The notes under the pieces: model-generated
Told to the model about the DNA's origin: nothing
Seen by the model: the letters and a program-made list of their open reading frames with translations, nothing else
Database searches by the model: none
Program-made: the position numbers and the translations under genes
In this document: piece after piece, positions 1-64,000 of the stretch
How the letters are laid out: every line of letters starts with the position of its first letter
How positions within the stretch are numbered: the stretch's first letter is position 1
Assembly (NCBI RefSeq): GCF_004365915.1
Contig: NZ_SODI01000001.1
Coordinates: forward strand, 62,001-126,000
Source of the DNA: Cryobacterium psychrophilum
GTDB lineage: Bacteria > Actinomycetota > Actinomycetes > Actinomycetales > Microbacteriaceae
DNA length: 64,000 nt
Direction: 5' to 3'

Positions 1-1
1 C

Positions 2-373
2 GCTTTCGCCGAGACCGTCTTCGACCTGGCCCGTGAAGGCAACGCCGGCCAACTCGTCGCGCTCATTTCGCAAGGAGTCCCCGTCGACCTCACCAATGCC
101 CGGGGCGACAGCCTGCTTATCCTGGCGGCATACCACCAGCACATCGAAGCAGTGAATGCGCTGGTTCGCCTCGGTGCCGATACCGCACGGGTGAACGACA
201 ACGGCCAGACCGCTCTCGTCGCGGCCGTGTTCCGTAACAACACGACCATAACCCTAGCCCTGCTCGCTGCGGGTGCAGACCCGGAACTGGGCGCGCATCC
301 GGCCCTCGCTGTTGCGTGCCAGTTCGGCCTGGCCGATATGGAACAGCTGCTCAGTTCAGCGTCGAAACCCTAA
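2..373 (+). CDS. Ankyrin-repeat protein, C-terminal part (5' end outside window)
   Basis: The frame is open from the window edge to the TAA at 371-373, so only the last 123 residues are visible. They contain ankyrin-type helices: an N-terminal 'DLAREGNAGQLVALISQGV' unit, then 'GDSLLILAAYHQHIEAVNAL' and 'GQTALVAAVFRNNTTITLAL', each followed by a GAD-like turn. Ankyrin repeats are protein-interaction scaffolds, and the partner cannot be read from sequence. The gene converges on fabF and the two stop codons overlap by 4 bp, leaving no room for a terminator between them. The true start lies outside the window. The repeat assignment is secure; the cellular role is unknown. Confidence 0.8.
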   Translation, partial: AFAETVFDLAREGNAGQLVALISQGVPVDLTNARGDSLLILAAYHQHIEAVNALVRLGADTARVNDNGQTALVAAVFRNNTTITLALLAAGADPELGAHPALAVACQFGLADMEQLLSSASKP

Positions 374-1605
374 ACGGAACGGAAGGCTACGACGGCGTTA
401 TGGCCACCGAACCCAAAGGAGTTGCTCAGAGCAAGCAGGTCTCCGGCCGGCAGCGCTCGCGGCTTGGTCACGACGTCGAGTGGGATCGCCGGGTCCTGGT
501 CCACGAGGTTGATCGTGGGGGGAGCGGTGCGCTCCGACAACGCCTTTACGGTGAAGAATGCTTCGAGTGCGCCGGCCCCGCCCAAAAGATGTCCGGTGGA
601 TGCCTTTGTCGCGGAGACGGGAATGCCGTCGAGCAAGTCGCCGAAGACACGACGGAGCGCCTTGTACTCGGCTATATCACCGACGGGAGTGCTGGTGGCG
701 TGTGCATTGATGTGCGCCACGTCCGACAGCTGCGCACCGGCCCGCTCCACCGTTGAAATCATCGCTCGAGCGGCAGCGGAGCCTTCCGGATCCGGTGCCG
801 TGATGTGGTACGCGTCGCTGTTCACTGCGCCCCCGACGAGCTCGGCGTAAATGTGAGCGCCGCGCGCCTTGGCGTGCGCCTCGGTCTCGACGACCAGGGC
901 CGCAGCACCCTCCCCGAGGACGAAGCCGTCTCGGGACACGTCATACGGGCGGCTCGCTATGGCCGGGGCATCATTACGGGTGGAGAGCGCGTGCATTGCG
1001 GCAAACGCGGCAATCGGCAACGGATGGATGGCGGCTTCCGAGCCGCCGGCGATGACGACGTCGGCGAGGCCGGCCTGCAGCCGGTTGTAGGCGTTGACGA
1101 GAGCTTCGGTGCTCGACGCGCAGGCCGATACCACCGTGGTGATTCCGGCACGGGCGTGCAGGTCCATGCCCACGGCAGCTCCGGGACCGTTCGGCATGAG
1201 CATCGGCACGGTCATGGGCAGCACGCGCCGAGGACCGCGTTCACGCAGGGTGTCCCAGGCATCGAGCAGGGTCCAGACCCCGCCGATTCCTGTCGCCCAG
1301 TCGACGGCGACGCGATCGGGCTCGACGTCGGGGGAGCCCGCGTCTGCCCACGCCTCGCGGCCTGCGATGAGCGCGAACTGACTCGACGGGTCGAGTCGTT
1401 TGACTTCGAAGCGCTCAAGAACCGTGCTCGAGTGCACTTTGGCCTGCGCCGCAAAGGTCACGGGAATCTGCGTTTCGGCGACCCATCCGTGTTCGAGAGG
1501 GGTGGCGCCTGATTCTCCGGCGAGCAGTGCAGTCCAGGTGTCCGGCGCGTTGCCGCCAAGCGGCGTGGTCGCACCGATTCCGGTGATAACGATTTTCTTG
1601 GTCAT
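370..1605 (-). CDS. fabF: Beta-ketoacyl-ACP synthase II
   Basis: A 411-residue condensing enzyme that elongates acyl-ACP with malonyl-ACP in cytoplasmic type II fatty-acid synthesis. The active-site Cys is in VSACASSTEA (Cys162). The two catalytic histidines are in NAHATSTPVGD and STGHLLGGAGALE, and the C-terminal GFGGHNA loop is present. Length is normal for FabF. It is the last gene of fabD-fabH-acpP-fabF and lies 146 bp after acpP, a gap that holds a strong hairpin. A GTCATAAG-type start region with ATG at 1605 fits the family N-terminus (MTKKIVITGIGATTPLG). There is no sign of a separate FabB, so this enzyme probably carries all elongation. Confidence 0.95.
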   Translation of the reverse strand: MTKKIVITGIGATTPLGGNAPDTWTALLAGESGATPLEHGWVAETQIPVTFAAQAKVHSSTVLERFEVKRLDPSSQFALIAGREAWADAGSPDVEPDRVAVDWATGIGGVWTLLDAWDTLRERGPRRVLPMTVPMLMPNGPGAAVGMDLHARAGITTVVSACASSTEALVNAYNRLQAGLADVVIAGGSEAAIHPLPIAAFAAMHALSTRNDAPAIASRPYDVSRDGFVLGEGAAALVVETEAHAKARGAHIYAELVGGAVNSDAYHITAPDPEGSAAARAMISTVERAGAQLSDVAHINAHATSTPVGDIAEYKALRRVFGDLLDGIPVSATKASTGHLLGGAGALEAFFTVKALSERTAPPTINLVDQDPAIPLDVVTKPRALPAGDLLALSNSFGFGGHNAVVAFRSV

Positions 1606-1702
1606 AAGTCAACTCTCCATGAACGACAAACTTGAGGGCCGGAGGCAATTCACGGGCGCACGAGCACCAGCGATCACGACGGGTCCATTGTCACAACCCA
1701 GT

Positions 1703-1738
1703 GAGCAGGCCGGCCGATGCGGTTCGGCCGGCCTGTTC
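1703..1738 (-). terminator. Hairpin between acpP and fabF (partial terminator or processing site)
   Basis: A 14-bp inverted repeat, 1703-1716 against 1725-1738, with one G-T pair and an 8-nt loop, lies just after the acpP stop. No clear U-run follows it on the minus strand. It is more likely a stability or attenuation element that keeps acpP mRNA in excess over fabF than a complete terminator. Confidence 0.5.
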
Positions 1739-1751
1739 GCAGGCTGGTGTT

Positions 1752-2000
1752 CTAGTCCTGGGCCTTCACAATGAAGTCGACGGCGTCGCCAACGGACTTG
1801 AGGTTCTTGACCTCTTCGTCGGGGATCTTCACATCGAATTTCTCTTCTGCGTTGACGACGATGGTCATCATCGAGATCGAGTCGATGTCGAGGTCATCGG
1901 TGAATGACTTGCCGAGCTCAACCGTGTCGGTTGCGATTCCGGTCTCGTCGTTGATGAGCTCGGCCAGGCCGGCAAGAACTTCTTCGGTAGACAATGCCAT
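1752..2000 (-). CDS. acpP: Acyl carrier protein
   Basis: An 82-residue acidic protein that carries growing acyl chains on 4'-phosphopantetheine. The attachment Ser is Ser41 in DDLDIDSISMM, where the usual DSL is DSI, common in actinobacterial ACPs. The third helix contains EEKFDVKIPDEEVKNL. A Shine-Dalgarno (GGAGAA) lies just upstream of ATG 2000. It sits between fabH and fabF in the standard actinobacterial order and is followed by a hairpin. Length and charge are typical, and this is the ACP of the adjacent FAS-II enzymes. Confidence 0.97.
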   Translation of the reverse strand: MALSTEEVLAGLAELINDETGIATDTVELGKSFTDDLDIDSISMMTIVVNAEEKFDVKIPDEEVKNLKSVGDAVDFIVKAQD

Positions 2001-2095
2001 TATATTTTCTCCTTGGGGGGTTGACTCGGTTGACCGAGACCTAGTTTAGAGGGGTGGTGAGCAAGAGCCGCGCAGCGAGGGTCGAGCGGCGTGGC

Positions 2096-3100
2096 CTAAG
2101 GAAGGACAACTACCTGGGCGCCGAACACGAGACCAGCTCCAAAACCGATCTGGAGGGCGAGGCCGCCGCTAAGTTCCGGGTGCTCCTCGAGCAGTCGGTG
2201 CGTGGCCAGGGGGATCGACGCTGACGAGGTGTTTCCCGTTGTCGCGACGTCGCGGGCGATCACGACGGATTCCGGCAGCTTGAGCTGCTTGGCGAACTCG
2301 TCGATGACACGCATGTTGGCCTGATGCGGAATGAAGGCGTCGAGCTGGTCGCTCGTGATGCCGGCAACTTCCAGGGCCTGCTTCGCGACCTTCGCCATGT
2401 CCCACACCGCCCAGCGGAAGACGGCCGGACCTTCCTGGCGCAGGGTAGGCCATTCCGCCTCGCCTCGACGGTATTCCTGGAGCGTGGCGTTGGTCGAAAT
2501 CGTGTCGGCCTTCGACCCGTCGGATCCCCACACCGTGGTGGAAATCCCAGCGAACTCGCTCGGGCCGATGACGACCGCGCCGGCGCCGTCACCGAGAAGG
2601 AAGGAGATGCTGCGGTCTGTGGGATCGACCAGGTCGGACAGCTTCTCCGCACCGATGACGAGGGCGTAGTGTGCTGCTCCTGCGCGGATAAGAGCGTCGG
2701 CCTGGGCGATCGCATAGGCGTAACCAGCGCAGGCCGCGTTGACGTCATACGCCGCGGCAGGATTGGCGCCGACTCTGTCGGCGACAATGGCCGAGACGGA
2801 GGGTGTTTGACGACCGTTGCTGATGGTGGCCACGATGACAGCGTCGATCAGGGCCGGGTCGATCCCGCTCCGCTCGATGGCTTCGCGAGCAGCATCCGTT
2901 GCCATGTCGACAGTCTCAACGTCGCGGCTGGCCCGGGAGCGGGTGATGATTCCCGTGCGCTGCTGAATCCATTCGTCGGACGAATCGATGGCCTCGATGA
3001 GTTCATCGTTGGCGACGACGCGATCGCCGCGCGCGGCACCGACCGAGAGGATGCGGGTGTACTTCGGTCCCTGGGACTGCTGAAGCGTTGGCTTGCTCAT
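2096..3100 (-). CDS. fabH: Beta-ketoacyl-ACP synthase III
   Basis: A 334-residue enzyme that starts fatty-acid synthesis by condensing an acyl-CoA primer with malonyl-ACP. The catalytic triad is visible: Cys124 in DVNAACAGYAY, His in FIPHQANMRVID and Asn in TTGNTSSASIP. In this group branched-chain primers from Val/Leu/Ile are usual, giving iso/anteiso fatty acids, but specificity cannot be read here. It lies 37 bp downstream of fabD and 95 bp upstream of acpP, in the same operon. Confidence 0.95.
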   Translation of the reverse strand: MSKPTLQQSQGPKYTRILSVGAARGDRVVANDELIEAIDSSDEWIQQRTGIITRSRASRDVETVDMATDAAREAIERSGIDPALIDAVIVATISNGRQTPSVSAIVADRVGANPAAAYDVNAACAGYAYAIAQADALIRAGAAHYALVIGAEKLSDLVDPTDRSISFLLGDGAGAVVIGPSEFAGISTTVWGSDGSKADTISTNATLQEYRRGEAEWPTLRQEGPAVFRWAVWDMAKVAKQALEVAGITSDQLDAFIPHQANMRVIDEFAKQLKLPESVVIARDVATTGNTSSASIPLATHRLLEEHPELSGGLALQIGFGAGLVFGAQVVVLP

Positions 3101-3137
3101 TCATCTCTCTCTAACTCGCGGCTGCGTGAAGCGCGAT

Positions 3138-4058
3138 TCATGACTGCTGATCGATCAGGTCGAATGCGGCGGTGAGGTCATCCGGCGTCTTGATCGCGAC
3201 ACTGGGAATGCCCTTGAGACCTCGTTTTGCGAGCCCGACCAGGGCACCGGCCGGCGCAACCTCAATGATGCCGGTGACACCGTCAGCGGCAAAGGATTGC
3301 ATGCACAGATCCCACCGTACCGGCGAGGACACCTGCCCCACGAGCAACTCCACAAAACGAGGGCCGTCGGTGATCGGGGCGCCATCGTTGTTGGACCAGA
3401 TGGGGAGTGTCGGGGTGTTCGCCTGCACGGTCTGTGCAACATCGACAAGGCGAGTGCGTGCCGGGCTCATGTACCGGGTGTGGAATGCCCCGGCGACCTG
3501 GAGCGGAATGACCCTGGCCCGAGCAGGGGGAGCTTCGGAAAGCGCGGCGAGTGCCGGGAGAGCGCCCGCAACGACGATCTGACCGGCCCCATTGAAATTC
3601 GCTGGTTCAAGGTCCAGCGCGGCGAGGAGCGCAAGCAGTTCGGTTTCGTCGGCACCGATAACGGCGCTCATCCCGGTGGGTTCGAGTGCGGCCGCGGACT
3701 GCATGGCGAGCCCGCGTTCGCGAACGAAACGGAGAGCATCCGTGGAACTGAGGATGCCGGCTCCAGCGGCTGCGGTGATTTCGCCCACTGAATGACCGGC
3801 AATGCCCGAGATGCGTTCGCGTCGGCCGTCGGCCAGGAGGGCGTTCAACGTGAGCAGTCCCGCAGCGACGATGAGTGGTTGGGCGATGGCGGTGTCGCGA
3901 ATAACGTCCGCCGTGCTTGTCGTTCCGTGCGCGAGCAAATTGATGCCCACCGCCTCGGACATCGCATCAAGATCGGCTTCGAAACCGGGAATGGACAGCC
4001 ACGGCGTGAGGAATCCGGGGGTTTGGGAGCCCTGACCTGGGCAGACGACAACAATCAC
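3138..4058 (-). CDS. fabD: Malonyl-CoA:ACP transacylase
   Basis: Transfers malonyl from CoA to ACP. With the GTG start at 4058 the protein is 306 residues and begins MIVVVCPGQGSQTPGF, the canonical N-terminus. The frame is open further upstream to 4088, but the extra residues are not family-like. The Ser nucleophile is in GHSVGE (Ser90) and the His in GAFHTRYM. It is the first fab gene. The 94-bp gap to fasR holds the probable operon promoter and a palindrome that may bind FasR. Confidence 0.94.
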   Translation of the reverse strand: MIVVVCPGQGSQTPGFLTPWLSIPGFEADLDAMSEAVGINLLAHGTTSTADVIRDTAIAQPLIVAAGLLTLNALLADGRRERISGIAGHSVGEITAAAGAGILSSTDALRFVRERGLAMQSAAALEPTGMSAVIGADETELLALLAALDLEPANFNGAGQIVVAGALPALAALSEAPPARARVIPLQVAGAFHTRYMSPARTRLVDVAQTVQANTPTLPIWSNNDGAPITDGPRFVELLVGQVSSPVRWDLCMQSFAADGVTGIIEVAPAGALVGLAKRGLKGIPSVAIKTPDDLTAAFDLIDQQS

Positions 4059-4094
4059 GTACTTAGTCTTCCAATCTCGAGTCAACAACGAGCG

Positions 4095-4116
4095 TACATA
4101 TTGTATGAAGAATGTA
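4095..4116 (-). promoter_or_regulatory. Nested palindrome in the fabD promoter region, candidate FasR site
   Basis: In the short fasR-fabD gap, CATA-TTG-TATG (4097-4107) is nested within TACAT-n12-ATGTA (4095-4116). Read on the minus strand it contains TACAAT, a good -10-like hexamer about 35-45 bp before the fabD start, but I see no convincing -35. Streptomyces FasR activates its fabD promoter from such a position. Assignment to FasR is inference. Confidence 0.35.
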
Positions 4117-4152
4117 GGAAACCTTTGTGCGATACCGCAAAAAAGTTGTCAG

Positions 4153-5358
4153 CTAGCGACGGCGTGAGGAGCCGTCGTGGTCGCTGATGGATCCAAGAAT
4201 GAGTGCCGCCTGCAAAATCAGTGCCTCCCGGGCCCCGGTCGCGTCGTAGCCGATGACCTCCGACACGCGCTTAAGGCGATAGCGCACCGTATTCGGATGC
4301 ACAAAAAGCTCTCGTGCCGTTGCTTCCAGGGAACGACCATTGTCGAGGTAACACCACAAGGTGGTCAACAATTCGGTTGAGTGGGCCTGGAGCGGACGAT
4401 AGATGCGATGGATGAGAGTGGCCCGGGCCAGGGGGTCCGCGGCCAGCGCCCGCTCGGGGAGCAGGTCGTCGGCCCGCACCGGACGCGGCGCGTTCCGCCA
4501 GGACCGTGCAACGGCGAACCCGGCCAGGGCCGCTTTCGCGCTCTTGGACGCGTCGACCAGATTGGGAACTTCGTGACCGAGCACGAGGTGGCCGGCGCCG
4601 AAACTCGGCTCCAGTTGCACCGCGATCTCCATGAACGTCAGCGCCGCTGCCGTGCCAACGGTGTCATCGGTCTCAACCGGCGTGGGGCGGGCACGACCGA
4701 TCACGAGCACCAGGCGGTTTCCTTGTACTCCGATGAGCACATCAGCGGCCATGTGTCGTGCCGAGCGACGAAGCTGGTCGACATCGAGCATCTTCGGCGT
4801 GGTGCCGACGAGAACGCAGACTTCACCGTGCCCGTGCCAGCCGAGAGCGGCGATCCGACTCGGCAGCTCGTCATCGTATTCTCCGCTGAGGATCGAGTCG
4901 ACGACCAGGGCCTCAAGGCGCGCGTCCCAAAGCCCCCGGGCCTCGGCGGCCCGGGCGTAGACATCCGCTGATCCGAAGGCAATTTCGCGAGAGTAGAGCA
5001 GGATCGCCTCGCGGAGCAGCTCGCCGCCGTCCTTGACGCGTTCCTCGACAACTTCCACCGTCACCCTGATCAGCTGAAGTGTTTGCTGCAGGCTGACCGA
5101 GCGGAGCAATTCGCGCGGTGCGGCACCAAAAACGTCAGCCGCGATCCACGGAGTGGAGCGCGGGTCCTCGAACCAGGAGATGAACGATGTGATCCCTGCC
5201 TGGGCCACGAGGCCCACGGCCGACCGCCGCCCTGGTGGCATGTCGCCGTACCAGGGCAGCGTGTCCTCGAGACGCTTGAGCGTCGCCGTGGACAACTCAC
5301 CCGAAATCGTTCGGAGCCAGTTGAGTGTCTGTTCTTTCGTTTTGGGCGCCGGTGCCAC
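4153..5358 (-). CDS. fasR: FasR-type (PucR/CdaR-like) activator of fatty-acid synthesis
   Basis: A 401-residue regulator. The C-terminus carries a PucR-type helix-turn-helix in SLEATARELFVHPNTVRYRL, and the central part is a GGDEF-like/CdaR region without catalytic motifs. Immediate upstream linkage to fabD matches Streptomyces FasR, which activates the fabDHPF operon; this is not the TetR-family FasR of mycobacteria and corynebacteria. The GTG start at 5358 lies only 6 bp after the aceE stop, so readthrough from aceE is likely. I see no strong Shine-Dalgarno. Function is inferred from domain plus position. Confidence 0.85.
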   Translation of the reverse strand: MAPAPKTKEQTLNWLRTISGELSTATLKRLEDTLPWYGDMPPGRRSAVGLVAQAGITSFISWFEDPRSTPWIAADVFGAAPRELLRSVSLQQTLQLIRVTVEVVEERVKDGGELLREAILLYSREIAFGSADVYARAAEARGLWDARLEALVVDSILSGEYDDELPSRIAALGWHGHGEVCVLVGTTPKMLDVDQLRRSARHMAADVLIGVQGNRLVLVIGRARPTPVETDDTVGTAAALTFMEIAVQLEPSFGAGHLVLGHEVPNLVDASKSAKAALAGFAVARSWRNAPRPVRADDLLPERALAADPLARATLIHRIYRPLQAHSTELLTTLWCYLDNGRSLEATARELFVHPNTVRYRLKRVSEVIGYDATGAREALILQAALILGSISDHDGSSRRR

Positions 5359-5364
5359 TGTATT

Positions 5365-8091
5365 TTAGCTCTCGCCACCGGCAGAGCCGGTGGTGCCGGC
5401 CGTCACGTCGTGCAGCTGATACTTCTCGATGGCCTGGCTGACGATGCTCCGGTCGATCTCACCACGGCGAACGAGCAGCTCGAGGGTGCGCACGACCATC
5501 GACGGGCTGTCGATTTTGAAGAAGCGTCGTGCGGCCGGACGAGTGTCCGAGAAGCCGAAGCTATCCGCGCCGAGTGTCGCGAAGTCACCCGGTACGAACT
5601 GACGGATCTGGTCGGGCACGGCGTGCATGAAGTCGGACACGGCAATGAACGGGCCCGTTGCCCCGGCGAGCTTTGACGTGACGTACGGCGTGCGCTGACC
5701 GGCGTCCGGGTTGAGGAAGTTGTGCTCCTCCACCGCAAGCCCGTCTCGGCGCAATTCGTTCCACGACGTGACGGACCAGACATCGGCGGAAATGCCCCAG
5801 TCGTCGGCAAGGAGCTGCTGTGCCTCGAGCGCCCATGGAACGGCGACTCCCGATGCCAGCAGCTGCGCCTTCGGGCCGGCCGCAGCGGATGCGCTCACTC
5901 GGTGAATTCCGCGAAGGATGCCCTCGACGTCCACGTCCTCCGGTTCGACCGGCTGCACGGCCGGCTCGTTGTAGACGGTGATGTAATACATGACGTTGGG
6001 GTCGGTGTGGGTGCCGCCGTACATGCGCTCGAGGCCGTCCCGAACAATGTGCCCCATCTCGTAGCCGTACGCGGGGTCATAGGACACGACCGCCGGGTTT
6101 GTGGAGGCCAGCAGGGGCGAATGGCCGTCAGCGTGCTGCAGGCCTTCCCCGGTGAGCGTGGTGCGACCTGCGGTCGCGCCAATGATGAAACCACGGGCCA
6201 TCATATCCCCGGCGGCCCAGAAGGCGTCCCCGGTGCGCTGGAATCCGAACATGGAGTAGAAGACGTAGACCGGGATGAGCGGCTCGCCCTGCGTGGAATA
6301 GGAGGTTCCCACGTTGGTGAATGCGGCGGCGGCCCCGGCCTCGTTGATTCCAACGTGAAGGATCTGGCCCTGCGGGCTCTCCTTGTAAGCGAGGAGCTGC
6401 GCGTGGTCCACGGACGTGTAATGCTGGCCGTTGGGGTTGTAGATCTTGGCGTTGGGGAAGAAGGCGTCGATGCCGAAGGTGCGGGCCTCGTCGGGAATGA
6501 TCGGAACGATCCGGTTGCCGAAGTCCGGCGACCGCAGGAGCTCCTTGAGCAGGCGAACGAACGACATGGTCGTTGCAATCTCCTGCGTGCCGGAACCCTT
6601 CTTGGCGATGGCGTACGTCTTGTCGCTCGGGAGGTTGAGTTTCGTGTGCTTGGTACGGCGCTCGGGCAGGTAGCCGCCGAGCGCGCGTCGGCGCTCGTGC
6701 ATGTACTGAATGGCCTCGTCGTTTTCGCCGGGTGTGTAGTACGGCGGCAGGTACGGGTCTTTCTCAAGCTGTGCATCCGTGATCGGCACGTGCATGCTGT
6801 CGCGGAATGTCTTGAGGTTGTCGAGGGTCATCTTCTTCATCTGGTGGGTCGCGTTGCGGCCCTCGAAGCTCGGACCGAGGCCGTAGCCCTTGATCGTCTT
6901 CGCCAGGATGACGGTGGGCTGTCCCTTGTGCTCGGCGGCAGCCTTGAACGCCGCGTAGACCTTGCGATAGTCGTGGCCACCGCGCTTGAGATTCCAGACC
7001 TCGTCGTCGGTGTATCCCTCGACCAACTTGAGGGCGCGCGGGTCGCGGCCGAAGAAGTTTTCACGCACGTAGGCGCCGCTCTCGGCCTTGTAGGTCTGGT
7101 AGTCACCGTCAGCGGTGACGTTCATCAGGTTGAGCAGGGCTCCGTCGGTGTCGCGCTTGAGGAGTTCGTCCCACTCGCGGCCCCACACGACCTTGATGAC
7201 GTTCCATCCAGCGCCGCGGAAGAAGCTCTCGAGCTCCTGGATGATCTTGCCGTTGCCTCGGACAGGGCCGTCGAGGCGCTGAAGGTTGCAGTTCACGATG
7301 AAGTTCAGGTTATCGAGACCCTCGTTCGCGGCGACCTGCAGCTGGCCGCGGCTCTCGACCTCGTCCATCTCGCCATCGCCGAGGAATGCCCAGACCTGCT
7401 GGTCGCTCGCGTCCTTGATGCCCCGGTTGGTGAGATACCGGTTGGCTTGGGCCTGGTAGATGGCGTTGATCGGGCCGAGGCCCATCGAAACCGTGGGGAA
7501 CTGCCAGAACTCCGGCATCAGCCGGGGGTGCGGGTAGGACGAAATGCCGTTCGGTGCGTGTGACTTCTCCTGGCGGAACCCGTCGAGCTGCTCGGTCGTG
7601 AGGCGGCCCTCGAGGAAGGCTCGGGCGTACGTACCGGGGGACGCGTGTCCCTGGATGAAGATCTGATCGCCACCGCCGGGGTGATCCTGGCCGCGGAAGA
7701 AGTGGTTGAAGCCGACCTCATACAGGGCCGCAGATGAGGCGTAGGTCGAAATGTGGCCGCCAACGGCGATTCCGGGGCGCTGCGCGCGGTGAACGAGAAC
7801 TGCAGCATTCCAGCGAATCCACGCACGGTAGCGTCGCTCAATGTCTTCGTCGCCCGGGAATTCGGGTTCGTTCTCCGGGGCGATCGTGTTGATGTAATCC
7901 GTCGTAGGAACCATCGGAACGTTGAGGTGCAGTTCCTTCGAGCGCTTCAGCAGGCTGAGCATGATTTCGCGGGCGCGCTCGTGGCCGTGTACGGCGACGA
8001 GTGAATCCAGCGATTCCGACCACTCCATCGTTTCTTCCGGATCGGAATCGGCGTTGTTCGTTGAGTACGGGTCCTGGTCGTTGACCGTCAC
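5365..8091 (-). CDS. aceE: Pyruvate dehydrogenase E1 component, homodimeric
   Basis: Thiamine-diphosphate-dependent decarboxylation of pyruvate and acetyl transfer to the E2 lipoyl group. The protein is 908 residues from the GTG at 8091 ([13 protein letters not shown]), preceded by an AGAGAGG Shine-Dalgarno. The frame is open to 8265, but the added residues lack family similarity. The ThDP motif GDGEMDE is followed by [14 protein letters not shown]. The E2 and E3 partners are at 32.7-35.6 kb in this window. aceE is followed by fasR after 6 bp, coupling acetyl-CoA supply to the fatty-acid regulator. Confidence 0.96.
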
Positions 8092-8325
8092 AGTCGACCT
8101 CTCTCTGTTATTCACACGGCACTGACTTCCACAGCGCGGTTGTTCTAGCCGAGCTGTCGGCAGGTCGTAACTAATTAGGCATGCCAGCAGAGGACGGGTC
8201 GGATTGCGACCATCGGCACCCCGCAAGCCTACAGATTCTCTCCGCGCTATGCGCGCGAGACACACGCGGGGTTAGGCTGATGGACTGTTGTATCGCGAAC
8301 CTTCGCGGCGGAAAGGAAACGCACT

Positions 8326-8793
8326 ATGGCTCTGGAGAATGACACCCAGGCACCGGACTTCGAACTCGTCAATCAATTCGGCGAACATGTTCAGTTGAGC
8401 CAGTTCCGCGGGTCAAAGTCCGTGGCGCTGGTTTTCTTTCCGCTCGCCTTTTCCGGGATCTGCAGCAATGAGCTGTGCGAACTTCGCGACAATCTCCAGC
8501 TTTTTTCCGACGGCGCCGTCGAACTCATTGGCATATCCGTTGATTCGAAGCATGCCCTGCGAGTTTGGGGCGAGCAGGAGGGGTACGCGTTCAACCTGCT
8601 GTCCGACTTCTGGCCCCATGGCGGCGTTGCCAAGGAATACGGTGTGTTTCTCGAGGCCAAGGGCTTCGCCAACCGTGCGACCTTCCTCATCGACCAGGGT
8701 GGAATCATCCGTGCAAGTTTCATCACCGCGCCCGGTGAGGCGCGCTCCATGGACGCCTACAGGGCGGCGCTCGACGAGCTTCAGCCGGCGTAG
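8326..8793 (+). CDS. ahpE: AhpE-type peroxiredoxin
   Basis: A 155-residue thiol peroxidase reducing hydroperoxides and peroxynitrite. The peroxidatic Cys46 lies in FFPLAFSGICSNEL, and the downstream LLSDFWPHGGVAKEYGVF is closely similar to Mycobacterium AhpE. The reductant is likely a mycoredoxin. A second Cys (Cys51) lies five residues after the peroxidatic Cys, an unusual spacing. The start is supported by GGAAAGGAAA upstream of ATG 8326. It is transcribed divergently from aceE, and the 234-bp gap contains both promoters. Confidence 0.92.
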   Translation: MALENDTQAPDFELVNQFGEHVQLSQFRGSKSVALVFFPLAFSGICSNELCELRDNLQLFSDGAVELIGISVDSKHALRVWGEQEGYAFNLLSDFWPHGGVAKEYGVFLEAKGFANRATFLIDQGGIIRASFITAPGEARSMDAYRAALDELQPA

Positions 8794-8860
8794 CGGCGAA
8801 CATGGCGTTCTGGAGCAGGTAGAGTAGAAACATCCTGCTCGTGAGCAACACGCAGTGCAG

Positions 8861-8933
8861 GGGCCTTTAGCTCAGTTGGTAGAGCGCCACGTTTACACCG
8901 TGGATGTCATCGGTTCGAGCCCGGTAGGGCCCA
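8861..8933 (+). tRNA. tRNA-Val (UAC anticodon)
   Basis: A 73-nt cloverleaf: acceptor 8861-8867 pairs with 8926-8932 with one T-G pair. The D stem is GCTC/GAGC and the anticodon stem CCACG/CGTGG. The loop TTTACAC gives anticodon TAC (Val, GTA codons). The T stem is ATCGG/CCGGT and the discriminator A; no CCA is encoded. The 3' end from 8907 recurs exactly at 13163, marking this gene as an integration target. Confidence 0.97.
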
Positions 8934-8936
8934 CAC
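8907..8936 (+). repeat. attL-like direct repeat: 3' end of tRNA-Val
   Basis: The T arm, the 3' acceptor strand, the discriminator and three following bases are repeated without mismatch at 13163-13192. The flanking sequence differs on the 5' side, and on the 3' side after one mismatch plus four shared bases. Thirty perfect bases at a tRNA 3' end are characteristic of tyrosine-integrase attachment cores. Confidence 0.75.
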
Positions 8937-9373
8937 TATAAAAACCTTGATCAGCTCGGGTTTTCGGCTTCGATGCGGCCCTTGGGTTCGTGGCAAGCGG
9001 CTCTCGTGTTCGCCGACGTCCGCGTCGGACCGGCCAGCGGTCGGGATCAGTCGTTCATGACGGCAAGGGACCAGCGCCAGCCGGCCTGCCCGCGGAGCCC
9101 GGCCTTCGGGTGTCTTCTCCCACCGGGCGTGCGCGCAGCCAGCGGAACCAAAATAGGCGAGCAGGTCGACGACGCAATGGATGCGTCTGGCATTCTGTCA
9201 ATCAGGAGCCGCGGTGTCGAATAGTTCCTTCCCCTTTTGGCGCCATCCCCCTTGGACACTCACAACTAGGTAACTAAGATAGGTAAATCTCCAGAGCGCG
9301 AATATGTGCCCACGAGGCCGGTGCACCTGCCGGGACCCGCACCATCCTGTTTGCGAGCGAAAAGGAACCTATC
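8937..9373. other. 437-bp region without a convincing gene
   Basis: A short inverted AAAACC/GGTTTT around 8940-8965 may terminate the tRNA. Beyond it no reading frame shows family similarity or a good ribosome site. The right end holds the promoter described at 9252-9280 and a Shine-Dalgarno (AAAAGGAA) serving the gene at 9374. This lies just inside the putative attachment repeat. Confidence 0.6.
9252..9280 (+). promoter_or_regulatory. Sigma-70-type promoter of the FHA two-gene unit
   Basis: TTGGAC (9252-9257), a 17-bp spacer and TAAGAT (9275-9280) match SigA consensus at 4/6 and 5/6 positions with ideal spacing. Transcription would start near 9287, about 87 nt before the GTG at 9374. Confidence 0.55.
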
Positions 9374-9646
9374 GTGACTGAACGACAGACATACCTGGGC
9401 AATGTGGAGAGCACCCCTGACGTCGAGGAACACACCATCAAGGACTGGACCGATCTCGGCCAGGAAATGTGGTCCTATCTCACGGGCAAGGGCGCAGCCA
9501 TCAATTACAGCTTTATCGACATGATGGTCGAGGTTCCCCGCGATATCGGCCCCGACGCCCCGCGCGCGGTGTGGAAGCTCAACGGCACCCTGCGCGTCAC
9601 GACGAGTGACGAGCAATCCCTCGGCTCTGACCCTTTCCGGAGCTGA
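9374..9646 (+). CDS. Small hypothetical protein, partner of FHA-like protein
   Basis: A 90-residue acidic cytoplasmic protein with no signal peptide or membrane segment. I do not recognise a named family. The sequence contains a regular two-layer pattern (INYSFIDMMVEVPRDIGPDA, then WKLNGTLRVTTS), suggesting a small alpha/beta fold. The GTG start at 9374 follows AAAAGGAACC. Its stop is 2 bp before the next gene, so the two are almost certainly translated from one mRNA and may form a complex. It lies within the tRNA-bounded segment. Confidence 0.7.
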   Translation: MTERQTYLGNVESTPDVEEHTIKDWTDLGQEMWSYLTGKGAAINYSFIDMMVEVPRDIGPDAPRAVWKLNGTLRVTTSDEQSLGSDPFRS

Positions 9647-9648
9647 CC

Positions 9649-10623
9649 GTGAGCTCCTCGGTGAGCTCACCAGCGACGGGTTCGAAGACGGCGCAATCCG
9701 CCGTGAAGCTGCACATTGATCTCGCCTTTTCCCTGGTTGAACCGTCGGCCGCCCTCGGTGCTTTGAGCACGGAGTCGACTGGAGCGGAGTTCGGCGATTC
9801 ATTCGGGGCAGCGGATGTCATGCACGGCACGGTGACCGCCAATGGAACGGAAATCACGGTCTTCACGAGCAACCCCGAAATGTTCGTGCAGGGGCGTGCG
9901 CTCAATCTGGAACCGCTGCGCACGCTGGCCGCCGAACTGGCGTCCCGCGGTCTGACCATGGCGATCATCGGCTCTGCAGGGCTGATCGCGCGAATCGGCG
10001 ACGTGCAGGCGTCCGTAACGCAACGCATGGTGACGCGTTCGCCGCACATTGTTCTCGGGTCACGAAACGCGCTGGGACCACTAGTTCAGGCACGAATGCG
10101 GGGGCAGGCACGCATGCCGGTGGCCATTCCGCTTCCGCCGCCAACGCTGTTTCCGATCGCGCCGACCTTCGACCGTCGCAGCCGTCGTAGGGTGACGACG
10201 ACCCATTACACGCCGGGAAGCGGGCGTCCCCGTCTCATCTTCGTCGTGGGGTCGGAGAACTGGAATGGGCAGATGCCCCGGGAATTCGACCTGCTGCCGG
10301 GCACCACGACGATCGGTTCCTCCGCCGATGCCGACCTGCAATTGCCCGGATTGGAACCCGTGCACGCCGAGATTCGCCACGATAACAACGACGAGTACCG
10401 GTTATTTGCCGTCGGTGACGTCGCCGGCAGCTCCCGGCCGCACGAGGAAGGCCGCAGCATGGGAGACGGTCAAATTCTGCGCACCGGCTCACGGCTGGAG
10501 ATGGGCCCGTGGCGGATGGGCTACTTTCGGGAGGAGTTCGCCGACCATGGCCGCCCGTTCGGCGGACGCGTGGGCGGTGAGCTGGCTTACCAGAAGCCCC
10601 AGGCGCCCAGGCCGCGGGCCTGA
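9649..10623 (+). CDS. FHA-like domain protein
   Basis: A 324-residue protein. Residues about 1-150 form an unrecognised alpha/beta domain, then comes a proline/arginine-rich linker, and residues about 195-300 an FHA fold (REFDLLPGTTTIGSSADADL, then VHAEIRH). FHA domains bind phosphothreonine, but the usual GR is GS here and the conserved Ser-Arg before the His is EP, so the phosphate contacts are largely lost. Paired 2 bp downstream of the 90-residue protein. A hairpin after the stop closes the unit. No nearby Ser/Thr kinase gene is visible. Confidence 0.75.
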   Translation: MSSSVSSPATGSKTAQSAVKLHIDLAFSLVEPSAALGALSTESTGAEFGDSFGAADVMHGTVTANGTEITVFTSNPEMFVQGRALNLEPLRTLAAELASRGLTMAIIGSAGLIARIGDVQASVTQRMVTRSPHIVLGSRNALGPLVQARMRGQARMPVAIPLPPPTLFPIAPTFDRRSRRRVTTTHYTPGSGRPRLIFVVGSENWNGQMPREFDLLPGTTTIGSSADADLQLPGLEPVHAEIRHDNNDEYRLFAVGDVAGSSRPHEEGRSMGDGQILRTGSRLEMGPWRMGYFREEFADHGRPFGGRVGGELAYQKPQAPRPRA

Positions 10624-10628
10624 TCCGT

Positions 10629-10658
10629 GAGGGTGCCGCACTCCGGTGTGGCATCCTC
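10629..10658 (+). terminator. Terminator of the FHA unit
   Basis: A 13-bp stem (10629-10641 with 10646-10658, two G-T pairs) and 4-nt loop begin 6 bp after the FHA gene stop. No long U-run follows. Confidence 0.55.
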
Positions 10659-10721
10659 TCCGGAGCATGCCCGGCCTCCCAGCGTGGAGGGCGTGTCTTG
10701 GTGACGGTGCTTCCGGCCTAG

Positions 10722-12538
10722 GACGCTGCTGATTTAGGGGTTGTGGGGAGGCCTGGCGAGTCGTGAGAGCGATTTTTGGCCTGTGTATTTCATGGTGACG
10801 CCTCTCATTTCTCGTTTTTGTGGTGGTGTTGATCTTCGCGTGCGGGGCGGTTACGGTCTCTGATGGCCGTCTGCGGCCGGCGGCCGTGGGTGGCCGTCTT
10901 CCGGGGTGTTATCCCATGGCCCAGATCCCGCTCTGGCGGGTGAGGCCGAGGTTCAGGAGCCGTTTAAGGTTGATTCCGGCCGCCCGATTCACCCACCACG
11001 CGTTGTTCTTCACGACGCCTCGGTAAGGGACGCGGCGGGACTTGCGTGTCATCCAGGCGATGGAGCGTTCAACCATCGGCCGGTGTTGTCGATAATCGGC
11101 TTGGAAGAGCGGATCCTGAGCCCGGACACGGTGCTCCCGGCGTATGGCGTCATGCTCACGGAGCAGCATTTTCTTGCCGCTCTTCGCCGTCGTGCACTGC
11201 GTCATGAGGGGGCAGGTGGCGCAGGAACTACCAAAACTTGCGCGCCCCGCAGCACTGAGTGGGCGGGTCTGACCCGCTGGGCAGGTGACCGTGTTCGTGG
11301 TCTCGTCGATAGTGAAATCATCGACGGTGAAGCCGCCGGGAATCGCCCGTCCCAGCGGCGGTGGTTTGATGATCGCGGTGTGACCGGCGGCGGTGATCGC
11401 GGCGAGAAGCTCACCACTGCCATAAGCAGAATCGCCCAGAACATCGACGTTCTGGGCGCCGATGCTCGTGTCTTTGGTGACTAGTTCCATGCCGCGGGCC
11501 GCGTCGCTGTTGGCCAAACCAGCCGCCTTGGTCAGGATCGCCGCGGTCACCAGGCCCGTGTCCGGTTCGATGATGATGTGGCTTTTGAAGCCGTCGACTT
11601 TCTTCTGGCGGCTCTTGTGCGCGTGACGGGCATCAAGATCAACGGTGGAAATGACCCGGTCCGGGGCGACCCGCCGTGCAATTTTCCACCGCCCCTCCGT
11701 TTCATGCGACCCGTCCGCCGGCTCAACGTCCTGCCCGGCGACCAACGCGAGCAGGGCGACGGTTTCCTGCTGCGCGTCGGTGAGAACCGTCGGGTCAATG
11801 CCGGCCAGCAAGGACAGGGCATCGGTGACGAGCGCGGACACGAGGTCGTCGCGAGCGGCTCGGTCATCCCACGCGATATCCGGTTTCCCTGGCTTCGCGT
11901 AATCGTGACCGGTCAACGCGGACACGAGCACATCCGCGCCGGGAATCTCCCGGCCCACCCGGCGGATCTGCGCAACGAGCTGTGTGACGGTGTCCTGACG
12001 CGCGACAGCGTCCTCCAAAATTGTGGAGTCCAACGCACGTCGCTTCCGACCCGATAACGCCCCGGACTGCTCGATAACCTCGGTCACTGCCTCAAAAATA
12101 CGGTGGGGGCGCGTGCTGTTCGCGAGGCGGCGGCGCCAATACGTGAGGACCGTCGGATGAAACGACGCGTCCGTCAACGCGAACCCGCAGGCCGCTTTCC
12201 ACCGCAAGTCGAACGTGACCGCCTCGGCCGTTTCCCGATCCGAGAGGCTATGCAACGTCTGCAACACCATCACCGACGCGATCACATCAACTGGAGTGGA
12301 CGGGCGCCCCCGACCGGACGGAAACAAATCCTCGAACGCGTCATCGGGGAACAACTCGTGCCGATGATCGGCGAGGAACTTGAACACGGAACCCGCTGGA
12401 AGCATATGCCCCGCCATCGACTCGACATCCAAAAGCTGACGTTGACCATCATCACGACCCTGCATGAATCAAGTCTTAATCATCGGCCCGCAAACCCGAG
12501 CAGGCGCGCCTTAATACCCCAGATTAATCAGCAGCGTC
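10722..12538 (-). mobile_element. IS1182-family insertion sequence, complete
   Basis: A 1.8-kb element with one transposase gene on the minus strand. Including flanks, the ends share an 18-bp perfect inverted repeat (10717-10734 and 12526-12543). The outer CTAG (10718-10721, 12539-12542) is palindromic and could be the target duplication, leaving a 13-bp terminal repeat starting GACGCTGCTGATT. Both ends and the transposase are intact, so the copy looks recent and potentially active. Confidence 0.85.
10909..12465 (-). CDS. IS1182-family DDE transposase
   Basis: A 518-residue transposase with an N-terminal DUF772-like region (ELFPDDAFEDLFPSGRGRPS) that is thought to bind DNA, and a DDE nuclease core. 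Candidate acidic residues are Asp in ALDSTILEDA, Asp in DVLGDSAYGSGELL and Glu in RPMVERSIAWM. A Cys cluster (SSCATCPLMTQC) near residue 430 is typical of IS1182. The frame is uninterrupted. It serves to mobilise the surrounding IS; nothing suggests domestication. Confidence 0.92.
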   Translation of the reverse strand: MQGRDDGQRQLLDVESMAGHMLPAGSVFKFLADHRHELFPDDAFEDLFPSGRGRPSTPVDVIASVMVLQTLHSLSDRETAEAVTFDLRWKAACGFALTDASFHPTVLTYWRRRLANSTRPHRIFEAVTEVIEQSGALSGRKRRALDSTILEDAVARQDTVTQLVAQIRRVGREIPGADVLVSALTGHDYAKPGKPDIAWDDRAARDDLVSALVTDALSLLAGIDPTVLTDAQQETVALLALVAGQDVEPADGSHETEGRWKIARRVAPDRVISTVDLDARHAHKSRQKKVDGFKSHIIIEPDTGLVTAAILTKAAGLANSDAARGMELVTKDTSIGAQNVDVLGDSAYGSGELLAAITAAGHTAIIKPPPLGRAIPGGFTVDDFTIDETTNTVTCPAGQTRPLSAAGRASFGSSCATCPLMTQCTTAKSGKKMLLREHDAIRREHRVRAQDPLFQADYRQHRPMVERSIAWMTRKSRRVPYRGVVKNNAWWVNRAAGINLKRLLNLGLTRQSGIWAMG

Positions 12539-12685
12539 CTAGGGCTCTCCCCGGCGCCTGGACGACGGGAGATTGTTGAGGAGCGACCGGCAATGGAGCG
12601 CAGAACACCGAACATGACTCGCGTCCAGGCCGGTCACACTCCACGGGGTGTCGCCCGGGGTGTCGCGCTGGAAAAGCACGATCGT

Positions 12686-12720
12686 TCTGGTCTGGTCTGG
12701 TCTGGTCTGGTCTGGTCTGC
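12686..12720 (+). repeat. Pentanucleotide tandem repeat, (TCTGG)6 plus TCTGC
   Basis: Seven 5-bp units without interruption except the last base. Slippage would change any overlapping frame by two or one bases. It precedes the small membrane-like frame at 12754. Confidence 0.9.
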
Positions 12721-12753
12721 GTCCTGTTCTGGTCCGAAAGCCTCGCGTTCACC

Positions 12754-12948
12754 GTGCCGTTCGTGATCGGCCCGTCGCTGGCACTGCTGTGGACGGCGAT
12801 CGCTCAGGCGGCTCCAGCGGATCGCAGCCGCGCTCTGCACGTCACGTGGGGAACCGTGATCGGCACTTCGCTCGCTGCAGCGATCGCACTGATTCGGTAT
12901 CCGTCAGTAGCGACCACAACCCGCGGCCCCTCGCCCGCTGGATCGTAA
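12754..12948 (+). pseudogene. Possible membrane-protein remnant
   Basis: A 64-codon frame from a GTG with one or two hydrophobic segments (VPFVIGPSLALLWTAIAQ; VIGTSLAAAIALIRY) and no recognisable Shine-Dalgarno. The sequence upstream in this frame is the repeat at 12686-12720. It may be a fragment of a larger gene or a chance frame; I cannot assign a family. Confidence 0.25.
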
Positions 12949-13162
12949 TTGCGGAGAGGGCGGGGCATCGTGACTGTATGGTTACAATAAGCAAGAAAGA
13001 GCCCCTGCTCACCTGTTAGTGAGGTGTTGGTGCACGGTGCGAAAGTGTGAGACACCGCGGAAACAAAAGCAAGTCAGCGCAAAGGGGACCCCACCACGAA
13101 CCGCGTATTCTTGGGAATTCTTGCCAAAATCTGGGTGGGCCTACCGGTCACACCTGCGGCTA

Positions 13163-13192
13163 TCATCGGTTCGAGCCCGGTAGGGCCCACAC
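13163..13192 (+). repeat. attR-like copy of the tRNA-Val 3' end
   Basis: Identical to 8907-8936 over 30 bp. Here there is no tRNA 5' half. Instead GGGCCTACCGG (13137-13147) can pair with CCGGTAGGGCCC (13177-13188), so the copy sits inside an imperfect hairpin. It lies 67 bp upstream of the GAF-ANTAR start. Confidence 0.75.
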
Positions 13193-13259
13193 CATAATTG
13201 CCCGGCATGTAGCGCTGGTAGCGGGAAGCAAGCGTGAGGCACGATGCCCAGGAGGCGCC

Positions 13260-13961
13260 ATGGCGAGTAGGCATGTGTTCGGGCAGGCCGTCGCGGAGCT
13301 GACGGTTGCCCACGAACGGCAGACCAGCCTTTGTACGCCGTTCCTCAACGTCATCCCGGCCGATAGTGCTGTCATCTCGACATTCGGCTCCGCATTCGAC
13401 GTCGCAACGGTATGCGCGAGTGACCCGCGGGCCGCTCGCTTCGACGAGATGCAATTCGATCTGGGCGAGGGTCCGGGTTGGACCTCCCTCAACACGAGGG
13501 CTCCCGTGGCCGTGCACGATCTGCAATCCCCGGCTAATTCTCTGTGGCCAGCACTTCTGAAGGCCGTAGACGCCGACGGCGTGCGCGGTGTCAGCGCCTT
13601 TCCACTGATGCTCGGCTCGCTCCTGATAGGTGCGGTGGGACTGTATACGTGGAGGCCGGGCACTCTGACCGAACCCGAAAAGATCGATGCGGGGATGCTC
13701 GCGAGTATCGTTGCCAGGCAAGTGTTGCGGCGTTCGCTGGCAGCACAGCCATCAAAGACTGGCGCAGGGGATAATGGAAGTCATTCGCGACGCGTCGTGC
13801 ACCAGGCGACTGGGATGGTTTTGGCTCAGCTCAACCTCTCAGCCGCCGACGCGCTGCTGATTATTCACGGTCACGCCTTTTCGAACGGTCGTACGGTTCG
13901 CGAAGTCGCCGCCGATGTTGTGGCACGGCGACTGGATCTCTCGTCGATGCTGGATTCGTAA
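13260..13961 (+). CDS. GAF-ANTAR regulator A
   Basis: A 233-residue protein with an N-terminal GAF sensor (about residues 20-155; FDLGEGPGWTSLNTRAPVAV, GVRGVSAFPLMLGSLLIGAV) and a C-terminal ANTAR RNA-binding domain (about 175-230; VVHQATGMVLAQLNLSAADA). ANTAR proteins bind paired hexaloop hairpins in mRNA leaders and prevent termination. The ATG at 13260 has a good AGGAGG site; the frame is open upstream through the att copy, but that part is not family-like. A second GAF-ANTAR gene follows after 12 bp. Ligand and RNA targets are unknown. Confidence 0.85.
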   Translation: MASRHVFGQAVAELTVAHERQTSLCTPFLNVIPADSAVISTFGSAFDVATVCASDPRAARFDEMQFDLGEGPGWTSLNTRAPVAVHDLQSPANSLWPALLKAVDADGVRGVSAFPLMLGSLLIGAVGLYTWRPGTLTEPEKIDAGMLASIVARQVLRRSLAAQPSKTGAGDNGSHSRRVVHQATGMVLAQLNLSAADALLIIHGHAFSNGRTVREVAADVVARRLDLSSMLDS

Positions 13962-13973
13962 GATTGGAATATC

Positions 13974-14708
13974 GTGCCTCAGACGCGTGAAGGTCAGCTC
14001 TTGGAGACCTTTGTAACCCTCGCTGACACCCTCGTGGCCGACTACGACGTTGTCGACCTGCTGTGTACCCTCGTGGACAAATGCGCGGATCTGCTCGACG
14101 CCGCGGCGGCTGGCATCATCCTGTCGGACGGTGACGGTGACGGTGACGGTGACGGTGACGGTGAACTCGAGGTCGTCGCTTCCACGAACGAGCGAAGCCG
14201 ACTCGTGGAGATCCTGCAGTTACGGGCAGGGAGCGGTCCCTGTGTCGAGAGTTTCACAACCGGTCGGGCCGTCGCCGTTCCGGACATCGGCGATGTCGGT
14301 GGAAAGTGGCCTCGATTCAGTGCGGGAGCCCTGGAGCAGGGTTTCGCTTCAATGCACGCGGTCCCGCTGCGACTGCGCCAAGCGACCATCGGTTCGCTCA
14401 ACCTGTTCTGGGATCGCACCGGGGGCCTGAGCCAGGCTGACACGGAGACCGTGCAGGCCCTCGCGGATGTCGCGACCATCGGTATCCTGCAGGAACGTGC
14501 CATACGGGAGCGTGATGTTGTGCGCCAGCAGCTCCAGCACGCACTCAATAGCCGGATCCTGATCGAGCAGGCAAAAGGTGTCCTCGCCTACACGTATGAC
14601 ATCCACATGGGTGATGCTTTTGCATTGATCAGGGATTATGCAAGAAAGCACTCCATGCCTCTGGCCGCCGTCGCCGAGCGGATCGTGCAGCGAGAACTGT
14701 CGTTGTAA
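13974..14708 (+). CDS. GAF-ANTAR regulator B
   Basis: A 244-residue protein with the same architecture: GAF (residues about 18-170; ADLLDAAAAGIILSDGDG, GPCVESFTTGRAVAVPDIGD) and ANTAR (about 185-240; ILIEQAKGVLAYTYDIHMGD). The GAF beta-hairpin is extended by six Asp-Gly dipeptides (residues 52-63) encoded by a hexanucleotide repeat. It starts at GTG 13974, 12 bp after regulator A, without a clear Shine-Dalgarno, so it may depend on translational coupling. The pair may act as a heterodimer. Confidence 0.87.
   Translation: MPQTREGQLLETFVTLADTLVADYDVVDLLCTLVDKCADLLDAAAAGIILSDGDGDGDGDGDGELEVVASTNERSRLVEILQLRAGSGPCVESFTTGRAVAVPDIGDVGGKWPRFSAGALEQGFASMHAVPLRLRQATIGSLNLFWDRTGGLSQADTETVQALADVATIGILQERAIRERDVVRQQLQHALNSRILIEQAKGVLAYTYDIHMGDAFALIRDYARKHSMPLAAVAERIVQRELSL
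14127..14162 (+). repeat. In-frame (GACGGT)6 repeat in GAF-ANTAR B
   Basis: Six perfect hexanucleotide copies encode alternating Asp and Gly in the GAF domain. Length changes by slippage would keep the reading frame. Confidence 0.95.
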
Positions 14709-14840
14709 CCGCAGGTTCGTCTTGCGGGAAATTCTCGGTTGCGGGAATTTCTGAGGCGAATTACGGGCCGTCAGAGTACACTGACAATGCCACCCCAGAC
14801 CCCGGTAGCGCACTCATTTGTGAGCTTTCGAGGGAAAACG

Positions 14841-15176
14841 ATGAAGCACATATACTATCCGGGCGGTTCAGTCGTGACGGGCAGCCAATTGGCGGACGCG
14901 CTCATGCTCTACGCCGAGGCTCTCTGCAATCGTCGTCAAGTCGACGTTGTGGATATTCCGGTGGCCGGCTCAAGTGGGGAGTTCCTTCGCGCACAGTTCC
15001 TGATTGGCACAGCGAGTCAACTCGTCAGCGTCGGCGCGGAGCCGCACGCAGCCGAACTGGTTGAGCCGGAAACGCTGGATTTCCTTCACCGCAAGGCGCA
15101 ACCCGGCGCGATGATCCCCGCAGCCTGGACCCGGGAGGAAGTTGCCGCAGCGCAATTCGACGACTTCGATTACTAG
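14841..15176 (+). CDS. Small hypothetical protein
   Basis: A 111-residue acidic protein starting MKHIYYPGGSVVTGSQLADA at ATG 14841, preceded by GAGGGAAAA. The frame is open upstream to 14739 but without a ribosome site. It has a predicted alpha/beta layout (DVVDIPVAGSSGEFLRAQFL, then ASQLVSVGAEPHAAELVEPE) and an acidic tail. Similar short proteins are, to my recollection, common in Microbacteriaceae, but I know no function. It lies 132 bp after the GAF-ANTAR pair and could be regulated with it. Confidence 0.7.
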   Translation: MKHIYYPGGSVVTGSQLADALMLYAEALCNRRQVDVVDIPVAGSSGEFLRAQFLIGTASQLVSVGAEPHAAELVEPETLDFLHRKAQPGAMIPAAWTREEVAAAQFDDFDY

Positions 15177-15285
15177 TCGAATGTGACCACGACGGACGCG
15201 GACGAGTCCCTCTTGCCCTCACGACGACATGCCGCGGGGTGACCGACGCCAGGCCGCGAAGGCCCTGCCACGGTAGGCTGGCCGT

Positions 15286-16107
15286 GTGCCTTTCTCGCTC
15301 GCCGATGTCAATCGAGTCGCCCACGAACTGTGGCCGCTCTCTGGAGCCGAAGCGTGGGACGCCCCTGGGCTTGTCACGGGGGACCTCTCCCGGGAGGTCG
15401 CCTCGATTCATCTCGCCGTCGATGCTGTCGCGGAGACCGTTGACGAAGCGTGTGATGGAGCGGCGGACCTGCTGCTCGTGCATCACCCGTTGCTCTTGCG
15501 CGGCGTGACGTCCATCGCCGAGGACCGGTACAAGGGAGCCCTGCTGAGCCGTCTGATCCGCGCGAATTGTGCGCTGTTGGCCGTGCACACAAACGCCGAC
15601 ATCGTTCGCGCCGGGGTCTCCGATACTCTGGCGACGAGACTCGGGTTGCGCAACGCTCGGCCCATTGTCGAGGGCGCCACGCCCGACGTTGGACTCGGGC
15701 GTGTGGGTGAGCTGAGTGAGGCGGTGACCCTCGGGCATTTGGCCCACCTTCTGAGTGATCTCCTTCCGGCTACGGCCTCCGGAGTTCGAGTGGCCGGTGA
15801 CTACGCGGCCATGGTAAAACGCGTGTCCCTGTGTGGGGGAGCGGGGGATTCCCTGCTGCGTGAACCCGCCGTGGTTGATTCAGACGTGTACATCACCTCG
15901 GATCTCCGTCACCACCCGGCCTCTGAGGCCCGCGAGCAGTCGCATCTCACGGGTGGCACGCCGGCCCTCATCGACGTGTCGCACTGGGCGAGCGAATGGC
16001 TGTGGCTCGACGGTGCGGCGGAACAACTGCGCGCTGAGTTGCCGGGCGTGCGTGTGACCGTCAGCGATCTGCGCACTGACCCCTGGGATTTCGTCATCAT
16101 GCATTGA
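15286..16107 (+). CDS. Nif3-like dinuclear metal-centre protein (YqfO/YbgI family)
   Basis: A 273-residue member of the Nif3/DUF34 family, which forms toroidal hexamers with a two-metal site. Metal-binding motifs are visible: HHPLLLRG and HTNADIVRAG near the N-terminus and the C-terminal DVSHWASEW helix. It lacks the long PII-like insertion of YqfO. The exact reaction is unsettled; GTP cyclohydrolase-like and tRNA-related roles have been proposed. It starts at GTG 15286 and is followed after 58 bp by the zinc-ribbon protein, a conserved actinobacterial pairing. Confidence 0.88.
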   Translation: MPFSLADVNRVAHELWPLSGAEAWDAPGLVTGDLSREVASIHLAVDAVAETVDEACDGAADLLLVHHPLLLRGVTSIAEDRYKGALLSRLIRANCALLAVHTNADIVRAGVSDTLATRLGLRNARPIVEGATPDVGLGRVGELSEAVTLGHLAHLLSDLLPATASGVRVAGDYAAMVKRVSLCGGAGDSLLREPAVVDSDVYITSDLRHHPASEAREQSHLTGGTPALIDVSHWASEWLWLDGAAEQLRAELPGVRVTVSDLRTDPWDFVIMH

Positions 16108-16165
16108 CGCTCCCCAAAAGACTTTTCTACTACCCATAAACTCCACATAAGCAAAGGTCAGACAC

Positions 16166-16903
16166 GTGAAGTCAACTCCCCTCCAGCAGAAGGAGCTTCT
16201 CCGGCTCCAGGCCCTCGACACCAAGGTGCTCCAGGTCACCCACCAGACAACGGCGCTGCCCCAAAACGCTGAAGTGCTCAGCCTCAAGCGAGAAGCGGAT
16301 GCCGTCCGCGCCAGGCTGACGACCGAGGGCGGCGCCCTCGACGACGTGCGAACCGAACTCGGGCGGATCGAATCTGACGTCGCCGTCGTGGAAAAGCGAA
16401 TTGCGCGGGACACCGATCGTGTGCAGCACACCTCATCGATCAAGGACGTCCACGCGCTCGAAACGGAACTCACCGCGCTGCGCAAGCGGCTGTTTGACCT
16501 CGAAGAGATCGAGATCGCCGTGATGGAACGCCTCGAGGAACATGAGGCAGCCGTTGCCGTGGTTGTCGCGGAGCGCGAAGCCGTGGCTGAGCGCATGGCC
16601 GTCGCGGAGTCGGCGCGGGACGAACTGCTCGTCGATCTGGAGCGTCAGCTCGGCGAGCTCCGGCGCGACCGCTTGACCGTGGCAGGGACGATTGACGAAG
16701 AATTGGTTGCGCTCTACGAGAAGCGACGCGTCGCCGGGCGAGGCAACGCCGCGGCGCTGCTGCGTGCCCGCACCTGCAGCGGCTGCACCATGACGCTCAC
16801 GGGCAATGACCTGGCCGAGGTTCGCCAGGCCGCCGCAGACGAGGTCATCTTCTGCCCCGATTGCGGTGCAATTCTGGTACGGACGGAAGAGTCCGGCATC
16901 TAG
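16166..16903 (+). CDS. Coiled-coil C4 zinc-ribbon protein (DUF164/CT398 type)
   Basis: A 245-residue protein. Residues about 5-180 form a long antiparallel coiled-coil hairpin (many heptads of Glu/Arg/Leu/Val). The C-terminus is a zinc ribbon with CSGC at about 204-207 and CPDC at about 230-233. CT398-type hairpins are thought to bind nucleic acid or protein partners; the biochemical role is not established. Clustered with Nif3 and immediately upstream of the RNase P RNA gene. Confidence 0.88.
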   Translation: MKSTPLQQKELLRLQALDTKVLQVTHQTTALPQNAEVLSLKREADAVRARLTTEGGALDDVRTELGRIESDVAVVEKRIARDTDRVQHTSSIKDVHALETELTALRKRLFDLEEIEIAVMERLEEHEAAVAVVVAEREAVAERMAVAESARDELLVDLERQLGELRRDRLTVAGTIDEELVALYEKRRVAGRGNAAALLRARTCSGCTMTLTGNDLAEVRQAAADEVIFCPDCGAILVRTEESGI

Positions 16904-16933
16904 GAGCGGCCAGGGGCTGTAGGCTTGACTACC

Positions 16934-17327
16934 GGAATGGGTCGGCAAGACGGTCGCGTCGTTCATGGGTTTCTGGGACGTGTCCCAGAGCCCTGCACGC
17001 CGAGGAACGTCCGGGCTCCACAGAGCAGGACGGTGGGTAACACCCACCCGGGGTAACCCGCGAGACAGTGCCACAGAAAGTAGACCGCCACCGGCTTCGG
17101 CCGGGGGTAAGGGTGAAACGGTGGTGTAAGAGACCACCAGAGGTCAGGGTGACCTGGTCGGCTAGGTAAACCTCGTCCGGAGCAAGGTTAGACAGAAAGC
17201 GCTAAGGCGGCTCGCCGAGCTTTCGGGTAGACCGCTAGAGGGCTGCGGCAACGTAGTCCCAAGATAGATGGCCGTCCACGGTGCCTCGGCACCAGGACAG
17301 AACCCGGCGTAATAGCCGGCCCATTCC
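16934..17327 (+). ncRNA. rnpB: RNase P RNA (type A)
   Basis: A 394-nt ribozyme for tRNA 5' maturation. P1 is formed by 16934-16946 (GGAATGGGTCGGC) with 17315-17327 (GCCGGCCCATTCC). The core includes GAGGAACGTCCGGGCTCCA (17002-17020), ACAGTGCCACAGAAAGTAGA near 17070 and ACAGAACCCGG near the 3' end. The normally invariant GGAAAGTCC reads GGAACGTCC, with a compensating change on the 3' strand of P4. Ends are set from P1 and may differ by a few bases. Confidence 0.95.
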
Positions 17328-17381
17328 ACACCACACCACCGCATGCGGCGAATAAGGCCCCGTGAGTGCACTCGCCACGGG

Positions 17382-18812
17382 TCAGCGCGGCTGCACGAGA
17401 TCGGCCGCGATCGTGAGCGTCTGCACACGTGGGGGATGCTCCGGGGTCAGCCGAATTTCCACCCGCAACCGGCCCGCGCGCCCGGGAACATGCCACACGA
17501 GGTGAGCGGGGCCGTTCGAAAGCTCACCGGCGTCCAGAACGCGACCCGGATCATCCGTTGATGAGGGTGCCGGATCGAGGCCCCCGACGCGCTCCACGGC
17601 CCGTGCAAGCGCCGCCTGTCTCCGATCAAAGTAGTCGTCGAGCGCCACATTGGGGGCGAAGATCGCGCGCGCGGAGTCGTCGGACCACTGTCGGATCAGG
17701 TCGTTCAGGCTGCGCTGAGCGGCCCGGGTGGCGGGGAGTACCGTCACGGGTGGCGGCGTTGCTGCGGCGTGGAGCAGGTCGAAGGCCTGCGTTGTGGCCA
17801 CGGACAACCGCGAGTGTGTTGCATTGCCAAATGCCACGATCCCGTGGCCTCCTGTAGTCGACCACCGCATGTGCGCGGAGAAGCCGGGATAACCACCGGA
17901 GTGCGACACGACGGTGCCCGTGCGCGCATACTGTTCGACGAAGAGGCCGAAGCCGTAGCCGGTCGGATGCTGGGGGAGCGTGGGGACGAAACGGTACGCC
18001 TGCTGCATCTCGCGTCTGCTCGCGCGAGATAGCGGCGAATTCGGCTCCTCGACGCCCGTGGCGTCGTGTGCCGCGGCGAGCCAGGCTGCCCAGCGGCTGA
18101 GGTCGGTGACGGTGCTGAAGAGTCCGCCAATGGGGGAGAAGGCTCCCGGCGAGGAGAACGGCAGCGCGTGCCAGTCGGTGTCCAGCCAGCGGGTCCCGAC
18201 GGCGACCCCACCGCTCGCCGACACGGACGCGTCCCATCCCGTTCCGGTCAGGCGAAGCGGCTCGAGAAAGAGTTCGTTCACAACATCGCGGTAGCCGCGG
18301 CCGCTCGCCTGCTCGATGACTCGCCCCAACAGCGCGAATCCGAGGTTGGAATAGGCAAAGCGAGTGCCGGGAATCGACTCAAACGTGAGGCCGCGCTGAA
18401 GCAGGGAGTCGAACGCCTCGACGCTCAGGGCTTCCTGCCGGTCCGCCCAGGGGTCGTCGGTGGGCAACCCCGCCGACATGGTGAGGAGCATACGCACGGT
18501 GGGTACGGGAGCGTCGACGCTCGGCAGCGGCACGCACGCGAACGCCGGCACGAAACGTGTCACGGGATCGTCGAGGCTCAGCTTTCCGGCGTCGCGCAGC
18601 GCGAGCACCGTGGCGGCGGTGAAGCTCTTGGTGCACGAGGCGATGCGGTAGGCGGTGTTGGAACCGGGAACGGTCCCGTCCTGGCCCAGGCCAGCCGATC
18701 CGAAGCGCACGAGCCCGCTTCGATCGAATGTTCCCCACGCCAGGCTTGGCGCGGAACCCCGAGCGTGATGCTCGGCGAAGACCTCGTCAACCTCGTCGTA
18801 CACCGCGGGCAT
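17382..18812 (-). CDS. Serine beta-lactamase/esterase-family hydrolase
   Basis: A 476-residue class C beta-lactamase-fold protein without a signal peptide. It has the Ser-x-x-Lys motif SCTK (Ser59-Lys62), the Tyr motif YSN in TRFAYSNLGFALLG, and HSGG in VVSHSGGYPGFS as the third motif. The cytoplasmic location and HSGG motif point to an esterase or D-amino peptidase rather than antibiotic resistance. It is 2 bp downstream of ppgK and probably translated from the map-ppgK transcript. A C-terminal extension of about 120 residues has no clear match. Confidence 0.85.
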   Translation of the reverse strand: MPAVYDEVDEVFAEHHARGSAPSLAWGTFDRSGLVRFGSAGLGQDGTVPGSNTAYRIASCTKSFTAATVLALRDAGKLSLDDPVTRFVPAFACVPLPSVDAPVPTVRMLLTMSAGLPTDDPWADRQEALSVEAFDSLLQRGLTFESIPGTRFAYSNLGFALLGRVIEQASGRGYRDVVNELFLEPLRLTGTGWDASVSASGGVAVGTRWLDTDWHALPFSSPGAFSPIGGLFSTVTDLSRWAAWLAAAHDATGVEEPNSPLSRASRREMQQAYRFVPTLPQHPTGYGFGLFVEQYARTGTVVSHSGGYPGFSAHMRWSTTGGHGIVAFGNATHSRLSVATTQAFDLLHAAATPPPVTVLPATRAAQRSLNDLIRQWSDDSARAIFAPNVALDDYFDRRQAALARAVERVGGLDPAPSSTDDPGRVLDAGELSNGPAHLVWHVPGRAGRLRVEIRLTPEHPPRVQTLTIAADLVQPR

Positions 18813-18814
18813 GT

Positions 18815-19573
18815 CTAGTCCTGGAATTTCACCGCGAGCGCGGCGGCTCCGAGGATGCCGGCGTTGTTACGGTGCACGGCCGGAATAATCCGCGTCTTCA
18901 GCTGCAGGAGCGGCAGGAAATGCTCATGGTGCTTGGAGACCCCGCCTCCGACGATGAACAGGTCGGGGGAGAAGAGCATCTCGAGCGTGGAGTAGTACTT
19001 CTGCAGGCGCGACGCCCACTTGTCCCAGCTCAGACCGTCGCGTTCCTTCGCTGAATACGCCGCCTTGGTCTCGTAGTCCTTGCCGTCGATCTGCAGGTGC
19101 CCGAGTTCCGTGTTGGGCACGAGAACCCCGTCATTGAGCAGCGCCGTACCGATTCCGGTGCCGAGTGTGGTCAGGAGAACAACGCCGGGCACGTTGCGGG
19201 CCGCACCGAATTGGGCTTCGGCATAACCGGCAGCATCCGCGTCGTTGACGAAGTGAATCGGGAGCTTGAGCGTCTTTTCGAAGAGCGCCTCAGCGGCCAG
19301 TCCGATCCACTTGTCGGACACGTTTGCCGCCGACATCGTGTGACCATTCTTGATAACGGCGGGGAAGCAGATCCCGACCGGCAGGTCATCTGTTCCGTTC
19401 GACACCTGCGCCAGCAGCTGCTTGGTGGTGTCGATGATGTCTTGGGGGCGTCCGCCCTTGGGCGTGGGCAATTTGACCCGGTCTGACAAGAGGGCACCGG
19501 TCGCCAGATCGACGATGGCCCCTTTGATGCCGGTTCCGCCGATGTCGATGCCGATGGCCGTCGTTGAGCTCAT
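18815..19573 (-). CDS. ppgK: Polyphosphate-dependent glucokinase
   Basis: A 252-residue ROK-family kinase phosphorylating glucose with polyphosphate (or ATP), typical of actinobacteria. It shows the phosphate-binding GIDIGGTGIKGAIVD, the catalytic region HFVNDADAAGYAEAQFG and the second phosphate motif LLTTLGTGIGTAL. Length matches PPGK. It lies 16 bp after map and 2 bp before the hydrolase gene, suggesting one transcript. Confidence 0.94.
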   Translation of the reverse strand: MSSTTAIGIDIGGTGIKGAIVDLATGALLSDRVKLPTPKGGRPQDIIDTTKQLLAQVSNGTDDLPVGICFPAVIKNGHTMSAANVSDKWIGLAAEALFEKTLKLPIHFVNDADAAGYAEAQFGAARNVPGVVLLTTLGTGIGTALLNDGVLVPNTELGHLQIDGKDYETKAAYSAKERDGLSWDKWASRLQKYYSTLEMLFSPDLFIVGGGVSKHHEHFLPLLQLKTRIIPAVHRNNAGILGAAALAVKFQD

Positions 19574-19589
19574 GGTTAAAACCTACCGG

Positions 19590-20456
19590 TTACGGGAGAG
19601 TGAGGATCTCGGCGCCACGCTCGGTCACCACGAGCGTGTGCTCGAACTGGGCCGTGATACTGCGGTCCTTGGTGAGAACGGTCCAGTCATCGTTCCACAT
19701 GTCCCAGTCGGCGGATCCGCCGAGGGTCAGCATCGGCTCGATCGTGAAGACCATGCCCACCTCCATGACGGTGTCGTACTGGGGAGCGTCGTAGTGGGGG
19801 ATGATCAGGCCGGAGTGGAATGCCGCACCCACGCCGTGGCCGGTGTAGTCGCGAACGACGCCGTAGTTGAAGCGCTTGGCGTAAGACTCGATGGCCCGGC
19901 CGATGACGTTGACCTGGCGTCCGGGTGCGACCGCCTTGATTCCGCGATTGAGGGCCTCACGGGTGCGGTCGACCAGCAGGGTCACTGCCTCGCTCGCTTC
20001 GCCAACAACGAACGTGACGTTGGTGTCACCGTGCATACCGTTCTTGAAAGCGGTGATGTCGATGTTGACGATGTCACCGTTCTCGAGCACGGTGTCGTCG
20101 GGGATACCATGGCAGATGACCTCGTTCACCGAGCTGCAGAGGGACTTCGGGTACCCGCGGTAGCCGAGTGTCGAGGGATACGCATCGTGGGCAATGATGT
20201 ACTCGTGCCCGATGGCGTCGAGTTCTTCCGTTGTGACACCGGGGCGGATGGCCCTTCCCACGGCCTCGATGGCGCGGGCCGCGATCAGGCCGGATTCGCG
20301 GATGAGTGCGATCTGCTCGGTCGAGTAGACATCTGACCCGGTGAAGGGGGTCGGAGCCTTCTTGCCCACGTATTCGGGGCGCGCAATGTGGGAGGGGACG
20401 GAGCGCATCGACGACACGCTTCCAGGGACGAGGTGACCGGTTGAATCCTTAGGCAT
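19590..20456 (-). CDS. map: Methionine aminopeptidase, type I
   Basis: A 288-residue enzyme removing N-terminal Met from nascent proteins using a dinuclear metal site. Conserved motifs include GYRGYPKSLCSSVNEVICHG, DIVNIDITAFKNGMHGDTN, GHGVG and MVFTIEPML. I chose ATG 20456 (MPKDSTGHLVPG), which has AGG upstream; the frame runs on to 20591, but that stretch overlaps the divergent gene. The N-terminal 40-residue extension is usual for actinobacterial MetAP1c. Its start nearly abuts the divergent small gene, implying overlapping promoters or leaderless mRNAs. Confidence 0.94.
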   Translation of the reverse strand: MPKDSTGHLVPGSVSSMRSVPSHIARPEYVGKKAPTPFTGSDVYSTEQIALIRESGLIAARAIEAVGRAIRPGVTTEELDAIGHEYIIAHDAYPSTLGYRGYPKSLCSSVNEVICHGIPDDTVLENGDIVNIDITAFKNGMHGDTNVTFVVGEASEAVTLLVDRTREALNRGIKAVAPGRQVNVIGRAIESYAKRFNYGVVRDYTGHGVGAAFHSGLIIPHYDAPQYDTVMEVGMVFTIEPMLTLGGSADWDMWNDDWTVLTKDRSITAQFEHTLVVTERGAEILTLP

Positions 20457-20468
20457 ATGATCAACCTT

Positions 20469-20657
20469 ATGGCCGAGGACACCGAAAACCAGTACTGGTA
20501 CAACATGCGCACCGGGGCCGTCGAGAAGGGGGTCCAATCGCCCTCCCTCGACAGGGTCGGACCGTTTGCCACTCACGACGAGGCGACCCACGCCCTCGAG
20601 AAGCTGCGCGCGAACAGCGCGAAGTGGTCAGAGGACGACGCGCGGGACGCCCGCTGA
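20469..20657 (+). CDS. Small SPOR-like protein
   Basis: A 62-residue hydrophilic protein from ATG 20469 (MAEDTENQYWYNMRTGAVEK). An alternative ATG at 20457 adds four residues and abuts the divergent map start. The pattern FATHDEATHALEKLRANSAK resembles half of a SPOR-type repeat, and small homologues beside map are, as I recall, common in Micrococcales. With no membrane anchor, septal peptidoglycan binding is doubtful. No Shine-Dalgarno is seen, so a leaderless transcript is possible. Confidence 0.7.
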   Translation: MAEDTENQYWYNMRTGAVEKGVQSPSLDRVGPFATHDEATHALEKLRANSAKWSEDDARDAR

Positions 20658-20705
20658 CTGTTGTTCCCCCGTCGCTAGCGCAGAAGAGCGTAAGTACGGA
20701 GCTTT

Positions 20706-20748
20706 TCGCGACGCCGTCACCCCAGGCAGCACAAGGTGCGTGTCGCGA
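20706..20748. terminator. Weak hairpin between converging small gene and panB
   Basis: TCGCGAC (20706-20712) pairs with GTCGCGA (20742-20748) across a 29-nt loop in the 115-bp gap between converging genes. The 7-bp stem is short and lacks a T-run. Confidence 0.25.
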
Positions 20749-20772
20749 GTATCTCCGAGGTTAGTGCGGTGG

Positions 20773-21660
20773 CTACTCGTAGTTGTGCTCAGGGGCGGGG
20801 TACGCGCCCGAGTTGACGTCATCGCGAAAATTGTGGACGGCATCCGTGAGCACCTGACGCAGATTCGCGTATTGCCGCACGAAGCGGGGGACCCGGCCCT
20901 CGGTCATGCCGGCGAAATCTGTCCAGACGAGCAGCTGTCCGTCCACCGACGGCCCGGCACCAACGCCGATTGTCGGGATTTCGAGCGCCGCCGTCACCTG
21001 TGCGGCCACGGACCCCGGTACCATTTCGAGCACGACGGCGAAGGCGCCCGCCTCCTGCACCGCGAGGGCGTCGTCGATCAGGTTCTTCGCGGCGTCGCCG
21101 CGCCCCTGGATGATGTGGCCGCCGAGGCCGTGTTCGCTCTGCGGTGTGAAACCCACGTGGCCCATCACTGGGATGCCGGCCGAGACGATGCGTTTGATCT
21201 GCTTGTGACTTCGAACGCCGCCCTCAAGTTTCACGGCGTGAGCCTGCGCCTCTTTCATGAAGCGCACGGCCGTGGAGAGCGCCTGGTCGGCGCCGCTCTC
21301 ATAGGAGCCGAACGGCATGTCGGCGACCACCAGCGCACGCGTCACCGCCCTGGCCACGGCGCGCGTGAGCGGAATGAGTTCGTCAACGGTCACCGGAAGG
21401 GTGGTCTCGTAGCCGAAGACGTTATTGCCCGCCGAATCACCCACGAGCAGAAAATCAATGCCAGCCTGATCGAATATCTGGGCCGTGAGCATGTCATAGC
21501 TCGTAAGCCCCGTGATCGGGATCCCCTCACGCTTGGCATTGTGGAAATGACGGGTGCGAACCCGTTTGGGGCCGTCGGGGGCATGCCCATACGGGTGCTG
21601 TTCGGGCGCGGGGAGTGACGAGTCTGGCGCAGTTGAGTCTGGCGCGGTCGATTCTGACAT
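20773..21660 (-). CDS. panB: 3-methyl-2-oxobutanoate hydroxymethyltransferase
   Basis: A 295-residue TIM-barrel enzyme making ketopantoate from 2-oxoisovalerate and methylene-THF in pantothenate/CoA synthesis. Signature stretches: ITGLTSYDMLTAQIFDQAGI, LLVGDSAGNNVFGYETT (metal Asp), VMGHVGFTPQSEH and the catalytic Glu in IPTIGVGAG. The first 30 residues are a low-complexity STAPDSTAPDSS lead. It stands alone, without panC or panD in the window, and is divergent from glnA2. Confidence 0.94.
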   Translation of the reverse strand: MSESTAPDSTAPDSSLPAPEQHPYGHAPDGPKRVRTRHFHNAKREGIPITGLTSYDMLTAQIFDQAGIDFLLVGDSAGNNVFGYETTLPVTVDELIPLTRAVARAVTRALVVADMPFGSYESGADQALSTAVRFMKEAQAHAVKLEGGVRSHKQIKRIVSAGIPVMGHVGFTPQSEHGLGGHIIQGRGDAAKNLIDDALAVQEAGAFAVVLEMVPGSVAAQVTAALEIPTIGVGAGPSVDGQLLVWTDFAGMTEGRVPRFVRQYANLRQVLTDAVHNFRDDVNSGAYPAPEHNYE

Positions 21661-21731
21661 GCCACAAGTGTAGCCAAGCCATCAATCCGGGCGCCAAGAC
21701 AGTACCCTAGTAAGGAACCAGAAGGGGCTGA

Positions 21732-23069
21732 ATGGACAAGCAGCGCGATTTCGTTCTCCGTACCATCGAGGAGCGAGGAATCAAGTTCGTTCGACTATGG
21801 TTCACCGACGTCGTTGGCACCCTGAAGTCGGTGGCCATCGCACCCGCCGAGGTTGAGGGCGCCTTCAACGAGGGCCTGGGTTTTGACGGCTCCGCCATCG
21901 AGGGTCTCACCCGGTCGTTCGAAGCGGATGTGCTCGCTCACCCGGACCCCACCACGTTCCAGATCCTGCCGTGGCGCGGGGAAGTCGACCCGACCGCACG
22001 CATGTTCTGCGACATCACGACGCCCGACGGCCAGCCCGCCGTCGCCGATCCGCGCAACGTGCTCAAGCGCACCCTCGCGAAAGCGGCCGATCGTGGCTTC
22101 ACCTTCTACACGCACCCCGAGATTGAGTTCTACCTGCTCAAGTCCTCAAAGTACGGAAAGAACGGTCCCACACCAGTCGATTCTGCCGGATACTTCGACA
22201 ATGTTCCCGGCGGCACGGCCCACGACTTCCGCCGTCGGTCCGTGCGCATGCTCGAAGACCTCGGCATCTCCGTGGAATTCAGCCACCACGAGGCCGGCCC
22301 CGGCCAGAACGAGATCGACCTGCGGTATGCCGACGCGCTGACCACGGCCGACAACATCATGACCTTCCGCACCGTCGTGAAGGAGGTGGCCATCGAGCAG
22401 GGCGTCTACGCGACGTTCATGCCCAAGCCAATGTCCGAGCACCCCGGTTCCGGAATGCACACCCATATGTCGCTTTTCGAGGGCGACACGAACGCTTTCT
22501 ACGAGGCCGGAGCCCAATACCAGCTCTCCAAGATCGGTCGTCAATTCATTGCCGGGCTGCTCAAGCACGCCCCGGAAATCACCGCCGTCACAAACCAGTT
22601 TGTGAACTCCTACAAGCGACTCTGGGGCGGCGACGAAGCCCCGAGTTTCGTGTGCTGGGGTCACAACAACCGGTCAGCCCTCATCCGTGTTCCGCTCTAC
22701 AAGCCGAACAAGGGACAGAGCGCCCGGGTCGAATACCGTGCGATCGACTCCGCGGCCAACCCCTACCTCGCGTACTCGCTCATGCTCGCTGCCGGCCTCA
22801 AGGGCATTGAAGAGGGCTACGAGCTGCCGGCGGAGGCCGAAGATAACGTGTGGAGCCTCAGCGACACCGAGCGGCGTGCGCTCGGCTACACACAGTTGCC
22901 CGCCAGCCTCGACCATGCCATCCAGTTCATGGAGGACTCCGAACTGGTAGCGGAAACGCTCGGGGAGCAGGTCTTCAACTTCGTTCTGCTGAACAAGCGG
23001 AAGGAATGGAAGGACTACCGGTCCCAGGTCACCCCGTTCGAGCTGCGCAAAAACCTCGAAATGCTCTAG
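21732..23069 (+). CDS. glnA2: Glutamine synthetase, GlnA2 type
   Basis: A 445-residue class I glutamine synthetase. It has the N-terminal latch GFDGSAIEGLTR, the substrate/metal helices FMPKPMSEHPGSGMHTH and NRSALIRVP. At the position of the adenylylation loop it reads GIEEGYELPAEAEDNVW rather than the [11 protein letters not shown] of GlnA1, so regulation by GlnE is doubtful. In Mycobacterium GlnA2 is dispensable and poorly active. It is 18 bp upstream of glnE and likely cotranscribed. Confidence 0.9.
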   Translation: MDKQRDFVLRTIEERGIKFVRLWFTDVVGTLKSVAIAPAEVEGAFNEGLGFDGSAIEGLTRSFEADVLAHPDPTTFQILPWRGEVDPTARMFCDITTPDGQPAVADPRNVLKRTLAKAADRGFTFYTHPEIEFYLLKSSKYGKNGPTPVDSAGYFDNVPGGTAHDFRRRSVRMLEDLGISVEFSHHEAGPGQNEIDLRYADALTTADNIMTFRTVVKEVAIEQGVYATFMPKPMSEHPGSGMHTHMSLFEGDTNAFYEAGAQYQLSKIGRQFIAGLLKHAPEITAVTNQFVNSYKRLWGGDEAPSFVCWGHNNRSALIRVPLYKPNKGQSARVEYRAIDSAANPYLAYSLMLAAGLKGIEEGYELPAEAEDNVWSLSDTERRALGYTQLPASLDHAIQFMEDSELVAETLGEQVFNFVLLNKRKEWKDYRSQVTPFELRKNLEML

Positions 23070-23087
23070 GAACCGGGGAACCGGGTA

Positions 23088-26000
23088 ATGACGCGCGAAC
23101 CTCTAACCCTGACCGGGCTGGCCAGGGTGGGCTTCGTCAACCTTGGTGAGGTTCGTTTGCGCCTCACGGAGGTCGGCGAACTCGGCGGGCCCGACAGCAG
23201 CGACCTCCTTCCGCTGCTGTCCCGCGCCGCGAATCCGGATGCGGCGCTCGGCGCGCTCGTCGAACTGCTCCGGCAGGACTCGGCGGAGATCTTTGCCATT
23301 CTGTCCAGTACGGATGCCGCCCAGCGCCTCATTCGGGTGCTGGGCGCCTCAAGCGGCCTTGCCGAGTTCTTCCTGCGGCACCCCGACGAACTGCCGGTGC
23401 TCGCGGCCCCGTTACTGGCGCTGCCCACCGTGGACGAGCTGACTCGTGACCTGCTGGAGTCCGTGGGGGCCGTCGGCGGTTTCTCGACCCTCGTCGACGA
23501 TGCCGCGTGGGCTGCGTTGCGCGTGCGGTATCGCAGACGACTGGCCGCCGTCGCGGCCTTCGACCTCGAACAGGCTGATCCTGTGGCCGGTGTCGACGGC
23601 ATCGCCGACGCGCTGGCCGATCTCGCCACCGCCGCTCTCGAGGCAGCGCTGGCGGTTGCGCGCAGCATGTCGAGCGGCGAGGCCGCGGGGCGGGGCGTGT
23701 TTCCTCGCGAGCAGGTGCGAGCCACCCGCCTTGCCGTAATCGGCATGGGCAAGGCCGGCGCGCGTGAGCTGAACTACGTGAGTGACGTCGATGTCATATT
23801 CGTTGCCGACGGTGATCCGGAGGCCGGCCTCGAATCGACACGGGCCGTGGAGATCGCGATCCGACTGGCCATCCTCATGATGCGCGGAATGAACGAGAGC
23901 GCGGTCGAGCCCGAACTGTGGGAGGTGGACCCCAACCTGCGCCCCGAGGGCAAGAGTGGCGCGCTCGTGCGGTCCATTGAATCGCACCTCGCCTACTACG
24001 ACCGGTGGGCGAAGAGCTGGGAGTTCCAGGCCCTGCTGAAGGCCCGCACCCTTGCCGGCGACCGCGAGCTGGGAACGCGGTACATCGACGCCGTCTCACC
24101 CAAGGTGTGGAGCAGCGCAAGCCGCGAGAACTTCGTCGACTCCGTGCAACGGATGCGGGAGCGGGTCACCGATAACATCCCCGACGACGAGGTGAATTTC
24201 CAGCTCAAGCTTGGACCCGGCGGTCTCCGAGACATTGAATTCACGGTTCAGCTGCTGCAACTGGTGCACGGCCAGTCCGATCCGGCCGTGCACCAGAGCG
24301 GAACGCTGCCGGCGTTGGCCGCCCTCGCGCAGGCCGGTTATGTCGGTCGGGCGGAAGCGGCCGAGTTCGCGCAGGACTACCGGATGCTGCGCCTCATGGA
24401 GCATCGCCTGCAGTTGGAGAAGCTGCGTCGCACGCACCTGGTTCCGCGGGACGAAGCGAACCTGCGCGTGCTTGCTCGGGCCACCGGCCTCGCCACCAGC
24501 GCGGCGGGGCTGTCCACTCGCTGGGCCGAAATGAAGCAGCGGGTGCGTGGGCTGCACGAGCGGCTCTTCTACCGGCCTCTGCTGAGCGCCGTCGCTGCAC
24601 TTCCGGCCGAGGGACTCAATCTCACGAACGCGCAGGCGGAGGCCCGCCTCGCCGCGATCGGTTTTCTCAATCCTCGGGGCGCTCTTGCTCACATCGCCGC
24701 GCTCTCCGGCGGAGTATCGCGTCGGGCGACGATTCAGCGCCATCTGCTCCCGGTGATGTTGCAGTGGTTTTCCCAGGGCTCGGATCCCGACTACGGACTG
24801 CTGGCGTTTCGCCGTTTGAGCGACAACCTGGGGTCCACGTACTGGTTCCTGCGAATGCTCCGCGACTCCTCGGGCGCCGCGGAACGCCTCACCCGGGTGC
24901 TATCCGGGTCACGGTACGTGGGGGAGTTGCTTGAGAAGATACCCGAAGCGGTTGCCTGGCTCGAGAACGAAGAAGACCTTCGGCCTCGGCCGCTCACCGC
25001 GCTGCTCGACGAGACGCGGGCGGTACTCGCTCGGCACGAGAGCCCGGATGCCGCCGCCTCCATTCTGCGTATGGCACGGCGCCGGGAGCTGCTGCGCCTC
25101 GCGGTCGGGTCCATGCTTGGCCGGATCAGCATCGATGAACTCGCCGTCGGACTCACCGACATCACCGCCAATTTCATTCGCGGAGTGATCGCGGCCATTC
25201 GCGGTCGAGAGCTCAACGAACCGGGGGTCGGCACCCCTGCCGGGCCGCAGACCCCCGATGGCATCGAGTTCGCGGTGATAGCGATGGGGCGGTTTGGCGG
25301 CTCCGAACTCGGTTTCGGTTCAGACGCCGACGTGATGTACGTTTTTCGCAACGGCGAGCTGGAGGGCGAGCCGGCTCATGAGCGGGCGAGGTTCATCGTG
25401 AAAGAGCTGAATCGGCTCACGGATGATGATCGTCTGCCTCTTGACCTTGACACCGGCCTGCGACCGGAGGGCAGCAACGGGGCGATTGTCCGGTCCCTCG
25501 ACTCCTACGCGGCATACTACGGCCGCTGGTCGCTCACCTGGGAGGCGCAGGCGCTCCTGCGTGGCCGTGGCGTTGCAGGCGACCGTGGACTGCAATGCGA
25601 CTTTGAGCGACTCGCGGATTCCGTGCGGTATCCCAGCGCAATCGCCGAGAAGGAAGTTCGCGAGATCAAACGCATCAAGGCACGCGTCGAGAAGGAGCGC
25701 TTGCCTCAGGGTGCAGATTCCAAACGGCATCTCAAACTGGGTCGCGGTTCCCTCAGCGATGTTGAGTGGTTCGTTCAGCTCCTGCAACTGCAGAGTGCAG
25801 CGACCGTACCCGGACTACGAACCACGTCCACATTGACGGCGCTCACGGCGGCGATTGAGGCGGGGCTGGTGAGCGCAGCGGAGGCCGAGACTCTGCGATT
25901 CGCGTGGCTGTTCGCGTCTCGCGCCCGTTCGGCAATCACGCTGTGGACCAACAAGACCTCCGATGTGCTTCCCGTCGACCGCGCCCAGCTTGAGGGCATC

Positions 26001-26138
26001 GCGCGGATTCTGGAGTACCCACCGGGCTCTGCAACGGCCCTCGAGGATGATTACCTGTCGGCGACCAGACGTTCCCGATCCGTTTTTGAACGCCTCTTCT
26101 ACGGTCCTGTGGAGCGCTCGGGCGCCAACGTCGGCTGA
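23088..26138 (+). CDS. glnE: Bifunctional glutamine-synthetase adenylyltransferase/deadenylylase
   Basis: A 1016-residue protein with two nucleotidyltransferase domains. The first has IGMGKAGARELNYVSDVDVIF (about 220-240), the second IAMGRFGGSELGFGSDADVM (about 728-748). Each is followed by a helical GlnD-PII-type bundle (RPEGKSGALVRS; RPEGSNGAIVRS). The N-terminal domain removes AMP and the C-terminal adds it. Both GSDxD motifs are intact. It is placed between glnA2 and the convergent glnA1, its probable substrate. Confidence 0.95.
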   Translation: MTREPLTLTGLARVGFVNLGEVRLRLTEVGELGGPDSSDLLPLLSRAANPDAALGALVELLRQDSAEIFAILSSTDAAQRLIRVLGASSGLAEFFLRHPDELPVLAAPLLALPTVDELTRDLLESVGAVGGFSTLVDDAAWAALRVRYRRRLAAVAAFDLEQADPVAGVDGIADALADLATAALEAALAVARSMSSGEAAGRGVFPREQVRATRLAVIGMGKAGARELNYVSDVDVIFVADGDPEAGLESTRAVEIAIRLAILMMRGMNESAVEPELWEVDPNLRPEGKSGALVRSIESHLAYYDRWAKSWEFQALLKARTLAGDRELGTRYIDAVSPKVWSSASRENFVDSVQRMRERVTDNIPDDEVNFQLKLGPGGLRDIEFTVQLLQLVHGQSDPAVHQSGTLPALAALAQAGYVGRAEAAEFAQDYRMLRLMEHRLQLEKLRRTHLVPRDEANLRVLARATGLATSAAGLSTRWAEMKQRVRGLHERLFYRPLLSAVAALPAEGLNLTNAQAEARLAAIGFLNPRGALAHIAALSGGVSRRATIQRHLLPVMLQWFSQGSDPDYGLLAFRRLSDNLGSTYWFLRMLRDSSGAAERLTRVLSGSRYVGELLEKIPEAVAWLENEEDLRPRPLTALLDETRAVLARHESPDAAASILRMARRRELLRLAVGSMLGRISIDELAVGLTDITANFIRGVIAAIRGRELNEPGVGTPAGPQTPDGIEFAVIAMGRFGGSELGFGSDADVMYVFRNGELEGEPAHERARFIVKELNRLTDDDRLPLDLDTGLRPEGSNGAIVRSLDSYAAYYGRWSLTWEAQALLRGRGVAGDRGLQCDFERLADSVRYPSAIAEKEVREIKRIKARVEKERLPQGADSKRHLKLGRGSLSDVEWFVQLLQLQSAATVPGLRTTSTLTALTAAIEAGLVSAAEAETLRFAWLFASRARSAITLWTNKTSDVLPVDRAQLEGIARILEYPPGSATALEDDYLSATRRSRSVFERLFYGPVERSGANVG

Positions 26139-26187
26139 GCGCGTGCCGCCCGCGCACTGCATGTCCGGGCGGCTGAGAAGCCTCAGG

Positions 26188-26233
26188 GCAAACAGGAAGG
26201 ACCGCACCCGAGGGTGCGGTCCTTCCTGTTTGC
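26188..26233. terminator. Strong bidirectional terminator between glnE and glnA1
   Basis: A perfect 22-bp inverted repeat (26188-26209 with 26212-26233) lies between the converging stops of glnE (26138) and glnA1 (26242). It would end transcription from both sides. Confidence 0.85.
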
Positions 26234-26241
26234 GGCGGGGC

Positions 26242-27666
26242 TTAGACGCCGTAGTACAGTTCGAATTCGAACGGGTGCGGGCGCTGAGAGAGAGGCTTGA
26301 TCTCGTTCTCGCGCTTGTACTCGATCCAGGTCTCGATGAGCTCCGGGGTGAACACGTTTCCGGCGAGCAGGAAGTCGTGGTCGGCTTCGAGGGCCTGAAG
26401 GGCCCCTTCGAGAGACGCGGGAACCTGGGGTATGTTCTTGGCTTCCTCGGGGGGGAGCTCGTAGAGGTCCTTGTCGACGGGCTCGTGCGGCTCGATGCGG
26501 TTCTTGATTCCGTCCAGGCCGGCCATGAGCTGAGCGGCGAAGGCGAGGTACGGGTTTCCGGAGGCATCGGGTGCGCGGAACTCAAGGCGCTTGGCCTTCG
26601 GGTTCGTGCCCGTGATCGGGATTCGGATCGAGGCGGAGCGGTTGCCGGCGGAGTAAACCAGGTTGACCGGAGCCTCGAAGCCAGGAACCAGGCGGTGATA
26701 CGAGTTGACCGTGGGGTTGGTGAAGGCGAGCACGGCGGGGGCATGCTTGAGCAGGCCTCCGATGTACCAGCGTGCCAGGTCGGAGAGCCCGCCGTAGCCG
26801 GCCTCATCGTAGAACAGCGGCTTGCCCTCGGCCCACAGGGACTGGTGTGTGTGCATGCCGGAGCCGTTGTCGCCAAAGAGCGGCTTGGGCATGAACGTGG
26901 CAGTCTTGCCCCAGTCGTGTGCCGTGTTCTTGACGATGTACTTGAACTTCAGCAGGTCGTCGGCGGCGTGAACCATCGTGTCGAACTTGTAGTTGATCTC
27001 GCCCTGGCCGCCGGTGCCCACCTCGTGGTGGCTGCGTTCGAGGATGAGGCCCGCGTCGATGAGCTTGAGGCAGATGTCGTCACGCATGTCGGCGTGCTGG
27101 TCGACGGGGCTGACCGGGAAGTAACCGCCCTTGAAGGGAGTCTTGTTGGCGAGGTTTCCGCCCTCTTCCTTTTTGCCCGAGTTCCAGGCGCCCTCGCTCG
27201 AGTCGACGGAGTAGTAGCTCGTGTGCTGGTTTACTTCGTAGCGCACGTCGTCGAAGATGTAGAACTCGGCCTCGGAGCCGAAGAATGCGGTGTCACCGAT
27301 ACCCGTCGAGGCCAGGTACTTCTCGGCCTTCTTGGCTACCTGGCGCGGGTCCTTGGAGTAGATCTCGCCATTGCGCGGGTTGTAGATGTCGAACAGCATG
27401 ATGAGTGTGCGTTCGGTGCGGAAGGCGTCAATGTAAGCGGTGGACACATCGGGGATGAGCTGCATGTCGGATTCGTGGATCGACGCGAAACCGCGGATCG
27501 ACGAACCATCAAACATCTGGCCGACAGTGAAGAATTCCTCATCAACGGTCGAAGCCGGGATGTTGAAGTGCTGCTGCACACCGGGCAGGTCGGTGAAACG
27601 GATGTCAAGGAACTTGACGTCCGTTTCCTTGATGAATTTGAGCACTTCTGACGAATCGCGGAACAT
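26242..27666 (-). CDS. glnA1: Glutamine synthetase I (GlnA1, main ammonium-assimilating)
   Basis: A 474-residue dodecameric enzyme forming Gln from Glu, ammonium and ATP. Motifs: [38 protein letters not shown] and NRSASIRIP. The adenylylation Tyr is Tyr402 in [11 protein letters not shown], consistent with control by the adjacent GlnE. Upstream on its strand lies a four-half-site GlnR-like box and, closer to the start, a 9-bp hairpin. ATG 27666 gives the normal N-terminus [14 protein letters not shown]. Confidence 0.95.
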
Positions 27667-27700
27667 ACGGGTTTACTCCAAACGAAGTGGGCGTGGATCA

Positions 27701-27721
27701 CGCAGTGTGCTGCACACTGCG
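27701..27721 (-). promoter_or_regulatory. Palindrome in the glnA1 leader
   Basis: A 9-bp perfect inverted repeat CGCAGTGTG-CTG-CACACTGCG lies 35 bp upstream of the glnA1 start, downstream of the likely -10 (TAATCT on the minus strand). It could be an operator or an RNA hairpin controlling translation. Confidence 0.45.
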
Positions 27722-27746
27722 GCTCCCTTGAGATTAGCGTCGCGGC

Positions 27747-27784
27747 ATTACCTGAGGGTGACGCTTATGTTTCACACATGTTAC
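27747..27784 (-). promoter_or_regulatory. GlnR-type nitrogen regulator box upstream of glnA1
   Basis: On the minus strand: GTAAC-n6-GAAAC-n6-GTCAC-n6-GTAAT. The a- and b-sites of the actinobacterial GlnR consensus (gTnAC-n6-GaAAC, repeated) are present with exact 6-bp spacing; only the last b-site is degenerate. It lies 80 bp before glnA1 and 28 bp before the divergent RDD gene, so it could act on either. Confidence 0.7.
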
Positions 27785-27812
27785 AGGCGAGCACGCTCGA
27801 TAGACTCATCAG

Positions 27813-28241
27813 GTGCCCGATTCTGACTCACGTTCCAGCCCCAACGGACCCCCAGCCCCGAGCGTTTGGCCCGGTGAACGCCTCGGGCTCCCTCGTACCG
27901 GTCGGGGCTCGATCGCTCGCCCAGGCAGGAGAATTGCGGGTGTTGCCATCGATTGGTCCCTCGCCGTGGGGGTGTCGATGGTCTTCTTCCAATACGACGC
28001 CGTGGCCAATTCCGTGATCTTCGTTCTGTTGCACGTGATCTTTGTTCCCACCATCGGCGGCAGCATCGGGCATCGCCTCGTGGGTTTGCGCGTGGTACCG
28101 GCGCAGGGTGGGTGGATCGGTCCGTGGCGCGGAATCGTGCGCGCTGTTCTTCTCGGTATCGTGCTTCCTGCCCTCGTCTGGGACTCTGACCAACGGGGTT
28201 TCCACGACAAGCTCGCCGGAACGGTATTGATCCGGGCGTAG
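27813..28241 (+). CDS. RDD-family membrane protein
   Basis: A 142-residue protein with a proline-rich cytoplasmic N-terminus and three hydrophobic segments (GVAIDWSLAVGVSMVF; SVIFVLLHVIFVPTIGG; AVLLGIVLPALVW). The RDD features are ARPGRRIAGVAIDW and GHRLVGLRVVP plus a C-terminal DQRGFHDKLAGTVLI. Transport or osmotic roles are proposed for RDD proteins, but the function is not established. GTG 27813 starts 28 bp from the GlnR-like box. Divergent from glnA1. Confidence 0.85.
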   Translation: MPDSDSRSSPNGPPAPSVWPGERLGLPRTGRGSIARPGRRIAGVAIDWSLAVGVSMVFFQYDAVANSVIFVLLHVIFVPTIGGSIGHRLVGLRVVPAQGGWIGPWRGIVRAVLLGIVLPALVWDSDQRGFHDKLAGTVLIRA

Positions 28242-28265
28242 CGGACGGAGCTGGCGACAACGAGA

Positions 28266-28306
28266 AAAGGAACGGGCACCTGATGCAATCAGGTGCCCGT
28301 TCCTTT
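28266..28306. terminator. Bidirectional terminator between RDD gene and DUF4191 gene
   Basis: A perfect 19-bp stem (28266-28284 with 28288-28306), 3-nt loop, flanked by A-run and T-run, between converging genes. Confidence 0.9.
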
Positions 28307-28321
28307 CTTCACGGCGAGGAT

Positions 28322-29029
28322 CTAACCGCGCTGAGGCCTGGCCTTCATGGGATCGACGCCCTTGGGGATGGGGAGCTTCGTGGTCATCGACGACAACCGG
28401 TTGTTTACCGCGAGGACTTCGGCCTTGGTGAGCGTCGGCTTGATGCGGGTCAGGCGACGGGCGAGCTTGTGCAGCGGTACGGCATCGGCGTCGGGGCCGA
28501 CCGCGATGACGGTGACGGTGACACTGCCACCGATCTTTGCAACGCGGCGACGTTCGTCGTCGAGCATCCGCTGAGTTCGAGTCTTGGGACCCTCGCTGAT
28601 GAGCACGACCCCGCCTCGTCCCACGGCGCGGTACACGGCGTCCTGCGTCTTGCCGTTGACCGCGACGGGCATTTCGCTCCCGACCCAGCCACGTTTGAGC
28701 GAGCTGCGGAGCACGGCGCCGACGGCGCCCGGCTGGCCCTCGATCTGGGAGTACGCCGCCTTCTCTGCGCGACGACCCAGAATGATGAGCATGATCAGCA
28801 CGCCCGCGAGCACGCCCGAGACGGCCCAGAGAATGATCGTGAGTACGCTACCGGGTGACAGGATCAGGGCCAGAGCGACACTGATGAGAACCGGAACCAG
28901 GAAGCCCAGAATCATGATCCAGACGATATTGGAGTCGTAACGCCGAGTCATCTGGAACACCTGCCACATTTGCTTGATGCGGCCGGGCTTCTTGGGGGGT
29001 TTTGGAGTCTTGTCCTTGCTGCGTGCCAT
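28322..29029 (-). CDS. DUF4191-family membrane protein
   Basis: A 235-residue protein with a basic N-terminus (KDKTPKPPKKPGRIKQMW), two adjacent membrane segments at about 35-85 and a cytoplasmic C-terminal domain of about 145 residues with mixed alpha/beta pattern. DUF4191 is found downstream of lipA across Actinobacteria; its function is unknown, and membrane-linked support of lipoate metabolism is only inference. It lies 48 bp after lipA on the same strand and ends at the bidirectional terminator. Confidence 0.88.
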   Translation of the reverse strand: MARSKDKTPKPPKKPGRIKQMWQVFQMTRRYDSNIVWIMILGFLVPVLISVALALILSPGSVLTIILWAVSGVLAGVLIMLIILGRRAEKAAYSQIEGQPGAVGAVLRSSLKRGWVGSEMPVAVNGKTQDAVYRAVGRGGVVLISEGPKTRTQRMLDDERRRVAKIGGSVTVTVIAVGPDADAVPLHKLARRLTRIKPTLTKAEVLAVNNRLSSMTTKLPIPKGVDPMKARPQRG

Positions 29030-29077
29030 GAACCAAGACTACCCAGTCACCCGAATGTTTCGTGACCGATTTTGGGG

Positions 29078-30064
29078 TTAAACGGCTTGGGCGAAACCGA
29101 GCGAGGCATCCGCGAGCGCGCGGAGTTCTTCGGGGACCTCACGACCGGTCGCCTGCATCGACGTGGCCCACAGTCGTCCCGCGCGGTAGGAGGATCGCAC
29201 GAGGGGGCCGGAGAGCACGCCGATAAAGCCGATGGCCTCGGCTTCTTCCCGCAGTTCCACGAATTCCTCGGGTCGCACCCAGCGAGCCACCGGCAGGTGC
29301 CGGGCGCTCGGTCGCAGGTACTGGGTGATGGTGATGATGTCGGTGCCGGCGTCGTGCAGGTCCTGCAGCGCCTGGGTGACCTCGGCACGTTCCTCGCCCA
29401 TGCCGAGAATGAGGTTGGATTTCGTGATCATTCCGGCTGCGCGGCCCTGGGTGAGGACATCGAGGGAACGGTCGTAGCGGAACGCCGGCCGTACGCGCTT
29501 GAAAATGCGCGGGACGGTTTCGACGTTGTGTGCGAAGACCTCGGGTTTGGCGTCGAAGACCTGGCCGAGATGTTCCGGATTTCCGGAGAAGTCGGGCACG
29601 AGGATCTCCACGCCGGTGCCGGGACTCTGCTGGTGAATCTGCCTGATGGTTTCGGCGTAGAGCCAGGCGCCCTCGTCGGCGAGGTCGTCGCGTGCGACCC
29701 CGGTGACCGTGGCGTAGCGGAGGTTCATCGACACGACCGATTCGCCGACGCGACGCGGTTCGTCGGTGTCGTAGTCGGCTGGCTTGCCGGTATCGATCTG
29801 GCAGAAGTCGCACCGGCGCGTGCACTGCGAACCACCAATGAGGAAGGTGGCTTCGCGGTCTTCCCAGCACTCGAAAATGTTCGGACAGCCGGCCTCCTGG
29901 CAGACCGTGTGCAGGCCTTCACTCTTGACGAGCTTCTGCAATTTGCGATACTCGGGGCCCATCTTGGCCACCGTCTTGATCCACTCGGGCTTGCGCTCAA
30001 TGGGGGTCTCGGCGTTACGAATTTCGAGTCGCAGGAGTTTGCGTCCCTCGGGTGCGGCACTCAT
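29078..30064 (-). CDS. lipA: Lipoyl synthase
   Basis: A 328-residue radical-SAM enzyme inserting two sulfurs into octanoyl groups on E2 and H proteins. It has the auxiliary cluster ligands [12 protein letters not shown], the radical-[11 protein letters not shown], and C-terminal RSSYRAG, whose Ser ligates the auxiliary cluster. I take ATG 30064 ([14 protein letters not shown]), which overlaps the lipB stop by 4 bp (ATGA). The frame is open further into lipB but that is not LipA-like. It serves the E2 encoded at 32.7 kb. Confidence 0.96.
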
Positions 30065-30726
30065 GCTGATACCTTCACGGTGTTGGGGAGACCGGAATAT
30101 TGCAGGCCGGACTGGAGGAAATTGGCGGTGACGGAGGCGATAACGTCTCTCGGTTCGATGGCGCGGCCGAGCGCCAGTGACATGGTCGTGACGCCGGCAT
30201 CCTTGATGCCGCACGCAATGATGTGTGTGAAGGGTTCGAGGGAATTGCTGCAGTTCAGGGCGAAACCGTGCATGGTCACCCCGTTGGAGACGCGGATGCC
30301 GATGGCCGCGATCTTTTCTTCCCGGCCGGCGGGCCCGACCCAGACCCCGGAGCGACCGTCAACGCGCACTCCGGTGATTCCGAAGTCAGTGAGAACGCCG
30401 ATCAGGATCTGTTCGAGCTGACGCACATAGCCGACGACATCGATCGGTTCCGCGAGCTTGAGAATCGGGTAGCCGACGAGTTGGCCGGGGCCATGCCAGG
30501 TGATTTTGCCGCCGCGATCGACATCGATGACCGGCGTATCGTCCACCGGCCGTTCTTCGGGCAACGTACGTTTGCCCGCGGTATACACGGCGGGGTGCTC
30601 AAGGAGCAGGACGGTGTCCGTCTTCTCTCCGGAAGCAACGGAACGGTGGACTGCGCGTTGGAGCTCAAGGCCCTCAACATACGGCACGGAGTTGGCGCTT
30701 AGCCCCGCGACGACAAAGTCGAGCAT
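30061..30726 (-). CDS. lipB: Octanoyl-ACP:protein octanoyltransferase
   Basis: A 221-residue acyltransferase moving octanoyl from ACP to lipoyl domains. Conserved [27 protein letters not shown] and the catalytic Cys/Lys in [13 protein letters not shown] are present. Overlaps lipA by 4 bp, so translation is coupled. Together with AcpP (1.9 kb) and the fab enzymes it links fatty-acid synthesis to pyruvate dehydrogenase. Confidence 0.96.
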
Positions 30727-30891
30727 ACGGGAAGTCTAGCCCAGCGTGTCGCTGTCCGGCGCAGCGGGGCCGTCCCTCCACAGCGTGTCGTTGCGTGTAT
30801 TACGCACCCGGCGTACGGACGCGCGTGCGGAGAAGCGCCCGGCGGGGGAGTCTGGTGTTGGGACCGCAAGACGACCGAGAGAGGACCTGCT

Positions 30892-32655
30892 GTGATGAGA
30901 GCTCCTGGGCGCGGTGGCCGTATGATCCCTGCTCGCGCCGTGACCCGGACGCCCCTGGTACAGGCCCCGCCCGTCCCGGAGTCGGTGCGAAACACATCCG
31001 ACCTCGCGGGATACCGCGTCGTTCGCCGACTCGCTTCGGGAGAACATTCCGATGTCTACCTCGGGTATTCAGCGACGCCGGGGATGGCGCCGGTGGCGCT
31101 CAAGGTATTCAGGCCGGAAGCGGATACCGAATCCATTGAACGCGAGATTCGGGTGCTCTGCTCTGCCCCGGACAACCGTTTGGTCAGACTCATCGATGTG
31201 GCGTCGCTGCCGGACGAGCGGGTCTGCTTGGTTCAAGAGCGCCTCGAAGGCCGTACCCTCGGCCGGATTCTCCTGGACCGCGGCACCATCTCGGCCGGCG
31301 AAGCCGTAACGCTTCTCGCACCGGTGATTGTTGCGGTGGCTGGCCTGCATGAGTCGGGCCTCGGACACGACGCCATTGGTCCGGCGGCGATCCTGCTGCA
31401 CCCCTCAGGGCGCCCGTTGCTCGCCGGACTGAGTTCGTTGCGTGAACTGCCCGACGCTCCCACCATGCGACTTCGGGCGCTCCGTGAGGACTACTCGCGG
31501 GTCGTGAGCCTCCTCCGGGACGTGTTTGCTCATCTGGATGCCGCTGCCGCGTCCAACGGCGCGACACGCGAGGCCGCGCTGCTCGTGGACAGGTTTGAGA
31601 GCCTCATCTCGCGTACGCCCTTTCGCCCCTGCCTGCCCGAGCTCGAACGTCAGCTCTTTGAATGGGCGCCAGCGGCGCCCGTTCTGCTCGGCGCTCCCGA
31701 ATTCGGGGGCACTCAAACAGTGCCGATCACGCTGAGGCGCGATCCCGAGGCCATCGGGGAATACCCCGTGACCCAGCGCACGGGGCGTCATCGTGAAAAC
31801 GCGTCTGCGCGCCCGCGCGCCACGAAACGGCGTGACCACGTGACACACCGCGGTGCCCCGTCCAGTGACCGACCCGGGGAAGTCACAGTTCCTCCCGGAC
31901 GAGGAACGTCCCTCGGGTTCCCGGCGGATGCACTGGCGCTCGGCCAAACGTTGAGCGGCTCGGCCTGGCAGCTGCTTGAGAGTCATCCAGGTGAGCGACT
32001 TCGGGCACGCGTGGGTTCCGCGGTTCGATTGCGGCGGCGGCCGGTGCTGGTCGCCGTGCTCGTTGGCGCGTCGGCAGTCGTGCTTGCGTTGAGCCTGCTT
32101 CCGCCTGGTGGCGAGCCCAGTCGCGGCCAGGAGCCTCTGAGCGCCGGTCTGAGCGATAGCCAGAGCGATAGCCAGAGCAACGGTCAGACCGCGGCTGCCT
32201 CTTCATCGCCGTCACTTGCCTCGGACACACCCGCGGCGCCCGGAAGCCCGGCGCCGAGGGCTGGTCCGGAGAGTGAGAACCCCGTTGCGCTTACCGGGGA
32301 CGATCCGGTGCTCGCCGTATCAGGGCTCCTGGACGCCCGGGCGGAATGCTTGGCCCAGGCTTCCATTATCTGTCTCGATGCGGTCGATCAGTCTGGGTCT
32401 ACCGCCTTGGCCGCGGACAGCTACGCGGTGCGTATGCGCCAGGAGGGAGGCGCGGCTGTGAGGGAACCGGACTACACGTCTCTGGCGGCTTCTCTGGTGG
32501 AGCGCACGGGAAATGTGGCTCTCGTCGCGCTTACGGCGTCAGGTTCTGATCCGACAGGGGGTGATTCGACGGGAGCGTTAAACAGCAAACCGGCCTCGGT
32601 CCTTGTAGTCAAGGGCGAGGCCGGTTGGCGGTTACGCGAGATACTTACGTACTAA
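30892..32655 (+). CDS. Membrane-anchored pseudokinase
   Basis: A 587-residue protein. Residues about 38-255 are a protein-kinase fold: a P-loop-like LASGEHSDVYLGY, Lys71 in VALKVF and Glu in IEREIRVL. The catalytic HRD/N segment reads GLGHDAIGPAAILL and DFG reads LAGLSS, so the catalytic base and Mg ligand are missing. A Pro/Arg-rich linker leads to one membrane helix at about 384-402, and then about 185 outside residues rich in Ser/Gly with a C-terminal domain (two Cys: ECLAQASIICLD). Similar pseudokinases act as scaffolds, e.g. MviN/CwsA-type. Start is GTG 30892 or ATG 30895. Confidence 0.8.
   Translation: MMRAPGRGGRMIPARAVTRTPLVQAPPVPESVRNTSDLAGYRVVRRLASGEHSDVYLGYSATPGMAPVALKVFRPEADTESIEREIRVLCSAPDNRLVRLIDVASLPDERVCLVQERLEGRTLGRILLDRGTISAGEAVTLLAPVIVAVAGLHESGLGHDAIGPAAILLHPSGRPLLAGLSSLRELPDAPTMRLRALREDYSRVVSLLRDVFAHLDAAAASNGATREAALLVDRFESLISRTPFRPCLPELERQLFEWAPAAPVLLGAPEFGGTQTVPITLRRDPEAIGEYPVTQRTGRHRENASARPRATKRRDHVTHRGAPSSDRPGEVTVPPGRGTSLGFPADALALGQTLSGSAWQLLESHPGERLRARVGSAVRLRRRPVLVAVLVGASAVVLALSLLPPGGEPSRGQEPLSAGLSDSQSDSQSNGQTAAASSSPSLASDTPAAPGSPAPRAGPESENPVALTGDDPVLAVSGLLDARAECLAQASIICLDAVDQSGSTALAADSYAVRMRQEGGAAVREPDYTSLAASLVERTGNVALVALTASGSDPTGGDSTGALNSKPASVLVVKGEAGWRLREILTY
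32588..32636. terminator. Hairpin inside the 3' end of the pseudokinase gene
   Basis: AACCGGCCTCG (32588-32598) pairs with CGAGGCCGGTT (32626-32636); inside it CCTTG pairs with CAAGG. It is in coding sequence. The convergent E2 gene ends only 14 bp from the pseudokinase stop, so this could terminate E2 transcripts. Confidence 0.45.
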
Positions 32656-32669
32656 GCAGTGCTAAACCC

Positions 32670-34205
<1,536 letters not shown>

Positions 34206-34250
34206 TTATTCATAAGATACTGAGTTTCTGTGTAGCAGCCGGGATGCCGG

Positions 34251-35624
34251 CTACATGGCGTGCAGAGGCTTGCCGGCGAGAGCCAGGAAGGCCTCTCCGA
34301 GTGCCTCGTTCTGAGTGGGGTGCGCGTGCAGCAGAGGAGCAATGTCCTCGGGGTACGCTTCCCAGTTGACAATGAGCTGGCCTTCACCGATGAGTTCACC
34401 GACGCGAGCGCCGATCATGTGCACACCAACGACGGGACCGTCCTTGACCCGGACAATCTTGACCGAACCGCTGGTGCCGAGGATAGAACTCTTTCCGTTG
34501 CCACCGAGGTTGTACTCGTAGGTGGCGATATCGTCCTTGCCGAACTTCTCCGCGGCCTTGGCCTCTGAGTAGCCAACGGAGGCAATCTCCGGGTCGCAGT
34601 AGGTGACCTTGGGGATATTGATGTCTTCCACGATGATCGGGTTCAATCCGGCGATCTCTTCCGCAACGAAGATTCCGTGCTGGAAACCACGGTGCGCGAG
34701 CTGGAGGCCGGGGACGATGTCACCCACGGCGTAAACGCCGGGAATGTTGGTTGCCAGACGCTCGTCAGTGATGACGAAACCACGGTCGACGGTGACGCCG
34801 ACCTCTTCGAAGCCGAGACCGGCGGTTGCAGCGCCGCGGCCCACGGCCACGAGCAGGATGTCCGCTTCAATCGTCGTGCCGTTTTCGAGGGTGACGACAA
34901 CGCCCGAATCGTTCTGCGTGACGCTCTGGAAGCGCACGCCGAGGGAATGCTCGATGCCACGCTTGCGGAATGCGCGCTCCAGCTGCTTGGAGATGGATTC
35001 TTCCTCCATCGGGGCGAGGTGCGGGAGTGCCTCAATGATGGTGACGTCGGATCCGAAGGACTTCCACACGCTCGCGAATTCGACGCCGATGACGCCGCCA
35101 CCGAGCACAGCGACCTTCTTGGGGACGTAGTCGAGCTCGAGGGCCTGCTCGCTCGTGATGACGCGGCCGCCGATTTCGAGACCGGGAAGCGAGCGAGAGT
35201 AAGAACCCGTCGCCAGAATGATGTTCTTGCCCACGATCATGTCATCACCGACCTGAACGGTCGTGGGGGAGACCAGACGGCCCTCACCCTGGATGAACGT
35301 GATGCCGCGAGCCTTGATGAGGCCCTGGAGTCCCTTGTACTTGCTCGCGACGATTCCTTCGCGGAACGCCGTGACGGCCGCGATGTCAATTCCGTCGAAC
35401 GTGGACTTGACCCCGTACTTGGCGCCCTCACGGCTGACGTCGGCGACCTCCGCCGAGTGCAGGAGAGCCTTCGTGGGGATGCAGCCAACGTGAAGGCAGG
35501 TGCCGCCGAGCTTGTTCTTCTCGATCAGACCAACGGTGAATCCCAGCTGCACGGCACGCAGTGCTGCTGCATACCCACCGCTTCCGCCACCAAGAACAAC
35601 AATGTCAAAGTTTTGTTCGGACAC
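34251..35624 (-). CDS. lpd: Dihydrolipoyl dehydrogenase (E3)
   Basis: A 457-residue FAD flavoprotein reoxidising dihydrolipoamide with NAD. FAD motif VVLGGGSGGYAAA, redox pair GGTCLHVGCIPTKAL, NAD motif VAVLGGGVIGVEFA, and the C-terminal His-Glu pair HAHPTQNEALGEA. Length is typical. 72 bp upstream of sucB and 97 bp downstream of pepA on the same strand; probably cotranscribed with sucB. Confidence 0.96.
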   Translation of the reverse strand: MSEQNFDIVVLGGGSGGYAAALRAVQLGFTVGLIEKNKLGGTCLHVGCIPTKALLHSAEVADVSREGAKYGVKSTFDGIDIAAVTAFREGIVASKYKGLQGLIKARGITFIQGEGRLVSPTTVQVGDDMIVGKNIILATGSYSRSLPGLEIGGRVITSEQALELDYVPKKVAVLGGGVIGVEFASVWKSFGSDVTIIEALPHLAPMEEESISKQLERAFRKRGIEHSLGVRFQSVTQNDSGVVVTLENGTTIEADILLVAVGRGAATAGLGFEEVGVTVDRGFVITDERLATNIPGVYAVGDIVPGLQLAHRGFQHGIFVAEEIAGLNPIIVEDINIPKVTYCDPEIASVGYSEAKAAEKFGKDDIATYEYNLGGNGKSSILGTSGSVKIVRVKDGPVVGVHMIGARVGELIGEGQLIVNWEAYPEDIAPLLHAHPTQNEALGEAFLALAGKPLHAM

Positions 35625-35692
35625 TCAACTACTCCCTCGCGCACGACACCCTGCAGCTGCCAGCACGCATGAGCGGGCCAGTAGGCAACAAC

Positions 35693-35709
35693 GGCAAGCT
35701 TTTCTTGCC
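35693..35709 (-). terminator. Short hairpin between pepA and lpd
   Basis: GGCAAG (35693-35698) pairs with CTTGCC (35704-35709) across a 5-nt loop in the 97-bp gap. The stem is short; partial termination at best. Confidence 0.35.
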
Positions 35710-35721
35710 CCTATGACTGTA

Positions 35722-37185
35722 CTACGGGCGCGAAAAATCCTCGGCCAGTCGAATCAAGGCTCGAACGGACACTCCGGTGGGTCCGACGCCGGTGAATCCC
35801 CAGGGGCTGCCTGAGTTCTGTGCCGGTCCGGCGATGTCCACATGGGCCCACGGAATGTTCGGCGCCACGAATTCCTTGAGGAAAACGCCGGCCAGGAGCA
35901 TGCCCCCGGCGGTGCTCCCAATCTTGGCATTGGAGATGTCTGCGACGTCGGAGTTGAGCGTGGCGCGCAGTTCTGCGGGGAACGGCATCGGCCAGGCCGG
36001 CTCGCCAACGCTCTTGCTGGCGCTCAGCAGCTGGGCGACGAGGTCATTATCGCCCATTGCGGCGTAGTAGCGGTTCCCGAGGGCGACGACGGCCGCGCCG
36101 GTCAAGGTCGCCACGTCCACGATCGCATCGGGCGCTTCCTCGCCCGCCGCGACGATGCCGTCGGCGAGCACGAGGCGACCCTCGGCATCCGTGTTCAACA
36201 CTTCCACCGTGCGGCCGCCCCGCATGCGCAGTACGTCGTTGGGGCGGATCGCCGATCCCGATGGCATGTTTTCGGCGATGCACATCCAGGCGGTGATACG
36301 CACAGGCAGGTTGAGTCGGGCCGCGGTGGCTGCAACAGCGAGAACGGTGGCCGCGCCTGTCATGTCGTATTTCATGCCGACCATGGATGCTGGCGGCTTG
36401 AGGGAGAGTCCGCCGGTGTCAAACGTGATTCCCTTACCCACGAGGGCGAGGTGCTTCGTGGCGGACTCCGGCGCGTAGCTGAGCTTGACGAGGCGGGGAG
36501 GCCTGGTTGATCCTTGACCGACCCCGGCGATGCCTCCGAAGCCCTCGGCGACGAGCTGCTCTTCGTCCCATACCGTCACGTCGATGGGCAGTCCAGCCAC
36601 GGCGTCAACGGCCTGTGCGGCGAGCGAGGCCGGATAGAGGTCAAGCGGGGGCATATTGACGAGATCCTTGACCAGGCTGATCGCTTCGCCGATCGCCTCC
36701 GCACGGCTGACCGCGCTCGGCGCCTCAACCTCGGTGTGCACCGTCAGTCGAAGCGCCGGCAACTTCGTGGCGGCGAGCGAGCTGTGTCGATAATCCGTGT
36801 ACGAATAGCCGCCGAGAGCAGCTCCCTCGAGGACAGCTTCAACTTCAAGGGCGGTCTGCACGGGGATCGCGAAGGCGAGCGTGTTCACGCCAGTGAGCTG
36901 TCGCACGGCTGACCCGGCCGCATGGCGCAGCGAATCCGCCGTGACCTTCCGCCCGAGTCCCACGATCGCGATGCTGCGCATCGTTCCGACGAGGGCCGCT
37001 ACGCGCACGACCTCGTCGGGGGCGCCTGTCACGGCCAGTGCCGCCAGCTGCTCGGAAATGAACTCGAGGGAGGGATCAGCGAGCAAGGTGGGAGTGCCAT
37101 CGGTCTGCACGGCGGCTACGACGACTATGTCGGAATCTGAGTCAAGAGCGGGCTGGCTGGACACGAAAAGGCGGGGAACTGTCAT
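35722..37185 (-). CDS. pepA: Leucyl aminopeptidase, M17 family
   Basis: A 487-residue two-metal cytosolic aminopeptidase of the hexameric M17 type. Metal and catalytic motifs: VGKGITFDTGGLSLK, MKYDMTGAA and the signature NTDAEGRLVLADG. A normal N-terminal macro-like domain is present. Divergent from the PAC2-family gene, with starts 97 bp apart. A role in general peptide turnover is the usual one. Confidence 0.95.
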   Translation of the reverse strand: MTVPRLFVSSQPALDSDSDIVVVAAVQTDGTPTLLADPSLEFISEQLAALAVTGAPDEVVRVAALVGTMRSIAIVGLGRKVTADSLRHAAGSAVRQLTGVNTLAFAIPVQTALEVEAVLEGAALGGYSYTDYRHSSLAATKLPALRLTVHTEVEAPSAVSRAEAIGEAISLVKDLVNMPPLDLYPASLAAQAVDAVAGLPIDVTVWDEEQLVAEGFGGIAGVGQGSTRPPRLVKLSYAPESATKHLALVGKGITFDTGGLSLKPPASMVGMKYDMTGAATVLAVAATAARLNLPVRITAWMCIAENMPSGSAIRPNDVLRMRGGRTVEVLNTDAEGRLVLADGIVAAGEEAPDAIVDVATLTGAAVVALGNRYYAAMGDNDLVAQLLSASKSVGEPAWPMPFPAELRATLNSDVADISNAKIGSTAGGMLLAGVFLKEFVAPNIPWAHVDIAGPAQNSGSPWGFTGVGPTGVSVRALIRLAEDFSRP

Positions 37186-37282
37186 GAACCGATCGTACGT
37201 CCCGTTGAACTGTTCGCTCTAGGCACCACATATCCGAACCGGAATCGAGTCGTTGCGGCAAGGGGCGGAATAGAGTTAACAC

Positions 37283-38206
37283 ATGCGGGATCCTTCTGAA
37301 CTGTACAAGCTGACCGCCGACGCCGAGGGCGTACCCGATGGTTTGAACCTCGTGGCGGGGCTGACCGGCTTCGCCGACGCTGGTGGAGCCGTGTCGCAAT
37401 TCAACGAGTATCTCTTGGGCACGCTCGAACACACCGTGATTGCGGAATTCGATCCCGACGAGCTGCTCGACTACCGCGCTCGTCGGCCAATCATCTACTT
37501 CGACAAAGATCACCTCACCGACTACCAGCCGCCGGCGCTGCGGTTGTATCTCTCCCACGACGAAATCGGCCAGCCCTTCCTGCTGCTGGCCGGATTTGAG
37601 CCGGACTTCCGATGGGAACAATTCACCGCGGCAGTCCTGCAACTCGCTCAGCGTTTCTCGGTGACGTCTACGACCTGGGTCCATGCGATTCCCATGCCGG
37701 TCCCGCACACACGTCGAATCGGGGTGACCGTCAGCGGCAATCGCTCTGATCTCATTGGCAGCATGTCCGTGTGGCGTCCGCACACCCAGGTTGCGGCCAA
37801 CGTTTTGCACCTGGTGGAATTCCGCCTGCAAGAAATAGGAGCCTCAACCGTGGGGTACGTGCTGCTCATTCCGCATTACCTCTCGGACACGGAATTCCCG
37901 TCGGCGGCCCTCGCCGCTCTGGAGAGCACGAGCGCCGCGACGGGACTGATTTTTCCGACCGATCGGCTGCGGGAGACCGATCGTGAATTCGTGGCGCGCA
38001 TCGACGACCAGGTGCGCGATAACCCGGAACTCGGTAAGCTGGTTGGCACCCTTGAAGAGCGTTACGACGCGTACATGGAGGGGAACCCCCTACGTTCCCC
38101 CCTGACGGACGAGGAGGGCGAACTGCCGACGGCCGACGAAATTGCCGCCGAGCTGGAAAATTTCCTGGCGATCCGGCGCAGCAAGGACGACGGTCCGCTG
38201 AACTGA
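37283..38206 (+). CDS. PAC2-family protein
   Basis: A 307-residue PAC2 (proteasome assembly chaperone 2-like) protein. It shows VAGLTGFADAGGAVSQFNEY and LLLAGFEPDFRWEQFTAAVL, and GYVLLIPHYLSDTEFPSAAL in the second half, with a C-terminal acidic helical tail. Bacterial PAC2 proteins occur in actinobacteria with and without proteasomes; function unknown. Divergent from pepA and 53 bp upstream of an MFS gene. Confidence 0.88.
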   Translation: MRDPSELYKLTADAEGVPDGLNLVAGLTGFADAGGAVSQFNEYLLGTLEHTVIAEFDPDELLDYRARRPIIYFDKDHLTDYQPPALRLYLSHDEIGQPFLLLAGFEPDFRWEQFTAAVLQLAQRFSVTSTTWVHAIPMPVPHTRRIGVTVSGNRSDLIGSMSVWRPHTQVAANVLHLVEFRLQEIGASTVGYVLLIPHYLSDTEFPSAALAALESTSAATGLIFPTDRLRETDREFVARIDDQVRDNPELGKLVGTLEERYDAYMEGNPLRSPLTDEEGELPTADEIAAELENFLAIRRSKDDGPLN

Positions 38207-38259
38207 TCGCCGGGGAGCCCGGTTCGTCCCGGGCAACGAGCCGCAGGTAGATTGGGCAA

Positions 38260-39594
38260 GTGAACTCCCGTCGATCCTGGTTAGTCTTTTACATCGGCTC
38301 GTTCGCGTACCTTTCCGCGGTCCTGCAACGCACGTCACTCGGTATTGCGGGGGTGTCAGCGGCGGAACGATTCGGCGGTTCGGCCGCCGTGCTCTCGAGT
38401 CTCGCGGTCGTTCAGCTGATCGTCTACGCCTCGGCCCAGATCCCCGTCGGTGTCATGGTCGACCGCTTTGGTCCCCGTGTGCTCATGGTGGGCGGAACCG
38501 CGCTCATGGCTGCCGGCCAGCTCACGCTCGCCTTTGCCCCCAACATCACGATCGCCGTCATCGGGCGAATTCTTGTCGGTGCGGGCGACGCGACGATCTT
38601 CATCTCGATGATTCGTTTGATCAGTTTGTGGTTCTCCGGCCGCAGAGTTCCGCTCCTGTCCCAATGGATGGGAAACATCGGGCAATTGGGCCAGGTGCTC
38701 TCAGCGGTTCCGCTCGCCTGGCTGCTGCACATTTGGGGCTGGACACCCGCCTTCGTGTCCGCAGCTTCCGTAGCCGTTCTTGCGCTGATCGTGCTGCTCG
38801 TGTTCGTGCGGGATCGACCGGTCGGCGCCCAGGAACACCCCCGGGCAAACGGCTGGAGGGAAGCGCTCGTGCAACTGCGGCACAGCTTCAGGCGACCAGG
38901 GACCCAACTGGGGTTCTGGTCCCACTACGTGACCCAGTCGTCCGGGAATATTTTCACCCTGCTGTGGGGTTTTCCCTTCATGGTCTACGGGCTCGGCTAC
39001 GACCCAGCACGAGCGGCGGCGATGCTCACGATCCTGGTCGGTGCCGGATTGGTATTCGGGCCGGTGCTGGGCGTCCTGACCGCGCGGCATCCCTTGCGTC
39101 GCAGCAACATCGTGCTCGGAATCGTGACGGCGATCGGCATTGCCTGGGCCGTCGTGATCCTGTGGCCCGGCACGCCGCCCGTCGCGGTCGTTGTCGGACT
39201 CCTGATTGTGCTCGGAGTCGGTGGCCCCGGGTCGCTCATCGGATTTGACTTCGCCCGCACATTCAACCCGCAGCGAAACCTGGGTTCGGCCAACGGCGTC
39301 GTCAATGTCGGCGGCTTCACGGCAAGCTTCACGACCATGTTTCTGATCGGTGTGCTGCTCGACCTGCAGGACAGGTGGCGCGTGGCCGGGGGAGCCCCGA
39401 GCGATCTGTACTCGCTCGACTCCTTCAAGGTGGCGTTTGCGGTGCAGTACCTGGTCGTCGGTATCGGAGTCGTCTTCCTTCTTCGAGCGCGGTCGCGCAC
39501 GAGAAGCCAGCTGTCGCGCGATGAAGGAATAGAAGTGGCCCCGGTGTGGGTTGCACTATCCAGAGCATGGAAGCGGCGTAAAGGGAGAGAGTAG
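38260..39594 (+). CDS. MFS transporter
   Basis: A 444-residue major-facilitator protein with 12 predicted membrane segments. The N-terminal repeat contains the cytoplasmic MVDRFGPRVLM motif between TM2 and TM3, and the second half repeats a similar loop at LTARHPLRRS. It resembles the NarK/ACS-like bacterial branch, but the substrate cannot be read. It starts at GTG 38260 and ends with a basic cytoplasmic tail. The gene upstream is PAC2 and downstream rpoD, and neither indicates a substrate. Confidence 0.85.
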   Translation: MNSRRSWLVFYIGSFAYLSAVLQRTSLGIAGVSAAERFGGSAAVLSSLAVVQLIVYASAQIPVGVMVDRFGPRVLMVGGTALMAAGQLTLAFAPNITIAVIGRILVGAGDATIFISMIRLISLWFSGRRVPLLSQWMGNIGQLGQVLSAVPLAWLLHIWGWTPAFVSAASVAVLALIVLLVFVRDRPVGAQEHPRANGWREALVQLRHSFRRPGTQLGFWSHYVTQSSGNIFTLLWGFPFMVYGLGYDPARAAAMLTILVGAGLVFGPVLGVLTARHPLRRSNIVLGIVTAIGIAWAVVILWPGTPPVAVVVGLLIVLGVGGPGSLIGFDFARTFNPQRNLGSANGVVNVGGFTASFTTMFLIGVLLDLQDRWRVAGGAPSDLYSLDSFKVAFAVQYLVVGIGVVFLLRARSRTRSQLSRDEGIEVAPVWVALSRAWKRRKGRE

Positions 39595-39785
39595 TCGACA
39601 CCTTGGCTTGCCGTCCAGACAAACCGTGCAATAATTAATAACAGGACCCGTTCTGGTCTTGGGAGTTCCGGCGAAATGCCGGCACGGTTGTCCCGGGACT
39701 TGACATGGGTCCTAGTACTGCCCGAAATCCCCGGAACTGTGGGGATGTTGGCACGTGCGCATAACTCGGCATGAGAGGTGTTCGA

Positions 39786-41117
<1,332 letters not shown>

Positions 41118-41119
41118 AC

Positions 41120-42421
41120 GTGCCGGTGCGTTATGTCCCGGCGATCCTCGTTGGCAGGATCGTCCGGACGCTCGCGCGTTGGCGCAAGCCGGGCGGAGGC
41201 TCGGCAATCCCCGGGCTGGTTGTCAACCGGGTGGCCCCAGCCTTCCTGACGACGACCCTCAACGGATTTCCCCAGGGGCTCGTCGTCGTGACGGGTTCGA
41301 GCGGTAAATCGACCACCACGAAAATGCTCGTGGCGATCTTGCGCGCGCACGGAACGAGCGTGTTCACCAACTCGTCCACAGCCAACATCAGTCAGGGCCT
41401 GACGTCTGCGCTGCTCGAACAGGTCAGTCTGACCGGACGCATGAGCGACGACATCGGCGTACTCGAAATGGACGAGGGCCACGGAGCGCTCATCGCCGGA
41501 GGACTGACACCACGTGTTGTGGCGCTGACCAACGTGATGGTCGATCAAATCGACCGTTTCCACGACTCCGAAATGGTTGCGGCGCTTCTCGCCAAGATCG
41601 CGGCCCGTGCCACCCAAAGCGTTGTGCTCAACGCCGACGACCAATTCCTCGTCGAGGTGGGTGCCGGGCTCGGGGCGACGGTGTCCGTCGCGACCTATGG
41701 CGTCAGCACCGATGTGCTGGCAGCCAACCCGCGCGGTCTGGGTTACGCCCGAACGGCCGGGGAACGGTTGAAAGCCGGTACGGGCACACTAGTGACTCGG
41801 GTGGCCGGTCGTGTCGCGGACCTTTCGCTGCCTGTTGCGCCGTCTCAATCGCAGGAGCCGGCCACGACGGTGACGATAGATCTTCCGGCGCGCGGAACGC
41901 ACTATGCCGTTGACGCGGCCACCGCGTTGGCCACGGCTCAGGCAGCCCTCGGTGACCAATTTGACTCCGCGACGGCGGCCGCAGCACTGTCCACGATTCC
42001 GGCAGTGTTTGGTCGCGGCGAGATTGTGACCGTACGCGGGCAGCAGGTCGAATTCGTGCTCGTGCAGAATCCGGCGAGTTTTCAACTCAACGTCGATGCC
42101 CTCGAACCGCACACGGAGCAGATCCTCATTGCCATCGGTTCGGATGTTCGGGATCCCTCGTACTTCTGGCCGGTGGATACGTCCGGCCTGGAACACGTGC
42201 TCTTCGCGTCCGGGTCAAAGGCTCACGAGATTGCACTGCAACTGGCCTACGACGATGTGCGGGTCGACCGGATCGAACCGGATGTCCCCACGGCGCTTGA
42301 CGCCTTCCTCGCGTTACCCGCTCCCGAACATGGACTCAAGACGATCATCTTCTCGGCCGACGGCATGCGCCGCACTCGCGTCCACCTCGGCCTGGAAACG
42401 AACGACGAGGAGCAGTCATGA
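41120..42421 (+). CDS. murT: MurT-like Mur ligase (lipid II amidation subunit family), zinc ribbon missing
   Basis: A 433-residue Mur-ligase-fold protein with ATP loop VVTGSSGKSTTTKML (Gly59-Thr67), metal region LEMDEGHGAL and TNVMVDQIDRFHD. The C-terminal MurT domain has the NP-S-NVDAL stretch and SDVRDPSYFWPVD. Known MurT proteins bind zinc through a four-Cys ribbon; this protein has no cysteine at all, and Pro351 follows the conserved Trp where an acidic residue is usual. It partners with GatD, overlapping by 4 bp. Canonical MurT-GatD converts D-Glu of lipid II to D-isoglutamine. The GTG start lies 2 bp after rpoD. Confidence 0.85.
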   Translation: MPVRYVPAILVGRIVRTLARWRKPGGGSAIPGLVVNRVAPAFLTTTLNGFPQGLVVVTGSSGKSTTTKMLVAILRAHGTSVFTNSSTANISQGLTSALLEQVSLTGRMSDDIGVLEMDEGHGALIAGGLTPRVVALTNVMVDQIDRFHDSEMVAALLAKIAARATQSVVLNADDQFLVEVGAGLGATVSVATYGVSTDVLAANPRGLGYARTAGERLKAGTGTLVTRVAGRVADLSLPVAPSQSQEPATTVTIDLPARGTHYAVDAATALATAQAALGDQFDSATAAAALSTIPAVFGRGEIVTVRGQQVEFVLVQNPASFQLNVDALEPHTEQILIAIGSDVRDPSYFWPVDTSGLEHVLFASGSKAHEIALQLAYDDVRVDRIEPDVPTALDAFLALPAPEHGLKTIIFSADGMRRTRVHLGLETNDEEQS

Positions 42422-43146
42422 CGCGTCAGCTCACTATCATCTCCGTGCTTCCCGATCTGCTGAACACCAATGGGGACGCCGCGAATGCCCGGGTCCTGGC
42501 GCAGCGGGCCCGGTGGAGCGGCCATGAGGCATCCGTTGTTGAGGTGCGGTCCAGGGCCGATCTTCCTGAATCTGTTGACGCCATCGTGATCGGCTCCGGG
42601 GCGGACGCCGAGCTTGTCGGTGCCCGTGACATCTTGCTCACCATGGTCGACGAGCTTCGAGCGTGGACGACGGCAGGTGTTCCCCTTCTCGCGGTCGGAA
42701 CGGGTTGGGAGCTGTTGAGCTGGGGGATTGAGCTGCACAGCGGCACCGTGGTTGAGGGGCTCGGTCTCGTCGCGGGCAGGGCCGTTCCCCGCGTTGTTCG
42801 GGCCACGGACGATATCGTCGTCACGAGTAAGCACGGTCGTCTCGTCGGATTTGAAAACCATGCGCGTGACTACGTCGGCGCAGAGGCGTCGCCCCTCGGA
42901 CGAGTTCTTTCCGGCACCGGCAACGGAAACGGCGGTGAGGGACTGGTTATGGGCGATCTCATCGGGACGCATCTCCATGGCCCCGTGCTTGCCCGAAACC
43001 CTGGCCTGGCCGACCATATGCTCCGAGCTGCGTTCGGCCGGGTGGGTGAGGTCTACGAATCAGGGGAGCGCACCGCACCTGTCGACGCCATGGCGCACGC
43101 CGTTCGCGATCAGATTGCGACCCGCCTGTCGCTCTCTGGCGAGTAG
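42418..43146 (+). CDS. gatD: GatD-like amidotransferase subunit lacking the catalytic Cys
   Basis: A 242-residue class I glutamine-amidotransferase fold of the GatD/CobB type. GatD supplies ammonia from Gln to MurT through a Cys-His pair. The Cys segment (usually V-C-G-G-Y-Q-L-L) reads V-G-T-G-W-E-L-L, so residue 94 is Gly. The His motif GTHLHGPVLARNP is retained (His187), as is RLVGFENHARDYVG. The reading frame is intact and highly similar elsewhere, so loss of function by decay is unlikely. Coupled to murT by an ATGA overlap. Confidence 0.85.
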   Translation: MTRQLTIISVLPDLLNTNGDAANARVLAQRARWSGHEASVVEVRSRADLPESVDAIVIGSGADAELVGARDILLTMVDELRAWTTAGVPLLAVGTGWELLSWGIELHSGTVVEGLGLVAGRAVPRVVRATDDIVVTSKHGRLVGFENHARDYVGAEASPLGRVLSGTGNGNGGEGLVMGDLIGTHLHGPVLARNPGLADHMLRAAFGRVGEVYESGERTAPVDAMAHAVRDQIATRLSLSGE

Positions 43147-43174
43147 CTGCCACAAACGTCGCTCTGAAACGAGA

Positions 43175-43214
43175 AACGGCCCGGGAATCGTCTCAGACGA
43201 ATTCCCGGGCCGTT
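43175..43214. terminator. Terminator between gatD and the small zinc protein
   Basis: AACGGCCCGGGAAT (43175-43188) pairs with ATTCCCGGGCCGTT (43201-43214); an inner CGTCT/AGACG pair extends the stem. Serves both converging genes. Confidence 0.85.
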
Positions 43215-43234
43215 GTGCGACGCGCGTCGGTTTG

Positions 43235-43471
43235 CTATGAGCGCTGATCTTCGAGCAGTCGGCTCGATTCGTCGTGCCAGCTCTCGGCAATCGCCGACAA
43301 CTTCTCCTGATGCTTACGACCGTGGTGAGCGCAGAACAGCAATTCGCTGTTGTTCACGACGACTCGAATGTACGCCTGGGCGCCACAAGCGTCGCAGCGG
43401 TCTGCCGCGGTCAGCTGGTGGGGGGTGCCCTGCTGCTCTGCTGCACCATGTTCGGTGGCGATCTTAGACAT
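43235..43471 (-). CDS. DUF7455-like small zinc-motif protein
   Basis: A 78-residue protein with CDACGAQAYIRVVV and LLFCAHHGRKH, a probable CxxC...CxxH zinc knuckle. This small protein occurs across actinobacteria near sigA and topoisomerase genes, function unknown. ATG 43471 is preceded by a GAGGAGGAAC-like ribosome site. It converges with gatD and is divergent from parE. Confidence 0.85.
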   Translation of the reverse strand: MSKIATEHGAAEQQGTPHQLTAADRCDACGAQAYIRVVVNNSELLFCAHHGRKHQEKLSAIAESWHDESSRLLEDQRS

Positions 43472-43631
43472 GTGTTCCTCCTCCAGACAAAAAACCTTAT
43501 TGCCTCTTGATCAATGTTTACACGCCGAGGCTTCGTTATCGAGCACAATACGGGCTATTTCGCTGGGGGCGTACCGCGCGGCGGGGGGTGTCGATTCCCG
43601 GGGGCACCGCTCGGGCCGGTAATCTGGGTTA

Positions 43632-45710
43632 GTGAGTTCTGATTATTCTGCGCGCCATCTGTCCGTCCTCGAGGGGCTCGAAGCGGTGCGCAAGCGGCCG
43701 GGAATGTACATCGGGTCAACGGACTCACGAGGCCTTATGCACTGCCTCTGGGAAATCATCGACAATTCCGTCGACGAGGCCCTGGGCGGGCACGGCAGCA
43801 GCATCAAGATTGAACTTCATCCCGATGAGAGCGTCGAGGTGCGCGACACGGCTCGTGGCATCCCCGTCGACATCGAGCCCAAGACCGGCCTGACCGGTGT
43901 CGAAGTGGTCTTCACGAAACTCCACGCCGGTGGAAAATTCGGCAGCGGGTCGTACGCCGCGTCGGGCGGACTCCACGGTGTTGGGGCATCCGTCGTCAAC
44001 GCCCTGTCCGAACGGCTCGACGTCGAAGTCGACCGGGACGGCAAGACCTGGGCGATGTCCTTCCACCGGGGTGAACCAGGCGTGTTCGCCGATACCGGCG
44101 CCAAGAGCCCGGACGCGCCCTTCACCCCGTTCGAAGAGCAGAGTGTGCTGCGCGTGGTCGGCAAGGTCGCCAAGGGGGTCACCGGCACACGGGTGCGTTA
44201 TTGGGCAGACCGCCAGATCTTCACGAAGGGCGCGGCCTTCCAGGCGGAAGAGGTTCTCAACCGAGCCCGCCAGACAGCGTTCCTCGTGCCGGGCCTGGCC
44301 ATCGAGGTCGCCGATCGGCGCACCACCGAGGAGGTCGTCAACGCTTTCCAGTTCGACGGCGGCATCTCGGAGTTCGTCGACCATCTCGCCACAGACACAC
44401 CGATCACGGACACCTGGCGCCTGACCGGCAACGGAACCTTCAAAGAGACGGTTCCCGTTCTCACCGAGAAGGGCGCCATGGTGCCCACGGAACTCGAACG
44501 CAACTGCCAAGTGGACATCGCGCTGCGCTGGGGAACCGGCTACGACACGACCGTGCAAAGCTTCGTGAACATCATCGCCACCCCGAAGGGGGGAACGCAC
44601 CAGGCCGGATTCGACGCCGGGCTCTTGAAATTCCTCCGTGCCCAGGTGGAGCAGAACGCTCGCCGCCTGAAGGCAGGTTCTGACAAGCTTGAAAAGGACG
44701 ATGTGATGGCCGGCCTGACCGCCGTGCTCACCGTTCGTCTCCCGGAGCCACAGTTCGAGGGCCAGACGAAGGAAGTACTCGGCACACCCGCCGTGCGTGC
44801 GATCGTGGCCGCAGTCGTCGCGAAGGCCATGAGCGAACGTTTCGTGTCACCCAAGCGTGACGACAAGGCACAGGCCGCCGTCGTGCTCGACAAGATTGTC
44901 GCCGAGATGAAGTCGCGCATCTCAGCGCGTGCGCATAAGGAGACCCAGCGGCGCAAGAATGCTCTCGAGAGTTCATCGCTTCCGGCGAAACTCGTGGACT
45001 GCCGCAGCAATGACGTGTCCACGAGTGAACTGTTCATCGTGGAGGGCGATTCGGCACTCGGCACGGCGAAACTTGCGCGCGACAGCGAGCACCAGGCGCT
45101 CCTTCCGATCCGAGGAAAAATTCTCAACGTGCAGAAGGCATCCGTCTCGGACATGCTGTCGAACACCGAGTGCGCCTCGATCATTCAGGTGATCGGAGCG
45201 GGTTCCGGCCGGAGCTTTGACCTCTCCGCGGCCCGGTACGGCAAGGTCATCATCATGAGTGATGCCGACGTGGATGGCGCACACATTCGTACGCTCCTGC
45301 TGACACTCTTCTTCCGCTACATGCGCCCGATGATTGCCGAGGGGCGCGTGTTCGCCGCTGTGCCGCCGCTGCACCGCGTCGTGGTGATGAACCCGGGAAG
45401 CAAGCCCAACGAAACGATCTACACCTACTCCGAGGTTGAGCTCTACGGCGTACTGAGCGCGCTCGAGAAGAAGGGCAAGCGCTATCAGGACCCCATCCAG
45501 CGCTACAAGGGGCTGGGTGAAATGGATGCCGATCAGCTCGCGACCACCACCATGGAACGCGCCCACCGAACGCTTCGCCGAGTACGCGTCAACGACGCGG
45601 ATGCCGCGGCGAAGGTTTTCGAATTGCTGATGGGCAACGAAGTGGCACCGCGCAAGGAGTTCATCGTCGACAGCTCGGACAAGCTCAGTCGGGATCGGAT
45701 CGACGTGTAA
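43632..45710 (+). CDS. parE: Type IIA topoisomerase subunit B (ParE-like)
   Basis: A 692-residue GHKL ATPase subunit. Motifs: RKRPGMYIGSTDSRGL, ATP lid GGLHGVGASVVNAL, TOPRIM EGDSALGTAKLARD, PIRGKILNVQKA and SDADVDGAHIRTLLL. Actinobacteria keep gyrBA near dnaA, so a second pair next to rpoD/murT is probably topoisomerase IV; gyrase activity cannot be excluded from sequence. Starts at GTG 43632. Converges on the parC gene. Confidence 0.9.
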   Translation: MSSDYSARHLSVLEGLEAVRKRPGMYIGSTDSRGLMHCLWEIIDNSVDEALGGHGSSIKIELHPDESVEVRDTARGIPVDIEPKTGLTGVEVVFTKLHAGGKFGSGSYAASGGLHGVGASVVNALSERLDVEVDRDGKTWAMSFHRGEPGVFADTGAKSPDAPFTPFEEQSVLRVVGKVAKGVTGTRVRYWADRQIFTKGAAFQAEEVLNRARQTAFLVPGLAIEVADRRTTEEVVNAFQFDGGISEFVDHLATDTPITDTWRLTGNGTFKETVPVLTEKGAMVPTELERNCQVDIALRWGTGYDTTVQSFVNIIATPKGGTHQAGFDAGLLKFLRAQVEQNARRLKAGSDKLEKDDVMAGLTAVLTVRLPEPQFEGQTKEVLGTPAVRAIVAAVVAKAMSERFVSPKRDDKAQAAVVLDKIVAEMKSRISARAHKETQRRKNALESSSLPAKLVDCRSNDVSTSELFIVEGDSALGTAKLARDSEHQALLPIRGKILNVQKASVSDMLSNTECASIIQVIGAGSGRSFDLSAARYGKVIIMSDADVDGAHIRTLLLTLFFRYMRPMIAEGRVFAAVPPLHRVVVMNPGSKPNETIYTYSEVELYGVLSALEKKGKRYQDPIQRYKGLGEMDADQLATTTMERAHRTLRRVRVNDADAAAKVFELLMGNEVAPRKEFIVDSSDKLSRDRIDV

Positions 45711-45714
45711 CGTC

Positions 45715-45745
45715 TCCGGGTGGCCGGAGCCACCGGCCACCCGGA
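45715..45745. terminator. Bidirectional terminator between parE and parC
   Basis: CCGGGTGGCCGG (45716-45727) pairs with CCGGCCACCCGG (45733-45744), plus one flanking T-A pair, in the 42-bp gap between the converging stops. Confidence 0.85.
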
Positions 45746-45752
45746 CGGTTGC

Positions 45753-48245
45753 CTAGATTTCGCTGCCGATGGCTCCGATGATCGCGTCGAGCATCACACC
45801 GGCCGCGTCGCGGCGAGAGCCCGTCTCCGGAAGCGGGCGGGGTGTTCCCTCCGGAGAGGTGGCGCGGGCCGGTGCTGGGCCCACCCAGGCGACGGCGATG
45901 GCGTCTTCGCCCTTGAGGAAACGCTGGGAGCGCACCCCACCCGTCGCGCGTCCCTTCGCTGGATACTCGGTGAACTCAGAGACCTTGGCGCTGCCGGGGT
46001 CGGTGCCGGGAAGGGTCCGGCTTCCGGTGGCGACGGTTGCCACCACGGCGTTCGCAGCGTCCGTCGCAGCCAGGCTCGTGAAGAACACCACGGCGGCGCC
46101 GGGGGAGAGCTTAATACCGGCCATTCCGCCGGCTGCGCGGCCCTGTTGTCGAACGCCGGCGGCCGGGAAACGCAGCAGCTGCGCATCCGACGCAATAAAG
46201 ACGAGTTCGTCGTCTTCAGTGCCCTGCGCCACACCGACGACCTCGTCCTTCGGCTTGAGGGTGATGATCTCAAAGTCTGGTTTGCTGGCCCAGTCGCCCG
46301 GAGTGAGCCGCTTCACGACACCCTGCCGCGTGCCGAGCGCGATGGCTCGATCGGAGTCGAGGGAGACCAGGGCGAGCACCCGCTCTCCTCGGCTGGAGAG
46401 CACAAGGTAGTCGTTGATACGAACGCCTGCGGCGAGCTGAATCGACGTCGGTGGCATGACGGGCAGGTCGACGGGGGAGAAGCGGATGAGTCGACCATGG
46501 TTGGTGACCGCCCCGATCTCCGTGCGACTCGTCGTTTCGAGCGACGACAGGATGGCATCGTGCTTGCTGCGGCGTGGCGGGGGTGTGATGCGCTGGGGAG
46601 CGGAGTCGTCCACCGCCACAAGGTCGACGCGTGCAATGCGGCCGGTGGCGCTGAGGAAGATGCGCGTCGGGATGTCCTGTACCTCAAGGACAGCCGCCTG
46701 ACGTTTCGCTGCGGCCGCAGACATGCCCGCGATGCTGGGTTTGGCCTCGGTGAGTACTGTGCGGCGCGGGGTGCCGAACTTCTCGGCGACGGCGGCGAGC
46801 TCCGTGGACACGAGCGTGCGGATGGCGGCCTTGCTGGAGAGCAGTGCCTCAAGTTGGGCAATCTCGGCCAGGAGCTGGTCGCGCTCAGCCTCAAGCTCGA
46901 TTTTCGAGAAGCGCGTGAGGCGACGCAGTCGCAGCTCGAGAATGTACTCGGCCTGCACCTGGCTGAGGTCGAAAACGTCGATGAGACGAGTCCTGGCCAT
47001 GTCGGTGTCGTCACTGGCACGGATGACCTGAATGACCTCGTCGATATCGACAATGGCCACGAGGAGGCCTTCCACGAGGTGTAGGCGTTCCTTGCGTCGG
47101 GCGAGCCGGTAGGAGGAACGACGGGTCACCACTTCGATGCGGTGGTTCACGTAGACGAGTAGGAGTTCGCGCAGCCCCAGGGTCTGCGGCGTTCCCTCCA
47201 CAAGGGCGACCGCGTTGATGTTGAACGAATCTTCGAGGGGCGTGTAGCGGTACAGCTGCTCGAGTACGGCATCCGGACTGAAACCGGTCTTGATCCCGAT
47301 GACGAGGCGCAGCCCCTTGGTGCGGTCCGTGAGGTCGGTGACGTCAGAGATTCCGCTCAGCTTTTTGGAGTTGACCCCGTCCTTGATCTTCTCGATCACC
47401 TTTTCCGGTCCCACGAGATAGGGCAATTCCGTGACCACCAGACCGGTTTTTCGCGCGCTGATTGACTCCACGGCGACGCGGGCCCTGGTCTTGAAGCTGC
47501 CACGCCCGGTGAGGTACGCGTCCTTGATGCCGGCGAGCCCCACGATGGTGCCGCCGGTGGGTAGGTCTGGCCCCGGAATGAACTCCATCAGGTGCTCGAG
47601 TGAGGCCTCCGGGTAGGAGAGGAGGTGGCGCGCGGCACCGACGACCTCGATGAGGTTGTGCGGTGCCATGTTTGTGGCCATACCCACAGCGATACCGCTT
47701 GCGCCGTTGACCAGCAGATTGGGATACGCGGCCGGGAGCACATCGGGCTGGGTGAGCTGATTGTCATAGTTGGGCACAAAATTGACGACGTCTTCGTCGA
47801 GGTGCTCGGTCATCGCGAGGGCGGGGGCCGCAAGCCGGGCCTCTGTGTATCGGGGAGCCGCCGGCCCATCATCAAGAGAGCCAAAGTTTCCGTGGCCGTC
47901 GATGAGGGGAACGCGCAGGGAGAATGACTGCGCCATGCGCACGAGCGCGTCATAAATCGCCGTGTCACCATGCGGGTGCAGCTTGCCCATGACTTCGCCG
48001 ACGACGCGGGCGGACTTGACATGGCCGCGGTCGGGGCGCAATCCCATCTCACTCATCTGGTACAGGATGCGACGCTGGACAGGCTTGAGCCCATCGCGCG
48101 CATCGGGGAGTGCCCGTGAGTAGATGACCGAGTAGGCGTACTCGAGGAAGGACCCCTGCATCTCGATCGATACGTCGACGTCTTCGATTCTCTCGGTGTC
48201 GATCGCGGTGCGGGCGGCGGGTGGGGTGCTGTCTGCGCGGCTCAT
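45753..48245 (-). CDS. parC: Type IIA topoisomerase subunit A (ParC-like)
   Basis: An 830-residue strand-passage subunit. N-terminus [31 protein letters not shown], catalytic Tyr in [11 protein letters not shown], then coiled-coil (about 420-480) and six-bladed C-terminal DNA-wrapping domain. The blades lack a clear GyrA box (QRRGGKG). I prefer ATG 48245 ([13 protein letters not shown]); the frame extends to 48311, overlapping the divergent neighbour's upstream region. Forms a tetramer with the converging ParE. Confidence 0.9.
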
Positions 48246-48367
48246 TCGTGAATTCTGATTCAGTCGTGTCCGCCCCGAACGTAAATCCCGCCGGGGAGGC
48301 ACTGGTTTCACGCACTATCGGGAGTGCGCTGGAAAGTTCGGGCGCGGCCTATGTCAGACTTAGCCCG

Positions 48368-49513
48368 ATGTCAACCATGTTACCGGCCCGTCAATTCAGC
48401 TCTCTGCGCCTTGCCGATGTTCTGACAAGTTCGCTCCTTGCCGTGCGGAGCGAGCCGAACCGGCTCGGTCTGCCCGCGGTGTCCAAGGCCGTCGTGGTTC
48501 TGGCGGACGGACTGGGAGTCAGCGCCCTGCGGGCGCGAGCGGGCCACGCCCGCTTTCTCGCCGGCCGACTGACGAAGGCCGATGTCATCGACGGGGTCTT
48601 TCCGGCCACGACCGCGGCAGGGATCGCGACGCTGACGACCGGTCTCGAACCGGGTCAGCATGGTTTGGTGGGCTACCAGGTGCTTGACGCGGACGGCGAC
48701 CGAATCATCAACCAGCTCACGGGGTGGGACGCCGGTATGGACCCCGCGACGTGGCAGCGCGCCCGCACCGTCTTCGACCAGGCAGCGGATGTCGGCGTGC
48801 CCAGTTTCGCTATCGGACCCAAGCGCTTCATTGGCTCCGGTTTCACCCAGGCTGTGCTGAGAGGGGCGCGGTACGTCGCTGCGGAAAGTATCGGGGACCG
48901 GTTCGCCGCAGCGCGAGAAATCCTCGCTTCCGAGCCGACGGCGCTCGTCTACCTTTATGTGGCCGAGCTCGACGTTGCGGCGCACGCCCACGGTTGGGAA
49001 TCCGGGCGGTGGCTGGCACACCTTGAGACCCTCGACTCAGAAATGGCCCGATTCGCGTCCGAGCTTGCCTCTGACGAGGGTGTGCTTCTCACAGCAGACC
49101 ATGGCGTCATTGACGTGCCAGAGACCAAGCACGTGCTCTTTGATACAGCACCGGCCCTCGTGGATGGGGTGCGTCACATCGGGGGAGACCCGCGGTGCCT
49201 GCAGCTGTACGTCGATCCCGCGAGGATCGACGTGACGAGCGATTCCCTTGCCGCGGCGTGGCAGGTGGCGGAGGGGCACCGCGCCTGGGTCTACACCCGC
49301 GCGGAGGCTGTAGCAGCCGGACTGTTCGGGCAGGTCGACACCGATGTGCTTCCCCGTATCGGAGACGTCATTGTCGCGGCGAGAAAAGGCATCGCCTACT
49401 ACGATTCGCGCCCGGCTAACCAGAGCGCACGGTCCATGATCGGTCAGCACGGCTCCCTCACCGATGAGGAAATCCGCGTGCCGCTCATCCGGGCCGGGGC
49501 ATTTTCCCGCTGA
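48368..49513 (+). CDS. Alkaline phosphatase/type I phosphodiesterase-family protein
   Basis: A 381-residue metal-dependent hydrolase of the alkaline phosphatase superfamily. Zn/nucleophile segment VVVLADGLGVSAL and FPATTAAGIATLTTG (Thr nucleophile in the TT pair), metal motif VAELDVAAHAHG and ADHGVID. No signal peptide, so cytoplasmic action on a nucleotide or phosphoester is likely; substrate unknown. The start ATG 48368 gives MSTMLPARQF; ATG 48377 is also possible. Divergent from parC. Confidence 0.85.
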   Translation: MSTMLPARQFSSLRLADVLTSSLLAVRSEPNRLGLPAVSKAVVVLADGLGVSALRARAGHARFLAGRLTKADVIDGVFPATTAAGIATLTTGLEPGQHGLVGYQVLDADGDRIINQLTGWDAGMDPATWQRARTVFDQAADVGVPSFAIGPKRFIGSGFTQAVLRGARYVAAESIGDRFAAAREILASEPTALVYLYVAELDVAAHAHGWESGRWLAHLETLDSEMARFASELASDEGVLLTADHGVIDVPETKHVLFDTAPALVDGVRHIGGDPRCLQLYVDPARIDVTSDSLAAAWQVAEGHRAWVYTRAEAVAAGLFGQVDTDVLPRIGDVIVAARKGIAYYDSRPANQSARSMIGQHGSLTDEEIRVPLIRAGAFSR

Positions 49514-49538
49514 CCCGAATGAACGATTGTCCCGGGCG

Positions 49539-50129
49539 TTAGACCGGGTATTTTCCGCGCTTGACCTGCGGCTTCGGAAGACGCATGGGACGAAGTTGGA
49601 GAGCACGCATAGCGACGTACCAGCGCACCTTCTCCACCTTTCCGGCACCGAACTTCGACTCAATCTTCTTGGTCACGATGAAGCCGAGGACGACGCAGTC
49701 AACAATGGCCAAGATGAAGAACGCCCAGAGGGCGATGATTCCATAGGTCGCAATCGACGGGATCGTTGACAGCAGGATGACGAGGAACATCACCGGGATC
49801 ATCAGCTCACCAACGTTGAACCGAGCGTCAACGAAGTCGCGTGCGTAGCGCTTCTGTGGCCCACGCTCACGAAGCGGGAGGTATTTGTCCTCACCGTTCG
49901 CCATGCCGATTCGGGCTCGGTCACGGGACACACGCGACTTCGCGCGAGCCTGCTTCGCCGCGAGCTTACGGTCGTTGGGTACGAGGGGTCTTTTGTTGGC
50001 CGCTTCCTGCATTCGGCGCGTCGGAGTCGGCTGACCTTTACCGGCTGAAGTGCCGTTCAGGCGAGCGGCCGTCTCGGCTGCGGTTTCGATCGACGGCTGT
50101 GCGTCGGGGTTCACTGGTTGTTTAGCCAC
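49539..50129 (-). CDS. DUF3043-family membrane protein
   Basis: A 196-residue protein with a long charged cytoplasmic N-terminus (about 100 residues, many Lys/Arg) and two membrane segments (PVMFLVILLSTIPSIATYGI; ALWAFFILAIVDCVVLGFIV). The tail is basic (MRLPKPQVKRGKYPV). DUF3043 is an actinobacterial family without known function. GTG 50129 (VAKQPVNPDAQ) has AAGGA six bases upstream. It converges with the phosphatase gene and is divergent from the M20 peptidase. Confidence 0.88.
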   Translation of the reverse strand: MAKQPVNPDAQPSIETAAETAARLNGTSAGKGQPTPTRRMQEAANKRPLVPNDRKLAAKQARAKSRVSRDRARIGMANGEDKYLPLRERGPQKRYARDFVDARFNVGELMIPVMFLVILLSTIPSIATYGIIALWAFFILAIVDCVVLGFIVTKKIESKFGAGKVEKVRWYVAMRALQLRPMRLPKPQVKRGKYPV

Positions 50130-50167
50130 ATCAAATCCTTGCAATTGGGTGCCTTAAGATTACCCGT

Positions 50168-51589
50168 ATGACAGATATCCCACGGACAATTGACGACAAA
50201 AGCACAGCTGACGACGCATCCGTTCGCACCGCGGTCGAACTCGGACTACCGGCGACCATCGCAGAACTGTGCGCGCTGGTGCGCATTCCCTCGGTCGCCT
50301 GGTCTGCTTTTGATCGCGCCACCGTGCTGCGAAGCGCCGAGGCCGTGGCGACTCTGGCCCGGGACCTACACGTCTTTGACACGGTCGAAATCAAACAGGC
50401 GGGCATTCCCGGAGGCACCGAGCTCGGCCAGCCCGCCGTGCTCGCGACACGGGCGGCACGGAATGGCCGGCCAACGGTCCTGCTCTACGCCCACCACGAT
50501 GTGCAGCCTCCCGGCAAGGACGAGGATTGGGACTCGGCCCCTTTCGAGCCGACCGTGCGTGGTGACCGTCTCTATGGTCGCGGTGCGGCCGACGACAAAG
50601 CAGGAGTCATGGCGCACGTCGCCTCCATTCGTGCCCTTGTCGATGCTGCAGGTCCCGATTTTGATCTCGGCCTCGCCCTCTTCATTGAGGGAGAAGAAGA
50701 ATTCGGCAGCCGGTCCTTCGCGACCTTCCTCGACGAGAATGTCGATGCCCTGCGAGCAGATGTGATTGTCGTCGCCGACTCGAACAACTGGGATGTGTCG
50801 ACCCCAGCGCTCACGACCGGCCTCCGCGGCAATGTCACCCTGCGCCTCAACGTACGCACGCTGGACCATGCTTCCCATTCCGGCATGTTCGGGGGAGCCG
50901 TTCCCGACGCCATGATGGCGACGATTGCGCTGCTGGCGACGCTCTACAACGAGGACGGATCCGTCGCCGTGGCGGGGCTAACGATCCACACCGGCGACAC
51001 CCCCGAGTACTCGGAAGAGCAGCTGAGGGAGGAGACGGGTCTCCTCGATGGAGTGTCGCCCATCGGACATGGCTCCATTCTCAGCCGGATCTGGTCCCAG
51101 CCCGCCATCACCGTCACCGGAATCGACGCGCCGAGCGTTGACAACGCGTCCAACACGCTGTCGCCCTCGATAACCGTGAGAGTGAGTTGCCGCATTGCTC
51201 CCGGGCAGCGAGCCAGCGATGCGGCAGCTGTGCTCGAAGAACACCTGCGCGCTCATGCACCCTTTGGCGCGCATGTCGAGATCTCCGAGGTGGACTGTGG
51301 CCAACCCTTCCTCGTGGACACGAGCGGATGGGCCGTGACCGAGGCGCGCCGTGCAATGACGGATGCCTGGGGCGCGCCCCCGATAGATATTGGGGTTGGC
51401 GGTTCCATCCCGTTCATTGCCGACCTGGTGCGGGTCTTCCCGGAGTCCCAGATTCTTGTGACCGGCGTCGAAGACCCCGACTCGCGGGCACACAGCCCCA
51501 ACGAGTCCCTGCACCTCGGGGTCTTCAAGCGCGCCGTGCTTACCGAGGCACTGCTGCTGTCACGGCTGAACCACCGCAGCGGGCAGTAG
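50168..51589 (+). CDS. M20-family dipeptidase
   Basis: A 473-residue two-zinc peptidase of the CNDP/PepV-like M20 type. Metal ligands are in LLYAHHDVQPPG, GRGAADDKAG and EGEEEFGS; the lid domain lies at about 215-345 (RTLDHASHSGMFGGAVPDAM). Cytosolic, with no signal peptide. Cleaves dipeptides or N-acyl amino acids, exact substrate unknown. Starts at ATG 50168. Confidence 0.9.
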   Translation: MTDIPRTIDDKSTADDASVRTAVELGLPATIAELCALVRIPSVAWSAFDRATVLRSAEAVATLARDLHVFDTVEIKQAGIPGGTELGQPAVLATRAARNGRPTVLLYAHHDVQPPGKDEDWDSAPFEPTVRGDRLYGRGAADDKAGVMAHVASIRALVDAAGPDFDLGLALFIEGEEEFGSRSFATFLDENVDALRADVIVVADSNNWDVSTPALTTGLRGNVTLRLNVRTLDHASHSGMFGGAVPDAMMATIALLATLYNEDGSVAVAGLTIHTGDTPEYSEEQLREETGLLDGVSPIGHGSILSRIWSQPAITVTGIDAPSVDNASNTLSPSITVRVSCRIAPGQRASDAAAVLEEHLRAHAPFGAHVEISEVDCGQPFLVDTSGWAVTEARRAMTDAWGAPPIDIGVGGSIPFIADLVRVFPESQILVTGVEDPDSRAHSPNESLHLGVFKRAVLTEALLLSRLNHRSGQ

Positions 51590-51751
51590 CCGGAGTCAGA
51601 GCCATATTCCCCGCACTTTGCATCACGGGGAATGATTCAGGCTGCCACACGGTTGGAGGAGGTAGAATTGATTGTGATTTCCGAGTTATCACCTCGACTA
51701 GTCGACTTGACCACTTGACACGTTCGCGCGCTGCGACCACCAAGGAGAAAC

Positions 51752-52114
51752 ATGACTGACGCCATGACCGACACGACCAGCACCGCAGCCCATGGTGTTG
51801 GCCTGAGCGATACCGCCGCCGACAAGGTACGAAGCCTCCTGGCCCAGGAAGGACGTGAGGATCTTCGTCTGCGCGTCGCAGTGCAGCCCGGGGGTTGTTC
51901 CGGCCTGATCTACCAGCTCTATTTCGACGAGCGAGTTCTCGAGGGCGATGCTGTTGTTGACTTCGATGGAGTCGGTGTTGTCGTTGACAAGATGAGTGTT
52001 CCGTACCTTGATGGTGCGAATATCAACTTCGAGGACACGATCGAGAAGCAGGGTTTCACGATCGACAACCCCAATGCCGGCAGTAGCTGCGCGTGTGGAG
52101 ACTCTTTCAGCTAG
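51752..52114 (+). CDS. erpA: A-type iron-sulfur carrier protein
   Basis: A 120-residue HesB/IscA-family protein. Cys ligands: GGCSGLIYQLYF and the C-terminal SSCACGDSFS, three in all as usual. It delivers Fe-S clusters to apoproteins; the qcrA Rieske protein and LipA in this window are plausible clients. AAGGAG lies directly before ATG 51752. It sits upstream of ctaC in the standard actinobacterial order. Confidence 0.95.
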   Translation: MTDAMTDTTSTAAHGVGLSDTAADKVRSLLAQEGREDLRLRVAVQPGGCSGLIYQLYFDERVLEGDAVVDFDGVGVVVDKMSVPYLDGANINFEDTIEKQGFTIDNPNAGSSCACGDSFS

Positions 52115-52142
52115 GCAAAGACCCCGCTGAAATGCGAAAAAC

Positions 52143-52174
52143 AGGAGATCATCCCCAGTGGATGGTCTCCTTTC
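52143..52174 (+). terminator. Terminator after erpA
   Basis: A 12-bp stem, AGGAGATCATCC (52143-52154) with GGATGGTCTCCT (52160-52171), one T-G pair, followed by TTTCG. It separates erpA from ctaC. Confidence 0.8.
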
Positions 52175-52326
52175 GCAATTTAAAGCCTGATTCCACCAGT
52201 GTCACGCGCGCTTCGGCGCAAAGTTGACCTCCAGGGTGCACGGAAGAAGGCTTTGCTCGGAGTAGGCTAGGAATCGGTCACAGCACTTCCTGAGAAGTGT
52301 CCTCGAATCCCCCCGAAAGGTCCCCG

Positions 52327-53214
52327 GTGCGCATTAATCACCGTCTCCGATGGGCTGCATTTCCGCTTGCAGCGACACTTGTCATTGTTCTCTCCGGCTG
52401 CACGCAGGCCCAGTTAAACGGCTATCTTCCCGGTTTTGAAGAAGGTCAACCGGCGGTGACAAACCAGACCGAACGAGTGTCCGGTCTGTGGACCACCTCC
52501 TGGATCGTCCTCCTCATCGTGGGCATCCTCACGTGGGGCCTCACGCTCTGGGCCATCGTCGTCTACCGTCGTCGCAAGGGCCAGACCGGACTCCCGGTGC
52601 AGCTCCGCTACAACATGCCGATCGAGATCTTCTACACGATCGTTCCGCTCATTCTGGTCGTAGGCTTTTTTGCCTTCACCGCGCGGGACCAGGTCGCACT
52701 CGAGACCCGCTTTGACAGCCCCGACGTCACTATCGAGGTCCAGGCCAAGCAGTGGGCGTGGGACTTCAACTACGTCGACGAGGATGTCTACTCCGCAGGC
52801 GTGCAAGCGCAGGCCGACCCTGACGGCGAACCCGGCGCCATCGTCGACTCAGAGCTGCCCGTCCTTGTGCTCCCGGTCAACAAAAAGGTTGAGTTCAAGC
52901 TCGAGTCCCGAGACGTCATTCATTCCTTCTGGGTCATCGACTTCCTTTACAAGAAGGACGTCGTCCCCGGCAAGACCAACTACATGTCGGTCATTCCGGA
53001 GCGCATCGGAACCTATGCGGGCAAGTGCGCGGAACTCTGCGGTGAGTATCACTCCATGATGCTCTTCAACACGGAGGTCGTGTCCCAGGCCGACTACGAC
53101 ACCTACATCGCCTCGCTGCGGGCTGCCGGCAACACCGGGCAGCTGGACAATAACTACGATCGCAATCAGAATCAGCCGGGCACGGAAGCCCCGACCGCTC
53201 AGGAAGGCAAGTAA
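52327..53214 (+). CDS. ctaC: Cytochrome c oxidase subunit II
   Basis: A 295-residue lipoprotein subunit holding the CuA centre. The lipobox is LSGC (Cys about 25). Two membrane helices follow (SWIVLLIVGILTWGLTLWAIV; IFYTIVPLILVVGFFAF), then the cupredoxin domain with CuA ligands CAELCGEYHSMM and upstream His in DVIHSFWV. The GTG at 52327 has GAAAGG upstream; 52297 is a weaker alternative. First gene of ctaC-ctaD-ctaF. Confidence 0.95.
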   Translation: MRINHRLRWAAFPLAATLVIVLSGCTQAQLNGYLPGFEEGQPAVTNQTERVSGLWTTSWIVLLIVGILTWGLTLWAIVVYRRRKGQTGLPVQLRYNMPIEIFYTIVPLILVVGFFAFTARDQVALETRFDSPDVTIEVQAKQWAWDFNYVDEDVYSAGVQAQADPDGEPGAIVDSELPVLVLPVNKKVEFKLESRDVIHSFWVIDFLYKKDVVPGKTNYMSVIPERIGTYAGKCAELCGEYHSMMLFNTEVVSQADYDTYIASLRAAGNTGQLDNNYDRNQNQPGTEAPTAQEGK

Positions 53215-53217
53215 GCC

Positions 53218-54948
53218 ATGAGCACCACTATCACCCCTCCAGCGACGCGCATGGAGACTCCGGTCTCGCCGTCCGCTGAACGCAAGGGTAATTTGCTCGT
53301 CAAGGCGATAACGTCAACCGACCACAAGGTGATCGGTTACATGTACCTGATCACCTCGTTCGTGTACTTCTGCCTCGGCGGGGTCATGGCGCTCATCATT
53401 CGTGCGCAGCTCTTCGCCCCCGGTCTGGAGATCGTTCAGACCAAGGAGCAGTACAACCAGCTGTTCACGATGCACGGCACGATCATGCTGCTGATGTTCG
53501 CCACCCCGTTGTTCTTCGGATTTGCGAACTTCCTCGTCCCCCTGCAGATCGGTGCGCCCGACGTGGCGTTCCCACGTCTGAACGCGTTGGCGTATTGGTT
53601 CTTCAACTTCGGTAGCCTCATTGCCGTGGCCGGGTTCCTGACCCCCCAGGGCGCTGCGTCGTTCGGCTGGTTTGCGTACCAGCCACTCGCGAGCACGACG
53701 TTCTCGCCTGGTATCGGTGGAAACCTGTGGATGGTGGGGCTCGGTCTTTCCGGGTTCGGTACCATCCTCGGTTCCGTCAACTTCATTACGACAATCATCA
53801 CGATGCGTGCCCCCGGCATGACGATGTGGCGCATGCCGATTTTCACCTGGAACTCACTGATCACCTCGTTGCTTGCCCTGATGGTGTTCCCGGTTCTCGC
53901 CGCAGCCATGCTTGCAGCCGCCTCCGACCGCATCTTTGGTTCGCACATCTACGACCCCGCCAATGGCGGTGCCATACTCTGGCAGCACTTGTTCTGGTTC
54001 TTCGGTCACCCCGAGGTATACATCATTGCCCTGCCGTTCTTCGGTATCGTTTCGGAAGTGTTCCCCGTCTTCAGTCGAAAGCCGATGTTCGGGTACAAGA
54101 CGCTGGTCTACGCGACTATTGCGATCGCCGCGCTCTCCGTTTCTGTCTGGGCGCACCACATGTACGTCACGGGCTCCGTTCTGCTGCCGTTCTTCTCGCT
54201 CATGACGATGCTTATCGCGGTCCCGACCGGGGTGAAGATCTTCAACTGGATCGGAACGATGTGGCGGGGTTCCGTCACATTCGAGACGCCCATGCTCTGG
54301 GCCATCGGCTTCCTCATCACCTTCACGTTCGGTGGACTCACTGGAGTCATCCTCGCCTCGCCGCCGCTTGACTTCCACGTCACGGACACCTACTTCGTGG
54401 TTGCGCACTTCCACTACGTCGTATTCGGCACCGTTGTCTTTGCCATGTTCAGTGGCTTCTACTTCTGGTGGCCGAAATGGACAGGGAAGATGCTCAACGA
54501 GAGCCTCGGCAAGTGGCACTTCTGGTTGCTCTTCATCGGCTTCCACACCACGTTCCTCGTGCAGCATTGGCTGGGCGTCGTCGGTATGCCCCGTCGCTAT
54601 GCGACGTATTCACCCGATGACGGATTCACGTGGATGAACCAGGTGTCGACCATTGGCGCCATGATTCTGGCCACGTCGATGATTCCGTTCTTCCTGAACG
54701 TATACATCACGGCCCGCAAGGCACCGCTGGTTACGGTCAACGATCCCTGGGGCTACGGTTCGTCGCTCGAGTGGGCAACGTCTTGCCCGCCGCCGCGTCA
54801 CAACTTCACGTCCATCCCGAGAATTCGGTCTGAGCGTCCGGCATTCGACCTCAACCACCCAGAGGCGGGACTTCCCGTGGGTATTGGGTACCTCAAGGAC
54901 GCACCGGATGCCCCCACGTACGACGCATCATCGAACAAGGTGAAGTAA
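53218..54948 (+). CDS. ctaD: Cytochrome c oxidase subunit I
   Basis: A 576-residue, 12-helix subunit with haem a, haem a3 and CuB. Ligand motifs: [24 protein letters not shown] (CuB His and the His-Tyr pair) and HFHYVVFGT. The K and D channel residues appear normal. 3 bp after ctaC, and ctaF starts at the next base after the stop. Active in the inner membrane with the QcrCAB complex. Confidence 0.97.
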
Positions 54949-55371
54949 ATGAGAACTAACGCGCGTCTCTTCTGGGGCCTGGCGGCCTTCTTCGCCCTCA
55001 TGGCGGTTATCTACACGGTGTGGAGCGTCATCGATCCGTTCACCGGAAGCGTGGAGTGGGCAGGAACGTTTGCCCTCTCGCTCAGTGCTGTCCTGGCCGC
55101 GTTCATCGGCTTCTACCTGGGCAAGGTTTACACCGCCCAGGGCGGCGAGACTCCCGAGGACCGACTCGATGCCAACATCGATGACGGCGATGCCGAGTCC
55201 GGGTTCTTCAGCCCGTGGAGCTGGTGGCCCATCGTGCTCGCGGCATCTGCTGCGCTGGTGTTCCTGGGTCTCGCTGTGGGCATCTGGGTCGCATTCATTG
55301 GGCTGGCGTTCGGAGTCATCGGGCTCGTGGGCTGGGTCTACGAGTACTACCGGGGTCTCTTCGCCCGCTAA
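54949..55371 (+). CDS. ctaF: Cytochrome c oxidase subunit IV (actinobacterial)
   Basis: A 140-residue protein with four hydrophobic segments (FWGLAAFFALMAVIYTV; FALSLSAVLAAFIGFYLG; WWPIVLAASAALVFLGL; GIWVAFIGLAFGVIGLVGWV). It belongs to the actinobacterial aa3 oxidase subunit IV family. Starts directly after the ctaD stop. A strong terminator follows. Confidence 0.92.
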   Translation: MRTNARLFWGLAAFFALMAVIYTVWSVIDPFTGSVEWAGTFALSLSAVLAAFIGFYLGKVYTAQGGETPEDRLDANIDDGDAESGFFSPWSWWPIVLAASAALVFLGLAVGIWVAFIGLAFGVIGLVGWVYEYYRGLFAR

Positions 55372-55386
55372 GCAACTGCAGTATCA

Positions 55387-55417
55387 CGTGCCGGTCTTCC
55401 CTGGGAAGGCCGGCACG
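55387..55417 (+). terminator. Terminator after ctaF
   Basis: CGTGCCGG (55387-55394) pairs with CCGGCACG (55410-55417), with inner CTTCC/GGAAG extending the stem, then TGTTT. Confidence 0.85.
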
Positions 55418-55624
55418 ACTGTTTAACCCGCGACGCGAGTGGGCATTCCACGGTGAGCCCGACCAAGGCCGTGTGCAGTTTTGCACACCCGGCCTGTGCT
55501 AATCGATATTGACAGGCACAAAGCCAGCGCACAGGCTGATACAAGCCAAAACACCTGATCGGCGCTGCCGACCACGTCGCGGCCTCCGATCACGATGTGT
55601 CAAAGAAGACACGAGGGGAATCCC

Positions 55625-57010
55625 ATGAGCACCAGTTCCAACACCCGAAACGGTGTGCAAGAATCCGGATTGAAAAAGGTCGTCGCGGCCTCCATGGCCG
55701 GCACGGTCGTCGAATGGTACGAGTTCTTTCTCTACGCCTCGGCGGCCACTCTGGTCTTCGGCACCCTGTTCTTTCCGAACGCGGGCAGCGAACTCGAAGG
55801 CATTATTGCGGCATTCGCAACCTACGCCGTCGGCTTCCTGGCACGCCCCATCGGCGGCATCGTCTTCGGACACTTCGGTGACAAGTTCGGTCGCAAACGC
55901 CTACTCCAGCTCAGCCTCGTGCTCGTCGGAGTGGCAACCTTCCTGATGGGCTGCCTGCCGACCTTCGACCAGATCGGCTACCTCGCACCGGTTCTCCTCG
56001 TGCTCCTGCGCTTCATCCAGGGCTTCGCCGTCGGCGGCGAATGGGGCGGCGCCGTATTGCTCGTCGCCGAGCACAGCCCCGCGAAGTCGCGCGGATTCTG
56101 GGCCAGCTGGCCGCAAGCCGCCGTGCCTGCCGGGAACCTGCTCGCCACGGCCGTGCTCTTCATACTCGCCTCCACCCTCTCCGACGCGGCCTTCCTCAGT
56201 TGGGGCTGGCGTGTCGCGTTCTGGCTCTCCGCCGTCATCGTGCTCGTCGGCTACTACATTCGCACCAAGGTCAGCGATGCCCCCATCTTTCTCAAGGCGC
56301 AAAAAGAGGTCGTCGCCGGCGAGAAGAACTTCGGCATCGTCGAGGTCTTCCGCCGTTACCCGCGCGGGGTGTTCACCGCGATGGGCCTGCGCTTCGCCGA
56401 GAACATTCTCTACTACCTCGTCGTCGTCTTCTCGATCACATACCTCAAGATCATCGTCGAGATGGACACCTCCCGTGTTCTGCTTCTCCTGCTCATCGCC
56501 CACGCCGTTCACTTCACTGTGATTCCGATCGTCGGTCACCTCTCCGACCGCGTCGGCCGTCGACCGCTGTACCTCACGGGTGCCGTCCTGGCTGGCACCT
56601 GGGGCTTCTTCGCCTTTCCGATGATGGACACCGCGAACGACATCATCATCATCATCGCCATCATGACGGGCCTGCTGTTCCACGCCCTCATGTATGCCGG
56701 CCAGCCAGCCATCATGGCTGAGATGTTCCCCACCCGCATGCGCTACTCAGGGGTCTCGCTCGGCTACCAGGTGACGTCGGTCATTGCGGGCTCCATTGCA
56801 CCGATCATCGCCGTGAGCCTGCTCTCCACCTTCGGTTCATCCGTGCCGGTGGCGATCTACCTCGCGGCGGCCTGCCTCCTGACGGCGATCGTGGTGATCA
56901 CGCTGAAGGAAACCCGCGGCCTCTCCCTGCATGACATCGATGCAGCGGATGCCGCCGAGACAGCTGATCGCGCCGCCGCCTCTGAGCTGGCGAGCACGAC
57001 GAGCCGCTGA
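55625..57010 (+). CDS. MHS-family MFS transporter (proton symporter)
   Basis: A 461-residue, 12-helix transporter of the metabolite:H+ symporter group (shikimate/proline/betaine/alpha-ketoglutarate-like). Signatures: AGTVVEWYEFFLYASAATLVFG at the N-terminus, GHFGDKFGRKRLL between TM2 and TM3 and LLRFIQGFAVGGEWGGAVLL. ATG 55625 is preceded by GAGGGG. The next genes are a LysR regulator and valine-pathway enzymes, so a branched-chain or propionate-type organic acid is a guess for the substrate. Confidence 0.88.
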   Translation: MSTSSNTRNGVQESGLKKVVAASMAGTVVEWYEFFLYASAATLVFGTLFFPNAGSELEGIIAAFATYAVGFLARPIGGIVFGHFGDKFGRKRLLQLSLVLVGVATFLMGCLPTFDQIGYLAPVLLVLLRFIQGFAVGGEWGGAVLLVAEHSPAKSRGFWASWPQAAVPAGNLLATAVLFILASTLSDAAFLSWGWRVAFWLSAVIVLVGYYIRTKVSDAPIFLKAQKEVVAGEKNFGIVEVFRRYPRGVFTAMGLRFAENILYYLVVVFSITYLKIIVEMDTSRVLLLLLIAHAVHFTVIPIVGHLSDRVGRRPLYLTGAVLAGTWGFFAFPMMDTANDIIIIIAIMTGLLFHALMYAGQPAIMAEMFPTRMRYSGVSLGYQVTSVIAGSIAPIIAVSLLSTFGSSVPVAIYLAAACLLTAIVVITLKETRGLSLHDIDAADAAETADRAAASELASTTSR

Positions 57011-57021
57011 CAGCTGGACCC

Positions 57022-57056
57022 GATGACGGCCCGATCACAGCGATCGGGCCGTCATC
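57022..57056. terminator. Terminator between MHS transporter and LysR gene
   Basis: A perfect 15-bp stem (57022-57036 with 57042-57056), 5-nt loop, followed by ACTTT, between converging genes. Confidence 0.9.
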
Positions 57057-57113
57057 ACTTTGCCGCCGCCCGCTTTTCTCGTGACCCACGGTTGACGCGT
57101 GCCGACAGCAGAC

Positions 57114-58016
57114 TCAGCCAATGAACGCCGCCGGTCGATTCGCGATCTCAAGGGTGATCGCGTCTATCGCGGCACGCACCACGGGGGAGCGCAGCGATTC
57201 GGACCGCACGACCGCCCAGATGGGCAGCTGGCGTTGAAAATCGTCGCGCAGCACCGGAACGAATTCCGGCCGGTCGTGCACGAGAAAGTTCGGCAGAAGT
57301 CCGATTCCGGCGCCCGCCTGAACCGCCTCCAGCTGCGCGAACAGGCTCGTTGACTGAAAGCTCGTGGCGGGCTCCGGCAGCTGCGACGACCGGTGGCCGA
57401 GGTCGGTCACGAGCAGAGCGCTTTCGACATACGACACGAAACTGTGGGACTGAATATCGTCGAGCGACGGGGGGACACCCCGGCGCAGCAGGTATTCATG
57501 GCTCGCGTAGAGCCGCAGGAAGTAGTTGGTGAGAAACATTGCCTGTGCGTTGTTGACGTCGTTGCGCCCGGCCACGATTTCAAGGTCAACGCCCGACCGG
57601 TTCTGGCTGACCTTGCGGGTGGCGCTAAACATTTCGATATTGATGCGCGGGTGGTCGCGCTGGAGTTTCACGAGTGCCGGTGTGACGATCTCGGCCCCGA
57701 ACCCGTCGATAGTGCTGATGCGCAGCAGCCCCGACAGCGGGTCGGTGTGGCTGATCGCCGTGGTGAGGGCGCCGAGCTGGTCTTCGATCGCTTCGGCGGC
57801 GTTGACGGCGTGTCGGCCCAGCTCGGTGAGTTCCCAGCCGTGCGGGCTGCGCTCGAGCGTGCGACCGCCCAACTCCTGGTCGAGCGAGAGGATGCGTCGC
57901 GAAATGGTCGTGTGGGTGGTGTCGAGCGCCTCGGCGACCGCGTTGAAGCGGCCCAGCCGGGCCACGGTGAGCAGCACGAGGAGGTCGTTGGGGCTCGGAA
58001 GCCGGTGTGAACTCAC
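57114..58016 (-). CDS. LysR-family transcriptional regulator
   Basis: A 300-residue LTTR with an N-terminal winged helix (LARLGRFNAVAEALDTTHTT ISRRI in two parts) and a two-lobe effector domain. Divergent from mmsB, with 116 bp between starts, so it probably regulates mmsBA, perhaps also the MHS gene. GTG 58016 has AAAGGA upstream; the frame extends to 58052 through a palindromic operator-like site. Effector unknown. Confidence 0.88.
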   Translation of the reverse strand: MSSHRLPSPNDLLVLLTVARLGRFNAVAEALDTTHTTISRRILSLDQELGGRTLERSPHGWELTELGRHAVNAAEAIEDQLGALTTAISHTDPLSGLLRISTIDGFGAEIVTPALVKLQRDHPRINIEMFSATRKVSQNRSGVDLEIVAGRNDVNNAQAMFLTNYFLRLYASHEYLLRRGVPPSLDDIQSHSFVSYVESALLVTDLGHRSSQLPEPATSFQSTSLFAQLEAVQAGAGIGLLPNFLVHDRPEFVPVLRDDFQRQLPIWAVVRSESLRSPVVRAAIDAITLEIANRPAAFIG

Positions 58017-58035
58017 GAATCGGTCCTTTCGCGTT

Positions 58036-58051
58036 TGTGCATCTATGCACA
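58036..58051. promoter_or_regulatory. 16-bp palindrome upstream of LysR, candidate operator
   Basis: TGTGCAT-CT-ATGCACA is a perfect palindrome (7 bp arms, 2-bp centre), 20 bp before the LysR start and 82 bp before mmsB. LysR proteins bind such sites to control themselves and the divergent gene. Confidence 0.55.
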
Positions 58052-58132
58052 TGCCCTCTGTAAAAAATTACCTTGATTGCACTCTATCCGGCTGCGAGGG
58101 TGGAGGCAGCACACAAGCAAAGGAGCTTCGTT

Positions 58133-59035
58133 ATGTCAGTAGTTGCATGGATCGGGTTGGGCAACATGGGCGGACCCATGTCAGCAAATATGGTGGCCGC
58201 CGGGCACGAGGTGCGAGGGTTCGATCTGAATCCGGATGCCCTCGCCACGGCCGTTCAGGCGGGCGTCACCGCCGCCGGGAGCATCGCGGATGCCGTCATC
58301 GGTGCCGACGTCGTTTTCACCATGCTCCCCAAGGGCGACCACGCCCGGGCGGTCTACTTCGGCGAGGACGGAGTGCTGGCCAACACCGACACGACGACCC
58401 TGCTGGTGGATTCGTCGACGATCGACATCGACACCGCCCAGGCCCTGCACGATGCAGCTGCCGAGGCCGGCTTTCGGTTCGTCGACGCGCCTGTCTCCGG
58501 TGGCATGAGCGGCGCCACGGCAGGAAGGCTCACCTTCATGATCGGCGGGGAGGCCGGCGCGGTCGCCGATGCCACGACGTTCATCGAGCCGATGGCGGCC
58601 AACATCATCCCGACCGGCGGTGCGACGACCGGCCAGGCCGCGAAGATCTGCAACAACCTCATGCTGTTCATCAATCTCGCCGCGGCGGCCGAGGGCGCTG
58701 TACTGGCCGAGCGGCTGGGACTGGACAAGCAGGTGTTCTGGAATATCGCATCCGTTTCGTCGGGCGACAGCTGGGCGCTGCGCACCTGGTATCCCGTCAA
58801 GGATGTCGTCGAGACGGCCGCGGCCAACCGGGACTTCGCTCCGACCTTCACGACCACCCTCGCGAGCAAGGACATCGGCCTGGCCATCGCCGCGGCCCGG
58901 GCGACCAACACCCCGCTCGAAATCGGCGAGCACGTGGCCGAGCTGTTCCAGCGCCTGATCGACGAGGGCGAGGGCGGCAAGGACTGCTCCATGATCGTCA
59001 AACTCGTTGACGGCACCCTGCAGCCCCAGGCCTGA
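58133..59035 (+). CDS. mmsB: 3-hydroxyisobutyrate dehydrogenase
   Basis: A 300-residue NAD-dependent beta-hydroxyacid dehydrogenase of valine catabolism, oxidising 3-hydroxyisobutyrate to methylmalonate semialdehyde. Motifs: VAWIGLGNMGGPMSANMVAA, substrate DAPVSGGMSGATAGRL and the catalytic Lys in GQAAKICNNL. ATG 58133 follows AAAGGAG. 30 bp before mmsA, in one operon. Confidence 0.93.
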   Translation: MSVVAWIGLGNMGGPMSANMVAAGHEVRGFDLNPDALATAVQAGVTAAGSIADAVIGADVVFTMLPKGDHARAVYFGEDGVLANTDTTTLLVDSSTIDIDTAQALHDAAAEAGFRFVDAPVSGGMSGATAGRLTFMIGGEAGAVADATTFIEPMAANIIPTGGATTGQAAKICNNLMLFINLAAAAEGAVLAERLGLDKQVFWNIASVSSGDSWALRTWYPVKDVVETAAANRDFAPTFTTTLASKDIGLAIAAARATNTPLEIGEHVAELFQRLIDEGEGGKDCSMIVKLVDGTLQPQA

Positions 59036-59065
59036 CCCCTGTCACTCATCAGAAAGAGCACTCCC

Positions 59066-60550
59066 ATGCAAACAGTTCCCCACTACATCAACGGCCAGCG
59101 CGTCGAGTCGGCCGAACGGTTCGGCCCCGTGTTCAATCCCGCCACCGGTGTGCAGGAGAAGCAGGTCGTGCTGGCCTCCCGTACGGTCGTGATCGACGCC
59201 ATCGAATCCGCCACGGGCGCCCTGCCCGAGTGGCGCGCAAGCAGTCTGGCCAAGCGCACGGCAATCTTTTTCAAGGTGCGAGAACTGCTCGCGGAGCGTA
59301 CGAATGAACTCGCGGCCATTCTCACGAGCGAGCACGGCAAAGTGCTCTCCGACGCGGCCGGCGAGATCACCAGGGGCCTCGAGAACATCGAATTCGCCAC
59401 CGGCCTGGCCCAGATGCTGAAGGGTGACTTCTCGCAGCAGGTCTCCCACGGAATCGACGTGCACTCCGTGCGCCAGAGCGTTGGCGTCGTCGCCTGCGTC
59501 ACCCCGTTCAATTTTCCAGCCATGGTGCCGCTGTGGATGATCGGCAGCGCCATCGCCTGCGGGAACACGGTCCTCCTCAAGCCGAGCGAGAAGGACCCGT
59601 CGTCGGCCATCTTCATCGCCGAAATCTTTACCGAAGCCGGTCTGCCCGCCGGAGTGCTCAATGTGGTGCAGGGCGACAAGGAGGCCGTCGACGAACTGCT
59701 CGACAATCCAGACGTCAAGGCGATCAGCTTCGTTGGCTCCACTCCGATCGCGAAGTCCATCTACAACCGCGCGGCCGCGAACGGTAAGCGCGTGCAGGCG
59801 CTGGGCGGGGCCAAGAACCACATGGTGGTGCTGCCGGATGCCGACCTCGATATGGCAGCCGATGCCGCGATCAACGCGGCGTACGGCTCCGCCGGGGAGC
59901 GCTGCATGGCCGTGAGCGTACTCGTGGCCGTCGGCGGCATCGCCGACGACCTCGTCTCCGCGATCGAAAAGCGCATGAAAACGCTCATCGTCGGCCCGGG
60001 AACCGATCCGGCCTCGCAGATGGGCCCGCTCATCACCGGCGAGCACCGCGACCGAGTCGCGTCCTACCTGACCGGCGCGGAAGCTGCGGGTGCCACCATG
60101 GTCGTCGACGGCCGCGAGCAGAACTTCGACAGCGACGGCTTCTTTCTCGGAGTGAGCCTGATTGACCACGTCACGCCCGGCATGAAGGTCTACGACGACG
60201 AAATCTTTGGCCCCGTGCTCTCTGTCGTGCGTGTGGATACCTTCGACGAGGCCGTGAAGCTCGTCAACGATCATGAGTTCGGCAACGGTGTGGCGCTGTT
60301 CACGCGCGACGGCGGGGCGGCCCGGCAGTTCGAGTTCGAGATTGAGGTCGGCATGGTCGGTATCAACGTGCCTATTCCGGTGCCGGTCGGGTCGTTCTCT
60401 TTCGGCGGCTGGAAGAACTCGCTCTTCGGTGACGCGCATATGTACGGACCCGACAGCATCCGCTTCTACACCCGCGGCAAGGTCGTCACCACTCGCTGGC
60501 CCGACCCGGCCTCCTCCGAGATCGATCTCGGCTTTCCGCAGATGGCCTAG
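59066..60550 (+). CDS. mmsA: CoA-acylating methylmalonate-semialdehyde dehydrogenase
   Basis: A 494-residue aldehyde dehydrogenase converting methylmalonate semialdehyde to propionyl-CoA and CO2. Catalytic Cys in YGSAGERCMAVSV, nucleotide site FVGSTPIAKSIY, and the family marker GAKNHMVVLPDAD. It takes the product of MmsB. The upstream valine steps are not in the window. A hairpin follows the stop. Confidence 0.95.
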   Translation: MQTVPHYINGQRVESAERFGPVFNPATGVQEKQVVLASRTVVIDAIESATGALPEWRASSLAKRTAIFFKVRELLAERTNELAAILTSEHGKVLSDAAGEITRGLENIEFATGLAQMLKGDFSQQVSHGIDVHSVRQSVGVVACVTPFNFPAMVPLWMIGSAIACGNTVLLKPSEKDPSSAIFIAEIFTEAGLPAGVLNVVQGDKEAVDELLDNPDVKAISFVGSTPIAKSIYNRAAANGKRVQALGGAKNHMVVLPDADLDMAADAAINAAYGSAGERCMAVSVLVAVGGIADDLVSAIEKRMKTLIVGPGTDPASQMGPLITGEHRDRVASYLTGAEAAGATMVVDGREQNFDSDGFFLGVSLIDHVTPGMKVYDDEIFGPVLSVVRVDTFDEAVKLVNDHEFGNGVALFTRDGGAARQFEFEIEVGMVGINVPIPVPVGSFSFGGWKNSLFGDAHMYGPDSIRFYTRGKVVTTRWPDPASSEIDLGFPQMA

Positions 60551-60561
60551 GCCACGACGAC

Positions 60562-60587
60562 GCGGGTCCTCGATTGTCGGGGCCCGC
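60562..60587. terminator. Terminator between mmsA and rlmA-like gene
   Basis: GCGGGTCC (60562-60569) pairs with GGGCCCGC (60580-60587) with one T-G pair, followed by TTT. Lies between converging genes. Confidence 0.65.
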
Positions 60588-60689
60588 TTTCGCCGTTAAG
60601 CCAGCAAATGTGGGTCTCGGGGTGCCGCCCTCCTCGTCTACCGCCCGCCCCCTATTCGCTTCGCGAAACACTACAGGAGGCCGGAAGCA

Positions 60690-61520
60690 TCAAGAAGGGT
60701 GACGACGGAAGCTGAACAGATCGAAGGCGGCCGTCACGGCACGCGCTGGGCCCGTTGCCGGTACGGGCGTGAGGGGGTCCAAGTGATGAGCCGAGGGCCC
60801 CATGTCAATCAACGCCGCGACGTCTGTTGGGGAGAGGCTGAGCTCCAGGGAGATGGACCGCTGCGACTCGAGGTCGAAATGATTGGCGAGTGCTGTCGTC
60901 AGGTGGGTTGCCTTGTCGGGCTGAATCTTCAGGGCGAGTCCGTCTGCACGGAGCTCCTGAAGGTGAGTGCTGTGCGGCGCCACGACGAGCAGGAGTCCCC
61001 GGTCGGCGAGAACCCGGTGGAATTCCGCCGCATTCCGCGGGGCGAACACATTGAGGATCACCTGCGCTGCGCCGTCGCGGATCGGCAGGGGCGACCAGAC
61101 ATCGGCGACCAGGCCATCGATGCGTTCATCGGCCCGTACCGTGCGCGCCACGGCAACGGGGGAGAGATCCAGGCCCAGGGCTCGCGCCGTCGACATTCCG
61201 GCGAGAGCGGCTCGTAGGTAGTATCCGGTGCCGCAACCGACGTCGAGGACGCGGAGCGGGTGCTCCGCCGCAATCGTCTCGGCAATGGCATGCCGGAGGG
61301 GTTCATACCAACCGCCAGCCTGGAATCGATCCCGAGCATCCAACATGACGGCGCTATCGCCGATGAACTTGCGGGGACCGGGCAGCATCGTGGCGTACCC
61401 GCGTTTGTTCACATCGAAGGAATGACCGGTGGCGCAGGCGAGCGTGAGGGGATCGTGCGGCTCAAGGAGCAGAAAACAGTTCGGGCACCGAAGCCACTCC
61501 GATAACGTCTGGAGTGACAT
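60690..61520 (-). CDS. rlmA: 23S rRNA guanine-N1 methyltransferase (RlmA type)
   Basis: A 276-residue protein with an N-terminal zinc finger (CPNC...CATGH) and a Rossmann SAM-binding domain (VLDVGCGTGYYL). RlmA methylates G745/G748 in 23S rRNA hairpin 35; the RlmA(II) branch occurs in Gram-positives and contributes to tylosin resistance in producers. Base specificity is not readable. ATG 61520 (MSLQTLSEWLRC) is 25 bp after the qcrB stop and lacks a clear ribosome site. Confidence 0.85.
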   Translation of the reverse strand: MSLQTLSEWLRCPNCFLLLEPHDPLTLACATGHSFDVNKRGYATMLPGPRKFIGDSAVMLDARDRFQAGGWYEPLRHAIAETIAAEHPLRVLDVGCGTGYYLRAALAGMSTARALGLDLSPVAVARTVRADERIDGLVADVWSPLPIRDGAAQVILNVFAPRNAAEFHRVLADRGLLLVVAPHSTHLQELRADGLALKIQPDKATHLTTALANHFDLESQRSISLELSLSPTDVAALIDMGPSAHHLDPLTPVPATGPARAVTAAFDLFSFRRHPS

Positions 61521-61545
61521 CGATGCCCGATCTATTGTGGTGACT

Positions 61546-63180
61546 CTACTTCTCGGTGATCTCTGACTGGTGCTCGCCATGAGCGTGGTGGAGTTCCCTC
61601 TGGTGGACCGGAGTGATCCGGTCTTCGAAGAACCAGCGGGACAGACCGGCGCGGAGCTTCTCTGCGGCCGTGATCTTGCCACGTGCGTTCGGCCGGGTCA
61701 TGAGCGGCTTGAAGTCGTTGTAGCTGACCAGCTTCCAGCGCTCGTACTCGTCCACGGGCTGGTGAACTTCCACGTACTCGCCACCGGGCAGCCGCACGAT
61801 ACGGCCGGACTCGTACCCGTGGAGCACGATCTCGCGGTCCTTCTTCATGAGGGCGAGGCAAACTCGCTTCGTGATGAAGTACGCCAGGACCGGCCCGAGG
61901 ATCGTGATGGCCTGGAGCGCGTGGATGACCCCCTCCATGGTGAGGTGGAAGTGCGTCGCAATGATATCCGATGACGCCGCAGCCCACAGCCCGGCGTAGA
62001 ACGTGACACCGGCAGCACCGATTGCGGTGCGGGTCGGGGCGTTCCGCGGACGATCGAGCACGTGGTGCTCGCGCTTGTCCCCGGTGATCCAGGCCTCAAT
62101 GAATGGGTACACCATCACGAGGACGATGAAGATTCCGATCACAATCAGTGGAACCAGGATGTTGAAGGAGTACGTGTGGTTCAGGAACACGAACTCCCAC
62201 CCCGGTGGAATCAAGCGAAGAGCGCCGTCGGCAAAACCGATATACCAGTCGGGCTGGGTTCCGGCGGAAACCGGAGATGGGTCGTACGGGCCGTAATTCC
62301 AGATCGGGTTGATCGTGAACAGTGATGCGATCAGCATGACGACACCGAAGACGATGAAGAAGAATCCACCGGCCTTGGCGGCATAGACGGGAAGTACCGG
62401 GTACCCAACGACGTTCTGGTTGGTGTGACCGGCCGACGGGTACTGCGTGTGCTTGTGCACGACAACGAACAGCAGGTGCATTGCGATCAGCGCAACGATG
62501 ATGGCCGGCAGCAGCAGAATGTGCAGCGAGTACAGCCGTCCGACGATGTCGACGCCCGGGAATTCTCCGCCGAAAAGCAGGAAGGAGATCCAGGTTCCGG
62601 CGACCGGAATTCCCTTGATGATTCCATCGATGATTCGCAGGCCGTTTCCGGAGAGCAGGTCGTCGGGGAGGGAATAGCCGGTGAAGCCCTCAGCCATCGC
62701 GAGGATGAAGAGAATGAAACCGATGATCCAGTTCAGCTCGCGGGGCTTACGGAAGGCGCCCGTGAAGTAGATGCGGAGCATGTGCAGGCCAATGGCGGCC
62801 ACGAAAAGCAGCGCCGCCCAGTGGTGAACCTGGCGCATGAGCAATCCACCGCGGATGTCAAAGGAAATATCGAGCGAGGACGCCATGGCGGCCGACATCT
62901 CGATTCCCTTGAGCGGAGCGTAGGAACCGTCGTAGAACACGGGAGCCATCGACGCTTGGAAGAAGAAGGTCAGGAAGGATCCGGTGAGCAGGATGATGAC
63001 GAAACTGTACAGCGCCACCTCGCCCAGCAGGAAGGACCAGTGATCCGGAAAGATCTTGCGCCCAAGCTCTTTGACGGCACCGGAAATGCTGGTGCGCTCG
63101 TCGAGGTAGTTCGCGGCGGATGAAGTGAATCCGCCGGATTTTTTTACCTCGGCGGGTTTACGGGTGTCTAACGAAGTCAT
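61546..63180 (-). CDS. qcrB: Cytochrome bc1 complex cytochrome b subunit
   Basis: A 544-residue membrane subunit with haem b ligand helices (LLMRQVHHWAALLFVAAIGLHMLRI; LPAIIVALIAMHLLFVVVHK) and the Qo region PDWYIGF. It has the long actinobacterial C-terminal cytoplasmic domain ending near HHAHGEH. Forms the quinol oxidase part of the bcc-aa3 supercomplex with QcrA, QcrC and the Cta subunits. Overlaps qcrA by 4 bp. Confidence 0.96.
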   Translation of the reverse strand: MTSLDTRKPAEVKKSGGFTSSAANYLDERTSISGAVKELGRKIFPDHWSFLLGEVALYSFVIILLTGSFLTFFFQASMAPVFYDGSYAPLKGIEMSAAMASSLDISFDIRGGLLMRQVHHWAALLFVAAIGLHMLRIYFTGAFRKPRELNWIIGFILFILAMAEGFTGYSLPDDLLSGNGLRIIDGIIKGIPVAGTWISFLLFGGEFPGVDIVGRLYSLHILLLPAIIVALIAMHLLFVVVHKHTQYPSAGHTNQNVVGYPVLPVYAAKAGGFFFIVFGVVMLIASLFTINPIWNYGPYDPSPVSAGTQPDWYIGFADGALRLIPPGWEFVFLNHTYSFNILVPLIVIGIFIVLVMVYPFIEAWITGDKREHHVLDRPRNAPTRTAIGAAGVTFYAGLWAAASSDIIATHFHLTMEGVIHALQAITILGPVLAYFITKRVCLALMKKDREIVLHGYESGRIVRLPGGEYVEVHQPVDEYERWKLVSYNDFKPLMTRPNARGKITAAEKLRAGLSRWFFEDRITPVHQRELHHAHGEHQSEITEK

Positions 63181-64000
63181 TTACGCTCCCAGAAGCTCGG
63201 ACCGACCGGTTCAGTGAAATCGCTCTGCGCGATGAGATAACCTTCTGCGTCTACCGTGATCGGCAGCTGCGGGAGCGGCCGCGCGGCCGGTCCGAAAATT
63301 ACCTCGCAGTGATTCGTGACGTCGAATTGTGATTGGTGACACGGGCACAGAAGGTGGTGGGTTTGCTGCTCATACAACGCAACAGGGCAACCAACATGAG
63401 TACATATCTTAGAATACGCGACGATGCCCTGGTAGGACCAGTCCTTGCGCTCAGGAGTCTCGACGAGTTGTTCCGGCTTGAGGCGCATGAGGAGAACCGC
63501 TGCCTTTGCCTTCTCTTCCAGGCGACCGTGGCCCATTTCGGCCAGGCCTTCCGGAATCACGTGGAAGGAGGAACCGAGCGTGAGGTCGGATGCCTTGATC
63601 GGCGTTCCCGAGGGGTCAAGAGCCAAACGCGTGCCCGTTTTCCACAGCGTCTCCCGCAGCAGCTCCACCGGGTCCTGGTCCTGCGGGCCGAGGCCACGGA
63701 AGAGCACAACTGCGGGGAGCGGGAACGCAATGAGGGCACCGATCAGGCTGTTGCGAATGAGAGTGCGGCGACCGAAGCCGGACTCTTCATTGGCCTGCTG
63801 GAAGATCTCCACGGCACGGGCCCGAACCTCGTCGGTACCACGGACGGGATGACGTTCGTCGACCCCTTCGTGGTCGGACATGAGGGCCTTGCCCCAGTGC
63901 ACAGCGCCGATGCCGATTGCGAACAGCGCGAGGGAAAGTCCCAGGCCGATGAAGAGGTTGTTCAACCGAACCGAGCCCGGATCTTCCGCCGTGATGGGGA
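63177..64000 (-). CDS. qcrA: Rieske iron-sulfur subunit of bc1 complex, C-terminal part (5' end outside window)
   Basis: The frame is open to the window edge on the minus strand, so the N-terminus is missing. Visible are membrane segments (LFIGLGLSLALFAIGIGAV; LIGALIAFPLPAVVLF) and the Rieske ligands CTHVGCPVALY and CPCHQSQFD. Actinobacterial QcrA has three helices and about 350 residues; about 274 are present. A TTG at 63965 is not the real start. Transfers electrons from quinol to the dihaem cytochrome QcrC. Confidence 0.95.
   Translation of the reverse strand, partial: PITAEDPGSVRLNNLFIGLGLSLALFAIGIGAVHWGKALMSDHEGVDERHPVRGTDEVRARAVEIFQQANEESGFGRRTLIRNSLIGALIAFPLPAVVLFRGLGPQDQDPVELLRETLWKTGTRLALDPSGTPIKASDLTLGSSFHVIPEGLAEMGHGRLEEKAKAAVLLMRLKPEQLVETPERKDWSYQGIVAYSKICTHVGCPVALYEQQTHHLLCPCHQSQFDVTNHCEVIFGPAARPLPQLPITVDAEGYLIAQSDFTEPVGPSFWERK

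Follow-up and report, generated by a model that had tools for sequence, protein, structure and literature searches.

A MurT-GatD pair without the glutaminase cysteine as a candidate amino-acid ligase for the first bridge step of B-type peptidoglycan

Directly behind rpoD in the window, the 64,000-nucleotide stretch of Cryobacterium psychrophilum DNA analysed here, lies a murT-gatD pair that has lost the glutaminase cysteine, and we rather favor it as a candidate amino-acid ligase for the D-isoglutamate alpha-carboxyl, acting at the first bridge step of B-type peptidoglycan. In B-type walls the alpha-carboxyl of D-Glu carries the bridge, and we know of no enzyme assigned to bridge attachment at this position; the portions of the literature on the B-type wall bridge covered by our search name none for this step. 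What is new here is that Cys-less pairs occupy one slot behind rpoD that is common to other ligases. The features of the locus, in window positions, are the following.

39771..41117, + strand: rpoD, which forms the constant 5' boundary of the slot; an MFS and a PAC2 gene lie ahead of it
41118..43631, + strand: post-rpoD slot, occupied by murT-gatD in the window; related genomes have here a CofE-like ligase, a group III pair or no gene ahead of parE
41120..42421, + strand: murT-like ligase gene (433 aa, zero Cys; Mur_ligase_M and MurT_C domains)
41294..41314, + strand: P-loop GSSGKST, MurT residues 59-65, with Ser at the position of Staphylococcus aureus Thr60
41903..41914, + strand: altered adenine pocket, MurT Tyr262 and Asp265, at the positions of S. 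aureus Asn264 and Asn267
42152..42154, + strand: MurT Asp345, the conserved equivalent of S. aureus triad residue D349
42170..42172, + strand: MurT Pro351, the equivalent of S. aureus D355, variable across the Cys-less set
42418..43146, + strand: gatD-like subunit gene (242 aa, zero Cys; GATase_3 domain; predicted GatD fold)
42697..42699, + strand: GatD Gly94 codon, at the position of the nucleophilic Cys of canonical GatD
42976..42978, + strand: GatD His187, the equivalent of catalytic His189, kept
43632..45710, + strand: parE/gyrB-like topoisomerase gene, the downstream border of the slot

Both reading frames are intact, the murT start lies 2 nt past the rpoD stop and the murT stop overlaps the gatD start, which confirms the coordinates, frames and coupling behind rpoD given in an earlier, sequence-only reading of this DNA. 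A PAC2 and/or MFS gene 5' of rpoD recurs in related genomes, and the MurT_C Pfam profile matched a single locus in the window's own genome. A promoter and terminator scan of the locus found nothing, and a search of viral contigs found no relative of the pair.

The glutaminase site of GatD is lost in the manner that the sequence-only reading had described: the protein reads AVGTGWELLS, with Gly at residue 94 instead of Cys, and has no cysteine at all (nor has MurT), while the HLHGP motif with His187 is retained. All 120 matches listed by the GatD search, one of which is the window's own protein and several of which come from named Cryobacterium isolates, carry Gly94, and a sequencing error at 42697-42699, raised earlier as an objection, is therefore unlikely. 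The corresponding C94G substitution in S. aureus GatD abolishes amidation, according to passages in two studies (PMC6113224, PMC6085368). The single-chain prediction for GatD has a pLDDT of 95.5 and a TM score of 0.89 to S. aureus GatD (6h5e_A); that for MurT has a pLDDT of 82.7, with MurT and Mur ligases as best PDB matches. The Mur_ligase_M, MurT_C and GATase_3 domains all score above the Pfam cut-offs, whereas the NCBIfam equivalog cut-offs are not reached by MurT (84.6 of 800) or GatD (103.8 of 450).

The ligase site of MurT is preserved, apart from its adenine pocket. Equivalents of K59, N85, E108, D110, E111 and N130 are present in 91/91 Cys-less MurT rows. The ATP loop, previously called perfect, keeps GSSGKST but has Ser in place of the P-loop Thr. 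The Asp of the S. aureus triad is MurT D349 according to part of one study (PMC6113224), and numbering on the Staphylococcus sequence places this residue at Asp345, which is kept; Pro351 following the conserved Trp, which the sequence-only reading pointed out, corresponds to D355 and is not a triad residue, and its equation with D349 was rejected. Both adenine-pocket Asn residues, which that reading missed, are changed, to Tyr262 at N264 and Asp265 at N267, and the same study describes S. aureus MurT N267Y as inactive (PMC6113224). Given these changes, the nucleotide used by the pair may be ATP or another. MurT is indeed Cys-free, but loss of the four-Cys ribbon is not diagnostic: at least four Cys are found in only 5/26 canonical MurT rows from other families and Firmicutes and in 3/17 canonical Microbacteriaceae rows, and the tetrad is described for only some Actinobacteria in an excerpt of PMC6085368. 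Zinc-ribbon loss was rejected as a marker since so few canonical actinobacterial MurT carry four Cys; group III pairs, for their part, keep CxxC-type Cys despite a lost glutaminase site.

Across the family, Cys94 is absent from 93 of the 110 distinct Microbacteriaceae GatD loci that were read and kept in 17 canonical loci. The Cys-less set is defined by this residue and comprises 92 GatD rows (65 G, 18 A, 4 S, 3 N and 2 T at residue 94), beside which locus L110 is counted as the 93rd; the His189 equivalent is lost in 28 of the 92. As an independent check, a tree of 41 rows placed all 41 sampled Cys-less MurT in one clade with support of 100/100. In 14 pairs of Cys-less loci, which include two genus mates of the window with the window itself left out, dN/dS was 0.06-0.35 for GatD and 0.01-0.25 for MurT, supporting purifying selection on the Cys-less pair as estimated from these sequences. 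Genome G382, from a carrier genus, has a GatD split over two frames (L347).

Outside the family, Cys94 was found in 40/40 GatD loci read from other families of the order (91 genomes with strong matches), in 50/50 loci read from Bacilli, the class of a Staphylococcus genome (193 of 299 genomes matched), and in 80/80 named-contig loci, the last being biased to canonical forms because they were picked as best matches to S. aureus GatD. Thus, among the GatD loci read, the Cys-less form is confined to Microbacteriaceae, a family to which a portion of PMC10978784 ascribes B-type peptidoglycan. The Cys-less clade arose once, so that its association with B-type walls cannot be separated from shared descent, for which the Fisher values carry no correction. 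As to B-type Firmicutes, a search with an Erysipelothrix 16S primer matched no contig, and the main text of an Erysipelothrix genome paper (PMC9637936) does not mention MurT or GatD.

The pair starts within 150 nt of rpoD in 87/96 Cys-less loci and in 9/10 loci of group III, a second glutaminase-dead MurT-GatD that is derived separately, but in 0/17 canonical loci. In Microbacteriaceae genomes without a Cys-less pair, the slot mostly holds either group III MurT-GatD or a stand-alone CofE-like ligase. Genome G022 yielded no rpoD locus. A close CofE-like ligase (E < 1e-100) is present in 21/150 genomes, none of which has any type of MurT-GatD; 107/150 carry a Cys-less or group III pair, with zero overlap. 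Three divergent CofE-like matches (G053, G123 and G147; E 1e-38 to 1e-44) come from genomes with MurT-GatD and were left out of the CofE-like count. Among 12 Microbacterium genomes listed, four have the pair, eight the CofE-like ligase and zero both, and of 14 genera tabulated, six are split between Cys-less and CofE-like, four between Cys-less and group III and one between CofE-like and group III. The canonical pair shares a genome with a Cys-less, group III or CofE-like ligase in only 3/17 cases; the canonical D-Glu amidase is thus largely excluded by the other slot ligases, which lack a glutaminase.

The pair is accordingly not a universal trait of Microbacteriaceae. A Cys-less, group III, divergent or CofE-like ligase was found in 128 of the 150 genomes, with the CofE-like ligase replacing the pair in 21, while 14 have only the canonical pair (Canibacter and G088 are examples) and 8 gave no match, in searches that score part of the candidates and list only some of the matchless genomes, so that absence is not proof. 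An initial view that the pair is dispensable, based on the lack of a MurT match at 1e-20 in 38 of 68 genomes, was revised once a CofE-like ligase turned up on reading the slot in 30 of them.

Some of the genes near these ligases would suit amino-acid chemistry. An ATPgrasp_ST gene occurs in 19/21 CofE-like, 5/10 group III and 2/95 Cys-less genomes (two of the 95, G038 and G144, being classed by MurT alone) and was not found in the window genome at 1e-20. Alanine-racemase-family genes, all below the equivalog cut-off, lie within 1.5 kb of the pair at 25/96 Cys-less loci, and at least 6/21 genomes with the CofE-like gene have one close to it; none lies within the 64-kb window. In genome G020, a diaminobutyrate transaminase gene sits between rpoD and the CofE-like gene. 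Biochemical evidence that CofE-like or ATPgrasp_ST proteins act in the B-type bridge pathway is not known to us, and a PDB search at 0.01 yielded no sequence relative for the CofE-like set. Among some 274 genomes from other families (approximated as 297 less 23 recognised as Microbacteriaceae), strong GatD matches (91) and AsnB-CofE fusions (27) never occur together (0/27), and the three GatD-bearing genomes read at the rpoD locus (G154, G166 and G222) have no MurT behind rpoD. Of 26 fusions read, 8 have lost the AsnB glutaminase Cys, 17 keep MCGI and SGGLDSS and 1 is a fragment. Glycine on D-Glu in A-type relatives may be an explanation of the fusions; part of a Brachybacterium paper (PMC6090031) reports wall glycine.

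Compared with known systems, the window pair is closest to the MurT-GatD lipid II isoglutaminyl synthase of S. aureus, S. pneumoniae and Mycobacterium, with which it has in common the gene order, both folds, the P-loop Lys, the acceptor Asn, the Mg-site acids, the D349 equivalent and the GatD HGP motif. It differs in the missing nucleophilic Cys, the replaced adenine-pocket Asn pair, the P-loop Ser for Thr, its place behind rpoD and scores far under the equivalog cut-offs. The CofE-like ligase (PF01996, the F420-0:gamma-glutamyl ligase family) uses the same slot, has no glutaminase domain and shares ATPgrasp_ST and racemase-family neighbors with some MurT-GatD types, but belongs to another Pfam family, and its close form is absent from pair genomes. 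The AsnB-CofE fusion is similar in being restricted to genomes that lack a strong GatD match and in having lost the glutaminase Cys in some cases; in it, however, a class II glutaminase and a synthetase domain precede the ligase domain. MurC-MurF have the ATP-binding central fold in common with MurT (MurF, MurD, MurE and MurC are among the PDB matches), and their nucleophile is a free amino acid or dipeptide; they extend the stem, unlike MurT-type ligases, which have no Mur-ligase N-terminal domain and require GatD, as described in a section of PMC6113224.

We hypothesize that the pair derived from lipid II isoglutaminyl synthase and became an amino-acid ligase by loss of the glutaminase. Judging from the conserved P-loop Lys, acceptor Asn and Mg-site acids, MurT would activate the D-isoglutamate alpha-carboxyl of the precursor as an acyl phosphate, and an amino acid in free form, either Gly or a diamino acid, would attack it in place of ammonia from glutamine, with GatD presumably retained in a structural role. 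The initial residue of the B-type interpeptide bridge would thereby be placed on the precursor. The usual site of this activity in Microbacteriaceae would be the post-rpoD slot, whether filled by the Cys-less clade, group III or a CofE-like ligase. The sequence-only reading had likewise proposed a repurposed B-type ligase, and it is supported in part, by the glutaminase loss, the conserved acyl-phosphate site, purifying selection and confinement to Microbacteriaceae among the loci read, and strengthened by the other glutaminase-less ligases that fill the same slot and largely exclude the canonical amidase. In other respects it is not borne out: the pair is not family-wide, ribbon loss carries no diagnostic weight and Pro351 lies outside the triad. 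The acceptor carboxyl, the amine, the nucleotide, the part played by GatD and the tie to the bridge are all inferences.

Alternatively, the pair may act on another carboxyl (for example, one on a residue of the bridge or the stem) or another substrate, or be a regulatory pseudoenzyme, as the altered adenine pocket and the 28/92 GatD rows without His189 could suggest; we hold this unlikely, as the catalytic ligase residues are invariant, dN/dS is low and exclusion with the canonical D-Glu amidase indicates the same carboxyl. Quite unlikely, in our judgment, is that the pair still makes D-isoglutamine from free ammonia, with GatD merely stabilizing MurT. Some amidotransferases do work with ammonia, the acyl-phosphate site and GatD fold are retained, and exclusion alone also fits two enzymes making the same amide, but the racemase and transaminase neighbors suit amino acids more than ammonia, the three non-canonical ligase types mostly exclude the canonical amidase, and the family is described as B-type (in part of PMC10978784). 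The exclusion could also stem from descent or a recombination hotspot behind rpoD instead of equal function, since insertions go to this one constant site and the counts were taken without phylogenetic correction; this we find decidedly improbable, given ligase switches inside single genera (Microbacterium 4:8, no overlap), the failure of GatD and the AsnB-CofE fusion to coincide in the other-family genomes and the lack of MurT behind rpoD in the three GatD-bearing ones read. Pseudogenes or sequencing errors, for which the one split GatD might be cited, are already contradicted by conservation across the set, intact frames and dN/dS well below 1.

Against the amino-acid-ligase reading stand the 14 only-canonical and 8 none-found genomes of 150 in a family described as B-type, in which, if they are B-type, another enzyme must make the bridge, as well as the rarity of ATPgrasp_ST beside Cys-less pairs, its absence from the window genome at 1e-20 and the lack of a racemase in the window.

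Taken more broadly, there is perhaps an even chance that in Microbacteriaceae an exchangeable ligase slot behind rpoD sets the load on the D-isoglutamate alpha-carboxyl and so makes the wall B-type, with the glutaminase lost in at least two separate MurT-GatD lineages, the CofE-like ligase entering without the AsnB glutaminase to which it is fused elsewhere in the order, and the ATP-grasp ligase, racemases and transaminase that lie nearby in some of the genomes supplying and extending the bridge. If so, the molecular switch that turns an amidated into a bridge-bearing D-Glu would be the lost ammonia source. The results suggest a route from amidotransferase to peptide ligase by this loss; the slot yields three concrete candidates for the enzyme that starts the B-type bridge, and the question of that enzyme becomes testable by expressing one or two genes.

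The pair lies in the slot directly behind rpoD (41118-43631), with parE as its downstream border:

39771-41117, same direction as murT and gatD: rpoD
41120-42421, same direction as rpoD and gatD: murT
42418-43146, same direction as rpoD and murT: gatD
43632-45710, separated from gatD by a region holding a small CxxC ORF on the opposite strand: parE

The small ORF, on the minus strand within 43147-43631 and opposite to the operon, encodes a CxxC protein (DRCDACGAQAYIRV...FCAHH); in relatives that have no slot ligase (L365, L413, L415), ORFs resembling it by eye come after rpoD. The pair matched Mur_ligase_M, MurT_C and GATase_3 above the Pfam cut-offs, and both proteins scored far below the corresponding NCBIfam equivalog cut-offs. 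Alignment with GatD of S. aureus and S. pneumoniae agreed with the sequence-only reading that residue 94 is Gly instead of Cys, and its report of a MurT without any Cys was confirmed and extends to GatD, which has none either. In S. aureus, amidation is abolished by exactly C94G and also by MurT D349N, according to two reports (PMC6113224, PMC6085368). When MurT was numbered via the S. schweitzeri sequence (K59 being the P-loop Lys), D349 was the Asp of GRDTSW and its window equivalent, Asp345, was kept; this numbering rules out Pro351 as D349, Pro351 being D355. The predicted structure of GatD (pLDDT 95.5) had a TM score of 0.89 to S. aureus GatD, and that of MurT (pLDDT 82.7, unsure at 203-247) matched MurT and Mur ligases.

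Named GatD relatives of the window were, among the matches listed, mostly Cryobacterium, plus Glaciibacter, which places the window in a Cryobacterium-like member of Microbacteriaceae. We read GatD and MurT loci in 150 Microbacteriaceae genomes and found Cys94 absent from 93 of 110 distinct GatD loci and kept in 17. Position 94 in 92 Cys-less GatD rows was G (65), A (18), S (4), N (3) or T (2), and His189 was retained in 64. In the 91 MurT rows of the Cys-less set, the P-loop Lys was invariant, as were the residues of the acceptor and Mg sites, and D349 was kept in all, while Thr60 was Ser in 88, N267 was Asp in 90, N264 was Tyr in 83 and D355 was variable (Asp 37, Pro 28). The changed adenine pocket is a hint that a nucleotide other than the usual one could be used. 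Loss of the Cys ribbon, taken in the sequence-only reading as a sign of repurposing, recurred in that 69/91 of these MurT rows lack Cys altogether, but canonical actinobacterial MurT seldom has the four Cys either. When 14 pairs of Cys-less loci were compared, dN/dS was 0.06-0.35 for GatD and 0.01-0.25 for MurT. In a tree of 93 MurT, all 41 Cys-less rows supplied, window included, formed one fully supported clade inside actinobacterial canonical MurT; the clade arose once. Taken together, the conserved ligase residues, the clade, the dN/dS values and the fold models argue that the pair is a maintained ligase without glutaminase. Among individual loci, gatD of L347 (G382, of a carrier genus) lies in two frames, from decay or base-calling error, and L298 and L299 (G013, G095) have one TAA within the matched MurT stretch, while their GatD carries Gly94 and has Tyr in place of the His.

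In the sampled genomes, 87 of 96 Cys-less loci began within 150 nt of rpoD, as did 9/10 group III loci (a second, separate glutaminase-dead type; the exception is Canibacter L327) and 0/17 canonical loci. One further Cys-less locus (L044) lay 691 nt away, and eight were unplaced by the script; in two of these eight (L015, L022), murT lies no more than 0.9 kb from rpoD. Thirty-eight genomes had no MurT match, and the post-rpoD region was read in 30: parE followed directly in four, and a CofE-like ORF (PF01996, about 235 aa) lay behind rpoD in 23 of the remaining 26 (L348-L364, L366-L370, L377), with an ATP-grasp ORF (PF14397) also present in 18 of the 26. In all 14 canonical-only genomes, parE came within 1.5 kb after rpoD with neither MurT nor CofE-like gene between.

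Genomes by ligase (sample of 150)
Cys-less pair: 95
Group III, including Canibacter pair L327: 10
Divergent pair: 2
Canonical pair: 17
CofE-like: 21
None found: 8

The CofE-like count is of profile matches at E < 1e-100, leaving out three divergent matches (1e-38 to 1e-44; G053, G123, G147) whose genomes all have MurT-GatD; two of the three are from one genus and stand beside a divergent pair. CofE-like ligase and any MurT-GatD never co-occurred (0, 107, 21, 22; Fisher 4.7e-14, uncorrected for ancestry), and the canonical pair occurred together with another of these ligases in 3/17 genomes (Fisher 1.0e-11, likewise uncorrected). Of 14 genera tabulated, six were split between Cys-less and CofE-like, four between Cys-less and group III, and one between CofE-like and group III. 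Twelve listed genomes of Microbacterium (g85, a label that rests on named relatives of G106 GatD) comprised 4 with the pair and 8 with the CofE-like ligase. The genomes in which neither MurT-GatD nor CofE-like ligase was found were G019, G022, G049, G051, G062, G119, G121 and G146; parE follows rpoD in G019, G051, G062, G121 and G146, and no rpoD locus was obtained for G022. By eye, an amino-acid-binding-protein-like gene follows rpoD in G049 and G119.

In group III GatD, position 94 is mostly His and position 189 Ile or Leu; the group III pairs keep the CxxC Cys, and their MurT formed a separate clade (8 rows, 100/96 in the same tree), adjoining Firmicutes MurT with weak support. The pairs L318-L326 and L327 carry His or Asn at 94 and lack the catalytic His. 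The Canibacter copy (38% GC, Tissierellia-named relatives) looks acquired. At L110, L314, L399, L400 and L412 (G123, G053), a divergent CofE-like gene occurs together with a divergent MurT-GatD-like pair, behind rpoD in G123 and elsewhere in G053.

ATPgrasp_ST matched at E < 1e-90 in 19/21 CofE-like, 5/10 group III and 2/95 Cys-less genomes; two further matches were weak (G014, G051), and the window genome had none at 1e-20. A gene of the alanine racemase family (best match TIGR00492, below cut-off) lay within 1.5 kb of 25/96 Cys-less loci, 14 of the 25 being convergent within 100 nt. At least six genomes have such a gene near the CofE-like one; the 64-kb window held none. In G020, a diaminobutyrate-2-oxoglutarate transaminase above the equivalog cut-off sits between rpoD and the CofE-like gene (L375:2609-3934).

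Since the pair and the canonical amidase largely exclude each other, the results point to the same target carboxyl, the D-isoglutamate alpha-carboxyl, and the neighbouring genes for racemase, transaminase and ATP-grasp proteins suggest that the amine is an amino acid. In B-type peptidoglycan, the D-Glu alpha-carboxyl bears the bridge. Published papers describe Microbacteriaceae as B-type (PMC10978784), give B types for single genera (PMC7033078, PMC4156110, PMC5945732), call Gly-D-Glu characteristic of B-type (PMC4156110) and write B1delta as D-Glu-Gly-L-Lys (PMC4062643). Titles and abstract openings of the papers listed, with subscription papers and preprints mostly outside, yielded neither a ligase assigned to the B-type bridge nor a MurT-GatD without Cys. 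On these grounds, we propose that the pair may be an amino-acid ligase that would add the first bridge residue to the D-isoglutamate alpha-carboxyl; the missing glutaminase residues, the selection, the slot, the exclusion and the neighbouring genes are observed, and acceptor, amine, nucleotide and GatD role are what we infer.

Against this proposal, the Cys-less clade has a single origin, and an Erysipelothrix genome paper mentions neither MurT nor GatD (PMC9637936). Inside this family called B-type, the 14 canonical-only and 8 none-found genomes also speak against it: they mean either wall-type exceptions, further ligases or a wrong model. Outside the family, every GatD locus read keeps Cys94 (21/21 and 19/19 from other families of the order, 50/50 from Bacilli and 80/80 from named contigs, a biased choice).

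Among about 274 genomes from other families of the order, 91 had strong GatD matches, 27 a CofE-like domain and 0 both. The CofE-like domain there forms the C-terminus of a protein resembling asparagine synthetase, with GATase_6/7 and Asn_synthase domains in the four fusions scanned. Of 26 of the 27 fusions read (L441-L446, L453-L472), 17 retain both the N-terminal Cys and the SGGLDSS loop, this glutaminase Cys is gone from 8, and one is a fragment. In both scaffolds, MurT-GatD and CofE, some forms thus have a source of ammonia and others lack one, and the Microbacteriaceae slot holds those that lack it.
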